The position numbers and the translations under genes are program-made. A stretch of 64,000 nt of DNA from Microcoleus sp. bin38.metabat.b11b12b14.051 (GTDB lineage: Bacteria; Cyanobacteriota; Cyanobacteriia; Cyanobacteriales; Microcoleaceae): assembly GCF_013299165.1 (NCBI RefSeq), contig NZ_JAAFKD010000010.1:124001-188000 (forward strand), read 5' to 3'. The notes under the pieces were generated by a model that was given only the letters and a program-made list of their open reading frames with translations, ran no database searches and was not told where the DNA came from. Below, piece after piece: positions 1 to 64,000 of the stretch (within the stretch, counting starts at the first letter, position 1; each line of letters starts with the position of its first letter).

Positions 1-2
1 AA

Positions 3-1826
3 ATGGCACCTCCCGCCATTACTAATACTGCCGCAGAACAGGTAAATACGGCAGATACAGAGAGCGAAAAATTCAAAATTTCCGACACTGCAATCCGAGT
101 AGATGTCGGCTTGCTCGACAAACTAATGAACTTAGTAGGCGAACTCGTCTTGTGCCGCAACCAAATCTTAGAATTTGCCAGCACGCAAACAGCAAACGTC
201 CAAAACGACGATACATTAAAATCAGTATCCAGCCGCTTAAACTTAGTTACTTCCGAACTGCAAGAAGGAGTAATGAAAACCAGAATGCAGCCAATTCGCA
301 CTATTTGGAACAAATTCCCCCGGGTAGTACGCGACACAGCATTCAGCTTGGGAAAACAAGTGCAGTTAGACATGGAAGGCGAAGAAACGGAATTAGATAA
401 AACATTAATTGAGGCGATCGCCAACCCGCTCACCCACTTAGTCCGCAACTGTCTCGATCACGGCATCGAAACATCAGAAGTCCGCGTTACCAAAGGCAAG
501 CCCGCCGTCGGGAGACTGCTGCTGCGAGCCTATCACGAAAGCGGTCAAGTAAACATTGAAATCTCCGATGACGGCGGGGGAATCGACCCGGATAGGATTA
601 GAACTAAGGCGGTACAAAAAGGAATATTTTCGGCTGTTGACGCGGCGAGAATGAGCGATCGCGAAGCACTGAATTTAATTTTTATGCCCAGTTTCTCGAC
701 AGCCGAAAAAATCACCAATATCTCCGGTAGGGGAGTGGGGATGGACGTGGTTCAGACACATATTGAAAAAATTAGCGGCACGATCGACGTTCACAGTCAA
801 GTCGGTAAAGGCACAACTTTTAAGCTAAAAATTCCTTTAACTCTGGCGATTATTCCGACATTAATTATTACTACCGGAGGCGACAGATATGCGATTCCTC
901 AAGTCAATTTGCTAGAACTAATGCGCTTGGAAGGAGAACAAATTAAAAAAATAGAAATGTTTCACGGGACGCCCGTATATCGGTTGCGGGGGCGACTGCT
1001 GCCGCTGATTTATTTAAACCGGGAATTACAGTTAGAAACAGAAATTGTAGAAAACGGCAAAAAATCGCAATTCGACCTAGATGAGGCTCTGAATATTGTG
1101 GTGGTGCAAGCGACAGACAAACCTTTTGGGTTGGTGGTTGATGCCATCAACGACACGCAAGAAATTGTGGTTAAACCTTTAGGAAAACAACTAAAATCTC
1201 TAGCTTGTTTTGCGGGAGCAACTATCATGGGTGACGGTAAAGTTGCTTTGATTTTGGACGTGCATGGAATTGCTCAGAAAACCCACATGACGGAGGTTCA
1301 GGAAAAGGCTATTTTAGCTGACGAAAACAGTCGCCGCGAATCTTCAGAACCTCCGCAACAGTTGTTCGTATTTCAGGGCCCAGACAATCGGCGGATGGCA
1401 ATTCACCTATCGCGAGTTTGCCGCTTGGAAGAGTTTCCCCGCCATCAGTTGGAGCGAGTCGGGAAGCAGAGTGTGGTACAGTATCGCAACCAAATTATGC
1501 CGGTGATTTATCTGTCGGCGGTGTTTGGTAGCGGTGGCGAGTCGGCTGATTGGGGGCCCAGCGGTCTTGGCGGGCGATCGGGCGCAGCAGATGATAAACT
1601 GCCGTTAGTCGTGGTGTCGATCGGCTCAGAGCACCAAGTGGGTCTAGTAGTCGATCGCATTCTGGACATTGTAGAACAGGCGATCGACATTAAAGGTACA
1701 GCTACTCAAGCAGGAATTTCATATTGTGCCGTGATTCAGGGTCAAGTTACGGAAATTCTCGATGTAGATGCAGTAATTAACAGCAATTTATTCGGAGTCG
1801 AGCAGATGTTGGCAAGCCCAAGATAA
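3..1826 (+). CDS. cheA: Chemotaxis histidine kinase CheA, C-terminal part (gene starts before the window)
   Basis: This is the core of a CheA-type kinase, which phosphorylates response regulators in chemotaxis or type IV pilus phototaxis and works in the receptor-CheW array at the membrane. In the visible part, a dimerisation helix pair lies at residues 31-95 (IRVDVGLLDKLMNLVGELVL). The ATPase follows, with its N box NCLDHGIE near 149, DDGGGI near 195 and GRGVGMDVV near 241. Two CheW-like domains end the protein, at about 295-430 and 452-600. Most family members carry one CheW domain, so the second is an elaboration. The phosphotransfer (HPt) domain is not visible. The ATG at position 3 is therefore unlikely to be the true start, and the frame is open to the window edge. 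cheW follows 24 bases downstream. Confidence 0.93.
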   Translation: MAPPAITNTAAEQVNTADTESEKFKISDTAIRVDVGLLDKLMNLVGELVLCRNQILEFASTQTANVQNDDTLKSVSSRLNLVTSELQEGVMKTRMQPIRTIWNKFPRVVRDTAFSLGKQVQLDMEGEETELDKTLIEAIANPLTHLVRNCLDHGIETSEVRVTKGKPAVGRLLLRAYHESGQVNIEISDDGGGIDPDRIRTKAVQKGIFSAVDAARMSDREALNLIFMPSFSTAEKITNISGRGVGMDVVQTHIEKISGTIDVHSQVGKGTTFKLKIPLTLAIIPTLIITTGGDRYAIPQVNLLELMRLEGEQIKKIEMFHGTPVYRLRGRLLPLIYLNRELQLETEIVENGKKSQFDLDEALNIVVVQATDKPFGLVVDAINDTQEIVVKPLGKQLKSLACFAGATIMGDGKVALILDVHGIAQKTHMTEVQEKAILADENSRRESSEPPQQLFVFQGPDNRRMAIHLSRVCRLEEFPRHQLERVGKQSVVQYRNQIMPVIYLSAVFGSGGESADWGPSGLGGRSGAADDKLPLVVVSIGSEHQVGLVVDRILDIVEQAIDIKGTATQAGISYCAVIQGQVTEILDVDAVINSNLFGVEQMLASPR

Positions 1827-1850
1827 TGCCATTAAAGGAATAACTTAAAA

Positions 1851-2285
1851 ATGACTGAAAAAACTCTAATTTGTACTTTTTTTGTGGAAGAATTATTTTT
1901 TGGTATAGAAGTTGATAAAGTGCAAGAAATCATCCGCTATCAAGAGATGACGCGAGTGCCGCTAGCGCCGCCAGTAGTGGGCGGATTGATCAATTTGAGG
2001 GGGCAAATTGTCACGGCGATTGATTTGCGGAGGCGGTTGGATTTGTGCGATCGGCCTATCGAACGATTGCCTTTAAATGTAATCGTCAGAAGTGGCGATG
2101 AAACAGTCAGTTGGTTAGTCGATGATATTGGAGATGTCTTAGAAGTATCTCAAGCGGATTTTGAAACTCCTCCAGATACTTTCACCAGCAAAATACGCCC
2201 GTTAATTCGAGGTGCGTACAAGCTAGAAGGTCAGTTGTTGCTATTTTTAGATGTTGATAAAGTTGTAGATTTTAGCAGTCAATAG
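1851..2285 (+). CDS. cheW: Chemotaxis coupling protein CheW
   Basis: A single-domain CheW of 144 residues, the adaptor that couples chemoreceptors to CheA. The fold signature is visible: an IVDKVQEIIRYQEMTRVPLAPPVVGGLINLRG-like stretch (residues 20-51), then ITAIDLRRRL and a LVDDIGDVLEV segment near 83-93. Length is normal for the family. It begins with ATG 24 bases after the cheA stop, with an AAGGA ribosome-binding sequence near 1835, so it is very likely cotranscribed with cheA. Downstream lies a heptamer repeat array and then cheR. Confidence 0.93.
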   Translation: MTEKTLICTFFVEELFFGIEVDKVQEIIRYQEMTRVPLAPPVVGGLINLRGQIVTAIDLRRRLDLCDRPIERLPLNVIVRSGDETVSWLVDDIGDVLEVSQADFETPPDTFTSKIRPLIRGAYKLEGQLLLFLDVDKVVDFSSQ

Positions 2286-2497
2286 TCCTTAGTCATTAGT
2301 CATCTTGCCCTGAGCGAAGCCGAAGGGTGGTCATTAGTCATGAGTCATGAGTCATTAGTCATTAGTCATTAGTCATGAGTCATTAGTTGATTAGTAGTAG
2401 GTAACAATTGACAACTGTCAACTATCAATTGTCAACTGTCAACTGTCAACTGTCAACTGTCAACTGCCAACTGTCAACTGTCAATGTCCTAATTATC
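2286..2497. repeat. Two heptamer tandem repeat arrays with an embedded palindromic insert
   Basis: The cheW-cheR gap consists almost wholly of 7-bp tandem repeats: GTCATTA-type units from about 2290 to 2395, then GTCAACT-type units from about 2405 to 2485. Inside the first array, at about 2304-2330, sits a non-heptameric insert containing GAGCGAAGCCGAAGGG. Closely related inserts lie in the arrays near 5290, 5325, 46673, 56865, 56917, 56968 and 60922. The arrays resemble the short tandemly repeated repetitive (STRR) heptamers known from cyanobacteria. Confidence 0.9.
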
Positions 2498-3325
2498 ATG
2501 CCGATAACTATTGCAGATTTTGATTATATCCGAAAACTCGTATACGATCGCAGCGGTGTATTTTTGGCAGAAGATAAAATGTACCTCGTTGAATCGCGCT
2601 TAGGAATCGTAGCAAAAGAAGCCGGGGCGAATTCCATCAGCGGGTTAGTTGCAGAGTTAAAAAAAATTAAACAACAACGTTTTAACCCGCTTTACGAATC
2701 AATTGTCGAAGCAATGATGACGAATGAGACATTTTTTTTTAGAGATGTCAACCCATTCGAGGTGTTAAAAACATCAGTATTACCGCAATTATTAAAACAG
2801 AGCGATGGCGAGGGTAATTTAAATATTTGGTGTGCTGCTTGTTCCAGCGGCCAAGAGCCTTACAGTATTGCGATGCTGCTGCGCGAATATTTTCCGCAGT
2901 TGGCGAGAAATCAAGTCAAGATAATTGGTAGCGACATCTCTACAGCAATGCTGAAGCGAGCAATTTCTGGCTGCTACGCGCAGCACGAAGTAGTGCGGGG
3001 TTTACCACCAGCATTGTTACACAAATACTTCCATCACTGCGGCAAGGAATGGCAGATTAAAGAAGACCTCCGGAGGGCGATCGAATTTCGCCAAATTAAC
3101 TTGACTGAATCCTTTGCATCTGTGCCTCAAATGGACATTATTTTTATGCGAAATGTCTTAATATATTTTGATGTTCAGACAAAGCAATCGATTTTAGCGA
3201 GAGTGCGGCAGGTGTTGCGCCCAAACGGCTATCTATTTCTAGGGGGAGGAGAAACAACTGTAAATCTTGACCCGGCTTTTGAGCTGGTGCAATTTGAAAA
3301 AGGTATATGTTATCGATTGAGATGA
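2498..3325 (+). CDS. cheR: Protein-glutamate O-methyltransferase CheR
   Basis: CheR methylates glutamates of chemoreceptors with S-adenosylmethionine during adaptation. The N-terminal helical domain spans residues 1-75 (DFDYIRKLVYDRSGVFL). The SAM-binding motif reads WCAACSSGQEPYSIAM, followed by IIGSDIST and the late motif IIFMRNVLIYFD. The reading frame is open 90 bases further upstream, but that stretch only translates the heptamer repeat (QLSTVNC periodicity) from a TTG. The ATG at 2498 (MPITIADF) is therefore chosen, giving 275 residues, the usual CheR length. No strong Shine-Dalgarno is visible there. It probably belongs to the cheA-cheW operon, although the repeat array separates it by about 200 bases. 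Confidence 0.93.
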   Translation: MPITIADFDYIRKLVYDRSGVFLAEDKMYLVESRLGIVAKEAGANSISGLVAELKKIKQQRFNPLYESIVEAMMTNETFFFRDVNPFEVLKTSVLPQLLKQSDGEGNLNIWCAACSSGQEPYSIAMLLREYFPQLARNQVKIIGSDISTAMLKRAISGCYAQHEVVRGLPPALLHKYFHHCGKEWQIKEDLRRAIEFRQINLTESFASVPQMDIIFMRNVLIYFDVQTKQSILARVRQVLRPNGYLFLGGGETTVNLDPAFELVQFEKGICYRLR

Positions 3326-3344
3326 TGTGCGGTCGATCGACTAT

Positions 3345-3555
3345 AATAAAATAGGTTTGTAGTGAGGACTTCAGTCCTTTTTTGATTAATAGACTTGAAT
3401 TGCCAAAGTCTTTTTAATCAAAATTTAGGATAGGCTTCTAGCCCGTCCTAATTATTTTTGCAATTCAAGTCTAATCTTGAAGAATTAAGAAGGACTAAAG
3501 TCCTCACTACAAACCTAAATTACGGGTTCGTAGTGAGGACTTTAGTCCTCTCTTT
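3345..3555. repeat. Nested palindromic repeats between cheR and the convergent gene
   Basis: An outer inverted repeat pairs GTAGTGAGGACTTCAGTCC (about 3359-3377) with GGACTAAAGTCCTCACTAC (about 3492-3510). Nested inside is a second inverted repeat, AGACTTGAATTGC (about 3391) with GCAATTCAAGTCT (about 3462-3474). Inside that is a third, GGATAGGCTTCTAGCCCGTCC (about 3429-3449). A further copy of the GTAGTGAGGACTTTAGTCCTC unit at about 3530-3551 overlaps the end of the convergent gene. This looks like small palindromic elements inserted into one another. Confidence 0.85.
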
Positions 3556-4564
3556 GAGCCGCGCCCTCAGACCAAACAGGCAATTGATTAATCTTTTCCA
3601 GCGTGATATCTACATACTTTTGACCGTTCCCCGCCAGATTTTCCCCAAAATATCCATCATCGCCGTCGTGCTTGTGAGGGCCGCTGAAAGCTTCTGCATA
3701 CCGGCCGCTAGTTCGCGCTTGATTGAAGGGAGAAGTCGCGTACCAGTACCAGCGAGTGGGAAAAACTATGCCGCCAATATCCTCAATTGGATCGCGAGTG
3801 CCGCGCAGATGAAAAATGCGATCGGCTTCTGCAAAACCATTTTCTCCCGAAAACACGCCCCCAACCGAAACAACAGTAACTTCTGCATTCAGCCAGTCCT
3901 TAAGATATGGAGTAGCACCCAAAGCAACTTGGGCGCCGCCGCTAGTCCCAATTAAAATAACTTTCACAGGTTTTTGAGGATTAGCTGAAATCGGAGATTT
4001 AGCATTCATGCGATCGATAATTACATTAGCAATTCCCTGGTTGTATGCAAAACCGTAGCGATAATCTAGAGAAATTGCAAACCTCCACAGATTGCGAATT
4101 TTGATCAAGATATCCCCCGCAATTGGCCCGGTTTTTGCGTGTTCTGCAAACCGCCAAAAAGGAGCAAACAACCGCTCTCCTCCCAAACTTTTGTTAGAAG
4201 CCGAATAAGGAAAAATATCGCCCACTGCGACGCACTGCGGGTGAGTTTTAACTAAACGCTTCAGAAAAAACTCTTCTCCCGGCGTTAATTCGTTCCCCGA
4301 AAAATCGCCAACTCCCGGTAAAAAGATGATATAACAATTGAGAGGCGAAGACTTGCGCGCTTCTAAATTACCTTTGTTTGAGGGCAATATCTCCGGCGGA
4401 TTTTTCTTGATTCCCAAAGTTTCTGCACCTTGACCCAGCCACCAGATAATAGTTCCCACGGGCGAAAGAATGCCCCAAATTATCAGGATTACACCTGCGA
4501 CGATCAATAAATTTAAACTTCCTCCGCGCAGCCACGCCAGTATCCGCAAAATTAATCTTAGCAT
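3542..4564 (-). CDS. Membrane-anchored alpha/beta-hydrolase-like protein
   Basis: A 340-residue protein with one or two hydrophobic segments at the N-terminus (LNLLIVAGVILIIWGILSPVGTIIWWL, residues 17-43). These predict membrane anchoring with the bulk on one side. The remainder resembles an alpha/beta hydrolase. A strand-turn-helix KVILIGTSGGAQVALGA (near residue 205) carries the GxSxG nucleophile elbow, and an FLPGVGDFSGNE stretch near 82 could be the oxyanion region. No substrate can be inferred. The last codons and stop lie inside a palindromic repeat (3530-3551), so the native C-terminus may have been replaced by repeat sequence. It is convergent with cheR and divergent from the gene at 4687. 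Confidence 0.7.
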   Translation of the reverse strand: MLRLILRILAWLRGGSLNLLIVAGVILIIWGILSPVGTIIWWLGQGAETLGIKKNPPEILPSNKGNLEARKSSPLNCYIIFLPGVGDFSGNELTPGEEFFLKRLVKTHPQCVAVGDIFPYSASNKSLGGERLFAPFWRFAEHAKTGPIAGDILIKIRNLWRFAISLDYRYGFAYNQGIANVIIDRMNAKSPISANPQKPVKVILIGTSGGAQVALGATPYLKDWLNAEVTVVSVGGVFSGENGFAEADRIFHLRGTRDPIEDIGGIVFPTRWYWYATSPFNQARTSGRYAEAFSGPHKHDGDDGYFGENLAGNGQKYVDITLEKINQLPVWSEGAAQRED

Positions 4565-4686
4565 TTAATCAAATCTGGTAGAATGCCTGTTAATTACCTA
4601 ATTCTGTAGAATTATTTCGGTGATTGTGCTGTATTAGACATTATTTTGTATAACTTGTCAACTATCTTGAGGAGCAGGAGTTTAAC

Positions 4687-5253
4687 GTGAAGGGAGAAGA
4701 TTCAATTGCAGGTTTGCGGGCAACGCTTTGGAACGCGCTTTCTTTGAATGCCAATTTTTACGAAAAAACTCCCTACACTCGCAGAACTAAGCGCATAGCT
4801 TTAACAATTGTAATTTTAGCGGCGGTGTCCCGCGTTTTGGGTAGCGCCGTCATTTTGTTAATCAATAGAACTGAGCCATCAGTATTATTTTTATCACTTT
4901 GGATAGAGGGTTTGGCAGTTGCGGGGGGTTATTATTTTTGGACTTTCACGATATTTAAAATCGGGGAGTGGCTCAAACCAGGTCACGTCACTTATGGCGA
5001 GTTGCTGGTTCCGATCGGATTTGCCTACGCCCCGCAAGTGCTAAATTTTTTAACGTTAATTCCCTTGCTGGGAGAAGGAATTGAGCGGATATTAGCAGTG
5101 TGGAGTTTGCTAACTGTAATTGTGGCGGTTCGGCAAGGTTTGGATATTCAAAATCGCTGGGCGGTGTTAATTAGTTTGGTGGGGTGGCCGCTGATTCAAG
5201 TTGCGATCGGCTTTGTGAAAGTTATTGAACAATTGCTCGCACAATGGCTTTGA
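4687..5253 (+). CDS. YIP1-family-like integral membrane protein
   Basis: A 188-residue polytopic membrane protein. Hydrophobic segments are visible at residues about 37-60, 67-92, 106-128, 135-152 and 160-180. Charged residues in the first 40 positions (YEKTPYTRRTKR) suggest a cytosolic N-terminus. The overall pattern recalls the Yip1 domain family common in cyanobacteria, whose function is unknown in bacteria. The GTG start is supported by GGAGCAGGAG about 6 bases upstream. The divergent hydrolase-like gene shares the 122-base promoter region. Downstream the coding region runs straight into a heptamer repeat. Confidence 0.65.
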   Translation: MKGEDSIAGLRATLWNALSLNANFYEKTPYTRRTKRIALTIVILAAVSRVLGSAVILLINRTEPSVLFLSLWIEGLAVAGGYYFWTFTIFKIGEWLKPGHVTYGELLVPIGFAYAPQVLNFLTLIPLLGEGIERILAVWSLLTVIVAVRQGLDIQNRWAVLISLVGWPLIQVAIGFVKVIEQLLAQWL

Positions 5254-5372
5254 CAGTTGACAGTTGGCAGTTGGCAGTTGGCAGTTGACAGCTTGCCCGA
5301 AGAGCGAAGTCGAAGAGTTGACAGCTTGCCCGAAGAGCGAAGTCGAAGAGTTGACAGTTGACAGTTGACAGA
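5252..5372. repeat. Heptamer array (TTGACAG/TTGGCAG) with two palindromic inserts
   Basis: Tandem GACAGTT and GGCAGTT units are interrupted twice by an insert containing GCCCGAAGAGCGAAGTCGAA (about 5295 and 5329). The array begins at the stop codon of the upstream gene. Confidence 0.88.
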
Positions 5373-6002
5373 TGAGTGCGACCTGTACGTTGAAGGAAGA
5401 GGATTTGAGTAATCAATAGTGTGATTTTAATTTTTGTCTAAAAAAGAGAGGCTTTAAACCAATTATTTATGGTTAAAAAATCACAAAGCAAAAAGTACAA
5501 AACCACTGCCGATCGCGCTAGGATAATTTATGGGGCGAGTCAGTGTATAATTGAAATTAAAAAATGCCGCAAATTTGGTAAGGGCGATCGCACCAGCCGA
5601 AAAGTCCCTGAACCTGTTAAAATCAACTTACGTTGTTGGAGGCGAAAGACTTTTGCTCGAAGCAGGTGATTACAAACAAAAGCATTCGCCGATCGCCATT
5701 GAAGCAGTTTTGCTAGCCCATTTGAGCAAATCCTTGACAGGGGGGCAGCAGCAAAGTAGAGTAAGAGACCAGAAATAGTATGATTCCTAGCCTGAATTTG
5801 CACCGAAACTTGTAGCTAGTAGTGCGAGACGGCAAACACACCCCTACTATTCGGCTCTCCCCACTGTCCGCCCCTCCTTAGCAGCGATACATTGAATTGA
5901 AGGAAATACACAAAAATTTACATATATAATTTGTGTAGTGTTCCAAATCGCTCCTCACCAGCAGCGATACAGCCCTCGCCAAGACAGTAGGAAGGAAAAA
6001 AT
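5373..6002. promoter_or_regulatory. Intergenic region upstream of clpC, with likely promoter
   Basis: No convincing gene is seen in this 630-base stretch. Three overlapping short open frames (5469-5669, 5551-5778 and 5540-5803 on the other strand) show no recognisable motif. A TATAAT hexamer at 5925-5930 is a plausible -10 box for clpC, but no good -35 is evident at 17 bases. The sequence AGCAGCGATACA occurs twice, near 5879 and 5957, flanking that box, and could be an operator. AGGAAGGA at about 5989-5996 is the clpC ribosome-binding site. Confidence 0.45.
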
Positions 6003-8474
6003 ATGTTTGAACGCTTTACAGAACAAGCCATTAAAGCAATCATGCTAGCCCAAGAGGAAGCGCGGCGCCTCGGTCACAATTTTGTAGGCACCGAGCAAAT
6101 CCTTCTCGGACTCGTCGGCGAAGGCACTGGCATCGCTGCAAAAGTATTACTGGATATGGGCCTCAATTTGAAAGAGGCGCGCAACGAGATAGAAAATATT
6201 ATCGGTAGAGGTTCCGGCTTCCTGCCGCCAGAAATTCCGTTTACACCCCGCGTCAAGCGCATTTTTGAGACGGCTCTGAACGAAGCGCGACAGTTAGGTC
6301 ACAATTACATCGGTACCGAACACATCCTGCTTGGCTTGATTCAAGACGATGAAGGTGTGGCGGCGAAGGTGCTGCAAAACCTGGGAATCGATCGCCAGAG
6401 AGTTCGCACGCAGGTAATTCGCGCCGTGGGAGAAGTCGCGGCAGTACCCGGAGGCCGAGGAGATGGCGGTGGCGATCGCAAAATCCCGACTTTAGAAGAA
6501 TTCGGCACTAACTTAACTAAGCTAGCAGCCGCCGGCAAACTAGATCCAGTCGTGGGTCGCGAAAATGAAATCGAGCGCGTGATCCAAGTGTTGGGGCGCC
6601 GCACGAAGAACAATCCGGTGCTCGTAGGCGAACCGGGAGTCGGCAAAACAGCCCTCGCCGAAGGCCTCGCCCAGCGCATCGTCAACAGAAACGTCCCGGA
6701 AATTTTAGAAGACAAACAAGTAATCAGCCTTGATATGGGTTCGCTGATTGCTGGTACAAAATTCCGCGGCGAATTTGAGGAACGGCTGACGAAAATCATG
6801 GCAGAAATTCGCGCTGCCGGCAACATCATTCTGGTAATCGATGAGATTCACACCTTAGTCGGTGCAGGTGCGATTCAAGGCAGCATGGATGCTTCCAATA
6901 TGCTCAAACCCGCCCTCGCCCGAGGCGAATTGCAGTGTGTCGGCGCCACAACCTTGGACGAATACCGCAAGCACATCGAGCGCGACGCAGCCCTAGAACG
7001 CCGCTTCCAACCGATCAAAGTTGGCGAACCGAGCGTGGCTGAAACAATAGAAATATTGTACGGCTTGCGATCGGCCTACGAACAGCACCACCGACTGACA
7101 ATTTCCGATGCAGCTTTAGAAGCAGCGGCTACACTGTCAGACAGATACATTAACGATCGATTTTTACCAGATAAGGCGATCGACTTAATTGACGAAGCAG
7201 GTTCCCGCGTCCACGTGCTGAACTCGCAAACCCCGCCCGAAGTTAAAGAACTCAAAAAACAACTTCCGGCCGTCAGTAAAGAAAAAGATGCTGCTGTGCG
7301 CGAACAAGACTTCGATAAAGCTGCAAAATTGCGCGATCGTGAATTAGAAATTGAAGCCCAAATCGCTGAAGCTACGATCAACAAAAGCCAGATCAGAATC
7401 TCTCCCATCGTCACTGAAGAAGACATCGCCCACATTGTGGCAAATTGGACGGGAGTACCTGTTAGCAAGCTGACAGAATCGGAATCGGAATTGCTGCTGC
7501 ACATGGAAGACACCTTGCACCAACGCTTGATCGGCCAAGAAGAAGCTGTTAGCGCAGTTTCTCGGGCGATCCGCCGCGCGCGGGTTGGCTTGAAAAATCC
7601 CAATCGCCCGATCGCCAGTTTCATCTTTTCCGGCCCCACAGGCGTCGGCAAAACCGAACTGACAAAAGCCCTAGCCACATATTTCTTCGGTTCCGAAGAA
7701 GCGATGATTCGGTTAGATATGTCGGAGTTTATGGAACGCCACACTGTTTCCAAACTCATCGGTTCGCCTCCCGGTTACGTAGGCTACGACGAAGGCGGCC
7801 AACTAACAGAAGCAGTCCGTCGTCGTCCTTACACAGTGATCTTATTCGACGAAATCGAAAAAGCTCACCCGGATGTCTTCAACATGATGCTGCAAATCTT
7901 GGAAGACGGCCGCTTGACTGATGCCAAAGGTCGGACAGTAGACTTCAAGAATACGCTGCTGATCATGACATCAAACATCGGTTCGCGGGTAATTGAAAAA
8001 GGCGGTGGTGGTCTCGGTTTCGAGTTCGCTGAAGGTGCCGCAGACGCGCAGTACAGCCGCGTTCGCAACTTGGTAAACGAAGAATTGAAACAGTTCTTCC
8101 GTCCCGAATTTATCAACCGCTTGGATGAAATTATCGTCTTCCGCCAGTTGAATAAGGAAGAAGTCAAGCAGATTGCAGACATCATGTTGCAGCAAGTCTT
8201 CGGCCGCTTAACCGAACAGGGTATTACTTTGTCGGTGACAGACAAGTTCAAGGACTTGTTAGTTACAGAAGGCTACAATCCCAGCTACGGTGCTCGACCT
8301 TTGCGCCGCGCCATCATGCGGTTGTTGGAAGATGTACTGGCTGAGGAAATGCTGTCTGGGAAGCTGAAAGACGGTCAAAGTGCGATCGTAGATGTGGATG
8401 AAAACGGTGTGGTTAAGGTGTTACCGAGTGGTGAATCTGAGCCGAGATTACCGGAATTCGCATTAAGCCATTAA
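6003..8474 (+). CDS. clpC: ATP-dependent Clp protease ATP-binding subunit ClpC
   Basis: ClpC is the HSP100 unfoldase that feeds proteins to the ClpP/ClpR peptidase core. It is essential in cyanobacteria studied so far and related to chloroplast ClpC. All family parts are present over 823 residues. Two N-terminal Clp repeats lie at 1-75 and 78-145. The first AAA+ domain has Walker A GEPGVGKT near 209 and VIDEIH near 279. The UVR-containing middle domain is at about 420-465. The second AAA+ domain has GPTGVGKT near 544, [14 protein letters not shown] near 614 and a C-terminal ClpB-D2 small domain. The ATG is preceded by AGGAAGGA. It appears monocistronic and is closed by a strong terminator. 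Confidence 0.97.
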
Positions 8475-8505
8475 GTATGATGAGACGCAGATAAATAATG
8501 TCTGA

Positions 8506-8545
8506 TTAAAAACCCGGTTTCTCCAAGAAACCGGGTTTTTAATTA
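8506..8545 (+). terminator. Rho-independent terminator after clpC
   Basis: A near-perfect hairpin with stem AAAACCCGGTTTCT / AGAAACCGGGTTTT and a short CCA loop, ending in a T-rich run. The same AGAAACCGGGTTTT arm recurs in the repeat region at 26.9-27.3 kb. Confidence 0.88.
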
Positions 8546-8583
8546 AAAAATGCCAGTTTGTAGGGTGCGTCGCAGCGCATATT

Positions 8584-8719
8584 ATATCATATCCGGTCGA
8601 TTACCATAATAAAAACGGTTTGTAGGTTCGTAGTGCGGACTTCAGTCCGCTCTCCAGAAGCGGACTGAAGTCCGCACTACGAACTAATCTGACTGCGGTT
8701 AATCGATCGGATACGATAT
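8584..8719. repeat. MITE-like palindromic element with 20-bp terminal inverted repeats
   Basis: The element is bounded by ATATCATATCCGGTCGATTA (8584-8603) and TAATCGATCGGATACGATAT (8700-8719), which are inverted repeats matching at 18 of 20 positions. Inside lies a second perfect inverted repeat, TTCGTAGTGCGGACTTCAGT with its complement around 8631-8685. No coding capacity. A one-sided relative with terminus ATATCATGTCTGGTCGATTA occurs at 47455. Confidence 0.85.
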
Positions 8720-8760
8720 TACCCTATAAATAGCATCGCATTTTTTGGGATTAATCCTAA

Positions 8761-9120
8761 TTAAATGAACAAACTAGGCGACACTTTAAAATAATCGCCG
8801 AGTGCCTTAGCTTGTGCTTTGCTAATTGCTCGCTTGCCATTCACAACCTCAGAAACTACGCCACTAGATCCAACGATGCCCACTAAGTCAGCTTGACGAG
8901 TGCCACTGGCTTCCATGATGTGTTGCAAAATCTCGTGAGGATCGGATTTGTCGATCGCATAGTTTTGGGCCTCATAAACTTCAATTAGCGTTACTAATAA
9001 CTTGTGTAAAGCTCTTTCTTCTGGAGTGCGGTTTTTTGCGAATGTCAGCCGCTGGGCCACTGCTAGGAGGCGATCGTATTCTTCCTCAGTCTCGATAGCT
9101 GATAGCTGATTATTGTTCAT
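8761..9120 (-). CDS. HigA-type antitoxin / HTH regulator without an adjacent toxin
   Basis: A 119-residue protein with a HigA-like C-terminal helix-turn-helix: the region around residues 70-115 reads ASGTRQADLVGIVGSSGVVS, then EVVNGKRAISKAQAKALGDYF. The N-terminal half (EEEYDRLLAVAQRLTFAKNRTPEERALHKLLVTLIEVYE) is typical of the HigA antitoxin family. In type II systems HigA binds the HigB RNase and represses its own operon. No HigB-like frame is visible on either side. The upstream gene on the same strand, 48 bases away, encodes a Uma2-family nuclease. It may be an orphan antitoxin, or may act with a partner elsewhere. Confidence 0.82.
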   Translation of the reverse strand: MNNNQLSAIETEEEYDRLLAVAQRLTFAKNRTPEERALHKLLVTLIEVYEAQNYAIDKSDPHEILQHIMEASGTRQADLVGIVGSSGVVSEVVNGKRAISKAQAKALGDYFKVSPSLFI

Positions 9121-9168
9121 TTAGACTCTCAAGTCGCGCCACAAAAAAAATGGTATGAGTCCAGCTTT

Positions 9169-9732
9169 TTATCCCAACACATCACCTAGTGCAATTTCTA
9201 TATCTGGAAAAGCTAGAATGGATAAAGTCTGACCCCGCTGGAATCTTTGAATATTTTGATATCCCGATAGAGAAGGTTCCCGATAAACTACGACACATTG
9301 CTCGTTAATATCTACCAGCCAAACTTCTGCAATACCCGCTTCAGCATAAAGAGGAATTTTGATATTTCTGTCAGTTTCAGCGGTTGTATCCGCTACTTCC
9401 ACAATTAGTAAAATATCCTCTGACTGAGGATGTCCCAATTCATAAAAATCATCGCGCCGCCGCAGCAAGGAAATATCCGGTTCAGGTTCAGAGCGATCGC
9501 CCAATTCTACAGGATCTTGGACTCCAATCGTTACTCTCGATAATAAGCGGATATAGAATAACTCTGTCAGACGCTTGACATGGGATGTGTGCCTTCTACC
9601 GACGGCGGCCATTTGAACAATTTCTCCTCGAATCAATTCAACTCGATCATCTTTGGTAAAGATGCCAGATTCAATCATCTGATGATATTCTTTTACTGTG
9701 AACAGGCGCTTGATTAACTGAGTTGTCATCAT
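9169..9732 (-). CDS. Uma2-family (DUF820) putative endonuclease
   Basis: A 187-residue member of the large cyanobacterial Uma2 family, a PD-(D/E)XK-type fold. Recognisable parts are DRVELIRGEIVQMA (residues 28-41), EPEPDISLL (near 87), DILLIVEVADTT (near 105) and KIPLYAEAGIAEVWLVD (near 123-139). These supply the Asp, Glu and Lys expected for the active site. The cellular function of the family is unknown; cyanobacterial genomes usually hold many copies. The start could be either of two adjacent ATG codons (9732 or 9729). It lies just upstream of the HigA-like gene in the same orientation. Confidence 0.85.
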   Translation of the reverse strand: MMTTQLIKRLFTVKEYHQMIESGIFTKDDRVELIRGEIVQMAAVGRRHTSHVKRLTELFYIRLLSRVTIGVQDPVELGDRSEPEPDISLLRRRDDFYELGHPQSEDILLIVEVADTTAETDRNIKIPLYAEAGIAEVWLVDINEQCVVVYREPSLSGYQNIQRFQRGQTLSILAFPDIEIALGDVLG

Positions 9733-10108
9733 TTATTTGGCGCTCCTTCTAAGATAAGATGTGTCACCCAGATTTGTTTGGGATTTGACTGATGTTTTGT
9801 AAATCTGGTTAATCCGCCGTTTTATTTTGGATTGCTCTGGTTTCACAAGTTCAAATTGCGGCGCTAAAAAAGGGATTTTTACCTATTGACTTTAGTTGAT
9901 TTCTGGGTTATATTTTAGATAATGGGAGTGGTAACTTAAAATTAAAAATTGTCACCATTCCCATTATTTAATAGTACCTTATCAACGCGGCCTCGTCAAG
10001 CTTTTTACCCCAAAAAAAAGGGCGATTTTTCAAAATTTTATGAAAAAATAATCAGAGGGGATTGGTAAACTCGCCCCTCCCATGCGACATAATTTGATTG
10101 GGGAGAAC
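9733..10108. other. Intergenic region with one hairpin
   Basis: No gene is visible. An inverted repeat pairs ATAATGGGAGTGGTA (about 9919-9933) with CACCATTCCCATTAT (about 9953-9967) around an A/T-rich loop. This may be a small palindromic element. It lacks the T-run of a classical terminator. Confidence 0.5.
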
Positions 10109-13100
10109 TCAATCCCAAGATTGCAATTGTACAACCCAATGCTGGACAAAAGCTGAAATGCGATCGCGCCGAGTCTCAAAAGTAGCAGCAATCCAGATAA
10201 ACACAATCCCAAAAGCCAAGCCGATCGCCCATTTAATCAGCGGATAGTCAAAAATCAGCACCACCAACTGATAGAAAACATTGATTAAGAAAATTGCTGT
10301 CCCCAAAAACAAAAACGCCCGCACTCGCAGCGCCAAACCCGCTGCAATCGCCACCAAACTAAAAGAGCCGGCAACTAAACCGTGGCTTTGCTGAGTCAAA
10401 AGAGGTATCCCGCAAATCAGCACAGTGGCGAGCATTCGCAGATTGTGGCGCAGGGTTTTTTTTGCCGGCAGTCGCAAAGCGCGATCGCACTGAGCAACGT
10501 AAAGGAAAGAAAGCCCTAAAGGAGTAAAATACAATTCCGGCTGAGTCAGTCCGATTTGTCCAAACCACCGCAGCAAGATCCAGTCAATTATCGCCACACT
10601 CACGTAGGTAAAACGGACTTCGCGCTTTTCCCAAGCTAGAAAAACATAGAAGGCGGCAGCTACCAGCAAGCTAATCGGATAAAACTTCGCCGGAGATTCC
10701 AAAATAGTGACTAGGGGAATCAGGGAAGCAATTATCTGCCAAGGTTTTTTTGACCAACCCCAGTTATCCCAAGGTAGGATGTAAAGGAAATAGGCAAATA
10801 GAGAAGCAAAGGCAACTTTCCAGGGTGCCAAGGGCCCGGAAATGTATTTTACTAAAGGCGTATTCATCCAGTAAAGCCGGATGCCAAAGGCTTCTAGCCA
10901 ACCCAGGTAGATCCAAATTTCTGCCCATTGGCGATCGAGATTATTTCGCCCTTGCAATAAAGCGTACTGGACTAATAGAGTACCAGTGACTAATCCTAGA
11001 TTTAAGGCTGATTTAAGATCGTAGCCAGAAGCTGAAATCAGCAGCACACTGCTCAAAACCCAGTGCAGGTGAGCAAATATTTTTAATTCGGCATTACTTA
11101 AATGCAAATAGCTGCTGAGCCAAGGAGATAAGATGCGATAGATATAGGTTAAAGTTGTGCCGAGAGTTGCTAGCACAATTAAGCCGTCGCCAAAAGCTCC
11201 TCCTCGTGTTTGGGAAAGTTGATATAGTAGGGATTCGTAAGCGGAAGCTGAGACGCCAATTAATCCCAAATAAACTAAAGGTTTAAATTCTTGCTGCCGC
11301 CTGCCAATACCGATCGCAATTAAAGACGCACCTAGCGAGATTAAACCAGTGCTATTAGTAAAGGTGTGCGATCGCAAAATCAAGCCCAATACCCCGTAAA
11401 CCAACGGTATCACGTGAATGCTGGGTAAAATTCGGCGATCGTCGGCACTGCGGCGCCACCAATCGCCCAACAATTGCGTACATAAGCCGAGGGCAATATT
11501 CGCCACTGCCAAATTAATTGTAGTGCGATCGACAAAACTCAAACCGATTGCTGTGAGTAACTCCAAACTCCAAGCCAAGGCATAAATTGCCAGCGGGGAA
11601 AATTGGCGCCAACTTCGGAAAACAATCGCAGCGACGATTACCAAAGTAGCCGCCAACACTTGATCAGAAGCTGGGAAAATCGAGGTAGTGCCTACGTCGT
11701 AGAGTTCAAAGGAATAAACAGTGATGTTGCTTAACAGCAAGCTGGTGAGTAAGATTGCCCAACCATCCAAAGCTCGATCGTAAATTTGAGCTTGTCCAGA
11801 AGGTTGAGGCAAACTGGTAGAATAACGAATAACCGTACTGCGAAGCAACCAGAGACACAAAAGTGCGATCGCCCCAGCAATTGCCCAAGTCCAACCAGAC
11901 AAAAAGCCTAATTCATAAATCACCGCACATACAAAAGTCAAGCCAAATCCGACGGCAATCGCAGCCGCTGGTAGCTCAACTAAATAGTAAGTATTGACTA
12001 ACATCAACAGCGCTGCCAATCCCAAACTAATTAACCTGTACCGGGGAAAATCAAAAATCAGAAATTGTGCGATGATTAGGGCGATCGCGCTCAAGGTACT
12101 GGCAAGTTGTTTGTGAGAAACCTCAGTGTATTTAGCAACAGCAGTCAAAGCCAAAGGCGCCGCCAGCCAAATCAAACCCCACGGAGAGTGCAAATTATTG
12201 TAGAGCAAGATAAAGCTCAATCCTGCCAACAGCAATCCTAAATACCATCCGCTTTGCCAGCAGGAAGGGTGCCAGCGGAAAGCGGCAGAACTTTGTCGGG
12301 CATTTGCTGCTCTTACCCTGACAAAAAATCCCCATTCAGCCACCATGAAAACTAATAAAATTCCCGCCCAAATAGGAGGTTTCTGGTTGGGAAAAAACAA
12401 GTCAATTGCCGAACATATAGCCCACAGGCTGATAATGTGAGTCAGGTAAACCAAAAATCCAGGATTTCGGTTTGTGTTAGGCGCAGAAGCAGGAATCGAA
12501 AATTGCCGGGAATTGTCGGGAATTACGTATTTCCAAGTCATCCAAGCTAATGTGAGAGTAGAAACGCATAAATTGAGCGATCGCCAAAAGGGATTGACTA
12601 AACTAATAATAGTTAAAACACTCCCCAAACCGAGAGCCAGATTTTCGCCAAAATGGGCAAGTTTAAATTTGCGTGATCGGTAGAGCAACTGCGCCGCGCT
12701 TACGGTTAAAATTAAATAAGGCAATAGCAGAACGCCCCAAACAGCCCAAGGAGTTTGCTGAGAGTTGGTAAGCTGAGTTAAAAATGCTACAAAAAGTGTT
12801 TGAATGCCTGCCGGAACAACTCGCCAAAACATCCAAATACTCTGAAGTCCCAGGGCGAAAAGCATTAGCAAATCAAACTCTTGCCAAAAGCGCACTAAAC
12901 GGTTGTAAAAAAACCCAACCGCCAAAATGCTAACTGCGATCGCCTGTAGCGGAATTTCGCGAAAACAAACCAACCACCCCAAGCCCAACAAAGCCCCTCC
13001 GGCTAATTGCCAGTTGAACAAGTTAGTGGGATTTGACTGGTAGGATATATTGTCGATCGTCGTTTCCGATGCGACAGGTTGCTGCCAATCAAGCCATGCT

Positions 13101-14173
13101 AAAAGCACGCCGCAAATACCCAAAGCTAAACCCATTTCATGGATATTTACATCCTTGACAAATATCGCCCGACCCAGTAAAATTCCTAAAGAATAAGCTA
13201 TTAAAGCAGCTTTTTTGTAAGTCAAAAAATCTCGGGTAGAACTGAAGACAGCGGTGAAAGTTTCAGTGTTTTCCCCGGGCGCGATGGATTGCAACCGTTG
13301 TTGCTGAACTTGATAAACTGTAGCAGCAGCAGTTCCCACGGTACCCAAATAAACCGCAGCCAGGGAAAAGCCGAGCACTCCCCAACCCCAGTGCAAGTAA
13401 CTCAAGCCCAAGTGATTTAGGGCGATGGATAGAGTTAAGTTTTTTCCAAACAAACTTTGATACTGATCTTTGATTGTCCTGCGGGTTATCCAAGTCAAAA
13501 TAAGCGCGGCGGCGATTGCAACTGCCCAATTCCAAGGATATTGCCACAATCCAAAAGTATCCATCGCCCAAAAATTTATCGGCACTAGCAACAGCGTCAC
13601 TTCTTGCAAAGTTTGAGCAGTCAAGTGTAAATTAGACTGTTTTTTTGCCCAACTGCCGATCGCCCAAAATGTTAAAGTATAAGCTAACAAAACTCCGTAT
13701 TGTCCGGCGGCCGGAAATTTTTCCCACTGACTGGCGGCTAAGACTCCTGAGGAGACAACTACCATGAACAGTCCTAAGAATAACAGCCACAACACGCTAA
13801 TTTCGGCTATTAGCGACTGCAAAATCTCGCCGATAAAATTTGGGGTTTGAGCGGTTTTTGGGCGCTCCGCAACGTTTTTTGGGGTACTGGGTAATGATTT
13901 TTGTGTAGAGAGAGCAGGTATTTTGGGTTCGAGAATAGGAGCGCTCCTGTTTGAGAGCTGGGCTAACGCCCGATCGTCAATTTTAGAAAGGGGTACAACC
14001 GGATCTGGAAGCGGGCAGACTAAATACTGCCGGCACAATTCTTCAACCTCAGCAGGAGAAATCAAGCCCAGCCGCAACCACGCATCTAAACCTGTCAACA
14101 ACTCAGGATGTGAGGCTAAGATGCTCAATTCTATTTTGCTCGATCGACCTGGAGGAGACGACATCAGCTTCAA
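10109..14173 (-). CDS. Very large polytopic membrane protein of unknown function
   Basis: A 1354-residue protein. The first 160 residues look cytosolic: a helical segment (ELSILASHPELLTGLDAWLRLGLISPAEVEELCRQYL) followed by a Pro/Lys-rich linker. The rest is a nearly continuous succession of hydrophobic segments, roughly 30 or more by eye, with short loops (for example LLFLGLFMVVVSSGVLAA and LLVPYLILTV-type stretches). The N-terminal segment followed by many membrane spans resembles DUF2157-like proteins, but I cannot confirm this. No catalytic or transport signature is recognised. It stands alone on the minus strand, 174 bases downstream of the peroxiredoxin-like gene start region's intergenic space. 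A conserved cyanobacterial hypothetical is the safest call. Confidence 0.75.
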   Translation of the reverse strand: MKLMSSPPGRSSKIELSILASHPELLTGLDAWLRLGLISPAEVEELCRQYLVCPLPDPVVPLSKIDDRALAQLSNRSAPILEPKIPALSTQKSLPSTPKNVAERPKTAQTPNFIGEILQSLIAEISVLWLLFLGLFMVVVSSGVLAASQWEKFPAAGQYGVLLAYTLTFWAIGSWAKKQSNLHLTAQTLQEVTLLLVPINFWAMDTFGLWQYPWNWAVAIAAALILTWITRRTIKDQYQSLFGKNLTLSIALNHLGLSYLHWGWGVLGFSLAAVYLGTVGTAAATVYQVQQQRLQSIAPGENTETFTAVFSSTRDFLTYKKAALIAYSLGILLGRAIFVKDVNIHEMGLALGICGVLLAWLDWQQPVASETTIDNISYQSNPTNLFNWQLAGGALLGLGWLVCFREIPLQAIAVSILAVGFFYNRLVRFWQEFDLLMLFALGLQSIWMFWRVVPAGIQTLFVAFLTQLTNSQQTPWAVWGVLLLPYLILTVSAAQLLYRSRKFKLAHFGENLALGLGSVLTIISLVNPFWRSLNLCVSTLTLAWMTWKYVIPDNSRQFSIPASAPNTNRNPGFLVYLTHIISLWAICSAIDLFFPNQKPPIWAGILLVFMVAEWGFFVRVRAANARQSSAAFRWHPSCWQSGWYLGLLLAGLSFILLYNNLHSPWGLIWLAAPLALTAVAKYTEVSHKQLASTLSAIALIIAQFLIFDFPRYRLISLGLAALLMLVNTYYLVELPAAAIAVGFGLTFVCAVIYELGFLSGWTWAIAGAIALLCLWLLRSTVIRYSTSLPQPSGQAQIYDRALDGWAILLTSLLLSNITVYSFELYDVGTTSIFPASDQVLAATLVIVAAIVFRSWRQFSPLAIYALAWSLELLTAIGLSFVDRTTINLAVANIALGLCTQLLGDWWRRSADDRRILPSIHVIPLVYGVLGLILRSHTFTNSTGLISLGASLIAIGIGRRQQEFKPLVYLGLIGVSASAYESLLYQLSQTRGGAFGDGLIVLATLGTTLTYIYRILSPWLSSYLHLSNAELKIFAHLHWVLSSVLLISASGYDLKSALNLGLVTGTLLVQYALLQGRNNLDRQWAEIWIYLGWLEAFGIRLYWMNTPLVKYISGPLAPWKVAFASLFAYFLYILPWDNWGWSKKPWQIIASLIPLVTILESPAKFYPISLLVAAAFYVFLAWEKREVRFTYVSVAIIDWILLRWFGQIGLTQPELYFTPLGLSFLYVAQCDRALRLPAKKTLRHNLRMLATVLICGIPLLTQQSHGLVAGSFSLVAIAAGLALRVRAFLFLGTAIFLINVFYQLVVLIFDYPLIKWAIGLAFGIVFIWIAATFETRRDRISAFVQHWVVQLQSWD

Positions 14174-14347
14174 CTGCTACTAGCTACATTCCAGCTATAG
14201 CCTAGATTTCTGTCTCGCGAACCTCCGAGTATTCCGCCCTGAGAATTGGCACAATAAGTATTTGTCGCAAAACCAAAACTGAACCGCATACATCTGCGTG
14301 TATCTGCGGTAAAAAACTATGAATTAGGATACTTCATTGCCATTTTC

Positions 14348-14887
14348 TTACTTATCGAAACATTTCAGCAAAGTTTCTACACTAGCATTGTGGTCGATAA
14401 AAGAAAACATATGTTTGAAGATCAGTTTTCCCTGTTCGTCCAAAACAAACTGAGCGGGCAAAGGAGCACCCAAAGCTTGACCTGTTTCATAAGCCCGAAA
14501 CACTCTTACGCTTGGATCGGACAAAAGAGGCATTTTCAAGCCTAAATCTTTAACCACAATTTGGCTTTGGCGGTCGTCGGTGCTTGTAACCATCAATAAT
14601 TCTATATTGCGATCGGCAAACCGTTCCCAATTTTCATTCAAAGCTTTAATGTGAGGAAAACAGAAAGGGCAATATTGCTTTTCAGTAAAAATTCGAGTAA
14701 AAGCCAGAACTACCGGCTTATCGCCCCGATAATTCGACAGCCGCACCACTTTGCCATTATTAATATCCGGCAATTCAAAATCTGGGGTCATCTGTCCCAG
14801 CTTCAGTACATTAGTCGCGGGAACAGGCAATAAATTTTGGAAAAACCGCTGATTTAACAAGCCGCTAAAATCAGTAGAAGTCAGCAT
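14348..14887 (-). CDS. Peroxiredoxin-like thioredoxin-fold protein (AhpC/TSA or redoxin family)
   Basis: A 179-residue thioredoxin-fold protein with the redoxin architecture. LKLGQMTPDFELPDINNGKVVRLSNYRGDKPVVLAFTR (residues 28-65) is the family entry. TEKQYCPFCFPHIKALNENWERF carries the candidate active-site cysteines as CPFC, rather than the PxxxTxxC of classical peroxiredoxins. A strand AQFVLDEQGKLIFKHMFSF follows near 145. The CxxC suggests a thiol-disulfide or bacterioferritin-comigratory-type role, so peroxidase activity is inference. It lies upstream of nothing in operon distance but about 200 bases from the 2-Cys peroxiredoxin on the same strand. This pairing suggests a shared role in peroxide handling. 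Confidence 0.8.
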   Translation of the reverse strand: MLTSTDFSGLLNQRFFQNLLPVPATNVLKLGQMTPDFELPDINNGKVVRLSNYRGDKPVVLAFTRIFTEKQYCPFCFPHIKALNENWERFADRNIELLMVTSTDDRQSQIVVKDLGLKMPLLSDPSVRVFRAYETGQALGAPLPAQFVLDEQGKLIFKHMFSFIDHNASVETLLKCFDK

Positions 14888-14904
14888 ATGTTAGGGGTTG
14901 GGTA

Positions 14905-15075
14905 ATTATAGCAGTTGACAGTTGACAGTTTTAACTGGTTCCTAGGCAAAGCGCCTGGGAACCGAGAGCCAGAGGAAGAGCCTCGCTTAACTGGTTAGTT
15001 GGTAACGAGTAAATTCAACGAAAGTCTCTTGTCTGTGCGAGTAAGGACACAGCAGTGCCGTGTCCCTACAAAGAC
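14905..15075. repeat. Small palindromes between the two peroxiredoxin genes
   Basis: A short GTTGACA heptamer run at about 14912-14930 is followed by the hairpin GGTTCCTAGGC / GCGCCTGGGAACC (14937-14963). A second hairpin, GGACAC / GTGTCC, lies at 15044-15066 just past the stop of the 2-Cys peroxiredoxin gene. The second may help end that transcript, though no T-run follows. Confidence 0.6.
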
Positions 15076-15082
15076 AATCTGC

Positions 15083-15682
15083 TTAAACCGCAGCAAAGAA
15101 TACTTTGGACTTAACTGGATCGGGAGTCATAGTCTTGTCACCGGGCTGCCAGCCTGCGGGACAAACTTCATCGGGGTGAGACTGGACGTGTTGAATAGCT
15201 TGCAAAGTGCGGAGAGTTTCGTCTACGTTGCGACCGAAGGCAAGATTGTTGATAGTAGAGTGTTGGATGATGCCTTCTTTGTCGATGATGAACAGACCTC
15301 TGAGGGCAATGCCTGCTTCTGGGTCGAGGACGTTGTAGGCGGAACTAATAGTTTTTTTGAGGTCAGCAACTAAAGGATAGTTGAGGTCGCCGACACCGCC
15401 TGATTTGCGGTCTGTTTGTATCCAAGCCAGGTGAGAGAATTCGCTGTCAACGGATACGCCGAGGATTTCGGTATCGATGTTTTTGAAGTCCTGATGGCGA
15501 TCGCTAAATGCTGTAATCTCTGTCGGGCAAACAAAGGTGAAGTCCAAGGGATAGAAGAACAGGACTACATACTTTTTGCCTTTATAGTCTGACAGTTTAA
15601 CTGTCTTGAATTCCTGATCCACTACGGCTGTTGCTGCGAAATCTGGTGCAGCTTGACCAACCCGGAGGCATTCACTCGTCAT
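15083..15682 (-). CDS. 2-Cys peroxiredoxin
   Basis: A typical 2-Cys peroxiredoxin of 199 residues, which reduces H2O2 and alkyl hydroperoxides using thioredoxin-derived electrons in the cytosol. The peroxidatic cysteine lies in [14 protein letters not shown] (residues about 42-55) and the resolving cysteine in [12 protein letters not shown] (about 171-182). The conserved Arg (near [11 protein letters not shown]) and the N-terminal [15 protein letters not shown] are present. Length matches the chloroplast/cyanobacterial 2-Cys class. The gene has its own upstream region next to the tRNA terminator and appears monocistronic. Confidence 0.95.
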
Positions 15683-15761
15683 AGATTTTGTTTCCTGTTT
15701 TACGAACTGTTACAAATATATCATAGTCATAACGACTACAAGTATCTTCTCGAAAAATCTA

Positions 15762-15797
15762 AAAAACACGCTCTCAAAGCTGAGAGCGTGTTTTTTG
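15762..15797 (-). terminator. Terminator of the tRNA gene (possibly bidirectional)
   Basis: A perfect 11-bp stem, ACACGCTCTCA / TGAGAGCGTGT, with an AAGC loop. It is flanked by a T6 run on both strands (AAAAAA before and TTTTTT after on the plus strand). It lies immediately 3' of the minus-strand tRNA. Confidence 0.85.
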
Positions 15798-15808
15798 GGA
15801 TGAAATCA

Positions 15809-15881
15809 TGGCTCAGGCGGGATTTGAACCTGCGACCTTGGGCTTATGAGTCCCCTGCGCTAACCACTGCGCCACTGAGCC
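15809..15881 (-). tRNA. tRNA with CAT anticodon (Met-type), some stem mismatches
   Basis: A 73-base cloverleaf on the minus strand. The acceptor stem GGCTCAG/CTGAGCC and the D stem GCGC/GCGC pair perfectly. The anticodon loop is CTCATAA (anticodon CAT) and the T loop is TTCAAAT. CCA is not encoded. Three non-pairing positions are visible: 27-43 (G/A), 31-39 (A/G) and 51-63 (A/C). The CAT anticodon fits elongator Met; lysidine-modified Ile2 cannot be excluded. It is followed by a good terminator. Confidence 0.85.
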
Positions 15882-16019
15882 AAACCTACTTCACGATTTA
15901 TCATCGTAGCACGGTAGGGGGAGCTTTGTCTCGATTTGGAACAATCAAATTTGTTATAGGTTTAGAGCGAAGTTATGAGTTTTGGTAATAATTCAAAACC
16001 CATAACTTCCGAGGAGTCG

Positions 16020-18431
16020 TTATCGAGAAGCGCTGGAGGTATCGTCAGGCAGAAAAGCCATTGGATTGACAGCACCCTGTCCGGCGGGATGGACTTCAAA
16101 GTGCAAGTGCGGCCCGGTACTGAAACCCGTGCTGCCCATTTCTGAAATCTGTTCGCCTCGCTCCACCCTCTGACCCTTTTGCACCAAAATTCGGCTGTTG
16201 TGGGCGTAGATCGTTTCCGAGCCGTCTGCGTGGGTAATTTCCACCAGATAGCCATAGCCCCCGTCGTTCCACTCTGCATAGGTAACCACCCCGCTGTCGG
16301 CGGCCATAATTGGCGTGCCGATCGGCCCTGCAATATCAATTCCCTTGTGCATCCGTCCCCAGCGCCAGCCGTAGCCAGAAGTGAGAACGCCCTTAGCCGG
16401 CCAAATCAATCCGTTAGCCGACTGCTGTTTGCTGCCGTTAGGCAGATAAGTATCTGCGCCCGAAAGCGGAGGCAGTTCCGGAGAAACCATGCGTCCCAAA
16501 GACGGGTTGCTCAGGGGGTCGTAACCGTCAGATCCCAAAGGAGCCGTGGCCACCACCGGTCGATCGGCTGCACCCGTAGGTGTGAGGTTAATCGGTTGTA
16601 GTTCAGCCGCGCGAGCCGGATCGAAACGCTCTTGCTGCTGCTTCTGGACTTGTTGCGACCAACCAGCCGACGGGGGTCTGCTGATTTCATTCTGCACGGC
16701 CCCAGCGTACTCGGGGGTGTAGAGGTCGGGATTGACGCTTGGGAGTTCCTGAGACGGGTTGCCGGATGCGACTTGCGTCTCTTGAGCGTCACTTGGAGCC
16801 AGGGACACTGCATTTGCTCCGATCGAATTGCGTTCGGCGCGATATTCCTCTCGCAGCCTGACGACTTCTGCCCTCAAGCGTTCGGCGTAAGGGTTGAGAG
16901 CCTCAGGATTTGACTCGGGTAAAGCGGTAGCCCGATCGGCATTTAAAGCTTGGGGGCTAGGATTTGACACATAGCTAACCGCCTGCGCGTATGCTCCTTT
17001 GTCCGTGGCGGTAGCAGTCGCACTTGCCGCCATTGGCAGGGCGCTGGTGTCAACAGCACCTGTAAATGTTGGTTCGCCTTGAAGCTCCAGCTTTCTGTTG
17101 TCGCTAATGGTTTGAGAAACTTGAGTTAGCGGAATGCTGTTTATTTTGGGAACCATCGGTGCTGAAATATTGTTCAGACCTTCTAAGTTCGCCAACGGAG
17201 AGACCACCGGCACCCTAGGCGCGCTTGGAGCGACGCTAGCACCGGATAAAGCCGAGGTAGATGCTGGAACCGAAGCTGCCGAGGAGACAGATGTAGAGTT
17301 GGATGCCCCATCAGAGGCTGCCGCTTGCACCGCTGGATTGTTCGATCGAAGTTGGGGAATTTTCAGCCGTTGATTGATGTTGAGCAAGTTCGGGTTGCCG
17401 AGCTTGTTGGCTGCGATCAGCTCTTTGGGCGATACGCCGTTACGGGAGGCGATCGCATCTAAGGTATCTCCCGGACGCACGCTGTAGAGTGCACCAGCGG
17501 GCGCTACGTTAGTCTCCGCTGGGGCAACTACCACAGCCGAGGGCAAACTTGGTGTTGCCAGAGACTTTTCTATTGACTCTAATACTCGATCGCCAGATGC
17601 TGCTTGACCTGCCCCTGCACTGGGAATTACCGGTGTGGCAGAGAGGTCGGGAATGCTTGTCTGGGGTGTGGACGCCCCTGATGCGGGCGTCGGTACTGAC
17701 TCCGGTCTCAAAGCAGGTGTAGGTGAATTGGCTACCCCTTCCGACTCCAACAGAGACCGACCTGATGCTGTAGTGCGGTTTTCCTGTTTTTTCAAACTGT
17801 CGATCGCCCCGTCTGCCTTCGGGCCCTCGATCGAACTTTGTGTCGGTACCGGAGTAGCCAGCGGGGTCGCTGCGGTTGGCTGCCCGGATGGGGCTGCACT
17901 ATCCAACGACTCGGAGCCAGTCAGATTTAACTTTTGTTCGGGATTGACTGTGGCAGTAGTATTGCCAGGGTTCTGTTGTGCCGTAGCTTCGGTAGAGATC
18001 CCTATTGGGTTCTCTTTGCTAACTTGGAGTAAGGTCTCGGATGTGATGCTGTTGGCAGTTGCTGGTGCCTTCGGTTCAACTTCATAATCCCGAGACATTT
18101 CCCAAAGGGTTTGTCCCTGTTGCACCTTAACTCCCGGGCCTTGGGCGGATAAACCGTCTATTTGCCCGGAACTAGCGGGCCCGTTGGCCGAGATTGGCTG
18201 GACTTCAGCGGTGGATTCTGCTGTCGGTGAGAGTTCAGACGCGCGAGCGCTGTCTCCGTTTCTCGGCAGCAGGATGCCAGAAGCACCTACCGATATGGCC
18301 AGCCCGAGCGTGGCGAGAGAGCGAACTCTGCCTGTGCTGGGGTTTGTCTGCTTGGACGGCTCCGCAGAACCGTCTCTGTCGATTTCACTTGCCTGAACAG
18401 GCTGATTTTTTTGGGGATATGTTCGTTTCAA
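16020..18431 (-). CDS. LysM and M23-peptidase domain protein (cell-wall hydrolase)
   Basis: An 803-residue secreted or anchored peptidoglycan hydrolase or hydrolase activator. A hydrophobic stretch SLATLGLAISVGASGILLP (residues 38-56) is a probable late signal or anchor. A LysM-like segment (VQQGQTLWEMSRDYEV) lies near 103 and a full LysM domain (YSVRPGDTLDAIASRNGVSP) near 316-360. Long Ser/Ala/Pro-rich linkers follow. The C-terminal M23 domain has HKGIDIAGPIGTPI near 695 and HLHFEVHP near 777, supplying the zinc ligands H, D and HxH. The M23 family cleaves Gly/Ala-type peptide crosslinks; substrate here is inference. The ATG is preceded by AGGAGGTCG. Confidence 0.92.
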   Translation of the reverse strand: MKRTYPQKNQPVQASEIDRDGSAEPSKQTNPSTGRVRSLATLGLAISVGASGILLPRNGDSARASELSPTAESTAEVQPISANGPASSGQIDGLSAQGPGVKVQQGQTLWEMSRDYEVEPKAPATANSITSETLLQVSKENPIGISTEATAQQNPGNTTATVNPEQKLNLTGSESLDSAAPSGQPTAATPLATPVPTQSSIEGPKADGAIDSLKKQENRTTASGRSLLESEGVANSPTPALRPESVPTPASGASTPQTSIPDLSATPVIPSAGAGQAASGDRVLESIEKSLATPSLPSAVVVAPAETNVAPAGALYSVRPGDTLDAIASRNGVSPKELIAANKLGNPNLLNINQRLKIPQLRSNNPAVQAAASDGASNSTSVSSAASVPASTSALSGASVAPSAPRVPVVSPLANLEGLNNISAPMVPKINSIPLTQVSQTISDNRKLELQGEPTFTGAVDTSALPMAASATATATDKGAYAQAVSYVSNPSPQALNADRATALPESNPEALNPYAERLRAEVVRLREEYRAERNSIGANAVSLAPSDAQETQVASGNPSQELPSVNPDLYTPEYAGAVQNEISRPPSAGWSQQVQKQQQERFDPARAAELQPINLTPTGAADRPVVATAPLGSDGYDPLSNPSLGRMVSPELPPLSGADTYLPNGSKQQSANGLIWPAKGVLTSGYGWRWGRMHKGIDIAGPIGTPIMAADSGVVTYAEWNDGGYGYLVEITHADGSETIYAHNSRILVQKGQRVERGEQISEMGSTGFSTGPHLHFEVHPAGQGAVNPMAFLPDDTSSASR

Positions 18432-19017
18432 AAAAACGACCTCCTACTGAGAAGCGCTAACTGTCCTTGGAAACACTCAAGGGGCTTGCATGATGCTGAA
18501 TTTAAATCAACAACCAAAAATATTCCGATTGTTGAGAGCGATCGTGCTTAGGCAAGATTACCTTGCTTTTTTAATTTAGACAAGCTCGAACCGTCAGAAA
18601 TTTTGAAATTCTCGGTCAAACTCGCTGCAATTATACCCAAAAGCCTTACACAGCAATAGGTGGAACGAATACATAAAAATATGCGCTCCGGCCGAGCTAA
18701 GACTCTCACCTATTATCAAACTCTATGCTAATTTCCGGACAGCCTACAACCGTATATTTACTAGATATCGATAGGCTTCAAGCACAATCCGGCGATCCCT
18801 GACAGCCTAAATCGCTGAAATCCTTTGTTTTTGTAACTGAATCTTCTTGCCAGCAATATTGTATTGCTGATAACAATCAGTTTTGGGAACGATAAAATAT
18901 ATTAATCTCTGCTATCTAAATTTCTACAGCTTTGATACAAATTTCTTATATTTAAACGAAGATGTAGCAGCCCCTGACAGTTATTAAATATCTATATGTG
19001 TATGCGTTGATAATCAT
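18432..19017. promoter_or_regulatory. Long 5' region of the LysM/M23 gene, possible promoter
   Basis: No gene is recognised in this 586-base stretch. On the minus strand a TATAAT at 18635-18630 with an upstream TTGCTG (15-base spacing) is a candidate promoter, giving a leader of about 190 bases. The leader was read for the conserved elements of the c-di-AMP (ydaO) riboswitch, which often precedes such genes, but none was found. AGGAGG near 18443 is the ribosome-binding site. Confidence 0.4.
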
Positions 19018-19479
19018 TTATCCCAGCTCGCCCAACTGTCGTTTAGCCTCAAATAAACCTACAGCGGCGCTGACGGAGAGGTTCAAACTCCTGACTCCCG
19101 GTTGGCTCATGGGAATAAAAACTGTGGCGTCACAGGCATCTAACACGAGTGGGGGAATGCCGACAGTTTCCGAGCCAAACATCAGCCAGTCGGTGGGCTG
19201 AAATTGGAATTGGGTCAAACTGTATCGCCCGCCAGTGCTGAATCCGATCGTTCGCCCTCCCCGCTGCTGGCGGCAGGCAAGAAAAGCAGTTAAATCTTCG
19301 TGACAGTGAAGATTGACATAGGGCCAGTAATCTAAGCCGGCTCGTTTCAGGTAGCGATCGCTAATTTCAAACCCGAGCGGCCCGACTAAATGAAGTTCCG
19401 TGCCTGTGGCGGCACAAGTGCGGGCTATATTGCCAGTATTCGGGGGGATTTGTGGGTGAATTAAGACAAGTTGAGGCAT
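19018..19479 (-). CDS. trmL: tRNA (cytidine/uridine-2'-O-)-methyltransferase TrmL (SPOUT)
   Basis: A small SPOUT methyltransferase of 153 residues that 2'-O-methylates the wobble base of leucine tRNAs. The family landmarks are all visible: LVLIHPQIPPNTGNIARTCA at the N-terminus, LHLVGPLGFEISDRYLKRAGLDYW (residues 30-53), FGSETVGIP (near 101), and the knot-forming MSQPGVRSLNLSVSAAVGLFEA (near 124-145). Length is standard. It stands alone, 240 bases from gshA on the same strand. Confidence 0.93.
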   Translation of the reverse strand: MPQLVLIHPQIPPNTGNIARTCAATGTELHLVGPLGFEISDRYLKRAGLDYWPYVNLHCHEDLTAFLACRQQRGGRTIGFSTGGRYSLTQFQFQPTDWLMFGSETVGIPPLVLDACDATVFIPMSQPGVRSLNLSVSAAVGLFEAKRQLGELG

Positions 19480-19719
19480 GAAGCTAATTAAAAGCGGAGA
19501 ATACAGCTATTGGGAAATATAGAAATCTACCCAAAGGTAGATACAAGTTATAGCTTTTATTTATAACCTGCGTCGAGTTCAATTGATTAAATATTCTGAT
19601 TTGTTTTTGGGCGCCGCTCTTCAAGTGTGGCGCCGGAGCTTGGGGCTATGGGGATGATTGTCTAATAATGCTGAGTCTGGGGACTATTGAAAGCCCCCGC
19701 GATCGCCACAGCAGGTAGT

Positions 19720-20871
19720 TTAGGCAACTAACTGAGCGCACAAATTGTCTTCGAGCTCCCATTCTTGGCGAGCCATGCCATCAATCCCTTGGAGAATAAT
19801 ACTGCGGGCATCCAAACCGCTATCGTGAAGTTTCAACCACTGCTGGGCGGTGTTGCCTTCCCGGAGAATCTTTTTGAGCGGCGACAGAAAGCAGCTAAAG
19901 CCGCGTTTCTTGGCAATCGGCAAAACTTCCTGGTAAATTTCCTCAATCCAATCTCGCGCCAAAATCTTTCTGCCGTCTTGCCAGTGGGTGAGTTCGGCAT
20001 CCAAACTTTGCCGGGAAGCAGCAATTTCGTTAGCGTCGGTGAGGGCAACTAAGTCTTGGTTGCGCGTGGCTGCGGGCAAGGTGCTGAGTGCTAAGGGGTC
20101 TAAGCTGGGGTCTTCCATCATCTGCCAAATCCGAGCTTCTAGCAAGGCAGTGATGGCCAACAAAGCCAGAGGATTGACTTCGAGATCGCAAATTCTCAGT
20201 TCGAGGCGGTTGAGACAGTAGGGGCGACGATCGCCATTTGGGCGTACAGCAGACCACAAATGGCGGACATTTTGCATACTACCAAGTTGTAGCTGTTCTT
20301 CAGTCCACTGGATGTAATGCTTGTGACTTTCAAACAGGGGGACGACGGCGGGAGTTTTGGGAAACAAACCCCAGCGCGTCGAATGATAACCAGTGACTGC
20401 GCCGTCGAGGAAGGGAGAAGAGGCGCTCAAGGCAAGGTACAGCGGTGCTTCGACGCGGGCGAGGCGGATAGCGCGCATCAGCATTTCTGGTTGGGAGATG
20501 CCGATATTGATGTGGATGCTGGCGGTGACGACTTTGGTGCCGTAGGTTTGCTCGATGTAGGTGTGGTAGGGGTTGTTGGGATCGGAGCGGTAAAATCGAT
20601 CGCTCCCGCCGAGAGACAGGGTACTTCCCGGCAACAATGTATAGTCGCCCAATCCTTTGAGATACTCGCGCAGCCGGACTCGCGGCTTGACTAAGGCGCA
20701 CAGCAGGCGATCGTAGGAGCATAGCGGGGCGGTCGTGTACTCCACATTGCGACTATCAGGCTCCCGCACAAATCCCTCTAGATCGGCGACAATGCGATCG
20801 GACAGACCGACAACCTCACCTTCGGGCGTACCGGTATACATTTCTACTTCAAAGCCTTTTGACAGCAGCAC
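19720..20871 (-). CDS. gshA: Glutamate-cysteine ligase, cyanobacterial type
   Basis: A 383-residue enzyme of the cyanobacterial/proteobacterial GCS2-like class, which joins glutamate and cysteine in the first step of glutathione synthesis. Recognisable segments are a start-proximal KGFEVEMYTGTPEGEVVGLSDRI, REPDSRNVEYTTAP (near 37), a DYTLLPGSTLSLG stretch (near 76) and NRLELRICDLEVNPLAL (near 222-238). The first residues MLLSKGFEVEMY agree with the known family start. gshB is not in the window. The neighbouring peroxiredoxins are functionally compatible but not in an operon with it. Confidence 0.9.
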   Translation of the reverse strand: MLLSKGFEVEMYTGTPEGEVVGLSDRIVADLEGFVREPDSRNVEYTTAPLCSYDRLLCALVKPRVRLREYLKGLGDYTLLPGSTLSLGGSDRFYRSDPNNPYHTYIEQTYGTKVVTASIHINIGISQPEMLMRAIRLARVEAPLYLALSASSPFLDGAVTGYHSTRWGLFPKTPAVVPLFESHKHYIQWTEEQLQLGSMQNVRHLWSAVRPNGDRRPYCLNRLELRICDLEVNPLALLAITALLEARIWQMMEDPSLDPLALSTLPAATRNQDLVALTDANEIAASRQSLDAELTHWQDGRKILARDWIEEIYQEVLPIAKKRGFSCFLSPLKKILREGNTAQQWLKLHDSGLDARSIILQGIDGMARQEWELEDNLCAQLVA

Positions 20872-21179
20872 ATTTGTTCCTCAGCTAAGTTGAGTGCTAG
20901 CTTCTATTATCCCAAAAATTGACCGATTCTTACTATCTGCCACAAGGGAGAGTTAACATTTTTCGCAACGGGTACTCAAACCCGGTTTTTCGGTGCTTGC
21001 AAGTTTGAACGTTGGTGCAATTGCCCGTGTGATAACAGGTGGGAATTGACCGTCCGGGCGATCGCACAGTCAAAAAAACTCTCTTTCCCGAATCTGTCGC
21101 CTCTGCCAATTCTACCCTGAATGACCTGGCCTAGATTGGCGATCGAGAGACGATTGAAAAAAAACAGCAAAATTTGTCA

Positions 21180-21410
21180 CGAAATAATGGCAATGAATGA
21201 TGCTAAACAGCCGATTGACACTCCCCGCCGTAAAACGAAGGGGGATTCTTAAGAAATTTTCACTCTTAACGGCTGTGCTTTCGCAGCCTCTAGACACTCC
21301 GCTTAAACGATCGTGCTTACTTTTCTTCAGAATATTTGCCACTCGGTTACAGTCAGCGTTAACTATAAAACCATGCAAGAGTGATACAGCCCGCGCTTAA
21401 GTCGTTTCCT
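21180..21410 (-). pseudogene. Remnant of an IS200/IS605-type tnpB (3' end)
   Basis: On the minus strand the segment translates to HGFIVNADCNRVANILKKS, the C-terminal part of the TnpB zinc-ribbon/RuvC-III region (consensus around NADxNxAxNI). Just upstream, RGLYHS reads in a different frame, so at least one frameshift separates them. The tail ends in a segment encoding LRFTAG, which coincides with the short hairpin (CCCC...GGGGAGTGTCAA) typical of the right end of these elements. The rest of tnpB and the left end are absent. In active elements this 3' region encodes the guide (omega) RNA; here only a fossil is seen. Confidence 0.72.
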
Positions 21411-21512
21411 AGAGAATTGGTGCTAAGCCAGTAGAATTGCCCAAACACTGAACTTGGGAAGAGTTACAAGCACTATCAAAACCGCAAGGATAGGGTTGCC
21501 AAAAAAATAGAA

Positions 21513-22121
21513 CTACCACAGGTAAACCAGCGAAAACAAAACCAGCCAAATCACATCTACAAAGTGCCAAAACAAAGAAGCTGCACTCACGCCGAAATGA
21601 CCGCCGTTGTAATTACCCGGAAGGAAAGAACGGACAAGCATAATTACCTGCAAGATCAGGCCGACAAAAACGTGCAAACCGTGAAACCCCGTCAGCAGAT
21701 AAAATGTCGCCCCGAACAATCCTGTAGTCAGCCCAAAAGATAGGTGGTTCCACTCGATCGCCTGACCGATTAAAAAGTAAGTTCCCATCAAGGATGCCGT
21801 CAGCCACAACAAGCGAAATAAACCGAGTTTGTGGCGATCGAGGGCGCGTTCGGCAAACTAAATGACAAAACTGCTCGAAACCAGCACCGCCGTGCTAATC
21901 GCAGGTTTAAGCACCTCTAATTTCGGGACGCCCGGAGGCAACCAGCTAACCGTTGTCAGTCGCAGGATGATGTAGGCGGCGAAAAAACTCAGGAAGACTA
22001 CGCTTTCTGAAAGCAAGAACACCGTCAAGCCAAACATCGCGTTTCCGTGCTCGTGAGAATTTTGGTTGCTTCCTTGGGGCGAAGAGTGGCGCGATCGCCC
22101 TGAATGGGTAGGATTTGCCAT
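21513..22121 (-). pseudogene. ctaE: Cytochrome c oxidase subunit III (ctaE) with one in-frame TAG stop
   Basis: The frame encodes a full-length subunit III of about 202 residues. It begins MANPTHSGRS, then FGLTVFLLSESVVFLSFFAAYIILR, and ends in GFHGLHVFVGLILQVIMLV and ASLFWHFVDVIWLVLFSLVYLW. It is interrupted once by TAG at 21860-21858, after LVSSSFVI and before FAERALDRHKL. Both halves stay in the same frame without indels. Subunit III is an integral membrane part of the aa3-type terminal oxidase. A Tyr or Gln codon to TAG change is the simplest explanation; sequencing error is the alternative. The neighbouring ctaD is truncated, which favours true decay. Confidence 0.88.
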
Positions 22122-22123
22122 GA

Positions 22124-22172
22124 TTGAAGAAGGAAGAAGGAAGAAGGAAGAAGGAAGAAGGAAGAAGGAATA
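22124..22172. repeat. GAAGAAG heptamer tandem repeat between ctaD and ctaE
   Basis: About six copies of a purine-only 7-bp unit (GAAGGAA) immediately 5' of the ctaE start. Confidence 0.85.
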
Positions 22173-22251
22173 AAAGCTGATGTTTCAGTAATTAAAAACG
22201 TCCTAAACGTCGGGGGCGATTGCTATAGCTGGTTCAGGGATGAAATTGTAG

Positions 22252-22680
22252 CTATTCTGGGGCAGAAGTTTGGGCGATCGACTCTGGAGAATCGACGTAG
22301 TGGTAGGGTGGCAAAGTCACCACCGGAATCTCGGCGAAATTCTCCACAGGCGGCGAAGAAACAGTCCACTCCAACCCCGTAGCGTGCCAAGGATTATCAC
22401 TTGCTTTCGGGCCCTGTAGCCAGGAAACAACCATATTGACGATAAACCGCAGCGTCGCCACCCCCAGCAGAAATCCTCCCAAACTGGCGATGACGTTCCA
22501 CCCCTGGTATTGCGGATCGTAGGAAGCCACCCGGCGCACCATCCCTGTTTCTAGGTGCAGCTTTCCTCCCCAGACGGTAGCAGTCCAAGCGAATACCTTG
22601 ACGCCAGTGGGTACGGCGACCAACATTGTGGAGAACATGAACACCATCCGCATCCAGCCGGGAGTGCCGCTGGCGAACAT
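22252..22680 (-). pseudogene. ctaD: 3' fragment of cytochrome c oxidase subunit I (ctaD)
   Basis: From 22680 downward the minus strand encodes MFASGTPGWMRMVFMFSTML, AVPTGVKVFAWTATVWGG and the final helices ending in ETSAPE-like residues. This is the last third of heme-copper oxidase subunit I. The family's preceding sequence (the His-His of the binuclear centre and earlier helices) is missing. Homology stops exactly at 22680, where A/T-rich insertion-sequence DNA begins. The 5' two thirds of ctaD are not found beyond the element, nor is ctaC. Without the heme and Cu-B ligands the product cannot work. Its stop lies 130 bases before ctaE, the usual ctaD-ctaE order. Confidence 0.88.
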
Positions 22681-24070
22681 AGTATAATAAACAAATGAGT
22701 GAATATCAATTAATTGACATTTGAATTTCACGGTCAAAATTTATCCTAATTCGATATTCACCTGTTTTTGTCGCTAATAATTGGTTGGTTATTTCAAGTC
22801 ATTTTCTATACATAAATTATGTATTATTCCTCTAATATTAATGCTCAGATGCGGAAACTTTATCAATATTTATCGAAAAAAATCGAATATATGCAGCAAT
22901 AGAAGCCGAAAAACCTGGCTATGGTGGAATTAGTTACATAGCCAGAATTTTCGCATTAGACAGGAATACAATAGCCAAAGGCATTAAGGAATTAAAAACT
23001 GAATCAAATACTACTTTTAATCAACACAGAATTCGTCAAAAAGGAGGAGGAAGAAAAACTAGCGATTCTCAGATACCTGGTTTGAATGAAACTTTTTTAG
23101 AAGTGTTAAAAAACTACACAACCTGCTCCCCAATGAATGAACAGATAAAATAAACTAATCTCACTCAACAAGAAATAGTTGAAGGTCTGAAAGCTCAAGG
23201 TATAATAGTTAGTGTGACGGTTGTTCAAAAGTTATTAAAAAAGCACGGATATGTGAAACGTCAAGCTCAAAAAAAACCAACAACAAAAATTACAAAGAAT
23301 CGGAATGAACAATTTAAAAATCTGGCTAGGATTAGTAAAGAGTATGAGTTACAGGGAAATCCTATTATTAGTATGGATACCAAAAAAAAGGAATTTATTG
23401 GAAATTTATATCGCTCAGGGACTCTGTATACTACCGAAATAGTTACCACGTTTGACCATGACTTTTTTAGTTTGGCTGATGGCAAAGTAGTCCCCGATGG
23501 AATTTATGATCTGCAACATAACCGAGGATATTTAAGCCTAGGCATCAGTAAAGATACGAGTGAATTTGCTTATAAATCGCTAAAATCATGGTGGATAAAT
23601 TACGGCATCTCTCTCTACCCTCAAGCACGTTCAATTTTGATTAAATGTGATGGAGGTGGCAGTAATAATTCTAATCACTATATCTTTAAGTCGGACTTGC
23701 AAAAATTAGTGAATGAGCTAAATATAGAAATCAGAATAGCACATTATCCTCCCTATACATCCAAGTATAATCCAATTGAGCATCGCTTATTTCCTCATGT
23801 AACGAGAGCTTGTCAAGGAGTGATTTTTACCAGTGTTGAGTTAGTCAAAAAACTTATGGAAAAAACCCACAAAAAAACGTGAATTTCTGTGGTAGTAAAT
23901 GTGCTTGATAAAGTTTATGAAAGTGGTCGAAAAGTAGCTCAGGGATTTAAGGAAACAATGAAAATTATTTTTGATGAATATTTGCCAAAATGGAATTACC
24001 GTGCAGTTCCGATAATTGAGTAGATAGTGAAGTTATTAAATTTTCATTCCTTATCTCATTTCTTCTTTCT
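22681..24070 (+). mobile_element. Decayed ISAzo13-family insertion sequence
   Basis: A/T-rich DNA, distinct from its surroundings, contains one transposase gene with two in-frame stops. The left limit is fixed by the break in ctaD at 22680. The right limit is uncertain and is put shortly after the transposase stop, at about 24070, before GC-richer sequence. I could not confirm matching terminal inverted repeats or a target duplication by eye. The ctaD 5' part does not resume on the other side, so a deletion or rearrangement accompanied the insertion. Confidence 0.75.
22842..24023 (+). pseudogene. ISAzo13-family transposase, interrupted by two stop codons
   Basis: One continuous frame reads RIYAAIEAEKPGYGGISYIA, QKGGGRKTSD, PIISMDTKKKEFIGN, FDHDFFSLADGKVVPDGIYD, ILIKCDGGGSNNSNHYIF, HYPPYTSKYNPIEHRLF and VVNVLDKVYESGRKVAQGF, ending in DEYLPKWNYRAVP. 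The DTK, cDGGGSN and NPIEHRLF blocks are the DDE-type catalytic motifs of this family. Stops interrupt it at 23151-23153 (TAA, after NEQIK) and 23880-23882 (TGA, after EKTHKKT). Both sites stand where Trp-like codons would be expected. The longest intact piece, from a GTG at 23214, is 222 residues. Not expected to be active. Confidence 0.85.
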
Positions 24071-24223
24071 CAAGGTTGATAACAATTTTATATGGAGATA
24101 TTCTATCGCGTGGCATCCCTCGCTGGCGATGCCTTCCGGGCGAAGTCGAAGGGAGGTGATATAAGGATCGAAAATTTTGGTCTAGACCCTCGGGAGGGGG
24201 CTTGTATCGGTTTTTGGGTGGGA

Positions 24224-25039
24224 TCAATGAATAAATTGCAAGTCAGTAGGAAATCTTTCTTCTTCTGGTTCTGGATCGTAAATGTAATCGCAGTCAAAGC
24301 GCAGAGCTTGAGAGTGGCGACTGATGGAAAATCCGCAGTGAGTCACCATTTTTGTAGTAAAAGTTGCCATGACTAACTCAATGAGTTTTCTATAATAAAT
24401 CCTAGGGGATTGAACGTAATAAGCGCGTCTGGCAAAAAATATCCTCTCATCTTTCGGTACAATTATACTATTAATTTTGTGTGCGTGTTGAATCGGCTTG
24501 ATGTAGCTTTCAATAAACTGCGACTGATTTTTTTGCAGTCTGGCTAATCTTTCGTGTTGTAACCAGCTCATTTGAAACACAATTTTAATGAATTCAAAGC
24601 CCAAAATGTAGTTAAAAACATTATTACGTTCTTCTGTGTTCAATACGAAGCGGAGTGCCGATTCTAAATATTGGTCTGTTTCCCGACTGGCTTGTTGAGC
24701 TGAGTGGATGTAAAATTGTTTGATGTAGCTTCTTAAATCAGATTCGTGTAATTCTTTTTTGACTCGAAATCTGATTAAATACTCTTTGACTCGCTGTAGA
24801 GTATCTACATCTTCAAACATTTTTGAGACTAAGCCATCGGCTGTGTAGTCATCTAAAAATTCGGCTTGCAATTCTGGAGTAGATGCACACAATATGTAGC
24901 ATAGGGACAAGACGTAGCGCCTTTGGTTCCAAGGCAAGCTTTCGGCCCAAGCCTTAACTTCTACAGGCAGTTTTTCCAGGACGGTATCTGTATCGGGACG
25001 TTGAGAAAGGTCGGCATCTTTATATTTTTGTTTAATCAT
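24224..25039 (-). CDS. Conserved protein of unknown function
   Basis: A 271-residue soluble protein with no recognised domain. It is predicted largely helical, with many charged and aromatic residues (AESLPWNQRRYVLSLCYILC at 32-51, LRSYIKQFYIHSAQQASRETDQYLESALRFVL at 102-133). It has no signal peptide or membrane span. Codon use is like that of the core genes, and similar proteins are, to my recollection, present in other filamentous cyanobacteria, but I can give no function. The 3' end abuts the region where the insertion sequence ends. The ATG start has only a weak ribosome-binding sequence. Confidence 0.7.
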   Translation of the reverse strand: MIKQKYKDADLSQRPDTDTVLEKLPVEVKAWAESLPWNQRRYVLSLCYILCASTPELQAEFLDDYTADGLVSKMFEDVDTLQRVKEYLIRFRVKKELHESDLRSYIKQFYIHSAQQASRETDQYLESALRFVLNTEERNNVFNYILGFEFIKIVFQMSWLQHERLARLQKNQSQFIESYIKPIQHAHKINSIIVPKDERIFFARRAYYVQSPRIYYRKLIELVMATFTTKMVTHCGFSISRHSQALRFDCDYIYDPEPEEERFPTDLQFIH

Positions 25040-25359
25040 TGCCTGAAACCTGATTTTACTAAATTGACCGGATAATATATTTCAGGGAAGTAAGATGGTA
25101 AAGTAGAGGCCGACAGTTGCCAGTTATATTTCTTTTTTGAATCAGTCTTAAGATACATGATGTACGGGGCACAGGACGTGATCTCTCTCACACTTTTGCG
25201 AACTTGGCATCACAACTGCGAGCTTTAAATATCACATTTTGGCGCCGCGAGTGTCACGCGCAAGACTTATTTATATAACTGTGGTAAGGCGAGGTTGGGT
25301 TGATGATATAGCAAGGGTGATTCATAACTTTTTGTTAGTGATGATTGCTGAGGTAAATC
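25040..25359. other. Divergent intergenic region
   Basis: About 320 bases between divergent genes, presumably holding both promoters. Short inverted motifs are present (for example CTTTTGCGAACTTGGCATC) but no convincing promoter, terminator or RNA structure is recognised. Confidence 0.4.
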
Positions 25360-25674
25360 ATGAGCTCCACTACAAGTATTTTTCCTAAAAATCGGTACCA
25401 AGACTTAAGTGTTACTGATCTCCTAGTTCAGCCAGTCCGACAGTGGCTAGATAGCATCGCAGTAGGCGATCGGCAAGCAGCACGGTTGTTGTGCCAACTT
25501 ATACCCGCACAGTGTCCTTTTGAGAGAGATATCCAGCTATGGGGACACCATCTTTTGCTCATACCGCCGATGTCCAAGCTAAATCTTGTGTATAAGGAAT
25601 TAGTGGGGTTGCGTTTTCGATCGCTCTGGTTTTTGGCTGACGTATGTGGGGAAGATGTAACGCCCTACTGCTAG
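25360..25674 (+). CDS. Mo-dependent nitrogenase C-terminal-domain-like protein
   Basis: A 104-residue protein matching the small cyanobacterial family named for a Mo-nitrogenase C-terminal extension. The signature is LVQPVRQWLDSIAVGDRQAARLLCQLIPAQCPFERDI (residues 22-58) and PPMSKLNLVYKELVGLRFRSLWFLADVCGEDV (69-101). Conserved cysteines lie in the QCPFERD and CGED motifs and at the C-terminus. These proteins also occur in non-fixing strains, so the name does not prove nitrogen fixation; no nif gene is in the window. It stands alone, with tandem repeats directly downstream. Confidence 0.85.
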   Translation: MSSTTSIFPKNRYQDLSVTDLLVQPVRQWLDSIAVGDRQAARLLCQLIPAQCPFERDIQLWGHHLLLIPPMSKLNLVYKELVGLRFRSLWFLADVCGEDVTPYC

Positions 25675-25677
25675 TAC

Positions 25678-25840
25678 AGGGGTGTCATACCTCGATCGCC
25701 CGTTGAGCTGATTTTTTTAGCTGGTGCATCGCTTTGTTAGTTGTTCGCTCCGTCAATGTAAATCGAGGGGTGCCATACCTCGATCGCCCATCGATCTCTA
25801 TTTTTTAGCTGGTGCATCGCTTTGTTAGTTGTTCGCTCCT
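25678..25840. repeat. Two direct repeats of about 75-90 bases
   Basis: Two copies of a unit share CATACCTCGATCGCCC at the start and TAGCTGGTGCATCGCTTTGT, then TAGTTGTTCGCTC, at the end (copy 1 about 25684-25753, copy 2 about 25771-25838). They differ by small indels in the middle. No coding frame is visible. Confidence 0.85.
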
Positions 25841-26002
25841 TAATTTGTGTCGTTATCGTTGATAATAGTTGATAATATCAGTGGATGCCTCTAGAGCGGA
25901 GGGGGCATCCATTATGGCTGTTAAATCAACAATAACATCAAACTGTAGCAGCCGACAGCATAAATATAAAAATAATTTAATAAGCTACTTTGGCTCAGGA
26001 AA

Positions 26003-26872
26003 GTGAATATGTTTAACGCAACTGAACTGTTAATTAACGATTTTGTAAATCGGCTGATTGAAGGCTACCGCCACACCTACGGCGGGTTCAAATCAGACTA
26101 TGGCGAGATTATTGCTTGGGTAGCCGATATGGCTTTGGAAAATATTGCGAATAGCGATGCTCTTTACCACAATGTGGAACATACTATTTTAGTGACCTTA
26201 GTGGGACAAGAAATTCTGCGCGGGAAGCACATCCGCGAGGGCGGTGTTTCCTGCGAACATTGGCTGCACTTTCACATTGCTTTGTTGTGCCACGATATCG
26301 GATATGTTAAGGGCGTTTGTCTGCAAGATCGAACAGATTTGGGACTGTATGCGACGGGAATATGCAACACAAAAATAAACCTGCCTCGGGGAGCGACGGA
26401 TGCGGCTTTGACGCCTTATCATGTCGATCGCGGAAAAATGTTTGTTGAAGAGCGTTTTGGTAGTCACAGACTGATTGATGCCGACTTGGTGAAGCGGAAT
26501 ATTGAGTTAACTCGTTTCCCGGTTCCTCGGGATGAAGACTATCAAGATACTGTGAATTATCCGGGTTTGGTGCGGGCGGCGGATTTAATCGGTCAGTTGA
26601 GCGATCCGCGATATTTGCAAAAGGTTTCTGGGCTGTTTTACGAGTTTGAGGAGACTGGTCAAAATCAGGTTTTGGGGTATAAAAATCCGGCGGATTTGCG
26701 GGAGGGGTATCCTAAGTTTTATTGGAATGTGGTTTATCGGTATGTCAAGGATGCGATCGGCTATTTGGAACTGACGCAGCAGGGGAAACAAATTGTAGCT
26801 AATTTAAGTGCAAATGTGTTCCGGGTGGAGCATTCTGAGGGGGGAGTTGAGGAGGTGGCTGTAGTTCGTTAG
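26003..26872 (+). CDS. HD-domain metal-dependent phosphohydrolase-like protein (cyanobacterial Npun_R2479-type)
   Basis: A 289-residue protein with an HD-type metal site. The first histidine is in ALYHNVEHTILVTLVGQEIL (near residue 53) and the HD pair in HIALLCHDIGYVKGV (near 90-104). Further conserved blocks are DAALTPYHVDRGKMFVEERFG (133-153) and VRAADLIGQLSDPRYLQK (191-208). The enclosed histidine and aspartate pattern is that of HD phosphohydrolases, some of which act on nucleotides or cyclic nucleotides. The substrate is unknown. The reading matches a conserved cyanobacterial family. It stands alone, followed by repeats. Confidence 0.85.
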   Translation: MNMFNATELLINDFVNRLIEGYRHTYGGFKSDYGEIIAWVADMALENIANSDALYHNVEHTILVTLVGQEILRGKHIREGGVSCEHWLHFHIALLCHDIGYVKGVCLQDRTDLGLYATGICNTKINLPRGATDAALTPYHVDRGKMFVEERFGSHRLIDADLVKRNIELTRFPVPRDEDYQDTVNYPGLVRAADLIGQLSDPRYLQKVSGLFYEFEETGQNQVLGYKNPADLREGYPKFYWNVVYRYVKDAIGYLELTQQGKQIVANLSANVFRVEHSEGGVEEVAVVR

Positions 26873-26879
26873 GGTTTAG

Positions 26880-27335
26880 TTTCTTTCTCAGGCGGGGCAC
26901 CAGAAACCGGGTTTTTCAGTCAACTATCCCATCACAACTTTTAATCTCAGCAAAAAACCCGGTTTCTTTCCTAGGTGGAGCACCAGAAACCGGGTTTTTC
27001 AGTCAACTATCCCATCACAACTTTTAATCTCATACCAATTTTCAGAAGTCATGCAACAGTAGCCGTAGGGTGCGGATACATCGACAATCCTCAATCAAGA
27101 GCCACAATCTAATAGCGACGCACCTGCTCCATCGAGAGCTGAGGAATCAACCCTCCATTTCACTCCGCCTAACATTTTTGTCTTAAGCAAGCTTTTTTAT
27201 CAATGGTATCAGCAAAAAAACCCGGTTTCTTTCCTAGGCGGGACACCAGAAACCTGGTTTTTTAGTCAACTATCCCATCACAGCTTTTAATCTCAGCAAA
27301 AAACCCGGTTTCTTTGCTACGCGGGCGGCCAGAAA
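26880..27335. repeat. Cluster of AGAAACCGGGTTTTT-type repeats
   Basis: Three to four partial copies of a unit containing CCAGAAACCGGGTTTTTCAG, TCAACTATCCCATCACA and AAAAAACCCGGTTTCTTT occur near 26895, 26980 and 27205-27330. A different, GC-richer segment (GTAGGGTGCGGATACATCGAC near 27065) sits between them. That segment recurs in altered form at 39.3-39.7 kb. Adjacent arms in opposite orientation can form hairpins, and the last copy may act as terminator for the convergent genes. Confidence 0.82.
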
Positions 27336-27348
27336 TTCCTGATAAAAT

Positions 27349-28353
27349 TCAGCAATCCTGTTGATATTGAAGCGCTAAATCTTCGATGAGTTCAACCATT
27401 GCGCGAACCATCGGCATTTTAGTGAGAATTTCGACCCAATACCATTGTCCATTGGGATTTAGTTCGATAAAATAAAGCGTATCGTCATCGTCGCGAATGA
27501 TGTCGAATGCACCAAAATTCAAGCCGAAATCGTCAAGCATTTGATGGAGTTTGTTGAGGTAATCTATTGGTAGTTGATCGGGTACGTGAACGAGTTTGTC
27601 TGGTTCGGTGACGCGCCAATCCAAGGTCACATCTGCATCGTTGGTATGTTCGGCATCAATGCGACAAACAAAACTTTGCTTACCAATTAATGTAACGCGA
27701 TACTCTGCCTTCTTTTGAATGCGTTTTTGAATGAAAACAGGTGCCAATCGAATGCTCTCTCGAAATTCCTCAAGTGTTTCGACATCAATGGGGCGAGTAT
27801 AACAAGCATACTGCTTGTCATCATGTAAAAAACCAGAGTAGCGCATCGGTTTGACAATGCACTTTCCCTGTTCTGTCACAAAGTTGCAAGCAGCATCGTA
27901 GGAATTTGTGACGAGTGTAGGAGGGATAGTAATTCCCAGTTTTTTAGCAATTGGAATTTGGTTGATGCGATGGGATGGCAATCTAATTTTGTAGTAGTTA
28001 TTGACCCACTTTGCTTTAGGATATAAGCCAGACAGAGAGTACATCAAAGATTCTGTTTCTTCTTGACAATACTTGATTGCCCAAGCATCATCAACTTCGG
28101 GAAATACTTGATAGTCGTTAGGTTTGCGCCACCAGATTACGCCGATTTCTTGAGCTTCTTTCAAGGAGTCTTCAAAAGACAAAAAACTTTGACTGGGATT
28201 GCCAGAAGCTTGCCATGAGTAAGCATATTTGCTTTTTTGAATAAAACTTTCTGAATTCAATCGAATTGCTCGAATATTTGATTTTTGCAATTCGCTGATA
28301 ACGACATCCGCATGAATGTCAGTCTCGGATGTCACGATTAAAAGGTTATTCAT
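27349..28353 (-). CDS. ATP-grasp peptide maturase (graspetide ligase, MvdC/MvdD type)
   Basis: ATP-grasp ligases of this class form ester or amide bonds between side chains of a ribosomal precursor peptide. The protein starts MNNLLIVTSETDIHADVVI. It has the family VIWWRKP motif near 71-77, KCIVKPMRYSG near 165-175 and the ATP/metal site FIELNPNGQWYWVE near 295-308. The frame extends 69 bases upstream from a TTG, but the ATG at 28353 matches the family N-terminus and has AAAAGA upstream, so it is chosen (334 residues). It lies about 110 bases downstream of a short acidic-tailed peptide gene on the same strand, the expected precursor. A hairpin lies between them. No second ligase, acetyltransferase or transporter is next to it. 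Confidence 0.9.
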   Translation of the reverse strand: MNNLLIVTSETDIHADVVISELQKSNIRAIRLNSESFIQKSKYAYSWQASGNPSQSFLSFEDSLKEAQEIGVIWWRKPNDYQVFPEVDDAWAIKYCQEETESLMYSLSGLYPKAKWVNNYYKIRLPSHRINQIPIAKKLGITIPPTLVTNSYDAACNFVTEQGKCIVKPMRYSGFLHDDKQYACYTRPIDVETLEEFRESIRLAPVFIQKRIQKKAEYRVTLIGKQSFVCRIDAEHTNDADVTLDWRVTEPDKLVHVPDQLPIDYLNKLHQMLDDFGLNFGAFDIIRDDDDTLYFIELNPNGQWYWVEILTKMPMVRAMVELIEDLALQYQQDC

Positions 28354-28383
28354 AACTAAATCTTTTGAAATAATGTTGACAGT

Positions 28384-28420
28384 GAAAGACCTATAATGCA
28401 AAAATTCATACAGGTCTTTC
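28384..28420 (-). promoter_or_regulatory. Stem-loop between precursor and ligase genes
   Basis: A perfect 9-bp inverted repeat, GAAAGACCT (28384-28392) and AGGTCTTTC (28412-28420), with a 19-base loop. On the minus-strand transcript it follows a U-rich stretch and has no U-run after it. It is therefore more likely an RNA processing, stabilising or attenuation element than a full terminator. It could favour precursor over enzyme expression. Confidence 0.5.
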
Positions 28421-28465
28421 AAGAAAAAAAAGGGCTATCGAATTATCTGTTAGTAATTCAAAATT

Positions 28466-28696
28466 CTAGTCGTCCTCTTGTGTGTCGTCATCGGATGTTG
28501 TAAAAGGCCAAGTACCTTCTGTACTGGAAGAACTCCGAGTACACCAGGAGCCGCTCATGGAGGTGATGTTGGAGGTCTGTGTGCTGGGATCGTAGCTAAA
28601 CGTTTCCTCAACGGAGATGCCGTACTTGGGCAAGATGCTCAGGTGCATCATCAAAGGATTTGCTTTTTTGTCGAGAGCGAGTTGGGTAGTCGTCAT
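28466..28696 (-). CDS. Probable graspetide precursor peptide
   Basis: A 76-residue peptide directly upstream of the ATP-grasp ligase, same strand. The N-terminal part (residues 1-44) looks like a leader, with ANPLMMHLSILPKYGISVEE. The C-terminal part is Ser/Thr-rich (T45, S46, S48, S50, T53, S55-S58, T59, T62, T66, T67, S68). It ends in an acidic cluster (D69, D70, D71, E74, D75, D76), with E60 and a single Cys52. Ser/Thr donors followed by Asp/Glu acceptors is the hallmark of omega-ester graspetides. The microviridin core TxRxPSDxDE is not present. The ATG at 28696 has only a weak ribosome-binding sequence. The modified product and its target are unknown. Confidence 0.8.
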   Translation of the reverse strand: MTTTQLALDKKANPLMMHLSILPKYGISVEETFSYDPSTQTSNITSMSGSWCTRSSSSTEGTWPFTTSDDDTQEDD

Positions 28697-28756
28697 AAGT
28701 TAGTTTCTTTGAGCGATTGTTTCACTTTCACAATGCTACAGTTGAATAATAAATTT

Positions 28757-28791
28757 GTATAGTCGAAAAAGGTCGGATAAAGTCGTATAAT
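28757..28791 (-). promoter_or_regulatory. Phased CGAC repeats and candidate promoters between precursor and divergent regulator
   Basis: On the minus strand TACGAC, TCCGAC and TTCGAC recur at exactly 10-bp steps (plus-strand GTCG at 28762, 28772 and 28782). They end at a TATACA hexamer, a candidate -10 for the precursor gene. On the plus strand a TATAAT at 28786-28791 could serve the divergent gene at 28896. Another AGTCGGA occurs at 28842. Helically phased direct repeats next to a -10 suggest an activator or repressor operator. Confidence 0.45.
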
Positions 28792-28895
28792 ATAAAAAGT
28801 TTTGATAAAGCTTTAATCGTTTTTGTATTCAAGGCGAAAATAGTCGGATCTAGACGGTTTTAGTTCGATCGCTCGGATATTGTGAGGAGGCGCGG

Positions 28896-29378
28896 GTGAA
28901 CGTTAAGGAAGCACTGGCTTTTGCGGATGAAGTTGTCTTTGCGAAAACTGGCAAGCATTTAGATGATATGCAAGTTGGTGTGATTGAGGGCGTTTTGAAG
29001 CGGCAAAAGTACGGCGATATTGCCCAAGCGCTGAATTGTACTGAGGGTTATGCTAAAGATGTGGGCTACGAGCTATGGCAGTTGTTCTCTGATTCTTTTG
29101 GAGAAGAGGTTAATAAGTTAAATTTGCGATCGGCGTTGATTCGGAAGTCGATGATTAGCAATGTTACTGGCGGCGTTATTAATGGCCATCATAATGTAAT
29201 CGGCTCGGTGAATATCTGCAAGTCATCTGAAGAGTCGCCTGAGTTTTTGCGGGGAAAGCAGCAGGCGAAAATTGAGGCGATTGCTCGCTTGCAAGCAATA
29301 GGATTGAGTGATGAGCAAATCGTGCAATGTTTGGATCTGACGCTAGAAGAGATTCGACAAGTCGATTTGACAGAATAA
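28896..29378 (+). CDS. vMAP-type helix-turn-helix protein, possible regulator
   Basis: A 160-residue protein. Residues 1-85 (MNVKEALAFADEVVFAKTGKHLDDMQVGVIEGVLKRQKYGDIAQAL) resemble the HTH domain found at the N-terminus of vWA-MoxR-associated and NACHT proteins in cyanobacteria. Here it is not fused to an effector. A Gly/Asn-rich linker (TGGVINGHHNVIGSVN) leads to a second short helical unit (ARLQAIGLSDEQIVQCLDLTLEEIRQV) like the tail of Rpn-type proteins. GTG start with an excellent GAGGAGG five bases upstream. It is divergent from the graspetide pair and shares its promoter region, so a regulatory role there is plausible but inferred. Confidence 0.72.
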   Translation: MNVKEALAFADEVVFAKTGKHLDDMQVGVIEGVLKRQKYGDIAQALNCTEGYAKDVGYELWQLFSDSFGEEVNKLNLRSALIRKSMISNVTGGVINGHHNVIGSVNICKSSEESPEFLRGKQQAKIEAIARLQAIGLSDEQIVQCLDLTLEEIRQVDLTE

Positions 29379-29785
29379 GTAGGTTGCTCTAATTAAACGT
29401 AAAACGCTTTTCTGTTAGATACCCGAATTCTTTAAGCAGTGGGGTATCTCGGTGTGCTGTTTTTTGAGGAAATCAGCTATAACTGAAATCTTGCACCAAT
29501 GTCAATAAAGGGATTTTCGATGGGGGAGGGCGGGTTTGCTTAACCTGTCTGCAAGCTTTAAGGCTAATGGCGAACCCGCCCCTACAGCTAATTGAGAATG
29601 GTGCAATATCTCAGTTATAATTGAAATCAGTCAAGACAGCTTAATTTTCAGTTTATGAATTCCCGGTGTGGCGGAACATCGTAAAAAATGACCATCCCCA
29701 CACAGCTCAGCAAATCTTTAAATGTTTTGATTGTCCTTGCCAGATAGATTGAGTCATTGCAGCGCTAGGAGAACGAAAAATTACC
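29379..29785. repeat. Intergenic region with a 140-bp MITE-like element (29479-29618)
   Basis: The element has 20-base terminal inverted repeats, ATAACTGAAATCTTGCACCA (29479-29498) and TGGTGCAATATCTCAGTTAT (29599-29618), matching at 18 of 20 positions. Inside it GGGCGGGTT (near 29528) pairs with AACCCGCCC (near 29573). No coding frame. The remainder of the 407-base gap shows no feature apart from the upstream region of the next gene. Confidence 0.85.
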
Positions 29786-30760
29786 ATGAGATTCATTAAC
29801 CCCAAAACCGACTTTGCATTCAAAAAGATTTTCGGTTCTAACGAAAGCAAACCAATTTTAATCAGCTTTCTGAATGCCATGATTTATCATGGAAATTCCA
29901 CGATCACCGACTTAGAAATTATCGATCCGTATTTACCATCCAAAGTTGCTTATCTCAAAGATTCTTACCTGGATGTTCAAGCAAAACTTGCAGGAGGCCA
30001 AATTGTAATTATTGAGATGCAAGTTTTAAATGTGGCATCTTTTGCAAAACGAGTTGTATACAATACGGCAAAAGCTTACTCAACTCAACTTTTCCGCGGT
30101 CAAGGATACTCTAAATTAAAATCCGTAATTGCTTTGACAATTACTGACTTTGAAATGTTTGACCATGACCAAGAAGTAATTTCTCACTTTTTGTTCAAGG
30201 AGAAAGAACGTTTATTTGAGTATCCCGATCCAGGAATGGAAATGATATTTATTGAATTGCCGAAATTCAACAAACAATTGGATGAGTTGGCAACTTTGAC
30301 TGATAAGTGGGTTTATTTTATGAAAAACGCTCCTAGTTTGGAAGTAGTGCCGTCAACAATGGAGATTGTCTCGGAAATTCAGCAAGCTTTTGCGATTGCT
30401 AATGAAACTAACTTGAATGCCCAAGAGTTGAAAGATTTAGAAGATCGCGAGAGGTATATTCTGGATCAGCAAGGTGTCTTGCTCAAGGGTATTGAAGAAG
30501 GACTTGCACAAGGAATTCAGCAAGGACTCGCACAAGGCAAACAAGAAGGACTCGCACAAGGCAAACAAGAAGGCAGAGAAGAAGGCAGAGAAGAAGGCAA
30601 ACAAGAAGGCAAACAAGAAGGCAGAGAAGAAGGACTCGCGCTAGGAATGCGAGAAAAAGCTCTCGAAATTGCTAGGCAACTTCTCAATGTCCTTGACAAT
30701 CAAACTATCAGTCAAACTACTGGTTTGAGCGTTGAAGATATCCAAAATTTGCGGGAGTAA
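29786..30760 (+). CDS. Rpn-family recombination-promoting nuclease / putative transposase
   Basis: A 324-residue member of the Rpn (PD-(D/E)XK transposase-like) family. MRFINPKTDFAFKKIFGSNESKPILISFLNAMI opens the protein. The catalytic core DSYLDVQAKLAGGQIVIIEMQ (residues 51-71) supplies the Asp and the E-x-Q variant typical of this family. The E. coli relatives are DNA endonucleases that promote recA-independent recombination. The C-terminus (about 235-295) is a low-complexity run of QGLAQGKQEG and REEGREEGKQEG repeats encoded by near-identical 12-base units. A short helical tail like that of the 28896 protein follows. ATG start. Repeats follow directly downstream. Confidence 0.88.
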   Translation: MRFINPKTDFAFKKIFGSNESKPILISFLNAMIYHGNSTITDLEIIDPYLPSKVAYLKDSYLDVQAKLAGGQIVIIEMQVLNVASFAKRVVYNTAKAYSTQLFRGQGYSKLKSVIALTITDFEMFDHDQEVISHFLFKEKERLFEYPDPGMEMIFIELPKFNKQLDELATLTDKWVYFMKNAPSLEVVPSTMEIVSEIQQAFAIANETNLNAQELKDLEDRERYILDQQGVLLKGIEEGLAQGIQQGLAQGKQEGLAQGKQEGREEGREEGKQEGKQEGREEGLALGMREKALEIARQLLNVLDNQTISQTTGLSVEDIQNLRE

Positions 30761-30765
30761 TAGAA

Positions 30766-30875
30766 CGGAAGGACTGAAGTCCTCACTACAAACCACAATC
30801 AAATTGGTTTGTAGTGAGGACTTCAGTCCTCGTCAAACGAGAGAGGACTGAAGTCCTCACTACGAACCTATAGAG
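30766..30875. repeat. Three alternating copies of a GAGGACTGAAGTCCTCACTAC palindrome
   Basis: GGACTGAAGTCCTCACTACA (about 30771), GTAGTGAGGACTTCAGTCC (about 30812) and GGACTGAAGTCCTCACTACG (about 30845) lie in alternating orientation. They belong to the same family as the elements at 3.3-3.5, 8.6, 47.5 and 60.5 kb. Confidence 0.88.
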
Positions 30876-31017
30876 GACTTCGCCATCTGTCTAAAGGAAG
30901 ATTTTATTCAACGAGTAAATTACGTATTATGCTGTAAAAGTCAGTCTGAAGGAAAAGCTATCTCCGACTCTCACTCCGAATCACTGACCAATCTTACAAT
31001 ACAAAAAAATAAATCTC

Positions 31018-32943
31018 ATGACATCAGTCACTCCGAATCAAACTTCATCTCAATACGAAACTACCGAACCTGAAGAAAAAATTGAGTCTCTGGTACAAGA
31101 AGTTAAGCCAGAAAGCGAACTCGATTTAGAATTTCTGTACACCAGAGACATTGAATTCCGCCAAGAAACAATTTATTTCATTGTAGTCGATCGCTTCCAT
31201 GATGGCGATCCCACAAATAACGAAGGCCCAAACCCTGAACTTTACGATCCTGAAGGCAAAAACTGGGGCAAATATTGGGGCGGCGACTTGCAGGGAGTGA
31301 TCGACAAACTCGATTACTTAAAAGATATGGGTGTTACCGCAGTATGGCTGACTCCGCTTTTTGAGCAAGTAGAGGCATTATTTGTTGAACAAGCTGCGAT
31401 TCACGGCTACTGGACAAAGGATTTTAAGCGACTAAATCCCCGGTTTATTGCCAAAGGTGACAATCCTTCTGTCAACCAAACACAAGAAACTAAAGATACT
31501 GTCTTTGACAGATTAGTAGACGAGTTGCACCAGCGAAAAATGAAACTGGTGCTGGATATTGTCTGCAATCACAGCAATCCGGATTTTAGCGGTAAAAAAG
31601 GGGAACTCTACGATGATGGCGTCAAGATAGCTGACTTTAATGATGATCGAGATGACTGGTATCACCATTACGGGGAAGTTACAAACTGGGAAGATGAATG
31701 GCAAGTCCAAAACTGCGAATTGTCTGGTTTAGCGACGTTCAATGAAAATAATACTGAATACCGCCTTTACATTAAATCTGCAATTAAACAGTGGCTGGAC
31801 AGAGGTGTTGATGCTTTGCGGGTTGATACTGTTAAGCATATGCCGATCTGGTTTTGGCAGGAATTTAATGCTGACATTTTAACGCACAGACCTGATGTTT
31901 TCATTTTAGGGGAATGGATTTACAGTGACCCGAGGAACGATCGCTCTGTGGAGTTTGCTAATGAGTCGGGGATGACTATTTTAGATTTTGGTCTGTGCGT
32001 GGCGATTCGAGAAGCTTTGGGATCTGGTGCTGAAGCGGGATTTCAGTTAATTCAGGATGTTCTGGATTTGGATCACCGCTATTACGGGGCGACAGAGTTG
32101 ATTACTTTTATTGACAACCACGATATGCCGCGGTTTCAGTCCTTGAATGCCGATCGACAAATGCTGCAATTGGCGATATGTTTAATGATGACGACTCGCG
32201 GCATTCCTTGTCTTTATTACGGTACTGAACAGTATTTGCACGATGATACTGAAGGGGGAAATGACCCTTACAACCGCCCGATGATGGAAAAGTGGGATAC
32301 TGATTCGCCGATTTATCGAGATGTGCGGTTGCTGTCTGGATTGCGGCGGCTGAATCCTGCTATTTCGATGGGGAGTCAGTGGCAAAAATATCTAACTCCT
32401 GATGTTTATTGTTACGTGCGCCGCTATCGGGATTCTGTGGTGTTTGTAGCGATGAATCGCGGCAATGCTGTGAAAGTTGAAGCGGTTGATACTGAGCTAC
32501 CGGATGGAGAGCATACGGAGGTTTTGTCGCGCCGCAAGTTTGATGTTAAAGATGGGATGCTGTACAATTTAGAGCTGGGCGATCGGGAAATAATGATTTT
32601 TAGCCGCGTAGGAGAGCGAGTTAAGGCTAAAACTATTGTGCGGGCCCAGCTTAACAGTGTTAAAAGTCAGCCTGGGGAAAGAATTGTGGTGATTGGAGAT
32701 TGTCCGGAATTAGGGAATTGGGATATTAGTAAGGGTTACGCGCTGGAGTATATCAATACTAATACTTGGTTTGGGGAAATTCCTTTTAATGAAAGTGCGG
32801 GGAAGTTGATTTCTTATAAGTATGCGCTGCTGCGGGAAGGAATGTCGCCGCTGCGAGAAAATTTGGTTTGTCGCCGCTGGGTTTTGGCTTCGGAAGGGAC
32901 TGTAAAATGGCGGGATCAGTGGGCGAGCGGACGTGAGTCTTGA
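31018..32943 (+). CDS. GH13 alpha-amylase-family enzyme with C-terminal CBM20-like domain
   Basis: A 641-residue glycoside hydrolase acting on alpha-glucans such as glycogen or maltodextrins. The TIM barrel runs from FIVVDRFHDGDPTNN (residue 51) to about 450. Its GH13 regions are visible: LVLDIVCNHS (near 179), ALRVDTVKHMP with the nucleophile Asp (near 266), LGEW with the acid/base Glu (near 299) and FIDNHDMPRF with the third Asp (near 364). The tail (IVRAQLNSVKSQPGERIVVIGDCPELGNWD, 540-570) is a starch-binding CBM20-type domain. No signal peptide is seen, so it is probably cytosolic. Similar layouts occur in cyclomaltodextrin glucanotransferase-like enzymes. Exact specificity is unknown. 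Confidence 0.9.
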   Translation: MTSVTPNQTSSQYETTEPEEKIESLVQEVKPESELDLEFLYTRDIEFRQETIYFIVVDRFHDGDPTNNEGPNPELYDPEGKNWGKYWGGDLQGVIDKLDYLKDMGVTAVWLTPLFEQVEALFVEQAAIHGYWTKDFKRLNPRFIAKGDNPSVNQTQETKDTVFDRLVDELHQRKMKLVLDIVCNHSNPDFSGKKGELYDDGVKIADFNDDRDDWYHHYGEVTNWEDEWQVQNCELSGLATFNENNTEYRLYIKSAIKQWLDRGVDALRVDTVKHMPIWFWQEFNADILTHRPDVFILGEWIYSDPRNDRSVEFANESGMTILDFGLCVAIREALGSGAEAGFQLIQDVLDLDHRYYGATELITFIDNHDMPRFQSLNADRQMLQLAICLMMTTRGIPCLYYGTEQYLHDDTEGGNDPYNRPMMEKWDTDSPIYRDVRLLSGLRRLNPAISMGSQWQKYLTPDVYCYVRRYRDSVVFVAMNRGNAVKVEAVDTELPDGEHTEVLSRRKFDVKDGMLYNLELGDREIMIFSRVGERVKAKTIVRAQLNSVKSQPGERIVVIGDCPELGNWDISKGYALEYINTNTWFGEIPFNESAGKLISYKYALLREGMSPLRENLVCRRWVLASEGTVKWRDQWASGRES

Positions 32944-33354
32944 GTGTGGAGGAGGCTATAAATCCTGCTCCACCTAAAATTTTATGTTGGGTTGCACGGG
33001 CTTCTAGCCCTTGGCTCGGCAGGCTTTGTGGCTGGTTTTACCTATTTTTTAGAAACAGGCTAGAAGCCTGTTCCACCTAAAATTTTATGTTGAGTGGCAC
33101 GGGCTTATAGCCCGTTGTTCGCAGGCTTTGTGGCTGGTTTTACCTATTTTTTAGAAACAGGCTAGAAGCCTGTTCCACCTGAAAATTTATGTTGGGTGGC
33201 ACGGGCTTCTAGCCCGTTGCTAGCAGGTTTTGTGGCTGGTTTTACCTATTTTTTAGAAACAGGCTAGAAGCCTGTTCCACCTGAAAATTTATGTTGGGTG
33301 GCACGGGCTTCTAGCCCGTGATTTAGGGTGCGCCACCAGCACCCTAGGATTTGA
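32944..33354. repeat. Four tandem copies of a ~103-bp unit carrying two palindromes
   Basis: Units starting with TTTATGTTGGGTGGCACGGG-like sequence recur at about 32981, 33086, 33188 and 33290, so the period is 102-105 bases. Each unit holds the palindrome CACGGGCTTCTAGCCCGT and the palindrome AACAGGCTAGAAGCCTGTT, separated by TGTGGCTGGTTTTACC. The last copy is partial. No open frame. Confidence 0.9.
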
Positions 33355-34404
33355 TTAAAGCGATCGCAATTTTTCGACTAAAGTATCGACATAACCTTCG
33401 CTGTTGTGCTGGTTCACGATCGTTTCGTAGCCCCGCTGTGCTAAAGATTCGGCTGCTTGAGGATTTTTTAGCAAATCGACGATCGCCTCGCGCAAACCTG
33501 CTGCATCTCCGACATCGACCGCTTTAGCAACATCCGCCCCTAAATAATCTACCATACCTTGAGTGCGAGTAATGGCGACCGGGCGCTTGCAGGCGGCTGC
33601 TTCCAGCAAACCCTGCACTCCAGCAGCATATCTATTGTCCGTCAAACAAACTGCAACTACGTCTGCATCGCGATAAAGCTGTACTAAATCCGGCCATTCG
33701 TAGAATTTGCGAGACATATTTTCGGGCATAGTATCGGGGAAAGCTTGCGATAAAGCTTTGGCATCTTTAGAAAAGCCGCTAATTTTTACGTCCACATCCA
33801 AGTCAGCAGTTGCTGCTGCTAAAAGTCGGTAGTCGCGTTTTTCTAGTCCGACGCTAACCACTGTTTGCCGCTTTTTGTCGGCCGAAACGGGGCCTGGTGT
33901 GAAAAAGTGGGTGTCTGTCTGTTCTAACAGCACTAAAACGCGAGATTCGGGTAGACCTAAATAGTTGCGCGCGAAGTTTGTTTGAATGCTGGTGCAGGCC
34001 ATGAATATGTCAATTTTGTCGGCCAAACCGAATAGTTTCAGGGCGACTCGGCCGCGCAGCCGATCGATATTGTGGCAATATACAACAATTTTCGGGCGCT
34101 CCTTCAGGGCCCCGCACACCGCAGCCACTGGAATGCCAATGTCCTCGCCGGTACAAAATATCACGTCGTCGCTGCTGACTTGCTCGGACAACTGGCGCGC
34201 TAAGGCCCAATGTTGGGGCCCTGAAGAAATTTTCGATCGCGCCTTGTCGCTCCAGGATATGCCGAGGCCGTCGGGGGAGTGAACTGTGGCATTTAACCGC
34301 TCTTTCATGGCGTGCAGGACGTGGCGGGGGCATTTGCCGAGTTTGGCATCGCGGTCAATGCCATCGAGGTCTATTTTGCGACCTAATGCTAAATGATATT
34401 TCAA
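33355..34404 (-). CDS. Glycosyltransferase family 4-like protein
   Basis: A GT-B fold glycosyltransferase. An N-terminal Rossmann-like half contains DVIFCTGEDIGIPVAAVCGAL and IVVYCHNIDRLRGRVAL. A C-terminal half carries VVSVGLEKRDYRLLAAA, a nucleotide-sugar site AGVQGLLEAAACKRPVAITRT (near 262-282) and DVGDAAGLREAIVDLL. The EX7E-like Glu is in LLEAAACKRP. Two TTG codons can start the frame. The one at 34404 (then KYHLALG) is preceded by AAGGAG six bases upstream and is preferred over 34437. Acceptor and sugar are unknown. It is divergent from the phosphatase gene. Confidence 0.83.
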   Translation of the reverse strand: MKYHLALGRKIDLDGIDRDAKLGKCPRHVLHAMKERLNATVHSPDGLGISWSDKARSKISSGPQHWALARQLSEQVSSDDVIFCTGEDIGIPVAAVCGALKERPKIVVYCHNIDRLRGRVALKLFGLADKIDIFMACTSIQTNFARNYLGLPESRVLVLLEQTDTHFFTPGPVSADKKRQTVVSVGLEKRDYRLLAAATADLDVDVKISGFSKDAKALSQAFPDTMPENMSRKFYEWPDLVQLYRDADVVAVCLTDNRYAAGVQGLLEAAACKRPVAITRTQGMVDYLGADVAKAVDVGDAAGLREAIVDLLKNPQAAESLAQRGYETIVNQHNSEGYVDTLVEKLRSL

Positions 34405-34713
34405 AATATTCTCCTTACCATGCTGGGGCTGGGACAAACGATCGAACCTGAGAAAGATTCTATCCTCTACAGTTGAAAGTGCTGGTGCGTGCGATCGATT
34501 TTCGCATTCAAGATTTTCGATTTGATGTTACCGATGAATCTTGCCAATTGAGCCAATCCTCTCTGGCGCTGGTATCGCCACCGCCCGCCCCGCGCTTGGG
34601 AACCGGGTGTGTGAGGACACCCGCGGGCCCATCATCGATAGTCAAAAACAGTGACTTGGGTCGATCGATTCAAATGACTTAAGCTTTTATGAGCAAAGTT
34701 AGCTGAAGCATTT
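34405..34713. other. Divergent intergenic region
   Basis: The stretch contains the glycosyltransferase ribosome-binding site (CTCCTT at 34411-34416, read on the minus strand) and a GC-rich hairpin GGGTGTGTGAGGACACCCG near 34607. No gene is recognised. Confidence 0.4.
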
Positions 34714-35574
34714 ATGTTTAACCTCATGTATATTTCTCCAGAGCAAGACCAGAAAATTCGCTACATCATGCGCGAGTGCGGTCAAGCCGCCTACAGGCTT
34801 GCTGCGGCACCTTTTGAAGTTTCCGAGAAAGGCCCGGACGACTACGTGACGAGTATCGATCGCTACTTAGACCGACAACTATCAGCAGCATTTAGCAATT
34901 TGTTTCCTGAAGACGGCACGATCACCGAGGAAAACACCGCCTCTAGGGCAGCTTACCGGGGAAATTACCAGCGCTTGTGGTGCATCGATCCCCTGGACGG
35001 GACGGAGGGATTTATTCAGGGAAAACAGCACTACGCTGTGATGGTGGGGCTGCTGCTGGAGGGCGAACCGGTGGCTGGCTGGATCTACGCCCCGGCTTTT
35101 GACCAAATGTATTTTGGCGGCAAAGATTGGGGATTGTTCCAAACTGTGGGAACCTCCGAGCCGCAGCCGATCGCCCTGTGCCAACCCCCGGCTCCGACAG
35201 CGCTCAATTGTAAAATTATTCTCGGAGACAAAGACCACAAAAACTACGCCCGGGCGATCGCCCAAAGCATCCCGGGAGCAGAATTTTACTCGCTGGGAAG
35301 TTTTGGCTTAAAAGTCATGGAAATTATACAAGGTCGAGCCGGTATGTACCTGTATTTCAACGGCAGAGTTAAAGTGTGGGATACTGCCGGCCCTCTGGCT
35401 CTAGCAAAGGCAGCCGGATTGGTCTGTTGCGACTTGCAAGGTCAACCGCTGAGGTGGACGGCCGATGCGATCGAGCCGGAGTCTTTGGCCCACAAGCAGT
35501 CAATGGCGATCGGCTGGCCGGACTACATAGAACCCCTGCTGGGCAAAGTTCAGGAGGCAGTCGCACGCTGTTAA
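34714..35574 (+). CDS. Inositol monophosphatase-family / CysQ-type 3'(2'),5'-bisphosphate nucleotidase
   Basis: A 286-residue Mg2+-dependent, Li+-sensitive phosphatase of the IMPase/CysQ superfamily. The metal ligands are visible: EENTASRA (near 69), the signature WCIDPLDGTEGFIQG (near 89-103) and the C-terminal WDTAGPLALAKAAGG-like WDTAGPLALAKAAGL (near 222-236). CysQ hydrolyses PAP formed during sulfate assimilation; inositol phosphates or fructose bisphosphate are alternatives. Two in-frame ATGs (34714, 34726) are possible. It is monocistronic by spacing. Confidence 0.88.
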   Translation: MFNLMYISPEQDQKIRYIMRECGQAAYRLAAAPFEVSEKGPDDYVTSIDRYLDRQLSAAFSNLFPEDGTITEENTASRAAYRGNYQRLWCIDPLDGTEGFIQGKQHYAVMVGLLLEGEPVAGWIYAPAFDQMYFGGKDWGLFQTVGTSEPQPIALCQPPAPTALNCKIILGDKDHKNYARAIAQSIPGAEFYSLGSFGLKVMEIIQGRAGMYLYFNGRVKVWDTAGPLALAKAAGLVCCDLQGQPLRWTADAIEPESLAHKQSMAIGWPDYIEPLLGKVQEAVARC

Positions 35575-35809
35575 ACCCCTTGAAAATTAAAGAATCTGCT
35601 AATTGTACGTGAAGCGCGCCTCTGTACCCTTATCATCAATTAAAGGAGCGATGATAAGTAAATTTCTCTGGTGTCTGTCCTGTATATCGGTCTCGTTTGC
35701 TTTGTGTCAATCTTATATAGCAGCAACAGATTGTTTTTGTTCTCAAACATCGATCGTTCCCTAGCTGTTGGCTGTCGCCCAATCATATTTCCCACCTCCG
35801 CGAGTTTGC

Positions 35810-36490
35810 ATGAAGACAGAAGCTTTCAGTGAGCTGTTCCCTCTATTTAAGGGTGCTAACCCAGAAACCTTGGGAGGGCTGCTATCAAATGCCGTCAAGC
35901 ATGAGTATCCCCCAGGCCGAGCTGTGGTGATGGAGGATTCTTGGGGCAACGCGATTTATTTTGTGGTGTCCGGCTGGGTCAAAGTCCGGCGCCTGTCAAA
36001 CGATCGAGCTGTATCAATGGCTATTTTAGGACGCGGTGCCTTCTTCGGCGAAATGGCGATTCTTGACGAATCTCCGCGATCAAATGACGTACTTGCTCTA
36101 TCACCCGTGCGCCTGATCAGCGTCACGGCTCAGCGATTTATCCAAACCCTGTTTAAAGACCCGCAATTGCACCACCGGATGCTGCAATTGATGGTGCGGC
36201 GGCTGCGCCAAACCAATCTCCGCTCTCAACTACAGAACCGCCAGCCAGCGGTTAAACTAGCAAATACTTTAGTCGAGCTGGGAGAAAACTACGGTCAGAA
36301 AACTGCTGAGGGCAAAGAAATCTTCAATATCCCCTATGAAGACTTAGCTGATGTCACAGGTATCAACCTAGATGAAACCAGCAAAATTATGGAAAAACTC
36401 GATAGTAAAGGCTGGATCAAAATCGATCCAGATCACCAAACTATCCATTTGATCAACCTCAAGCACTTGATGAATTTGGCAAGTCAATGA
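35810..36490 (+). CDS. Crp/Fnr-family transcriptional regulator
   Basis: A regulator with an N-terminal cyclic-nucleotide-binding-like domain (IYFVVSGWVKVRRLS, GRGAFFGEMAILDESPRSNDVLA, about residues 45-95) and a C-terminal winged helix with the HTH segment IPYEDLADVTGINLDETSKIMEKLDSKGWIKI (about 175-210). The phosphate-binding cassette reads FFGEMAILDESPRSND, close to the FGExA...RSA cAMP motif, though whether it binds cAMP is not decidable. The ATG at 35810 (MKTEAFSELF) is preferred to an in-frame TTG at 35768; neither has a strong ribosome-binding site. Its last four bases ATGA overlap the start of the M61 peptidase gene, so the two are translationally coupled. Confidence 0.87.
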   Translation: MKTEAFSELFPLFKGANPETLGGLLSNAVKHEYPPGRAVVMEDSWGNAIYFVVSGWVKVRRLSNDRAVSMAILGRGAFFGEMAILDESPRSNDVLALSPVRLISVTAQRFIQTLFKDPQLHHRMLQLMVRRLRQTNLRSQLQNRQPAVKLANTLVELGENYGQKTAEGKEIFNIPYEDLADVTGINLDETSKIMEKLDSKGWIKIDPDHQTIHLINLKHLMNLASQ

Positions 36491-38385
36491 CTGATGTTAC
36501 TTCTTTGGATACCCCGCCCGCTGCCGACAACGTGAAGGGACAATTAACAGCACCGATAATTCACTATTCGGTAGCGATGCCCCATCCTGAATCCCACTTG
36601 TTTGAAGTAACTTTGCGCGTGCAAGGTTGGTCGGAGCCGGTGCTGGATTTAAAAATGCCTGTGTGGACTCCCGGTTCTTACTTGGTTCGAGAGTACGCCC
36701 GCCACCTGCAAGATTTTCGCTCCCTCTCGGGCGCGCGTGCTTTACCTTGGCGCAAGCAAAGCAAAAATCACTGGCAAATCGATACAAATTCAGTGTCAGA
36801 TATCACTGTTTTCTACCGGATTTTTGCCAACGAACTAACAGTGCGAACCAATCATTTAGACTCGACTCACGGTTATTTTAACCCGGCGGCTCTGTGCTTT
36901 TTCGTACCCGGTTTTGAGCGCAACTGCTACAGCGTCACAATTGTGCCGCCGCAGCCCCAATGGCGCACAGTGACTACTTTGCCTCCTGTCTCCGGACAGG
37001 ATATGACTTTCGCTGCTGCGGATTTTGACACCCTGGTTGATAGTCCTTTTGAGATTGGCTGTCACGATGCCTACGATTTTGAAGTGATGGGAAAACCCCA
37101 CCAGCTAGTAGTTTGGGGACAAGGCAATTTAGAACCAGATCGGGCGATTCGAGACATCCAAAAAGTGATCGAAGTCGAAGCCGAAATGTTCGGCGGTTTG
37201 CCCTACGATCGCTACGTGTTTTTGCTGCATCTATCCGGCTCTGGTTTTGGCGGTTTGGAACACAAAGATAGCTGCACTCTTAACTATTCGCGTTTTGGTT
37301 TTAGGGCTAAGGACAAGTACGAACGCTTTATTCAATTGGTGGCTCACGAGTTTTTTCACCTCTGGAATGTCAAGCGCATTAGACCGAAAGCTCTCGAAGT
37401 ATTTGACTACGAAAACGAAAACTACACTACTTCTCTGTGGTTCTGTGAAGGCACGACCAGTTATTACGATTTGGTGGTGCCGTTTCGAGCTGGTATTTAC
37501 AACGTCAAAGGTTATTTCCAAAATTTAGCTAAAGAAATTACTCGCTTACAGGCGACTCCGGGGCGGAACGTGCAGCCGGCGAGCGAGTCGAGTTGGGATG
37601 CTTGGATTAAACTTTATCGCAGGGATGCTAATAGCGATAATTCGCAGATTTCCTATTATTTGAAAGGGGAAGTAGTTTCGTTGTTGCTGGATTTGTTGAT
37701 TCGAGCTAAACACGGTAACGCCCGATCGCTCGACGATGTGATGCGTTTGATGTGGCAGCAGTTTGGCGGTTTTTCTGCTGAAAACGAAGATTTTGACCAA
37801 AAGTCGGAAACAGAGGCTAAGCCTGCGCGTTTAACATCAAACGGCAAGTTAAATTCACACTCGCTGTCGGCAGAAATAGGCTTTACTCCCGAACAGTTGC
37901 AAAGTGCGATCGAATCCGTGGCAGAAATGGACTTGAGCGACTTTTTTGCGCGCTATGTAGACGGCACAGAAGAGTTGCCTTACGACAAATACCTGCAACC
38001 TTTCGGGCTGCAAATTTTGGTAGATGAAACTGACGCCTCGCCTCGCCTCGGTTGGATGTTGGGGGCAGAAAACGGGCGGCAAATGGTGAAATTTGTCGAA
38101 GCAGGATCTCCGGCACAATTGGCAGGAATTGACGCTGGGGACGAGTTGCTGGCGATCGCAGGTTTTCGGGTAAATGCCGAACAAGCCAGCGAGAGGCTCA
38201 AAGATTATCGGCCTGGTGACACGTTAGAAGTGACAGTGTTTCACCAAGACGAACTGCGGACTTGTTCTGTTACTCTCGCCGGGCCGCGCCCGGGCCGTTA
38301 CTCGATCGTACCAGTCGATCGGCCAACTGCTATTCAGAAACAAAACTTTACTGGATGGCTAGGTGTTCCCCTATCGAATTTGTGA
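36487..38385 (+). CDS. M61-family glycyl aminopeptidase-like protease with PDZ domain
   Basis: A 632-residue metalloprotease. The N-terminal beta-rich M61 domain precedes the zinc motif LVAHEFFHLWNVKRIRP (near 284-300). The third ligand Glu lies in LWFCEGTTSYYDL (near 317-329). A PDZ domain follows at about 515-610 (GLQILVDE, SPAQLAGIDAGDELLAIAGFRVNA). No signal peptide is evident, so it is probably cytoplasmic or periplasm-independent. The M61 family resembles glycyl aminopeptidases; the natural substrate in cyanobacteria is unknown. It is coupled to the preceding Crp-type regulator by an ATGA overlap, suggesting coordinated expression. Confidence 0.9.
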   Translation: MTDVTSLDTPPAADNVKGQLTAPIIHYSVAMPHPESHLFEVTLRVQGWSEPVLDLKMPVWTPGSYLVREYARHLQDFRSLSGARALPWRKQSKNHWQIDTNSVSDITVFYRIFANELTVRTNHLDSTHGYFNPAALCFFVPGFERNCYSVTIVPPQPQWRTVTTLPPVSGQDMTFAAADFDTLVDSPFEIGCHDAYDFEVMGKPHQLVVWGQGNLEPDRAIRDIQKVIEVEAEMFGGLPYDRYVFLLHLSGSGFGGLEHKDSCTLNYSRFGFRAKDKYERFIQLVAHEFFHLWNVKRIRPKALEVFDYENENYTTSLWFCEGTTSYYDLVVPFRAGIYNVKGYFQNLAKEITRLQATPGRNVQPASESSWDAWIKLYRRDANSDNSQISYYLKGEVVSLLLDLLIRAKHGNARSLDDVMRLMWQQFGGFSAENEDFDQKSETEAKPARLTSNGKLNSHSLSAEIGFTPEQLQSAIESVAEMDLSDFFARYVDGTEELPYDKYLQPFGLQILVDETDASPRLGWMLGAENGRQMVKFVEAGSPAQLAGIDAGDELLAIAGFRVNAEQASERLKDYRPGDTLEVTVFHQDELRTCSVTLAGPRPGRYSIVPVDRPTAIQKQNFTGWLGVPLSNL

Positions 38386-38770
38386 CATAAATAAAGGGGA
38401 AGGAAAAGGGGAAGACAAAAACGAATCACGCTCAATTCCCAATTTTCAATTCCCATTAGTGTCAACAATCGCCTAAAACCAAAGAAATCTCGCTTCTAGC
38501 GCAGTCTAGATCCCCCTCGCATCGCCCCGATAGTCGGGGGACACCGATCGCGCTTTCGGTTCGCATTTTGTTAAGGGGGGTTAGGGGCGATCGAGGCCCG
38601 AATAGTCAAACAGCCGATCTGTACTAGATTTGATGTTAAGTTGACACTAATAACAAATAACAAATGACCAATGACAAATGACAAATGACAAATGACCAAT
38701 GACAAATGACCAATGACAAATGACCAATGACAAATGACCAATAACCAATTAGCAATTACCAATTTTAATT
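38386..38770. repeat. Intergenic region with a (T)GACAAA/TGACCAA heptamer array
   Basis: From about 38648 to 38750 there are some 14 units alternating between GACAAAT and GACCAAT. Before the array the stretch 38386-38645 shows short G/C-rich palindromes (for example around 38500-38560) and no gene. The array runs to within 25 bases of the next start codon. Confidence 0.87.
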
Positions 38771-39244
38771 ATGCAAACCCCACCACCTCCATCAATTACG
38801 CCTCGCCAGATGAACCTGCTGAGAATAGTTGCTTCAATGGCCTGGGCTGACGGCGAACTGGCTATAGAAGAAGTGAATATAATGCTCGATCGCTTTTGCA
38901 GTTTGTTTGGTTCCGGTAACGACACACAACAAATGCAACAGGAACTGCGAGATTACATCATGCAAAATATCCCGCTTGATGAGTTGATTCACCAACTAGA
39001 AACGCAAGAGGAAAAAGAATTAGTTTTGCAACTCGGCTATGAAGTAATTTCATCTAGTTCTCGGACTCCCGACGAACCCAAAATAAACGCTGACGAAGCC
39101 GCAGCTTATCAAAAATTAGTGCAGTTGCTGAATCTTCCAGAGGATGCAGTCAAACGTATAGAAGCAGAAGCATCGGCGGCAGATAATTCTGAGGGAATGA
39201 TAGAGAAGATGGCTCACAAATTAGAACAGTTCATCAAAGGCTAG
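38771..39244 (+). CDS. TerB-family (tellurite-resistance-like) protein
   Basis: A 157-residue soluble, all-helical protein of the TerB fold. The family-typical acidic metal-binding motif is MNLLRIVASMAWADGELAIEEVNIMLDRF (residues 14-42), followed by LVLQLGYEVISSSSRTPDEPKINADEAAAYQKLVQLL (86-121). The paired DGE and DE motifs probably bind divalent metal. In most genomes single TerB proteins have no proven link to tellurite. It stands alone with repeats on both sides. Confidence 0.83.
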   Translation: MQTPPPPSITPRQMNLLRIVASMAWADGELAIEEVNIMLDRFCSLFGSGNDTQQMQQELRDYIMQNIPLDELIHQLETQEEKELVLQLGYEVISSSSRTPDEPKINADEAAAYQKLVQLLNLPEDAVKRIEAEASAADNSEGMIEKMAHKLEQFIKG

Positions 39245-39872
39245 TTTGGGAATTGCGGGTGGCTGATTCCCGGTTGATGATGAGATTTGTGGTTTCTAAA
39301 CCTCAGATTTTTCCGAGAAACCGGGAATAGCTCGTAGGGTGCGTCGCCGAGCGAAAATCCCCAGTATCAAGAGCGACAATTAGATATATCCGCACCTGAT
39401 ACTATTTATAAATTATCGAAAAGCTTACCACCACAAAACCGGGAATAGCTCGTAGGGTGCGTCGCCGAGCGAAAATCCCCAGTATCAAGAGCGACAATTA
39501 GATATATCCGCACCTGATACCGTTTATAAATTATCGAAAAGCTTACCACAACAAAAATGTTGGGGGGACTAAAACCGATGGTTGTTGTCTGTCTCCTTGA
39601 AAACAACAGGTGCGTGGCTATCAGATGGTTGCTCTTTCTTGAAGATGGTCGATGTATCCGCACCCTACGGCTAATCAGGTATTAAACCTGCTCTTCTAAG
39701 GTAAAAATTTGTATAGCTGCGGTTTCAAGCACCCGGTATTCACATCAAGTATTCAACCCGGTGCTATGCTTATACAAACTATTTTTTGTTCCGTAATTTC
39801 TCTGTGTACGCTTCTCTTCTGCATAGTGCACTATAGAATTATAAAGCAATTTACTGACGGGAATCAAAATTT
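39245..39872. repeat. Intergenic region with two 118-bp tandem copies (39318-39553)
   Basis: Two nearly identical units of 118 bases, both opening with AAACCGGGAATAGCTCGTAG and containing CCCCAGTATCAAGAGCGAC, lie head-to-tail at 39318-39435 and 39436-39553. Part of the unit, in reverse orientation, follows near 39600-39680 (ending in ATCCGCACCCTACGGCTAAT). The last 190 bases before the next gene show no strong promoter. Confidence 0.85.
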
Positions 39873-42800
39873 ATGCTCCCAGCTTTAAGGATTTCTGGGT
39901 ATGACTTGCAAGAACTCATCCACCAAGGAACTAACACAGCTATTTATCGGGCGGTATCCCTAACAAACGGACACCCTGCCATCCTCAAAGTTTTAAATAC
40001 AGAATATCCTACCCTAGAACAGATAACTCGCTTAAAACACGAATATCAGATCGCCGTCGATCTTGATTGCCAATATACAGTAAAAGTCGATCGCCTAGAA
40101 ACGCACCCAAACTGCTTAGTATTAGTCTTAGAAGATTTTGGCGGCATCTCTCTCAAACAGTGGATGGCAAAAGCCGGGAATGCTGGCAGGATTTCTGCAA
40201 TGTGTGATACAAAAACCCTTGCAGGCGGCGGGCCAAGTGCTGGGCTTGACAGAAGTGTTGTCAATGCAGCAACCGCGAGTTACCAATTGTCGATCGCCCA
40301 ATTCTTAAACATTGCCATCCAATTAGCAAAAGCTTTAGTATTCCTGCATCAAAATCAAATTATTCATAAAGACATAAAACCAGCTAATGTTATCATAAAT
40401 GCCGAAACAAATCAAGTAAAGCTCGCTGATTTCAGCATCGCGTCGCGGTTAAACAAAGAAACGCCCAACTTAAAAAATCCCGATCGCCTAGAAGGAACTC
40501 TCGCCTATATGTCCCCGGAACAAACCGGGCGCATGAATCGCGACGTAGACTACCGCAGCGACTTCTACTCTCTCGGTGTCACCTTTTACGAACTGCTGAC
40601 AGGAAAATTGCCATTTCGCAGCACCGATCCGCTGGAATTAGTACACTGTCACATTGCCAAACAACCAATTGCAATTCCACAACTAAATCCGCAAATTCCC
40701 CAAGTGTTGGCGGAAATTGTGGAAAAACTGATGGCAAAAAATGCCGAAGACAGGTATCAAAGTGCACCCGGATTATTGGCAGATTTAGAACGCTGCCAGA
40801 ATCAAATCGAAAATTTAGGTACAATTGATAATTTTATCCCCGGACAACTGGAGGCGATGAGTCAGTTGTTAATTCCCCAAAAACTTTACGGGCGGGAAGA
40901 GCAAATAAAGCAATTATTGCAAGCCTTCGATCGCGTTAGCAAAGGTAGCGGTGAAATTGTCTCGGTAGGTGGCTATTCTGGAATTGGTAAATCTGCATTA
41001 GTTCATGAAATTATCCGCAATTTAACCAGACAGCGCGGCTACTTGGTATCGGGTAAATTTGATCAATTAAAACGCAATGTTCCCTACGCTTGTTTCAATC
41101 AAGCTATGCGGAGTTGGGTGCAGCAGATTTTGACCGAAAGCCAATCTCAGATTGACTTGTGGCGAGAAAAGCTGCTGGACATTTTGAATGTTAATGCTAA
41201 AGTTGCGATCGAAGCCATCCCCGAATTAGAGTTAATTTTAGGCCCACAACCAGACGTACCAGAACTCGGGCCGATTGAATCTCAGAACCGCTTCAATCGA
41301 GTGATGCAGCAGTTCGTCCAAGCAATTGCGAGTGCGGAACATCCCTTAGTAATGTTTCTGGATGACTGTCAGTGGATAGATGCTGCAACAGTCAATATGT
41401 ACGAACAAAATTGCCTCGGTAAAATGCCTTACTTGCTGGTAATTGTTGCTTATCGGGATAACGAAGTCAGCCCGACACATCCGTTTCTGCTGGCGAATGA
41501 GGTAATTCGGGGCGCAGGAGTTCCGATGACAGCTATTACTTTAAAACCGTTAGCAATTGACTGCGCGACTCAACTAATTGCTGAAACTTTGAGCTGTCCT
41601 GCTGAAACAGCGACACCGCTGGCGAATTTATTACTACAAAAAACGGATGGAAATCCATTTTTTCTGAAACAACTGCTGAAATATTTGCATCAAAAATCCT
41701 GGTTGAGATTTGACCCACAGGCTGCTGAGTGGCAGTGGGATATTCAACATATTGAATCCCAGGGAATTTCAGAAAATGTTGTTGATTTGATGGTGAATAA
41801 AATTCAAATTTTGTCAACCGCCACCCAGCGAATATTACAATTAGCGGCTTGTATTGACAATCAGTTTAGTTTGGATATACTGTCTGTGGCAAGCGGGAAA
41901 TCTTGGAGTCAAACAGCGCAGGATTTGTGGGAAGCGCTGCAAGTAGGGTTAATTTTACCTGTAGGCAATACCTATCGGATACCTCAAGTATTTGAGCCGG
42001 AAGAGTTGGAAAAGTTGGGAAAAACGGCCCCAGATGTGTGCTACAAATTTATGCACGATCGCGTTCAGCAAGCTGCTTATGCCATGATTCCTGATGCAGA
42101 CAAAGAATCGGTTCATTTAGCGATCGGGCGTTTGTTATTGCAAGGAAGCAGCGAAGGTGAACGCCAAGAACGAATTTTTGATATTGTCAATCATTTAAAT
42201 TTTGCTCGCGGGTTGATTTGCGAGTTGAATCAACTTTATGAATTAGCAGAGTTAAACTTGCAGGCGGGCAAAACTGCCGCATCTGCTTCGGCATTTGAAA
42301 CTGCGCTGACTTTTTTCCAGTCGGGCTGCAATAGTTTGCCGGCACAAAGTTGGGAAGATAATTATGCGTTAACTTGGGCGCTGCATTTGGCATTGGGCGA
42401 AGCGGAATATTTGAATGGGAAAAATGACGAAGCTTTGGTAATTTTTGACTTGATTTTGCCGAAAACTAGGACATTATTGGAACGGTGTCAGGTTAATGAG
42501 TTAAAAATGACTTGTCTGCGGATGAAAAATGATTTGCCTGCTGCTTATCGCTTAGGTATCGAGACGCTGCAATTGTTGGGAATTGAGTTTGAGGCGTACC
42601 CGGATGATGCGTATTTGCTGCGGGAGTTGGTGAAGACGAAGGCGATGATTGGGGAATCCATCGCCGATTTAGCAGATTTACCGGCACTCACCGATCCGCT
42701 GCAACTGGCCGCCCACCGGGTTTTGAAAGAACTTTACCCCATTGCTTACTTTACCAGTCCTAACGCCCCATTTCTCTGCGCGATGAAGTTGGTGCAGGCG

Positions 42801-45800
42801 ACAATTGAACACGGTAATTGCAGAATATCCGCCTTTGGCTACATTGTGTATTCCTTTACTTTAATTGTTAAATATGGCGAAATTGACACTGGTTGCACAG
42901 TAGGAGAACTGGGTCTCAATCTTTACGAATGCTGGGATGCTAAAGAGTTAGGTGCTTGTATTTTTGTCACGTGGGGGGCTTTAACTTTGCACCACATTAA
43001 ATATATTGATGAGTCGAAGCTTTTTCTGATTAAATCTTTTAACTGCGGTTTAGAGACAGGTGCTTATCAGTGGTCGGGATATGCTGCGGCTAATTATTTG
43101 GCCATCTGCTTTTTTGGGAATGAATCGCTGCAAAAATCCGCTGCAATCATTGATGAATTTATCCCAGTTTTGGAAAAAATAGACCGCAATATGCTAGCGT
43201 ATTGTTTGCTAAACAAACAGCCAATTTACCAGCTTACTTGTCCTGCGGATACTGCGGTCAATCCGCCAAGTTTCATCGATGAACAGTCGCTTTTAGAATT
43301 TGCTGAAGCCTCGGCAGATTTGGGGGCTTCTTTTTTAGTTTATCTCTACAGACTAACCGTGGCGAATTGGTTTGGGGAGGTCGATCGAGCACTAGAATAT
43401 GCTAATATTGGTGCTGAATTTTTGGTATTTGCTACTGGTGGTTTTCTGAATCCGGTTTTTCGCTTCCACCGCGCTATAGCCCTGGCTGCTGCTTGTACAA
43501 ATGCCAGCGAGTGCGATCGCCAAATCTACCTAGAACAGCTCAATATTGACCTGGAGAAGCTCCGAGAATTTGCGAAAAACTGCCCTGCGAATTACCAGCA
43601 CAAATATTTAGCCATCCGGGCGGAAGTGGCGCGGTTGTCGGGACAAAACTATGAGGCGTCAGAATGCTACGATAGTGCGATCGCCCTGGCAATACAAAAT
43701 CGCTTCATTCAAGATTCTGCACTCGTTAACGAATTAGCAGCGAGATTTTATTTATCGCAAAATCGGCTGATTTTCGTGAAGAATTATCTCAACGATGCCA
43801 GACTTGGCTATCTCCAGTGGGGCGCCACAGCGAAAGTCCGTCAACTCGAACAATACTATAGTAATTTATTTCCGGAAGCTGTAGAGTCGCGGATTGCTGT
43901 AACTTTAACTGCGAGTACGTCTAGTCATACTAATATCTTGGATGTAGCAACAGTAATCAAAGCTTCTCAAGCAATTTATAGTGAAATTGTTTTAGAAAAG
44001 TTGCTCAAAAAACTGCTCCATATTATCTTAGAAAATGCGGGCGCACAGCAAGGCTGTATTATTTTAGAACGAGGCGGGAAATTGTTTGTGGAAGTTTCGG
44101 ATACTAACCACCATGACTCTGCAACATTTCAGGAGTCAAGGCTGGTGGAAGATAGCTGCGATCTTCCTATTTCTGTCGTCAAGTATGTTGCGATAAGTCA
44201 GCAGCCTTTGGTGTTAAGCGATGCAAGTCGAGAAACAATTTACCAAGCGGATGCTTATATTCAAAATTGCCAACCAAAATCGGTTTTATGCGCGCCGATT
44301 TTGTATCAAAGTAAGTTGATCGGCATTGTGTATTTAGAGAATAATCTGGCGAGTGGAGCATTTACGCGCGATCGGCTGGAACTGTTGCAACTTTTAACGA
44401 CACAAGCGGCGATCGCCATTGAAAACGCCCGCCTCTACGCCCGCGAACAACACAAATCTCGCCAATTGACTGAATCTCTCGAAAACCTGCAACAGTTTCA
44501 AGTCGAACTCGTCCAAAAAGAACAACAATACCGCAACATATTTGAGGCGGTAGCAGACGGACTTTCGCTGGTAGATTTGAAGACTGGTAAAGTCATCGCA
44601 ACTAACCCAGCATTCTGTCAAATTTATGGTTATTCTCAGGAAGAGTTTGTGCAGTTAACTCCGCCAGATTATGTTCTCCCAGAGTATTTGTATTTATTTG
44701 CCGAATGGCAACAAACTATGAGAAAATGCCAACAATTTAACAGTCAAATTGTCATACAGAAAAAAGACGGTACGCTGTGCGATGTTGAGATAAAATCTAA
44801 CTTTTTTGAGTACGAGGGCCAACCCCACGCCCTGGTAATTAATCGCGATATTAGCGATCGCAAGTGCGCCGAAATAGCTCTGCAAACATCGGAAGCTGAA
44901 TTGAGACAAAAAGCTGAAGATTTAGAAGTAATACTTGTTAAACTCCAACAAACTCAATCACAATTAGTTCAAACCGAAAAAATCTCGCAACTCGGACAAC
45001 TGGTGGCTGGAGTAGCGCACGAAGTGAATAATCCCGTTAGCTTTATTTCTGGCAACTTGCATCATGCCAAAGACTATATTAGTGATTTAATAAATTTAGT
45101 CCAGGTTTATCAAGACAACTTTCCCGAGCCGGGAGAAGCAGTTTTAGATAAAATAGAAGCCATTGAATTTGAATATTTAGTAGAAGATTTGCCGAAGATG
45201 ATTGAGTCGATGAAATTGGGAACCGATCGCATCCGCGACATCATGCAATCTTTACGAAATTACTCGCGTACCGACGGGATTGAGAAAAAATCCGCAAATA
45301 TTCACGAAGGAATTGATACCACATTAATGATTTTGTCGCATAGGTTAAAAGCTTCGAGCGCTCGCCCGATGATTAAAGTCCTCAAAAATTACGGAGAATT
45401 GCCTAACATTGAATGCTATCCGGGACAACTAAATCAGGTATTTATGAATTTGCTCGCTAATGCGATCGATGCTCTGGAAGAATCTAATTTTGGCAAAACA
45501 TACAAACAGATTGAGAGCAACCCCAATCTGATTACAATTTCTACCTCTGTTGCCCACAGCAGCGGAAAACAGACAAATCGTCTAGTCAAGATTCGGATAG
45601 CTGACAATGGAATTGGGATGTCAAAACATATCAAAGAAAAATTGTTTACGCCATTCTTTACAACTAAAGCAGAAGGCAAAGGCACCGGATTGGGATTGCC
45701 GATTTGTCACGATATAATTACCAAAAAACACAGGGGAAGCTTAGAATGTTTTTCATCGCCGGGAAGGGGAACCGAATTTGCGATCGCGCTTCCCGCACGC

Positions 45801-45824
45801 AGCATTTCCATCAACGAGAAGTAG
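39873..45824 (+). CDS. Trifunctional Ser/Thr protein kinase, ATP-binding signalling protein and sensor histidine kinase
   Basis: A 1983-residue signalling protein common in filamentous cyanobacteria. Domain order: a Ser/Thr kinase (residues 1-310) with IIHKDIKPANVI near 163 and ADFSIASRL near 190, which has DFS in place of DFG; an AAA-type ATPase (330-620) with Walker A GGYSGIGKSAL near 365 and FLDDCQWIDA near 499; a long helical repeat linker (700-1330); GAF (about 1355-1535); PAS (about 1550-1670); and a histidine kinase with LVAGVAHEVNNPVSF (His near 1716), an N box NLLANAIDALEE and a GKGTGLGLPICHDII G2 box near 1935. No response regulator or receiver domain is encoded next to it. Signal and targets are unknown. 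Confidence 0.93.
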   Translation: MLPALRISGYDLQELIHQGTNTAIYRAVSLTNGHPAILKVLNTEYPTLEQITRLKHEYQIAVDLDCQYTVKVDRLETHPNCLVLVLEDFGGISLKQWMAKAGNAGRISAMCDTKTLAGGGPSAGLDRSVVNAATASYQLSIAQFLNIAIQLAKALVFLHQNQIIHKDIKPANVIINAETNQVKLADFSIASRLNKETPNLKNPDRLEGTLAYMSPEQTGRMNRDVDYRSDFYSLGVTFYELLTGKLPFRSTDPLELVHCHIAKQPIAIPQLNPQIPQVLAEIVEKLMAKNAEDRYQSAPGLLADLERCQNQIENLGTIDNFIPGQLEAMSQLLIPQKLYGREEQIKQLLQAFDRVSKGSGEIVSVGGYSGIGKSALVHEIIRNLTRQRGYLVSGKFDQLKRNVPYACFNQAMRSWVQQILTESQSQIDLWREKLLDILNVNAKVAIEAIPELELILGPQPDVPELGPIESQNRFNRVMQQFVQAIASAEHPLVMFLDDCQWIDAATVNMYEQNCLGKMPYLLVIVAYRDNEVSPTHPFLLANEVIRGAGVPMTAITLKPLAIDCATQLIAETLSCPAETATPLANLLLQKTDGNPFFLKQLLKYLHQKSWLRFDPQAAEWQWDIQHIESQGISENVVDLMVNKIQILSTATQRILQLAACIDNQFSLDILSVASGKSWSQTAQDLWEALQVGLILPVGNTYRIPQVFEPEELEKLGKTAPDVCYKFMHDRVQQAAYAMIPDADKESVHLAIGRLLLQGSSEGERQERIFDIVNHLNFARGLICELNQLYELAELNLQAGKTAASASAFETALTFFQSGCNSLPAQSWEDNYALTWALHLALGEAEYLNGKNDEALVIFDLILPKTRTLLERCQVNELKMTCLRMKNDLPAAYRLGIETLQLLGIEFEAYPDDAYLLRELVKTKAMIGESIADLADLPALTDPLQLAAHRVLKELYPIAYFTSPNAPFLCAMKLVQATIEHGNCRISAFGYIVYSFTLIVKYGEIDTGCTVGELGLNLYECWDAKELGACIFVTWGALTLHHIKYIDESKLFLIKSFNCGLETGAYQWSGYAAANYLAICFFGNESLQKSAAIIDEFIPVLEKIDRNMLAYCLLNKQPIYQLTCPADTAVNPPSFIDEQSLLEFAEASADLGASFLVYLYRLTVANWFGEVDRALEYANIGAEFLVFATGGFLNPVFRFHRAIALAAACTNASECDRQIYLEQLNIDLEKLREFAKNCPANYQHKYLAIRAEVARLSGQNYEASECYDSAIALAIQNRFIQDSALVNELAARFYLSQNRLIFVKNYLNDARLGYLQWGATAKVRQLEQYYSNLFPEAVESRIAVTLTASTSSHTNILDVATVIKASQAIYSEIVLEKLLKKLLHIILENAGAQQGCIILERGGKLFVEVSDTNHHDSATFQESRLVEDSCDLPISVVKYVAISQQPLVLSDASRETIYQADAYIQNCQPKSVLCAPILYQSKLIGIVYLENNLASGAFTRDRLELLQLLTTQAAIAIENARLYAREQHKSRQLTESLENLQQFQVELVQKEQQYRNIFEAVADGLSLVDLKTGKVIATNPAFCQIYGYSQEEFVQLTPPDYVLPEYLYLFAEWQQTMRKCQQFNSQIVIQKKDGTLCDVEIKSNFFEYEGQPHALVINRDISDRKCAEIALQTSEAELRQKAEDLEVILVKLQQTQSQLVQTEKISQLGQLVAGVAHEVNNPVSFISGNLHHAKDYISDLINLVQVYQDNFPEPGEAVLDKIEAIEFEYLVEDLPKMIESMKLGTDRIRDIMQSLRNYSRTDGIEKKSANIHEGIDTTLMILSHRLKASSARPMIKVLKNYGELPNIECYPGQLNQVFMNLLANAIDALEESNFGKTYKQIESNPNLITISTSVAHSSGKQTNRLVKIRIADNGIGMSKHIKEKLFTPFFTTKAEGKGTGLGLPICHDIITKKHRGSLECFSSPGRGTEFAIALPARSISINEK

Positions 45825-45852
45825 GGACATTGCATTGCCATGTCCCTACTTA
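45820..45852. terminator. Hairpin between convergent genes
   Basis: Arms AGTAGGGACA and TGTCCCTACT with a TTGCATTGCCA loop, right after the kinase stop codon. It can end transcription from both sides, but only a weak T-run follows. Confidence 0.6.
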
Positions 45853-45874
45853 AGGATAACGATTTTAAGTGTGA

Positions 45875-46402
45875 TTAATGCGGTAAGTTGCTCAGAGCGT
45901 GCCAAGTTCTCGCCCCGACAATTCCATCGGCTGGTAAACCTTTAGCCGTTTGGAACTGAATCACTGCTACTTTTGTCATCGGCCCGAAGAATCCATCAAC
46001 TACACCGAAATAGTATCCATTCAATTTCAAGACATTCTGAACAATTTTGACATCATCACCTGAACTACCAATCATCAGAATCGGCTTAATAGGTGCACCA
46101 GAGTATAGTGCTTGCCAGGTTAGAGAACCCACAATCCCATCTTCAGGTAAAAAGACGCGGTGTTGATATTGTTTAACGGCACTTTCAACATAGACGCTGA
46201 AAATACCATCAATCAGACCGAAATAATATTGCCAATGAAATAGAAGCTGTTGCAGTTCCTTGACAGATTGACCTGTAGAACCGCGTCGCAAAGTGGGTTT
46301 AATAACTCTAGATGCTTCAGCAAATTCTAGCTTTTGCCCAGCATTAGGATCGGCCGCGAGAGCCAGAGTTTCATTGTTCGTGGTTATTTCTTCGGTATAC
46401 AT
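45875..46402 (-). CDS. Protein with two peptidoglycan-binding (PGRP1-type) domains, copy 1
   Basis: A 175-residue protein with an N-terminal 37-residue tail of unclear role (MYTEEITTNNETLALAADP) and two PG_binding_1 repeats. The first is LRRGSTGQSVKELQQLLFHW to GSLTWQALYSGA (residues 38-105). The second is MIGSSGDDVKIVQNVLKLNGYYFGVVDGFFGP to GARTWHALSNLP (110-175). Each repeat has the YYFGxxDGxF and GIVGxxTW signatures. There is no signal peptide, which is unusual for a wall-binding protein, so export by another route or a phage-tail-like role is possible. A close paralogue lies 400 bases upstream at 46803. Confidence 0.9.
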   Translation of the reverse strand: MYTEEITTNNETLALAADPNAGQKLEFAEASRVIKPTLRRGSTGQSVKELQQLLFHWQYYFGLIDGIFSVYVESAVKQYQHRVFLPEDGIVGSLTWQALYSGAPIKPILMIGSSGDDVKIVQNVLKLNGYYFGVVDGFFGPMTKVAVIQFQTAKGLPADGIVGARTWHALSNLPH

Positions 46403-46802
46403 AATCTGATTCCTTTCAAGAGTTAAGTTCTGGTCTTGGATATTTCAGGTATAACTGGTAGGCTTGATGACTGCACAGTCACTTTTTCGAGTGTCACTCA
46501 CTTGAGTGTCACTCATTTGAGTTAGCGAAGTTGTTAACCGTTAATGAGTTAGGTGTTCTGTGCACACTCCCAGGAGCAGCAACCGCCACATCGCTGAGGA
46601 CATAACTAACCTGATGAATAGAGCTGATACCATCAAGCATCAATGGTTTGATTCTCGTTATGCAACTGTCAACCCCTCGACTTCGCTCGGGGCAAGCTGT
46701 CCACTGTCAACTGTCAACTGCTATACAAGCCTGTAAGGTGCTTGCTAAGCACACCCTACAGGCTTGTAGTGAAAGCGTAATTCCTAGGAATGCCAGCAGT
46801 TA
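46403..46802 (-). promoter_or_regulatory. Regulatory block with GAGTGACACTC operators (copy 1), plus heptamer array
   Basis: Reading toward the copy 1 start there are two 11-base palindromes GAGTGACACTC at 46489-46499 and 46504-46514 (15-base spacing), then TGACTGTGCAGTCA (46468-46481). About 120 bases (46403-46521) match the region before copy 2 closely. Further away is a GTCAACTG heptamer run with a palindromic insert (46663-46722), then a GTAGGGTGTGCTTAGCA-type hairpin near 46733-46765. Confidence 0.6.
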
Positions 46803-47333
46803 TTAGTGTGGTAATTTGCTGAGAGCGTGCCAAGTTCTTTTCCCAACAATTCCATCGGCTGGTAAAGCCTTATCTGTTTGGAATTGAATCACTGCTACTC
46901 TGGTCATTGGCCCGAATAATCCGTCAATCGTACCGAAATAGTATCCGTTCAATTTCAGGACTTTCTGAACAATTTTTACTGCATTACCAGAACTGCCATT
47001 CATCAGAATCGGCATATTCACAGGTGCACCAGAGTACAGTGCTTGCCAAGTCAGGGAACCGACAATCCCATCTTCAAGTAAGAAGACGCGGTGTTGATAG
47101 GCTATGACGGCGTTTTTAACTGCGAGGGTGAAATTACCATCGAAAGGGCCGAAATAATATTGCCAATGAAATAGAAGCTGTTGTAGTTCTATGACAGCTT
47201 GACCTGTTGAACCCATTTGTAAAGTGGGTTTGTTTAGTCCCGTCGTCAGACCAACTGCAAAAGTTGATTGAGCTGTAGTATCGGCGGGGAGAGATAGAGT
47301 TTCATTGTTCATGATTCTTTCTTCGGTGTACAT
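46803..47333 (-). CDS. Protein with two peptidoglycan-binding (PGRP1-type) domains, copy 2
   Basis: A 176-residue paralogue of the downstream gene, with the same layout: N-terminal MYTEERIMNNETLSLPAD tail, first repeat MGSTGQAVIELQQLLFHWQY to GSLTWQALYSGA, and second repeat GSSGNAVKIVQKVLKLNGYYFGTIDGLFGP to GKRTWHALSKLP. The two proteins are about three quarters identical by eye, mainly conserved in the repeats. It has no signal peptide. It is a tandem duplication that included the upstream regulatory block. Confidence 0.9.
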   Translation of the reverse strand: MYTEERIMNNETLSLPADTTAQSTFAVGLTTGLNKPTLQMGSTGQAVIELQQLLFHWQYYFGPFDGNFTLAVKNAVIAYQHRVFLLEDGIVGSLTWQALYSGAPVNMPILMNGSSGNAVKIVQKVLKLNGYYFGTIDGLFGPMTRVAVIQFQTDKALPADGIVGKRTWHALSKLPH

Positions 47334-47713
47334 AATGTGATTCCTTTGAATATTTAAGTTTTTGTCTTTGATATTTCAGGTATAACTGATAGGATTTATG
47401 ACTGCACAGTCACTTTTTTGAGTGTCACTCATTTGAGTGTCACTCATTTGAGTGATATCATGTCTGGTCGATTAACATCACAAAAACGGATCTGTGCGGG
47501 CTTCTGTCTTCCGCATGAGAGCGGACTGAAGTCCGCACTACGAACTCAATTGGCGGACTGAAGTCCGCACTACGAACCTTATTTATTGCGAATTAAATAA
47601 CTTACAATTTTAATTGTTATTGTGGGATGGGCGTCCCGCCCGTCCCACAAACTTGTGGAAGTTATTTAATTCTCATTCCTTAGTTATTCCGATCGAGCTA
47701 CCGGACATCGCAC
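47334..47713 (-). promoter_or_regulatory. Regulatory block (copy 2) and MITE-like palindromes
   Basis: The same GAGTGACACTC palindromes recur at 47420-47430 and 47435-47445, again 15 bases apart, with TGACTGTGCAGTCA at 47399-47412. The terminus ATATCATGTCTGGTCGATTA at 47455 then begins a GCGGACTGAAGTCCGCACTA palindromic element, with two copies near 47523 and 47554. A hairpin TTGTGGGATGGGCG / CGCCCGTCCCACAA lies at 47621-47653. Confidence 0.6.
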
Positions 47714-49360
47714 TTAAAATTCTCGCAATGTAGGAATTAAATACTGTGTCAACGTAAAGGCATCTACACCTAATTCTGTCCGCTCTTTGGCGGCCATGAT
47801 TCCGGCTTTGGCGTGCCACCAAACGGCTGTTGCTGCAACTGATTCGGGGGCTGGATGCCGATCGCCCGCACTTGCCAACAGTCCCCCTAACAAACCCGTC
47901 AGAACATCGCCGCTGCCACCTCTGGCGAGGGCTGGGGTGCTTTCTGGATTGAGATAGGTGATGGTACGTGAAGCGTAGCTATCCCGTAGGGAATCGCCCC
48001 GATCGCTCCAAGAAATGCAAACTTTGGCTCCTTTGAGCAATACCACTGCACCGCAAAGCTGGGCCGCTGCTTGAGTTGCGGCAATTCGATCGGCGCCGAT
48101 TTCCTCTGCTAATTCGGGAAACAAACGCTTAAATTCGCCCGGATGAGGCGTGATAATTGTCAGTGCTCGGCGTTGCGACAAAATCGGGACTGTGCCGAGT
48201 TGAGCGAGAATATTTAAACCGTCGGCATCGAGAACTAAAGGTCGATCGCACTCCAGTACAGATTCTACAACGAGGGCTGCTTCCAATGTCAGACCTGGGC
48301 CTGTGGCGATCGCATCATAGGAACCCAAATCAATTGCTACCGGCAACTCCTTAATTCCACCGCTGGGAGTTTCAGGACATCCGATAACTAAGGCTTCTGG
48401 CAAATGACTGCTCAACATCGGTTTAATCGACTCAGGAACAGCAATTGACAGCATTCCCACACCGCTAGCCCTTGCTCCCAATGCCGATAAAATGGCTGCT
48501 CCGCTGTAGCGGCGGGAACCTGCAATAATTAGTAAGTGACCGTTAGTGTATTTGTGCGAAATTGGCGATCGGGGTAATGGTAAATGCTGAATAGCCGATG
48601 ATTTAGTAATGCGTTGTATTGATGGCAAATCGCCCAATATCGCTGCGATATCTGCTGTTGGAATATCAAAATCAATTAATTCTGACGTACCGATATATTC
48701 TAAGGCTCTGTCTTGCAGAAATGCCATTTTCCACAAACCCAAACACAATGTATGTTTTGCCCGGATTGCCGTCCCCAAAACTTCTCCGGTATCTGTATGA
48801 ATTCCCGACGGAATGTCTATACTAAAAATGGGTATGTTTAAATTATTTATTTGGTCAATAGCGGCGGCTGTGGGATTAGTAATTTCTCGTTCTAATCCAA
48901 AGCCAAATAAACCGTCAATGAGCAAGTTGCAGTTTTTCAGTAGTTCAACTCTGTCAAAAAATGGAATATTTAAATAATACGCATAATCAGCGTGACTTTT
49001 TGTGAGTTCTTTAACTTTAGAAAACGGGCAGTAAATAACTACTGGGAATCCTTGAAAGTGCAATTCGCGAGCCACCACCAAAGCATCACCGCCGTTATGT
49101 CCAGGCCCAACCAATACGCCAATAACAGGCAATTGAGAATTAAGAATTTTTTCCCTTTTCCCCCTTTTCCTTCTATCTGTTAAATCCGTTGCCAAACTTC
49201 CCTCTTCCTTCAAAAGCTCCTGAATGCGTCTAGCAATCAGGTGCGCGACTTTTTCCATTAAAGCGGCTTGGGGCATTCCCGCAGCAAAGATTCTTGTTTC
49301 TATTTGCCGCATTTGGTCGGCGGTGACAACAAATTTTTGAATAGTCATTTGAATAGTCAT
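47714..49360 (-). CDS. nnr: Bifunctional NAD(P)H-hydrate epimerase / ADP-dependent NAD(P)H-hydrate dehydratase
   Basis: A fused metabolite-repair enzyme that restores NADH/NADPH from their hydrated forms. The N-terminal YjeF/NnrE epimerase domain has IGVLVGPGHNGGDALVVAREL and IDGLFGFGLEREI. The C-terminal ribokinase-like NnrD dehydratase domain has GHLLIIAGSRRYSGAAILSALGA, TPHPGEFKRLFP and ARGGSGDVLTGLLGGLLASAG. Both are complete. The frame extends to 49435, but the ATG at 49360 (MTIQ) or 49348, both followed by TIQKFVVTADQMRQIE, matches the usual start; TGACTATTCAAA is duplicated there. Length from 49360 is 548 residues, as expected for the fusion. Confidence 0.93.
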   Translation of the reverse strand: MTIQMTIQKFVVTADQMRQIETRIFAAGMPQAALMEKVAHLIARRIQELLKEEGSLATDLTDRRKRGKREKILNSQLPVIGVLVGPGHNGGDALVVARELHFQGFPVVIYCPFSKVKELTKSHADYAYYLNIPFFDRVELLKNCNLLIDGLFGFGLEREITNPTAAAIDQINNLNIPIFSIDIPSGIHTDTGEVLGTAIRAKHTLCLGLWKMAFLQDRALEYIGTSELIDFDIPTADIAAILGDLPSIQRITKSSAIQHLPLPRSPISHKYTNGHLLIIAGSRRYSGAAILSALGARASGVGMLSIAVPESIKPMLSSHLPEALVIGCPETPSGGIKELPVAIDLGSYDAIATGPGLTLEAALVVESVLECDRPLVLDADGLNILAQLGTVPILSQRRALTIITPHPGEFKRLFPELAEEIGADRIAATQAAAQLCGAVVLLKGAKVCISWSDRGDSLRDSYASRTITYLNPESTPALARGGSGDVLTGLLGGLLASAGDRHPAPESVAATAVWWHAKAGIMAAKERTELGVDAFTLTQYLIPTLREF

Positions 49361-49424
49361 AATTAGTGATAAACTTTTAGCTAAGTAGGTAAGAGCAAAA
49401 ACATAGAAACGCAATTTTAACCGC

Positions 49425-49600
49425 TCAGTCTTCAACCCACGGAGGTGGGTTTCGTTTGTATAGACGCGGTTTCAACCGCCGGGTCTTCTTTGTAGTATTT
49501 TTGATTTTAACCGCTCAGTCTTCAACCCACGGAGGTGGGTTTCGTTTGTATAGACGCGGTTTCAACCGCCCGGTCTTATTTGTAGTATCTTTGTGGTATA
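49425..49600. repeat. Two tandem copies of a ~95-bp unit with two palindromes
   Basis: TTAACCGCTCAGTCTTCAAC, CCACGGAGGTGGG and ATAGACGCGGTTTCAACCGC recur at about 49416-49500 and 49505-49590. The palindromes are AACCCACGGAGGTGGGTT and GCGGTTTCAACCGC. A diverged relative is found at 63.7-63.9 kb upstream of acnB. Confidence 0.87.
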
Positions 49601-49664
49601 ATAAATTAGATCGATCGAACTTGCGTAACACTAAAACAGTAAAATAGCAATTTATTTCCGAACC

Positions 49665-50756
49665 ATGAACAAGATTGTCGTAGGCCTCTCCGGCGGGGTC
49701 GATAGTTCCGCAGCAGCCGCAATTTTACACCATCAGGGCTATGAAGTGGTGGGTTTAACGCTGTGGTTGATGAAAGGTAAAGGTCAGTGCTGCTCTGAGG
49801 GAATGGTCGATGCCGCTAAAATTTGCGAAGATTTGGGCGTTCCTCACCACATTGTTGACAGCCGTGAAGTCTTTAAGGCAAGTATTGTAGATTTTTTGGT
49901 GGACGGTTACAGTGCTGGAGTGACGCCTCTGCCTTGTTCGCAGTGCAATAAAACTGTCAAGTTCGGGCCGATGCTTAAGTATGCTCGCGAAGACCTGGGT
50001 ATTGAAAAGATTGCTACGGGACACTACGCTCGCATTACTTATGATACTGCTACGGATCGCTATCAGTTGCTGCGGGCGATCGACCCTGCGAAAGATCAAT
50101 CTTATTTCTTGTACGATTTAACACAGGATTTGCTGGCTGGTACGGAGTTTCCTTTGGGGGAAATCACCAAGACTGAAACTCGCAGAATTGCGGCGGAATT
50201 TGGCTTGAGCACCGCTGACAAGCCGGAAAGTCAAGATTTGTGCTTGGTGGAAAGTAACGGTTCGATGCGGGCTTTTCTGGACAAGTACATTGCGCCGCAA
50301 AAGGGTGACATTGTAGATAAGGCCGGCCGCGTACTCGGACAGCACGACGGCGTGCACCACTACACCATCGGCCAGCGCAAGGGACTCGGGATTGCTGCAC
50401 CGGAACCGCTGTATGTAATTGAACTTGATGCTGGTGCTAATCGGGTGATTGTGGGCGATCGCCAGTTGGCGGTAGAATCTGAGTTCATGGTTCAGAAAGT
50501 AAATTGGGTTTCTGTGGCAGAGCCTGCCGCTCCGATTCGGGCTTCTGTACAGATTCGCTATCGATCGCAACCCGTCCCCGCTACAATTATTCCTGTCGAA
50601 CCATCCGAAGCCGACTCCAAGGGCAGCGGTACCAGAGTCAAGGTAATTTTTGACGAACCGCAGTTGAGCATTACCCCCGGACAAGCAGCAGTTTGGTATG
50701 ACTCAGATGTGCTCTTAGGCGGCGGCATCATCGAAAGAAAAAAACTTCAGAATTAA
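49665..50756 (+). CDS. mnmA: tRNA-specific 2-thiouridylase MnmA
   Basis: MnmA inserts sulfur at C2 of uridine 34 in Lys, Glu and Gln tRNAs, in the cytosol, with ATP. The PP-loop motif is [15 protein letters not shown] (residues 8-22). The nucleophile and relay cysteines are in [10 protein letters not shown] (near 89-96) and ESQDLCLVE (near 185-193). The C-terminal barrel has [21 protein letters not shown]. At 363 residues it is standard. The ATG stands 30-odd bases downstream of the repeat pair, without an obvious ribosome-binding site. Confidence 0.95.
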
Positions 50757-50809
50757 GCTAAGGGGCAGCCTCAAAGCCCGCCCCACCAAAAAATCCAATA
50801 AAATTTACT

Positions 50810-50878
50810 ATTTGTGGAACAGGCCAGAAAGCCTGTGCTTGTGGAACAGGCCAGAAAGCCTGTTCCACAAGCACATTC
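50810..50878. repeat. Two copies of GTGGAACAGGCCAGAAAGCC
   Basis: The direct repeat occurs at 50814 and 50840. It is followed by an inverted arm TGTTCCACAAGCAC. It is related to the AACAGGCTAGAAGCCTGTT palindrome at 33 kb and could act as a bidirectional terminator between mnmA and the convergent gene. Confidence 0.75.
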
Positions 50879-50914
50879 ACTTTTGATTTCACAAGCTCAA
50901 ATTCCCCTAACTAA

Positions 50915-51493
50915 CTAACTAACTTTCTTTTCCAAACGCAACACATTGCCCCTAATATTAGTACGGTAAACCCAAGTTTGACTGCCGTCAGAAAGCACCA
51001 CTCGCCAACCTTCGACAAACATTTGGGCGCAAATTTCCTCCGCTTGCGCCAGTCCCAAACAACTATTGGGCCAACTTTGGCGGCTCGATTCAGTAACTTT
51101 CAACTTACCAGCAGCAATCCCAGTTTGGCGGGACAAGTCTTGGCGAACCGCTGCTGCTACGGTTGCTGGTAATTGGTTGGGGGGATTTTGGCGCGTAGTC
51201 TGTGCCAAAAAATTGCCCGATTCCGAAGCCAGACTGTTGATAGCCAATCGGGAGTTGATGGTTTTTTGCACCGTTTCAGGGGCCAATTGCGGCCCGGTTG
51301 GCTGCTGTAGACTTTCCCACTGGGCGAGGGAATGTTTGACAGCGCCCGCGTTAGCGGCTGCGGTGTGGATTAGCGCCGGATACATTTCCCACGCGAGAAT
51401 TCCTGTCAGCACCAAAGCCAAGATTACAGGATTTGGCTGCTTTTGATTTCTGTTTTGATTGTTTTGAGAGTTATTTTCGGAGATTGGTTTCAT
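50915..51493 (-). CDS. Small anchored or secreted conserved protein, function unknown
   Basis: A 192-residue protein with a single N-terminal membrane segment (PVILALVLTGILAWEMYPAL, residues 22-41) after a hydrophilic Asn/Gln-rich start. The segment fits an anchor or uncleaved signal sequence. The C-terminal domain (VAAAVRQDLSRQTGIAAGKLKVTESSRQSWPNSCLGL, then CAQMFVEGWRVVLSDGSQTWVYRTN, 112-185) is a cyanobacterial module with two cysteines. Similar modules are common in uncharacterised cyanobacterial proteins. No function can be given. Confidence 0.75.
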   Translation of the reverse strand: MKPISENNSQNNQNRNQKQPNPVILALVLTGILAWEMYPALIHTAAANAGAVKHSLAQWESLQQPTGPQLAPETVQKTINSRLAINSLASESGNFLAQTTRQNPPNQLPATVAAAVRQDLSRQTGIAAGKLKVTESSRQSWPNSCLGLAQAEEICAQMFVEGWRVVLSDGSQTWVYRTNIRGNVLRLEKKVS

Positions 51494-52289
51494 CTTACGC
51501 CCTCTACCTCACTTTACACTCTGGCGCGATCGAGAGCGATCGCTCAAATGCAGATGATATTTATTTATACACTGCTGAGTCGTGCTGTTTGTTCCTTTGT
51601 GCACAACCCACTTTAGTGAGTCGTGCGGCACAAGTATTGTATACTCGCTGCCCACACTTATATTTCAGGAAACTTGCACCCTTCCACCTATTACTTAATT
51701 TTTAGCAGAAATAATTGGTTTAAAGCCTCTACCTTTTAGGGATAAATTAAAAGCAGACTATTCATTACTACAATCTTCTTCCTTCCAGATAGAGGCCCCT
51801 GTCAACCCAACGACCCGCTTTTCTGTCAAGCGTCAACAGAATCTTAGTTTATAAGTATCAAAAAAAAAATCGGGTTAAGTAAATATTCTTAAAAAAATCT
51901 GATTCTGGTCGAGAGCCTCAGTAAAAATGACTATTCACCGCCCAAAAACTACTAAAGCTGTTTTAGACTGTAAAATGCGACCTGAGCGGGTGAGGCATGA
52001 GGGATGCCACACAATCTGTTGCTAGAGGACAGGAATGCTTTAAATATTAAGCAAGTGACCGTTGAGTAATTTTAGCATTCTGATTTTCAAGAGCGATCGT
52101 CCGTCAGTCGATTTTCACATTGAAGATTTGAGATTTATTTCCAGCGCAGTACATCTGGGACTATAACTTGATTCTGAGATTTTGAATTCTGCACCACAAC
52201 CCTGCGGGGGCTTCTATCTGTTTTCGAGCGGATTAATTTTTGGTAGCGATCGCTACTTTTTTAGTACAATTCATTTAAATGTATCATTT
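51494..52289. other. Long intergenic region
   Basis: No gene is recognised in 790 bases. At about 51703-51815 lies a dispersed repeat (AATTGGTTTAAAGCC, GACTATTCATT, CTTCCTTCCAGAT) that recurs near 60823-60915. The frame of the downstream phosphatase extends upstream to 52182, but that part shows no family similarity. Confidence 0.5.
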
Positions 52290-54263
52290 ATGAACAAAAA
52301 ATCCCTCGGAATCCATTTAATGAATCGACTGACGTATCCTCAAAAGTTTATCTTGATCGGTTTTCTATTTGCCATGCCGTTAACTTTGGTCATGTACCTG
52401 CTGATTTCCGAAATAAACACCAGGGTAGATTTTGCCCAAAAAGAAATCTACGGCAATCAATACCTGCGCCCGCTGCGCCAGTTGAGGCAATACATACCAC
52501 AACTTCAATTATTAAATTATCAGGGCTTAAATTTAAATTCAAACAATGTAGATTATAGCAAAAATTTAGAAGCTAAGATCGACGCTGAATTTCAAGCCCT
52601 GGCCAATACGGATCGCCAGTTAGGAATAACTCTAATTTCCCAGAATCAATTTAATAGTATTTATCAGAAATGGCAAGATTTTCAACTCCGTCGCAACCAG
52701 TGGAGTCTAGAAACTTACGATGTTGTCTATAATAAACTAGGATTAGATATTGATAGATTGAGCGCTCACATCGGCGATACTTCCAATCTAATATTAGACC
52801 CCGATTTAGATACCTATTATTTGATGGATGCTACTTTGCTGAAGCTTCCACAAATGCAAAAAATCTTGTCAGAGATTAGGCTAATTTCTGGCAAAAGTAG
52901 TTTGCGTTCCGATGCCACACCTGATGAAAGAGCCAAACTGATTACTTTAGCGGGGAAATTGAGAGAATTCAATCAGGATTTAGCAATCAATATGGAGGTA
53001 GGATTTAGCAATAATCCTCAGGGCAACCTGCGACCGAAATTAAGCCAGCATTTAACTCAATTCAACTCCGTAGTTGAGCAACTAACCGGGCAACTAGATA
53101 AACTAATTGATCCCACAGCAGTAGTGGAATATTACGCCTATCTCGATGGCAGCCAGCGAGTTCTCAACTCAAGTTTTGAACTGTGGGACAAAAGTGTCAA
53201 TGAGTTAGACTTTCTCCTGCAAAAACGAATTGATAGTTTTGTTGCTAGAAAACGCATAATTGCTGTTTTTGTGTTAATAATATTGGTGCTAGTGATTTAT
53301 TTATTTTGGTCTTTTTATCGGTCAGTTATGCAAACTGTTTTTGTGCTTGATGAAGCGTCAAAAAAAATGGCAAGTGGCAATCTAGACCATAAAATTATTT
53401 TGGATAATAGAGATGAACTCGGGCAAGTTGTAGGTGCGTTCAACAATATTGCCGATGCCTTGGTTGGTGCAAACCAAGAAATTACGGTTCTCAACGATCG
53501 CCTAAAAGCCGAAAATATGCGGATGAGTGCCGAACTAGATGTCACTCGCAAGATTCAGCAGATGCTGCTACCGAAAGATCGGGAACTGAAGGAAGTTGTA
53601 GGCTTAGATATTGCGGGATTTATGGAGGCTGCTGATGAAGTAGGCGGTGACTATTACGACGTACTCCAGCACGAAGGTAGAGTAAAAATTGGGATTGGCG
53701 ATGTGACGGGACACGGATTGGAAAGTGGCGTTTTAATGATTATGGTTCAAACGGCTGTCCGAACTTTGCTCGCTTACAACGAACCCGATGCGGTGAAATT
53801 TTTAACCGCTATTAACAGTGCAATTTATGATAATGTGCAGCGGATGAAATGCGATAAAAATGCCAGCCTTGCTTTGCTAGATTATCACGAGGGTATGCTG
53901 AAGTTGAGCGGCCAGCACGAAGAAATGATTGTGGTGCGTTCTAACGGTTCTGTCGAGCGGTTTGATACGATCGATTTGGGTTTCCCGATCGGGCTGGATG
54001 CAGATATTGCTGAATTTGTTGCTGAAACCGTTGTGCAGTTGCATTCGGGAGATGTGGTAGTGTTGTACACTGACGGGATTACGGAAGCTGAAAATATGGA
54101 GCAAGTGCTTTACGGGTTAGATAGGTTAATTGAGGTAATACAGATTAATTGGCAGGGAACTGCGGCAGAAATTAGGCAGGGTGTAATTGAGGACGTGCGA
54201 TCGCACATTGGCGAACAAAAAGTTTTTGATGACATCACATTGCTGGTACTCAAACAAAAATAG
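52290..54263 (+). CDS. RsbU/SpoIIE-type PP2C phosphatase with periplasmic sensor and HAMP
   Basis: A membrane-bound PP2C-type serine phosphatase that would dephosphorylate a STAS-domain partner in partner switching. Counting from the ATG at 52290: a first membrane span KFILIGFLFAMPLTLVMYLLI (near 16-36), an extracytoplasmic four-helix-like domain, a second span IIAVFVLIILVLVIYLFWSFY (about 325-345), a HAMP linker (VMQTVFVLDEASKKMASGNLDHKI) and a phosphatase domain with AADEVGGDYYDVL, IGDVTGHGLESGVLM and VVLYTDGITEAEN. The start at 52182 adds 36 residues without family signature and is not preferred. The next three genes follow at short distance and probably form an operon. Confidence 0.92.
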   Translation: MNKKSLGIHLMNRLTYPQKFILIGFLFAMPLTLVMYLLISEINTRVDFAQKEIYGNQYLRPLRQLRQYIPQLQLLNYQGLNLNSNNVDYSKNLEAKIDAEFQALANTDRQLGITLISQNQFNSIYQKWQDFQLRRNQWSLETYDVVYNKLGLDIDRLSAHIGDTSNLILDPDLDTYYLMDATLLKLPQMQKILSEIRLISGKSSLRSDATPDERAKLITLAGKLREFNQDLAINMEVGFSNNPQGNLRPKLSQHLTQFNSVVEQLTGQLDKLIDPTAVVEYYAYLDGSQRVLNSSFELWDKSVNELDFLLQKRIDSFVARKRIIAVFVLIILVLVIYLFWSFYRSVMQTVFVLDEASKKMASGNLDHKIILDNRDELGQVVGAFNNIADALVGANQEITVLNDRLKAENMRMSAELDVTRKIQQMLLPKDRELKEVVGLDIAGFMEAADEVGGDYYDVLQHEGRVKIGIGDVTGHGLESGVLMIMVQTAVRTLLAYNEPDAVKFLTAINSAIYDNVQRMKCDKNASLALLDYHEGMLKLSGQHEEMIVVRSNGSVERFDTIDLGFPIGLDADIAEFVAETVVQLHSGDVVVLYTDGITEAENMEQVLYGLDRLIEVIQINWQGTAAEIRQGVIEDVRSHIGEQKVFDDITLLVLKQK

Positions 54264-54336
54264 CTAATTAAATTTTAACTCTCAAGTTAAAAATAAATTA
54301 TGTGTTCCGAATTCTACCTTTACCTTTAATATCGAT

Positions 54337-54915
54337 ATGATTCAGACTTTCGGCGATTTTATCGAGCAGTCACCTAGCGCAGAATACTTGATAATTGGAT
54401 TTTCTCCGAGTTCGTTACCCCTCAAGCAGCGGTGGCGGAACAACGGTTTGTCGGCTGATTTTCTGGCTGACTACTTGACGACTTTTTTCCCTGGAAACGA
54501 AGACGAACCCTCGACAATTAACAGACAAGCCGAAATTAAAAGTGCTGTTAGCTACATTGCTAACGAGTTATTAGAGAATGCGATGAAGTTTAATGATGAA
54601 GCTTCGGATTACCCGATCGACATTAAACTGCAATTACTGAGCGATGGAGTAATTTTTTCAGTTGCTAATAGCATTTCTCGGTCATCTATCGGCAAGTTTC
54701 AGGCTTACATTGAGCAGTTGCTGACCTGCGACCCTAGCGAGCTGTACATTCAGCAGTTGGAAAAAAATGCTGCTGACGAAAGTTGTAGCGCTTCTGGATT
54801 GGGCTTGCTGACGATGCTCAACGATTATACAGCCAAACTAGGCTGGAAGTTCAAAACCGTGCAAACAGATCCGGAAATTATTGCGGTGACAACTATGGTG
54901 CGATTGAGAGTATAG
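54337..54915 (+). CDS. slr1658-type regulator with HATPase-like fold (anti-sigma/switch kinase-like)
   Basis: A 192-residue protein of the cyanobacterial slr1658 superfamily. Its GHKL-like ATP-binding core is suggested by the N-box VSYIANELLENAMKFNDEAS (residues 70-89) and a G-box-like SASGLGLLTMLNDY (near 150-163). In partner-switching systems such proteins phosphorylate or sequester STAS partners, as RsbW does. It sits between the PP2C phosphatase (73 bases downstream of its stop) and the STAS-like slr1659-type gene. This order closely parallels RsbU-RsbW-RsbV. The assignment to that role is inference from context. Confidence 0.85.
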   Translation: MIQTFGDFIEQSPSAEYLIIGFSPSSLPLKQRWRNNGLSADFLADYLTTFFPGNEDEPSTINRQAEIKSAVSYIANELLENAMKFNDEASDYPIDIKLQLLSDGVIFSVANSISRSSIGKFQAYIEQLLTCDPSELYIQQLEKNAADESCSASGLGLLTMLNDYTAKLGWKFKTVQTDPEIIAVTTMVRLRV

Positions 54916-54962
54916 GTCGAGCGTGGCGATCGATAATATCTAAGGGACTTTTTTTGGTGGAA

Positions 54963-55307
54963 ATGGAAATTAAAACACAAGATTACCGGATCTGTTACGA
55001 TCCAGCAACGGCAACAGTGAGTTTTGTTGGCTCTCTCAGGCTGAGCGGGCCTAGGGAGTACGCGCCGATAGTGCAGTTGCTGGGTGAGGTAGCCGACGTG
55101 GAGCAGGCGAAAATTACCCTCAATGTGCAGCAGTTAGAATTTTTGAACAGTTCTGGCATCAATATGCTGTCAAAATTTATTATCGAGGTGCGCAAAAAAG
55201 CTCGGGTGCAAATGGCAGTACAAGGCTCTCAACGCATAGCTTGGCAAAGTAAATCTTTGAAGAATTTGCAGCGACTGATGCCTGCTTTACAGTTGGAATT
55301 AATATAG
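54963..55307 (+). CDS. slr1659-type STAS-like protein (anti-sigma-factor antagonist-like)
   Basis: A small single-domain protein of about 114 residues. The STAS-like fold shows in the region ITLNVQQLEFLNSSGINMLSKFIIEVRKK, which contains the phosphorylatable Ser-Ser-Gly of anti-anti-sigma proteins (near residues 60-62), typically in DxxxLxFLNSSGI. The start could be a GTG at 54957 or the ATG at 54963 (MEIKTQDY); the ATG agrees with the family N-terminus. It is the presumed substrate of the phosphatase and kinase-like neighbours. Confidence 0.87.
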   Translation: MEIKTQDYRICYDPATATVSFVGSLRLSGPREYAPIVQLLGEVADVEQAKITLNVQQLEFLNSSGINMLSKFIIEVRKKARVQMAVQGSQRIAWQSKSLKNLQRLMPALQLELI

Positions 55308-55375
55308 AAATGATGACTTTTAGAGTGCAGGATGTTGAGCAATTTTCTGTTAGTTGAGGCGCAAATTCTCGGGTT

Positions 55376-56848
55376 ATGCTGGAAGAACAACCATCTAGAG
55401 AACAGCTACTTTTAGAGATAGAAAGATTGCGCCAGCAAGTGGAAGACTTGAAGGAGGAAAAAGCGGATCTGGAAATCTTGCTGGAAACTACTGCGGAACA
55501 TTCCGATACGGTGGAAAGCGAGCTGCGCTATCGGGCATTGCAGGCGGTGCGCGAAGGCGAAATCAAGCTGGCTCAATTTCTGGAAGCGATTCCCGTAGGC
55601 GTGGCCGTGCTCGATTCTCAAGGCAAACCTTACTACATCAATCACGCCGGACAGCAGTTGTTCGGTCAGGGTGTTTTAACGTTAAACAAAGTTGAGGATT
55701 TGTCAGAAGTTTATCAAATTTATGTCGCGGGAACTGATAAGATTTACCCTTTCGAGAATTTGCCGATCGTTCGAGCTTTGAGAGGCGAAAACGCGACTGC
55801 TGACGATCTAGAAATTCATCGTTCCGGTAATAAAATTCCTTTAGAAATTTGGGGAAGACCCATTTGTGAAGGCGGTAAAGTTGCTTTTGCGATCGCAGTT
55901 TTTCAAGAAATAACGCAACGCAAACAAGCTGAAACTGAGCGCCAAAAGCTGATTAAGGAACTATTCGATTCGACTAAAAATTTGGAAAAATCCCTGGATG
56001 CCGAATCTGAATTAACTGATGCTTACGGGCGATTTGTGCCACACCAATTTTTGTTCTTGCTGGGATATGAAAGTATTATAGATGTCAATTTGGGCGACCA
56101 GGTGCAGAAGGAAATGTCGGTGCTGTTTGCGGATATCCGCGATTTCACAACGCTTTCAGAAACTATGACGCCCCAAGAAAATTTTAATTTTATCAATGCT
56201 TATCTGTCGCGAATGGAGCCCGCTATTGCTAGAAATCAGGGGTTTATTGACAAATATATTGGCGATGCAATTATGGCTCTGTTTGGCGACGGTGCAGATG
56301 ATGCAGTGAAAGCTGGTATTGAAATGTTAAATATCTTGACTGCTTACAACGAACACCGTGTAACTATTGGCTACATCCCGATTGAAATTGGCATTGGGAT
56401 CAATTCTGGTTCTTTGATGCTGGGGACAGTGGGTGGCGATGGCCGGATGGACAGTACCGTGATTAGTGATGCTGTTAACTTGGCTTCTCGGATTGAAGGA
56501 TTGACTAAAGATTACGGTGTACCTCTGTTAATTTCTCAGCAGACTTTGGAGCGGTTACGCAATCCGGCTGATTATGCTATTAGGATTGTCGATAAAGTAC
56601 AGGTAAAAGGAAAATCTGAATATGTCATAGTCTATGAGGTGTTTGATGCCGATCCGCCGGATATTCGGGCGGCAAAGCTGGCAAATTTGTCTGTATATAC
56701 TGAAGCTATGTTACTGTGCGATCGCAAACAGTTTCGAGAAGCGGGAAAATTGTTTGAAGAGTGTTTGCGGACAAATCCGAACGATCCCGTAGCTCGTATT
56801 TATCTAAAACGCTGTCGGGATTGGCGATCGCTCCTCAAGGGAATTTAG
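55376..56848 (+). CDS. PAS domain-containing class III nucleotide cyclase (class IIIb type)
   Basis: A 490-residue soluble cyclase producing probably cAMP. An N-terminal coiled coil (REQLLLEIERLRQQVEDLKEEKADLEILLET) precedes a PAS domain (FLEAIPVGVAVLDSQGKPYYIN, about 65-185). The catalytic domain (about 240-440) has metal-binding aspartates in LFADIRDFTTLSE and DKYIGDAIMALFG. The adenine-recognising Lys is in DKYIGD. The companion position is Thr (DSTVISDAVNLASR) instead of Asp, the Lys/Thr pattern of class IIIb, bicarbonate-responsive cyclases. The transition-state Asn and Arg are in VNLASR. A tail of about 45 residues looks TPR-like (AGKLFEECLRTNPNDPVARIYLK). It follows the partner-switching genes by 69 bases. 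Confidence 0.92.
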   Translation: MLEEQPSREQLLLEIERLRQQVEDLKEEKADLEILLETTAEHSDTVESELRYRALQAVREGEIKLAQFLEAIPVGVAVLDSQGKPYYINHAGQQLFGQGVLTLNKVEDLSEVYQIYVAGTDKIYPFENLPIVRALRGENATADDLEIHRSGNKIPLEIWGRPICEGGKVAFAIAVFQEITQRKQAETERQKLIKELFDSTKNLEKSLDAESELTDAYGRFVPHQFLFLLGYESIIDVNLGDQVQKEMSVLFADIRDFTTLSETMTPQENFNFINAYLSRMEPAIARNQGFIDKYIGDAIMALFGDGADDAVKAGIEMLNILTAYNEHRVTIGYIPIEIGIGINSGSLMLGTVGGDGRMDSTVISDAVNLASRIEGLTKDYGVPLLISQQTLERLRNPADYAIRIVDKVQVKGKSEYVIVYEVFDADPPDIRAAKLANLSVYTEAMLLCDRKQFREAGKLFEECLRTNPNDPVARIYLKRCRDWRSLLKGI

Positions 56849-57056
56849 TCATTAGTCATCTCGCCCGAAGAGCGAAGTCGAAGGGTGGTCATTGGTCATT
56901 GGTCATTGGTCATCTCGCCGAAGAGCGAAGTCGAAGGGTGGTCATTGGTCAGTGGTCATTGGTCATCTCGCCCGAAGAGCGAAGTCGAAGGGTGGTCATT
57001 GGTCAGTGGTCAGTGGTCAGTGGTCAGTGGTCAGTGGTCATTAGTCAGTAGTCATA
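56846..57056. repeat. GTCATTG/GTCAGTG heptamer array with three palindromic inserts
   Basis: Three inserts with GAAGAGCGAAGTCGAAGGG (near 56868, 56918 and 56974) alternate with runs of 7-bp units. This is the clearest example in the window of this combined repeat. The stop codon of the cyclase gene overlaps its first unit. The following 195 bases to the next start hold only a partial AGAAACCCGGTTTCT copy near 57178. Confidence 0.9.
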
Positions 57057-57250
57057 TCCGCTTAGATCTGAATTATATCGATCGCCTGACTCGCACTTGC
57101 CGTCGAAAATTATGATTTCGAGACAACCCGAAGCGATAAGCTGCTGCTTGGGAGGTTTTGCCACAGACTATCTACCAAGAAACCCGGTTTCTACTTTAAA
57201 AGTACGTAAGTCCTGATAATATAATTACTAATTTGGAGTGTCTAGAAAAG

Positions 57251-58903
57251 ATGATGGGAATCAACAAGTGGCAGTCGAGAATATCTATAAAACCTTCAGC
57301 GATCAAAATTATAGCTCTGTTCTGCCTGTGCTGCTTGTTAACGGCAAGTTGCGGACAGTCCGCTTCTCGATCGCCCAATTCGCCCAATTCGCCCAACAAC
57401 GATCGCATTACAATTGGCACAACATTGAAGTTGCGGACGATCGACCCTGCGGACGCTTACGAAACCATCTCAGGGGAACTGCTGCGAAATTTGGGCGACA
57501 CTCTCTACACCTACGAGTCGGGAACGACAAAGTTAATTCCCCACTTGGCGACAGCAATGCCAAAAGTTAGCAAGGACGGATTGACATATACAATTCCCCT
57601 GCGTCAAGGCGTGATTTTTCACGACGACACACCGTTTAACGCCACAGCAATGGAATTTTCGTTGCAGCGGTTTATCAAAAATGGCGGCCGTCCGAGTTTC
57701 TTGTTGGGCGACGCAGTAGAATCGGTGAAAGCGACGGGCGAATACGAATTAACTTTTCAACTCAAAAAGCCTTTTGCTGCTTTTCCTTCCCTGCTGACAT
57801 TTGCCGGTCTTTGTCCCATTTCTCCGAAAGCTTACCAGATTGGGGACGGTAAATTTAAACCGGATACCTTTGTAGGAACTGGACGCTACAAGTTGGCGAA
57901 GTACGGTAGCGATTCTCTGAAGTTTGACGCATTTGATAAGTATTGGGGGGAAAAATCAGTCAATAAAGGTATTGACATTTTGCTGCTTTCGAGTTCTTCA
58001 AATTTGTTTAATACTTTTCGGACTGGGGCGATCGATGTAGCTTATTTGTCTCTGGATGCGGATCAAGTTCGTAGCTTGGACGAGGGAGCGAAAAAAGGAA
58101 AATGGCAGGAAATCGCGGGGGAGAGCAGTACAGTTAGTTATATGACGCTGAACATGAAGTCTCAACCGCTGGATAAGTTGGAAGTCAGACAGGCGATCGC
58201 TGCGGCGATGGATCGGCCATTAATTAACGATCGCGTCCTCCGAGGACAAGCGCAGCCGCTGTACAGCCTGATTCCCACAACCTTCGACGTTAACAAGCCT
58301 GTATTTAAAGAAATGTACGGCGACGCCAACATGACCAAAGCCAAGGAATTGTTAACAAAAGCGGGATATTCGGCGGCTAATCCGTTTGTTTTCCAAATCT
58401 GGCATCCTTCTGGTTCCACGAAACGCGCTTTAGTGGCGAGCACGATCAAAGCTTTGGCGCAACTCAAAATGGACGGGATCATGCAGGTGGAAGTTAATAG
58501 CGTTGAATCTCCGACTTTGTTTCAGAATATAGAGAAGGGGATTTATCCTGCGGTGTTAGTGGATTGGTACGCTGACTTTTTCGACGCTGACAATTACATT
58601 CAGCCGTTTTTGGATTGTGCGACGGGTTCGGCGGCCGGCGGGTGCGAGAAGGGTGCCAGTCAGGGGCAGGGTTCGTTTTATTATAACGATCGGGTAAATC
58701 AACTGATTGCCAAGCAGCGCCAAGAAGCAAACCCTCAAACCCGCAAAGCTTTGTTTGCCGAAATTCAAGACATACTAGGTCAAGATGTACCTTTCATCCC
58801 CCTTTGGCAGGATAAGGACTATACTTTTGCTCAGAACAGCATCACGGGTGTCCGTCTAGAACCGACGCAATCCTTCCCCTTTTGGTTCCTGAAAAAGCAA
58901 TAA
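57251..58903 (+). CDS. ABC-transporter substrate-binding lipoprotein, family 5 (peptide/nickel type)
   Basis: A 550-residue extracytoplasmic solute-binding protein. A lipoprotein signal with lipobox LLTASCGQ (Cys near residue 30) is followed by a Ser/Asn/Pro-rich linker and the SBP_bac_5 domain. This starts ITIGTTLKLRTIDPADAYE, then GLTYTIPLRQGVIFHDDTPFNATAMEFSLQRF, the family signature near 110-140. It ends with the typical QDVPFIPLWQDKDYTFAQN. Family members bind peptides, nickel or other small molecules, so the ligand is unknown. The ATG at 57251 is chosen over a TTG at 57233. No permease or ATPase genes are adjacent, so its partners are encoded elsewhere. Confidence 0.92.
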   Translation: MMGINKWQSRISIKPSAIKIIALFCLCCLLTASCGQSASRSPNSPNSPNNDRITIGTTLKLRTIDPADAYETISGELLRNLGDTLYTYESGTTKLIPHLATAMPKVSKDGLTYTIPLRQGVIFHDDTPFNATAMEFSLQRFIKNGGRPSFLLGDAVESVKATGEYELTFQLKKPFAAFPSLLTFAGLCPISPKAYQIGDGKFKPDTFVGTGRYKLAKYGSDSLKFDAFDKYWGEKSVNKGIDILLLSSSSNLFNTFRTGAIDVAYLSLDADQVRSLDEGAKKGKWQEIAGESSTVSYMTLNMKSQPLDKLEVRQAIAAAMDRPLINDRVLRGQAQPLYSLIPTTFDVNKPVFKEMYGDANMTKAKELLTKAGYSAANPFVFQIWHPSGSTKRALVASTIKALAQLKMDGIMQVEVNSVESPTLFQNIEKGIYPAVLVDWYADFFDADNYIQPFLDCATGSAAGGCEKGASQGQGSFYYNDRVNQLIAKQRQEANPQTRKALFAEIQDILGQDVPFIPLWQDKDYTFAQNSITGVRLEPTQSFPFWFLKKQ

Positions 58904-59066
58904 TTGTTTACAAGAGATTTGGGTAGTTGAAACGTCAATAATTCTATCATCTTTTGTGCACAATAGGGTGATGATTGTCACAGTTTATCGAAGAGACCGA
59001 TCACCCCACTCTCTCTAAAAATGTTGGATATTATTAGTAGAGAGAGATATCGCTGAGGGTGAGTAT

Positions 59067-59726
59067 ATGAAATTTGGAATTTTAACAACAACAGGGCTGC
59101 TAATTGCGATCGGTTTTGCTTCAGGAGTCAAAGCAGAAAACGTATCACACGTCAAGCAGCTATTAGAAACTAAAAATTGTACTGGTTGTGACTTGACAGG
59201 AGCGCAGCTTTCTGGTATGAATCTCAGCGGTGCCAATTTGAGCGGTGCCAATTTGAGCGGTGCCAATTTGAGCGGTGCCAATTTGAACGAAGCAAATCTG
59301 AAACAAGCAAATCTGAAACAAGCTAAATTGCCAGGTGCGAGTCTAATTGCAGCTAAAATGCACGGAGCAAATTTGGAGAGTGCTGATTTTACTCGCGCTA
59401 ACCTGAGTCTGGCGGGTTTAGTAATTGCTAGTTTGAAAAATACGAACCTCACCAGCGCTAATTTAGTGGGCGCTAATTTAGAAAGTGCTAATTTGGCAGG
59501 TGCCAACTTGAGAAATGCTCGCCAGTCTGTATCGAATCTAGCTAATGTCAGCCTGCGGGGCGGCAGTTTGTCGGGAATCGACGTGCAGGGGGTCAACTTG
59601 CGGGATGCTAATTTGACTGGTGCTAATTTGACTGGTGCTAATTTGAACGGTTCGGACTTGACTGGGGCTAATTTGAAAGATGCCAATATGGCAAATGTAG
59701 ATTTGAAAAACGCAGCTTTGCCTTAG
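59067..59726 (+). CDS. Secreted pentapeptide-repeat protein
   Basis: A 219-residue protein with a cleavable signal peptide (MKFGILTTTGLLIAIGFASGVKA, ending VKA-EN). A short segment with CTGC follows (residues 37-40). More than 30 pentapeptide repeats of the A(N/D)LxG type then form a right-handed beta helix. Near-identical 15-base units (GGTGCCAATTTGAGC, four copies at 59231-59290) show recent expansion. The N-terminal LLETKNCTGCDLTGAQL motif precedes the repeats in many cyanobacterial exported pentapeptide proteins. Function is unknown. It is monocistronic with a 160-base upstream region. Confidence 0.92.
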   Translation: MKFGILTTTGLLIAIGFASGVKAENVSHVKQLLETKNCTGCDLTGAQLSGMNLSGANLSGANLSGANLSGANLNEANLKQANLKQAKLPGASLIAAKMHGANLESADFTRANLSLAGLVIASLKNTNLTSANLVGANLESANLAGANLRNARQSVSNLANVSLRGGSLSGIDVQGVNLRDANLTGANLTGANLNGSDLTGANLKDANMANVDLKNAALP

Positions 59727-59782
59727 GACGATCGCCAATTGCTATATCACACTATCGTGTTTAACAACCTTAATATAATCGT

Positions 59783-59815
59783 GTAGGGGCAATTTCAGAA
59801 ATTGCCCCTATAATT
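59783..59815. terminator. Hairpin between the convergent pentapeptide and cupin genes
   Basis: Perfect arms GGGGCAATTTC and GAAATTGCCCC with a one-base loop, followed on the plus strand by TATAATTTTAATT. This is plausible as a terminator. Confidence 0.65.
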
Positions 59816-59857
59816 TTAATTGCCTGTAATTTTACTTTTTGGTTAAGCTGGTGCGGC

Positions 59858-60241
59858 TCAATCTTCGTCCTCAGCATCTTGCGGGAAACGGATAATGTCA
59901 TCCTCTCCGAGGTATTCGCCATTTTGGATTTCAATCATCACTAGGGGAATGACGCCGGGGTTTTCCACGCGGTGAGCGGTATTCATCGGCACATAGGTGG
60001 ACTGTTTCTGCATGAGAATCGTCTCTTTATCATCGCAGATTACTTTAGCGGTACCGGAGACGACAACCCAGTGCTCGCTGCGGTGATAGTGCATTTGGGT
60101 GCGGATGTGGTGTCCCGGTTTGACTTCGATGCGATTGATCTTGTAACGATCGCCTGCGTCTATGACTGTAACTTTACCCCAAAACCGGGTTTGCGTGCGA
60201 TCGTCGGTTTTTTCGATTGTGTCCGCTGTTTCTGCCACCAT
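59858..60241 (-). CDS. Cupin-domain protein related to the C-terminus of mannose-6-phosphate isomerase type II
   Basis: A 127-residue single cupin. The core reads FWGKVTVIDAGDRYKINRIEVKPGHHIRTQMHYHRSEHWVVVSGTAKV (residues 21-68), with metal-binding histidines in HYHRSEHW. A second cupin motif is YVPMNTAHRVENPGVIPLVMIEIQNGEYLGEDDIIRF. The family is homologous to the isomerase domain of bifunctional GDP-mannose pyrophosphorylase/PMI enzymes, but stands alone here. It may act on sugar nucleotides for exopolysaccharide. The ATG at 60241 has only a weak ribosome-binding site. Confidence 0.88.
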   Translation of the reverse strand: MVAETADTIEKTDDRTQTRFWGKVTVIDAGDRYKINRIEVKPGHHIRTQMHYHRSEHWVVVSGTAKVICDDKETILMQKQSTYVPMNTAHRVENPGVIPLVMIEIQNGEYLGEDDIIRFPQDAEDED

Positions 60242-60349
60242 GCTGTTGATCTCGCTAACGGTATCTGTAAAAATATCTGTAGTTGAAAGTATATCAAAAG
60301 GTAAGTGCGATCGGGCTTTGGCTGAAGTTTTTCTGTCAACAATCCAGGT

Positions 60350-60480
60350 TTATGAAATTAATCGCCATTCGCGAGCATCCACAAACTGAGACAAATGCCC
60401 CACATTTGTAGTAACAATTACAACTTCATTCCCTGCATTTGCTTCCAATATTGCTTGAGCCGCCAGAATCACATCATGGT
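60350..60480 (-). pseudogene. C-terminal remnant of a PIN-domain (VapC-type) toxin
   Basis: On the minus strand the segment encodes HDVILAAQAILEANAGNEVV followed by IVTTNVGHLSQFVDAREWRLI and a TAA stop. This is the C-terminal acidic-residue part of a PIN-domain ribonuclease; D in HDVILAA and TTN are its typical blocks. No start codon exists, and the 5' side is cut off at about 60480 by a palindromic repeat. The remainder is not found. PIN toxins cleave RNA; this remnant should be inactive. Confidence 0.72.
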
Positions 60481-60575
60481 ATGACCATAACAAAAATGGT
60501 TCGTAGTGTGGACTTTAGTCCGCTCTTATTGCGGACTAAAGTCCACACTACGAACCTTATACCATTCTCAGATTT
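60473..60575. repeat. Palindromic element of the GTGTGGACTTTAGTCCGC family, truncating the PIN gene
   Basis: Arms TTCGTAGTGTGGACTTTAGT and its complement ACTAAAGTCCACACTACGAA (60500-60519 and 60537-60556) enclose a short loop. Outside them AATGG/CCATT and TATGG/ACCAT ends give weak terminal symmetry. Confidence 0.83.
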
Positions 60576-60690
60576 ATGTGAATCGGCGAGTCGAGCGATA
60601 TCATGGATGGGAATTAGAGATTGTTGGTGAACCCCCCCCTACTTATATTGTAAACAAAAGGCGGGGGATGATTGATCCAGATTCTGGGAT
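60576..60690. other. Unassigned stretch with possible protein remnant
   Basis: On the plus strand NRRVERYHGWELEIVGEPPP then TYIVNKRRGMIDPDSGIF reads without a stop. It does not match any family I recognise. It may be a fossil of a gene cut by the repeats on both sides. Confidence 0.3.
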
Positions 60691-60694
60691 TTTT

Positions 60695-60784
60695 TTGAAC
60701 CGCAGATGTAAGCGGATGAACACAGATGAACGCAGATAAAATTCATTCATCTGCGTTCATCTGCGTTTATCTGCGGTTCAAAAT
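60695..60784. repeat. Long palindrome ACCGCAGATGAACGCAGAT
   Basis: TTGAACCGCAGAT and ACAGATGAACGCAGAT are matched by ATCTGCGTTCATCTGCG and ATCTGCGGTTCAA about 30 bases later. A shorter relative occurs near 14283-14310. Both are free of coding signs. Confidence 0.85.
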
Positions 60785-60817
60785 AACCATCTCAGTAAGC
60801 TTCGCTCATATTACCAG

Positions 60818-61069
60818 AAAGAATTGGTTTAAAGCCGGAATCATTGTATGGAGAACTTAAAATCTGACTATTCATTTCTCCAATCCTCTTTCTTCCAGAT
60901 CGAGTGCTGTCAAGCGGTCAGCCCTTCGACTTCGCTGACAATCAACAATCAACAGTCAACAGTCAACAGTCAACAATCAACAATCAACAGTCAACAATCA
61001 ACAATCAACAATCAACAATCAACAGTCAACAGTCAACTGTCAACTGTCAACTGTCAACTGTCAACTGAA
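60818..61069. repeat. Dispersed repeat and AACAGTC heptamer array preceding acnB's 3' end
   Basis: The first part (60823-60915) repeats the AATTGGTTTAAAGCC, GACTATTCATT, CTTTCTTCCAGAT segment seen at 51.7 kb. The second (about 60943-61065) is about 17 units of CAACAGT/CAACAAT/CAACTGT, ending one base before the acnB stop codon on the opposite strand. A CTTCGACTTCGCTGA insert lies at 60925-60939. Confidence 0.87.
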
Positions 61070-63685
61070 TTACTTGCTCAACACACCTTCAGGAATACCC
61101 AAAATATCCTCAATTCGAGGCATATCTTCCAAAGCAATCACTCGTCCTTCATCCTCAAATCCAGCAATTTGATCGAAATTCAAATATCGATACAAATCCC
61201 CAGCAAAAGGATTGATTTTTTTCGCGACAATCTCGTGGTATTCTTCGACTGTGGGAATGCGACCTAACAGCGAACAAACAGCCGCTAATTCCGCCGAACC
61301 GAGATAAACTTGTGCATCTTTGCCCATGCGGTTGTTGAAGTTGCGAGTCGAAGTTGAAAATACAGTTGTGGCATCTTTAACCCGCGCTTGATTTCCCATA
61401 CAAAGACTGCATCCCGGCATTTCTGTGCGCGCTCCAGCGGCTCCAAAAATGCTGTAATAACCTTCTTCTTTCAGTTGCTGTTCGTCCATGCGAGTGGGCG
61501 GACAAATCCATAGGCGAGTTTTCACTTCTCCTGAACCTTCCAATACCTTCGCAGTGGCGCGGTAGTGACCGATATTTGTCATGCAGGAACCGACAAATAC
61601 TTCGTCTACCCGATCGCCCGCAACCGCACTCAACAGCTTCACATTATCCGGGTCATTCGGCGCAGCCACAATGGGTTCTGTAATTTCGTTGAGATCGATT
61701 TCGATGATTTCCACGTACTCAGCATCAGCATCCGCTTCCAGCAACACCGGATTCGCCAGCCATTCCTCCATTTTCGCCACCCGGCGCATCATCGTGCGCG
61801 CATCTTGATAGCCCCGCGCGACCATGTTTTTTAGCAGCGCGACATTAGAACGAATGTACTCAGAAACAGTCTCTACGCTCAATTTAATGGTGCATCCGGC
61901 GCAAGAACGCTCGGCGGAGGCATCGGTCAATTCAAAAGCCTGCTCGACCTTTAAATCGGGCAAACCTTCAATCTCCATAATCCGCCCAGAAAAGACGTTT
62001 TTCTTATTCTGTTTCGAGACTGTCAGCAAACCTTTTTGAATTGCTACGTAGGGAATGGCATTCACAACATCCCGCAGCGTTACTCCGGGTTGCAATTCAC
62101 CTTTAAATCTGACTAAGACCGATTCTGGCATATCCAAAGGCATGACGCCCAAAGCAGCAGCAAATGCTACTAATCCCGAACCCGCAGGGAAGGAAATTCC
62201 TAAAGGAAAACGAGTGTGAGAATCGCCACCAGTTCCGACTGTATCCGGCAACAACATCCGGTTCAGCCAAGAGTGAATAATGCCGTCTCCCGGCCGCAAA
62301 GCTATACCTGCCCGCTGTGCCATGAAATCGGGTAATTCGTGGTGAGTTTTGACATCAACTGGTTTCGGATAGGCGGCGGTGTGGCAGAAACTTTGAATTA
62401 CCAAATCGGCGCTAAATCCCAAACAAGCTAGTTCTTTTAATTCGTCGCGAGTCATGGGCCCGGTGGTATCTTGGGAACCGACTGTGGTCATTAATGGTTC
62501 GCAAGATGTGCCGGGACGAACGCCACCTAAACCGCAAGCTTTCCCTACCATTTTTTGGGCTAAAGTGAAGCCTTTTCCGGTATCGGCGGGTACTGTTGGG
62601 CGGGTGAAAATCTGGCTGATTTCTAGTCCTAAAGCTTCGCGAACTTTATCGGTTAAAGTGCGTCCAATTAAGAGCGGAATCCGGCCGCCGGCGCGCACTT
62701 CGTCGAGAATTGTGTCGGGTTTGAGGGTGAAGGTGGAGATGATTTCTCCGGCTTCGTTGGTGATTTCGCCTTTGTAGGGATGGATGGTGATTACCATGCC
62801 GGTTTCCATTTGGGCGACATCGCATTCGATCGGCAATGCACCGGAATCTTCAGCGGTATTGAAGAAAATCGGGGCGATCGCACTTCCGAGAATATAACCG
62901 CCGTTGCGCTTGTTGGGTACAAACGGAATATCGTTACCAATGTGCCACAGCACCGAGTTAATCGCCGATTTCCGCGAGGAACCGGTGCCGACAACATCGC
63001 CAACGTAGGCTACGGGATGACCTTTTTGCTTTAATTGGGCGATCGTTTCCAGAGATCCGGGCATCTTGCTTTCGAGCATTGCCAAAGCGTGCAGGGGAAT
63101 GTCCGGCCGCGTGGTAGCCTGAGGTGCGGGAGACAAGTCATCGGTATTGGTTTCTCCTGGCACTTTGAAGACTGTTACCGTAATTGCTTCCGCTAGTTCG
63201 GGGCGACCGGTAAACCACTCAGCATCGGCCCAAGAATCGACTACTTGCTTGGCGTAGGGATTAGTATCCGACAGGGCGAGAATGTCGTGGAAAGCGTCAA
63301 ATACTAACAGCGTTTTGCTCAAGGCGCGGGCTGCCGTGGCGGGGATAGCGATTTCAGCAGTAGGATTGAGCAAATCGATTAAAGATTGGACGTTGTAACC
63401 GCCCATCATTGTCCCCAGCAGGTAAACTGCCCATTTGGGAGCAATTAGGGGGCTGTGGATTTCGCCTTTGGCGATGCCGGTCAGAAAACCTGCTTTGACG
63501 TAGGCGGCACTATCTACGCCCGGTGGTACACGATCGCGCAATAATTCGATTAAGGCGGATTCTTCCCCCGGCGGCGGATTTTTGAGTAATTCGCAGAGTT
63601 CTGACGTTTGCTGGGCGTCTAGCGGCAGCGGTGGAATTCCCAATGCGGCGCGATCGGCAGCGTGTTGGCGGTAAGATTCAAGCAT
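61070..63685 (-). CDS. acnB: Aconitate hydratase B (bifunctional aconitase/2-methylisocitrate dehydratase)
   Basis: AcnB converts citrate to isocitrate in the TCA cycle, using a [4Fe-4S] cluster, in the cytosol. The protein has the AcnB-type N-terminal HEAT-like domain ([26 protein letters not shown]), the swivel domain, and the catalytic domains. The latter include [47 protein letters not shown] and the three cluster cysteines in [13 protein letters not shown] and [15 protein letters not shown] further 78 in-frame bases upstream (from 63763) translate repeat DNA. The ATG at 63685, with GAGGAGAGAGGAAA just before it, is chosen, giving 871 residues as is usual for AcnB. It is monocistronic. 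Confidence 0.95.
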
Positions 63686-64000
63686 TTTCCTCTCTCCTCG
63701 GATAGTTTTGGGTAGTTGTTTGCGGATGACCGGGCGGTTGAAACCGCTTTTATAGGAACACAACCCACTCCCAGCGGGTTGAAGACCCTGGGTTGATTAA
63801 ATTACATTATCCTCTGGTGTCCCCGGAGGCGGACATCGTTTGTATAGACGCGCTTTCAATGTACGTCTTATCTTATCTGAACCCTATTGAGCCATACATG
63901 AAAATTTAATGCAACTTCAGGAACAGTAGATTTTCCTACCAAAGATAGATGCGCTCTCCACTGGGAGTCCATGTCAAACTCCTCTCGATCAGTTTTGGGA
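63686..64000. other. 5' region of acnB with diverged repeat unit
   Basis: Contains GACCGGGCGGTTGAAACCGC (63729-63748), AACCCACTCCCAGCGGGTTG (63763-63782), and GTTTGTATAGACGCGCTTTC (63839-63858). This is the same module as the 49.4-kb repeats, in opposite order. The acnB promoter should lie here but no clear hexamers are seen. No gene. Confidence 0.5.

Follow-up and report, generated by a model that had tools for sequence, protein, structure and literature searches.

A three-gene cassette in Microcoleus, made up of a short precursor gene, an ATP-grasp ligase gene and a divergently transcribed helix-turn-helix (HTH) gene, is highly likely to make a graspetide with an unusual core (Table 1). It is very probably a fresh variant of a known peptide class, not a new kind of system. 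The cassette lies in the window, by which we mean the whole 64,000-nucleotide stretch of DNA analyzed here. An earlier note on this DNA dealt with the peptide and the ligase; the stretch that it covered, up to 28860, also contains a repeat array, and a divergent gene, which went unmentioned, begins at 28896. The divergent HTH gene, the phased repeats in the promoter and a hairpin between the peptide and ligase genes are new here, and the link between regulator and operator is the more surprising part of the finding.

Table 1. Positions of the cassette's genes and predicted elements in the window.
Feature	Position	Strand	Remarks
Putative graspetide precursor gene	28466..28696	-	76 aa; orthologues in 12 further loci; tail pN/pS 0.06
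Putative ATP-grasp graspetide synthetase (ligase) gene	27349..28353	-	334 aa; profile, structure-database and tree evidence
Divergent helix-turn-helix gene	28896..29378	+	160 aa; such an ORF in 12/12 loci with a contig reaching that far
Leader part, residues 1-29	28610..28696	-	Phhx(1,2)h-type motif P14-L15-M16-M17-H18-L19; predicted ligase-binding helix
Second leader motif YDPSTQTSN, residues 35-43	28568..28594	-	Alike in most siblings and 2/3 Streptomyces tgmA
Core region, residues 44-76	28469..28567	-	Ser/Thr arm 44-59, hypervariable loop 60-68, acidic tail DDDxQEDD 69-76
Predicted RNA hairpin in the precursor-ligase spacer	28383..28421	-	Perfect 10-bp inverted repeat TGAAAGACCT, 19-nt gap
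10-bp-phased direct repeats CGACTTTATC CGACCTTTTT CGACTATACA	28756..28785	-	Predicted operator
Second cluster of the same repeat, ATCCGACTATTTTCGCCTTGAA	28828..28849	-	From alignment of promoter regions

Precursor, ligase and their relatives

The precursor ORF encodes exactly the 76-residue peptide that had been described, and it lies upstream of the ligase gene on the same, minus strand. The ligase ORF, which ends at 27349, is listed with a TTG start at 28422 (357 aa); ligase conservation sets in with the ATG codon at 28353 (334 aa, MNNLLIV...), which leaves a spacer of 112 bp between precursor and ligase. Five sibling graspetide loci (G000:C7, G354:C62, G306, G131 and G213) likewise combine a divergent HTH regulator, a small acidic-ended precursor and an adjoining ATP-grasp ligase, and four of the five have a YDPxTQTSN-type motif. 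They differ from the window cassette in their longer regulator with NTPase-like sequence, in a core of GTSLTY and then a DD-containing end (four of five) where the cassette has SWCxxxSST...DDDxQEDD, and in their ligases, those of G000:C7, G306, G131 and G213 being 26-34% identical.

Profile searches place the window ligase with RiPP maturases. Its NCBIfam matches are TIGR04187 (210.1 bits, cut-off 350), TIGR04185 (MvdC; 174 of 425 bits), TIGR04184 (MvdD; 161 of 475) and TIGR04192 (88 bits), all under the curated cut-offs, and the GAK, MptN and RimK models follow behind at 18-21 bits; it is thus not one of the non-peptide ATP-grasp enzymes that the earlier note had asked to be considered. The MvdD pre-ATP-grasp domain (PF21068) is found by Pfam at 35 bits, over its cut-off of 27, and the ELNPNGQWYW sequence reported before is present. 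Among solved structures the window ligase is matched best by 5ig8, AMdnB and CdnC, and these together with 9bou and 5ig9, which like 5ig8 bears the name 'ATP grasp ligase', have E values from 3e-35 to 1e-24. We take 5ig8 and 5ig9 to be MdnB and MdnC. An AlphaFold model of the ligase, made from 8 close sequences, was poor (pLDDT 44).

In a tree of 27 rows, which took in ten of the 13 orthologues, the orthologous ligases come out as a single long-branched clade (100/100), to which the G213 ligase is sister (95/93). They fall outside the 99/99 clade of Nostoc MvdC and MvdD, 5ig8, 5ig9, AMdnB and CdnC. Support for joining them to three sibling ligases is weak (81/79), and it drops further (73/56) for the split that places orthologues and siblings with three tgmB, 9bou and a Croceicoccus ligase; given the tree program's long-branch warning, the firm part is distinctness from the microviridin clade only.

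The precursor carries a Ser/Thr-rich segment from T45 to T67, the acidic residues D69-D71, E74, D75 and D76, and one cysteine (C52). Its leader helix, PLMMHLSI, and its acidic tail, DDDxQEDD, are under the strongest selection: across 12 intact precursors from 11 loci, pN/pS is 0.08 over the 14 codons of the helix, 0.26 over 12 codons ending in QTSN, 0.42 over the 16 codons of the Ser/Thr arm and 0.06 over the eight codons of the tail, and because the motif scan queried PLMMH- and DDDxQED-type motifs, the low values and the invariance of PLMMH and DDD[QTS]QED are partly ascertainment. PLMMH is kept in the window and in 12/12 other loci, in a scan that partly used it as the query. Both motifs also occur in the six precursors, from five genomes, that came from a whole-protein search independent of the motif scan. 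S48, S50, S57, S/T58, D69, D71, Q73, E74, D75 and D76 are invariant across all 12 intact precursors, and D70 is replaced by Ser in L052. Between arm and tail lies a hypervariable loop of 2-9 residues that is not alignable. The lone cysteine, previously counted as part of the core, is Ser in 2/12 intact precursors (G354 and the first G039 copy), and we have dropped it as a core element.

These features are those of the graspetide class: a precursor adjacent to an ATP-grasp ligase of the MvdC/MvdD superfamily (PF21068 over its cut-off; TIGR04187, TIGR04185 and TIGR04184; PDB matches), a conserved leader, conserved Ser/Thr donors and Asp/Glu acceptors. According to passages of PMC8939145, about half of the known graspetide precursors have a Phhx(1,2)h leader motif, to which the window's leader conforms from P14 to L19. 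The precursor scores 18.6 bits with TIGR04186 (cut-off 25), and residues 32-75 weakly match GRASP_targ (E 0.0015). In an alignment of 19 rows that includes four siblings and three Streptomyces tgmA, P14 and Q40 are common to all; D/N-P-x-T-Q-T occurs in 3/4 siblings and 2/3 tgmA, a Ser/Thr stretch and then an acidic end coming after it. GRASP_targ matches 11 of these 19 precursors at E<=1, with the three tgmA counted in the 19, and two of three siblings scanned singly had no such match.

Like the tgmA/tgmB system (TIGR04186/TIGR04187), the cassette has a single TIGR04187-like ligase adjoining a precursor with a D-P-x-T-Q-T leader (2/3 Streptomyces tgmA compared), a Ser/Thr stretch and then an acidic end. 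It differs in that both its proteins fall under the curated cut-offs, in lacking a tgmC methyltransferase, and in having its own PLMMHLSI helix, its own DDDxQEDD tail and a ligase on its own long branch. The suggestion of a possible new graspetide class therefore stands in part: it fits the non-microviridin core and the ligase's separate clade, but the leader motif and the layout are similar to those of tgmA/tgmB. Fuscimiditide and the graspimiditides are kin of the actinomycete tgmA/tgmB systems. Unlike the case of the graspimiditides, with their co-occurring isoaspartyl methyltransferase, no such enzyme was recognized among the ORFs listed for the window and three orthologous loci, part of which were scanned with Pfam.

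The combination of a fixed arm, a free loop and a fixed acidic tail suggests, by analogy, a stapled stem-loop. In passages of PMC12291112, fuscimiditide (ThfA/ThfB) has such a stem-loop, with N-terminal donors, C-terminal acceptors and a tolerant loop, and its synthetase ThfB accepts loop substitutions of widely varied length, up to 72 residues; the loop-tolerant pattern of constraint seen here is as expected from that tolerance. The window cassette differs in having no recognized methyltransferase, a loop of 2-9 residues and a stem-loop topology that is predicted only.

With the microviridins and chryseoviridin (CdnC), the cassette shares the ligase superfamily with its MvdD pre-ATP-grasp domain, a leader helix starting with Pro and hydrophobics, and occurrence in cyanobacteria. 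In contrast to microviridin loci it has one ligase, and, as noted before, neither the TxRxPSDxDE core nor a second ligase, acetyltransferase or transporter was recognized among the ORFs listed nearby. PFFARFL, the microviridin leader motif according to passages of PMC8939145, is also absent. Membership of the microviridins is ruled out by core, leader, scores under the MvdC and MvdD cut-offs and the ligase's place outside the 99/99 clade.

Distribution and decay of the cassette

The genome carrying the window is 7.07 Mb in size. When 386 genomes of the phylum were searched with the whole precursor protein, five of them, the window's genome included, yielded six precursors with E below 1e-19; the other matches listed were near chance by score, a few of them being sibling loci. 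A motif scan of genome contigs returned 11 loci, three of which are the G354, G039 and G045 loci, and together with the window and G066 these make 13 distinct loci. In all 13 the ligase ORF adjoins the precursor in the same order. The search through other cyanobacteria and the alignment of C-termini that the earlier note had proposed thus bear it out, with the acidic tail DDDxQEDD conserved and the peptide never found apart from the ligase. A divergent HTH ORF is present in 12/12 assessable loci, the contig of L046 ending before the HTH position. The relatives that share the locus and carry names are Microcoleus, other Oscillatoriales, Phormidium willei and a Limnothrix; in G039 the precursor is present as two tandem copies.

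Three of the 13 loci are damaged, by an in-frame stop in the L044 precursor, a truncated core in L050 and a ligase deletion in L046. In decayed copies (these three, L060, L062 and L079) the core, precursor or ligase is hit, and ligase remnants occur in G099, G203 and G033, with genes that flank the window locus kept in G099 and G203. Judging by such remnants, the cassette gets lost. Flanking genes are a shikimate dehydrogenase and type II secretion-type genes in G066, and a guanylate cyclase and a Na/H exchanger in Limnothrix. At the window, Pfam identifies a PD-(D/E)XK nuclease-family transposase (29786-30760) and an alpha-amylase (31018-32943) and gave no match for the ORF at 26003-26872. 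As the flanks are unrelated between Microcoleus, G066 and Limnothrix, the unit is HTH gene, precursor and ligase. No protease, exporter or methyltransferase traveling with the cassette was recognized in the part of the flanking ORFs scanned. There is no sign of a plasmid or phage home: the plasmids searched with the precursor gave no match at E<=10, and of viral contigs 98 stretches matched a motif, none of which was confirmed.

A stem about 40 nt after the precursor stop is predicted in 12/12 spacers folded (11 loci, G039 twice; L044 and L050 left out). Nine have a perfect inverted repeat of 10-14 bp, and the stems of L046, L051 and G045 are imperfect. The window's spacer has a folding z of -3.97. 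The Microcoleus, Phormidium and Limnothrix types have stems of different sequence, and in an alignment of 11 trimmed sequences 3/8 consensus pairs have changes on both sides.

Phased repeats and the HTH family

Ten divergent HTH orthologues are 54-94% identical to the window's HTH protein, whose residues 1-80 were modeled by AlphaFold at pLDDT 84-95, with an uncertain link to the C-terminal helical part. We found no description of this family in the libraries searched. Pfam gave only sub-threshold HTH matches for the short proteins, and Foldseek returned nothing at E<=0.001 for the model and 420 weak matches, with sigma-factor, KorA- and GerE-like structures in the top 50. The N-terminal 85 residues are 33-44% identical to the regulator N-termini of G000:C7, G131 and G213. 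All five sibling loci have a larger divergent regulator, with a related HTH in four; that of G306 has a LuxR-type GerE HTH and TPRs instead. NB-ARC and AAA_14 are over the Pfam cut-off in G000:C7, NTPase matches in G131 and G306 lie under it, and by eye we read a probable NTPase part in G213 and G354:C62. NB-ARC-type NTPases go by the name STAND.

The 199-bp promoter region shared by the HTH gene and the precursor contains two clusters of a CGACT-like pentamer at a spacing of 10 bp. The clusters align through 11 loci, including Phormidium willei and L053, the rest of the L053 region aligning poorly. A 26-base pattern for the larger cluster was found at 9/96 loci, which are six distinct cassette copies with that of Limnothrix among them, and the window's own cluster deviates from it. 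A 16-base pattern, with one mismatch allowed, has five matches in the window's genome: the window, C43:41038, C44:15017 and two others. Those at C43:41038 and C44:15017 each lie within 60 bp of another HTH-family gene, and since the reversed pattern, as a control, gave seven matches, it is position and not number that counts.

We then scored phasing as three copies over 205 bp upstream of HTH-family genes, with a threshold of 13 of 15. In the window's genome 10/19 HTH promoters reached it at period 10 and 0/19 at any other period from 6 to 15, the remaining 9/19 missing it. In other genomes 7/26 reached it at period 10, 1/26 at period 7 and none at other periods (19/26 missed). Control promoters at period 10 gave 0/44 (Fisher P 7e-7 and 5e-4 for own and other genomes), these controls being upstream stretches of mechanically picked ORFs of at least 150 aa from the window and L041 only, not the whole genome. 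The 26 genes were drawn from 28 loci among the matches listed, L138 and L139 being left out because of strand; among them are L116, orthologous to the window gene, and L117, from a sibling locus. Since it was the window family that first showed the motif, followed by siblings with L098 among them, those promoters are not independent. Compared with shuffles, the phasing is not significant in the single promoters of L053 (P 0.073) and G131 (P 0.116), and the G306 promoter, with its different HTH, is without phasing (P 0.69). The pentamer sequence varies among HTH paralogues. We infer that HTH subunits may bind the phased repeats cooperatively, along a single face of the helix.

Proposed mechanism, alternatives and meaning

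We propose that the ligase binds the leader helix PLMMHLSI, and probably the YDPxTQTSN motif too, and would phosphorylate side-chain carboxylates of the DDDxQEDD tail. Hydroxyls of the SGSWCxxxSST arm could then attack, forming two or more omega-ester rings that would staple arm to tail around the tolerant loop. As no protease or exporter was recognized nearby, we assume that these act in trans or that the peptide acts inside the cell. The HTH protein may sit on the phased repeats with several subunits side by side along one DNA face, setting transcription of its own gene and of the divergent precursor-ligase operon; such autoregulation through the shared promoter is, judging from sequence, a fairly probable arrangement. 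The hairpin after the precursor stop might keep precursor message in excess over ligase message. We advance this role tentatively and with some doubt, and because the hairpin has no U-run, an excess produced through RNA stability or partial termination is only a proposal.

RimK adds glutamates at acidic C-termini, and the end of the precursor is the sort of place for such an addition. A ligase that acts on the peptide in a RimK-like way, by adding an amino acid or by joining the tail to a protein or amine, would also fit the weak RimK-, MptN- and LysX-type matches, which score 18-21 bits with the window ligase and at most 37 bits with those of the siblings. We hold this to be very unlikely, as the window ligase reaches 161-210 bits with RiPP maturase models and, across the 12 intact precursors, S48, S50, S57 and S/T58 of the arm vary as little as the acids do, whereas tail ligation would need none of them. 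Less likely again is a toxin-antitoxin or regulator-peptide pair, with the ligase incidental to a small acidic peptide that binds the HTH protein. The constant adjacency of the HTH gene and the other small ORFs beside some HTH paralogues speak for such a pair, but the ligase is missing in none of the 13 loci. The window's genome has 19 HTH-family genes and only two full-length maturase-like ligases, which makes the HTH protein a shared, general part.

If our reading of the cassette as a graspetide locus is correct, it could still be an ordinary member of an already numbered RODEO/Makarova group with nothing new in its core, a possibility of some substance that we nevertheless lean against. Passages of PMC13097080 and PMC8939145 describe 19 RODEO groups, with partner proteins, beyond an earlier 24, and 174 precursor families, some groups consisting of precursor and synthetase only. 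However, Microcoleus, Oscillatoria, Limnothrix and Phormidium are absent from the main text of PMC8939145, and Microcoleus from that of PMC13097080. In the passages concerned, PMC8939145 counts neighbors in same-strand directons, so a divergent regulator would be missed.

A further and rather unlikely idea, which we offer as speculation, is that the divergent HTH protein, and likewise the siblings' larger HTH-NTPase (STAND-like) regulators, have the modified peptide as their ligand, graspetides serving as self-signals to regulators on 10-bp-phased operators. The main text of PMC8939145 has no NB-ARC and uses 'stand' once, as a verb; that of PMC13097080 has neither, and the term ATP-grasp is absent from the main texts of PMC7159879, PMC8195603 and PMC10907252. 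None of the titles and opening parts of abstracts searched connects graspetides with STAND or deals with phased repeats at genes of this kind. If the idea were true, these graspetides would act as signals, within the cell or across a population, instead of inhibiting proteases, and every paralogue of the regulator would have its own pentamer code.

The cassette adds a compact cyanobacterial lineage to the graspetides, and its arm-loop-tail core amounts to a natural loop library on a fixed stem, useful for engineering macrocycles. Through it, graspetides are also connected with a widespread family of HTH regulators that has a candidate operator, pentamers every 10 bp. What such graspetides are for thereby becomes testable through regulator, operator and ligand.

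Graspetide loci and candidate precursors

The genome that carries the window (G000) holds a second graspetide locus, on contig C7, where a precursor containing YDPETQTSNIPIYAGTSLTY...DDSEQSDT and a TIGR04187-like ligase lie divergent from a 458-aa HTH-NTPase. Two further small ORFs were seen in genomes of the same phylum. One, in the 2-Mb genome G086, sits upstream of a single ATP-grasp gene and has no Pfam match; it carries the repeat motif DTMTxxxSDxxD(D/E) twice and is possibly a multi-core graspetide precursor. The other, a 75-aa ORF ahead of an additional ATP-grasp ORF in G306, has the C-terminal end TTPQTTPTKEGGAIRDNYSDSDPAIEG and is a possible graspetide precursor.

Positions of loci and ORFs
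Feature	Genome	Position
Second graspetide locus	G000	C7:142182-143734 (L041 8183-9735)
ORF with two repeats	G086	L145 3295-3585
75-aa ORF and ATP-grasp ORF	G306	L146 2270-2497 and 2623-3570
Small ORF beside HTH-family gene	G000	L107 861-1250
Repeats downstream of ligase	G000	window 26900-27330

HTH paralogues in the same genome

The N-terminal HTH of the window regulator type occurs in 19 genes of its own genome (L097-L115), which take two forms, short (open frames of ~170-215 aa) and longer (~380-830 aa). More than half have 10-bp-phased repeats upstream, the pentamer varying from paralogue to paralogue. Divergent from one HTH-family gene (L107) lies a small ORF that, judged by eye, starts like a signal peptide and contains LSQVEGEW, a bacteriocin-like stretch; it perhaps encodes another peptide adjoining this regulator family.

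Surroundings and loss of the cassette

Inspection by eye shows a repeat, built around AAAAAACCCGGTTTCTTTCCTAGG and GTCAACTATCCCATCAC, in several similar copies downstream of the window ligase. Degraded ligase remnants were found in G099 (L060), G203 (L062) and G033 (L079), those of G099 and G203 adjoining genes that flank the window locus. These remnants show that the cassette has been lost repeatedly.
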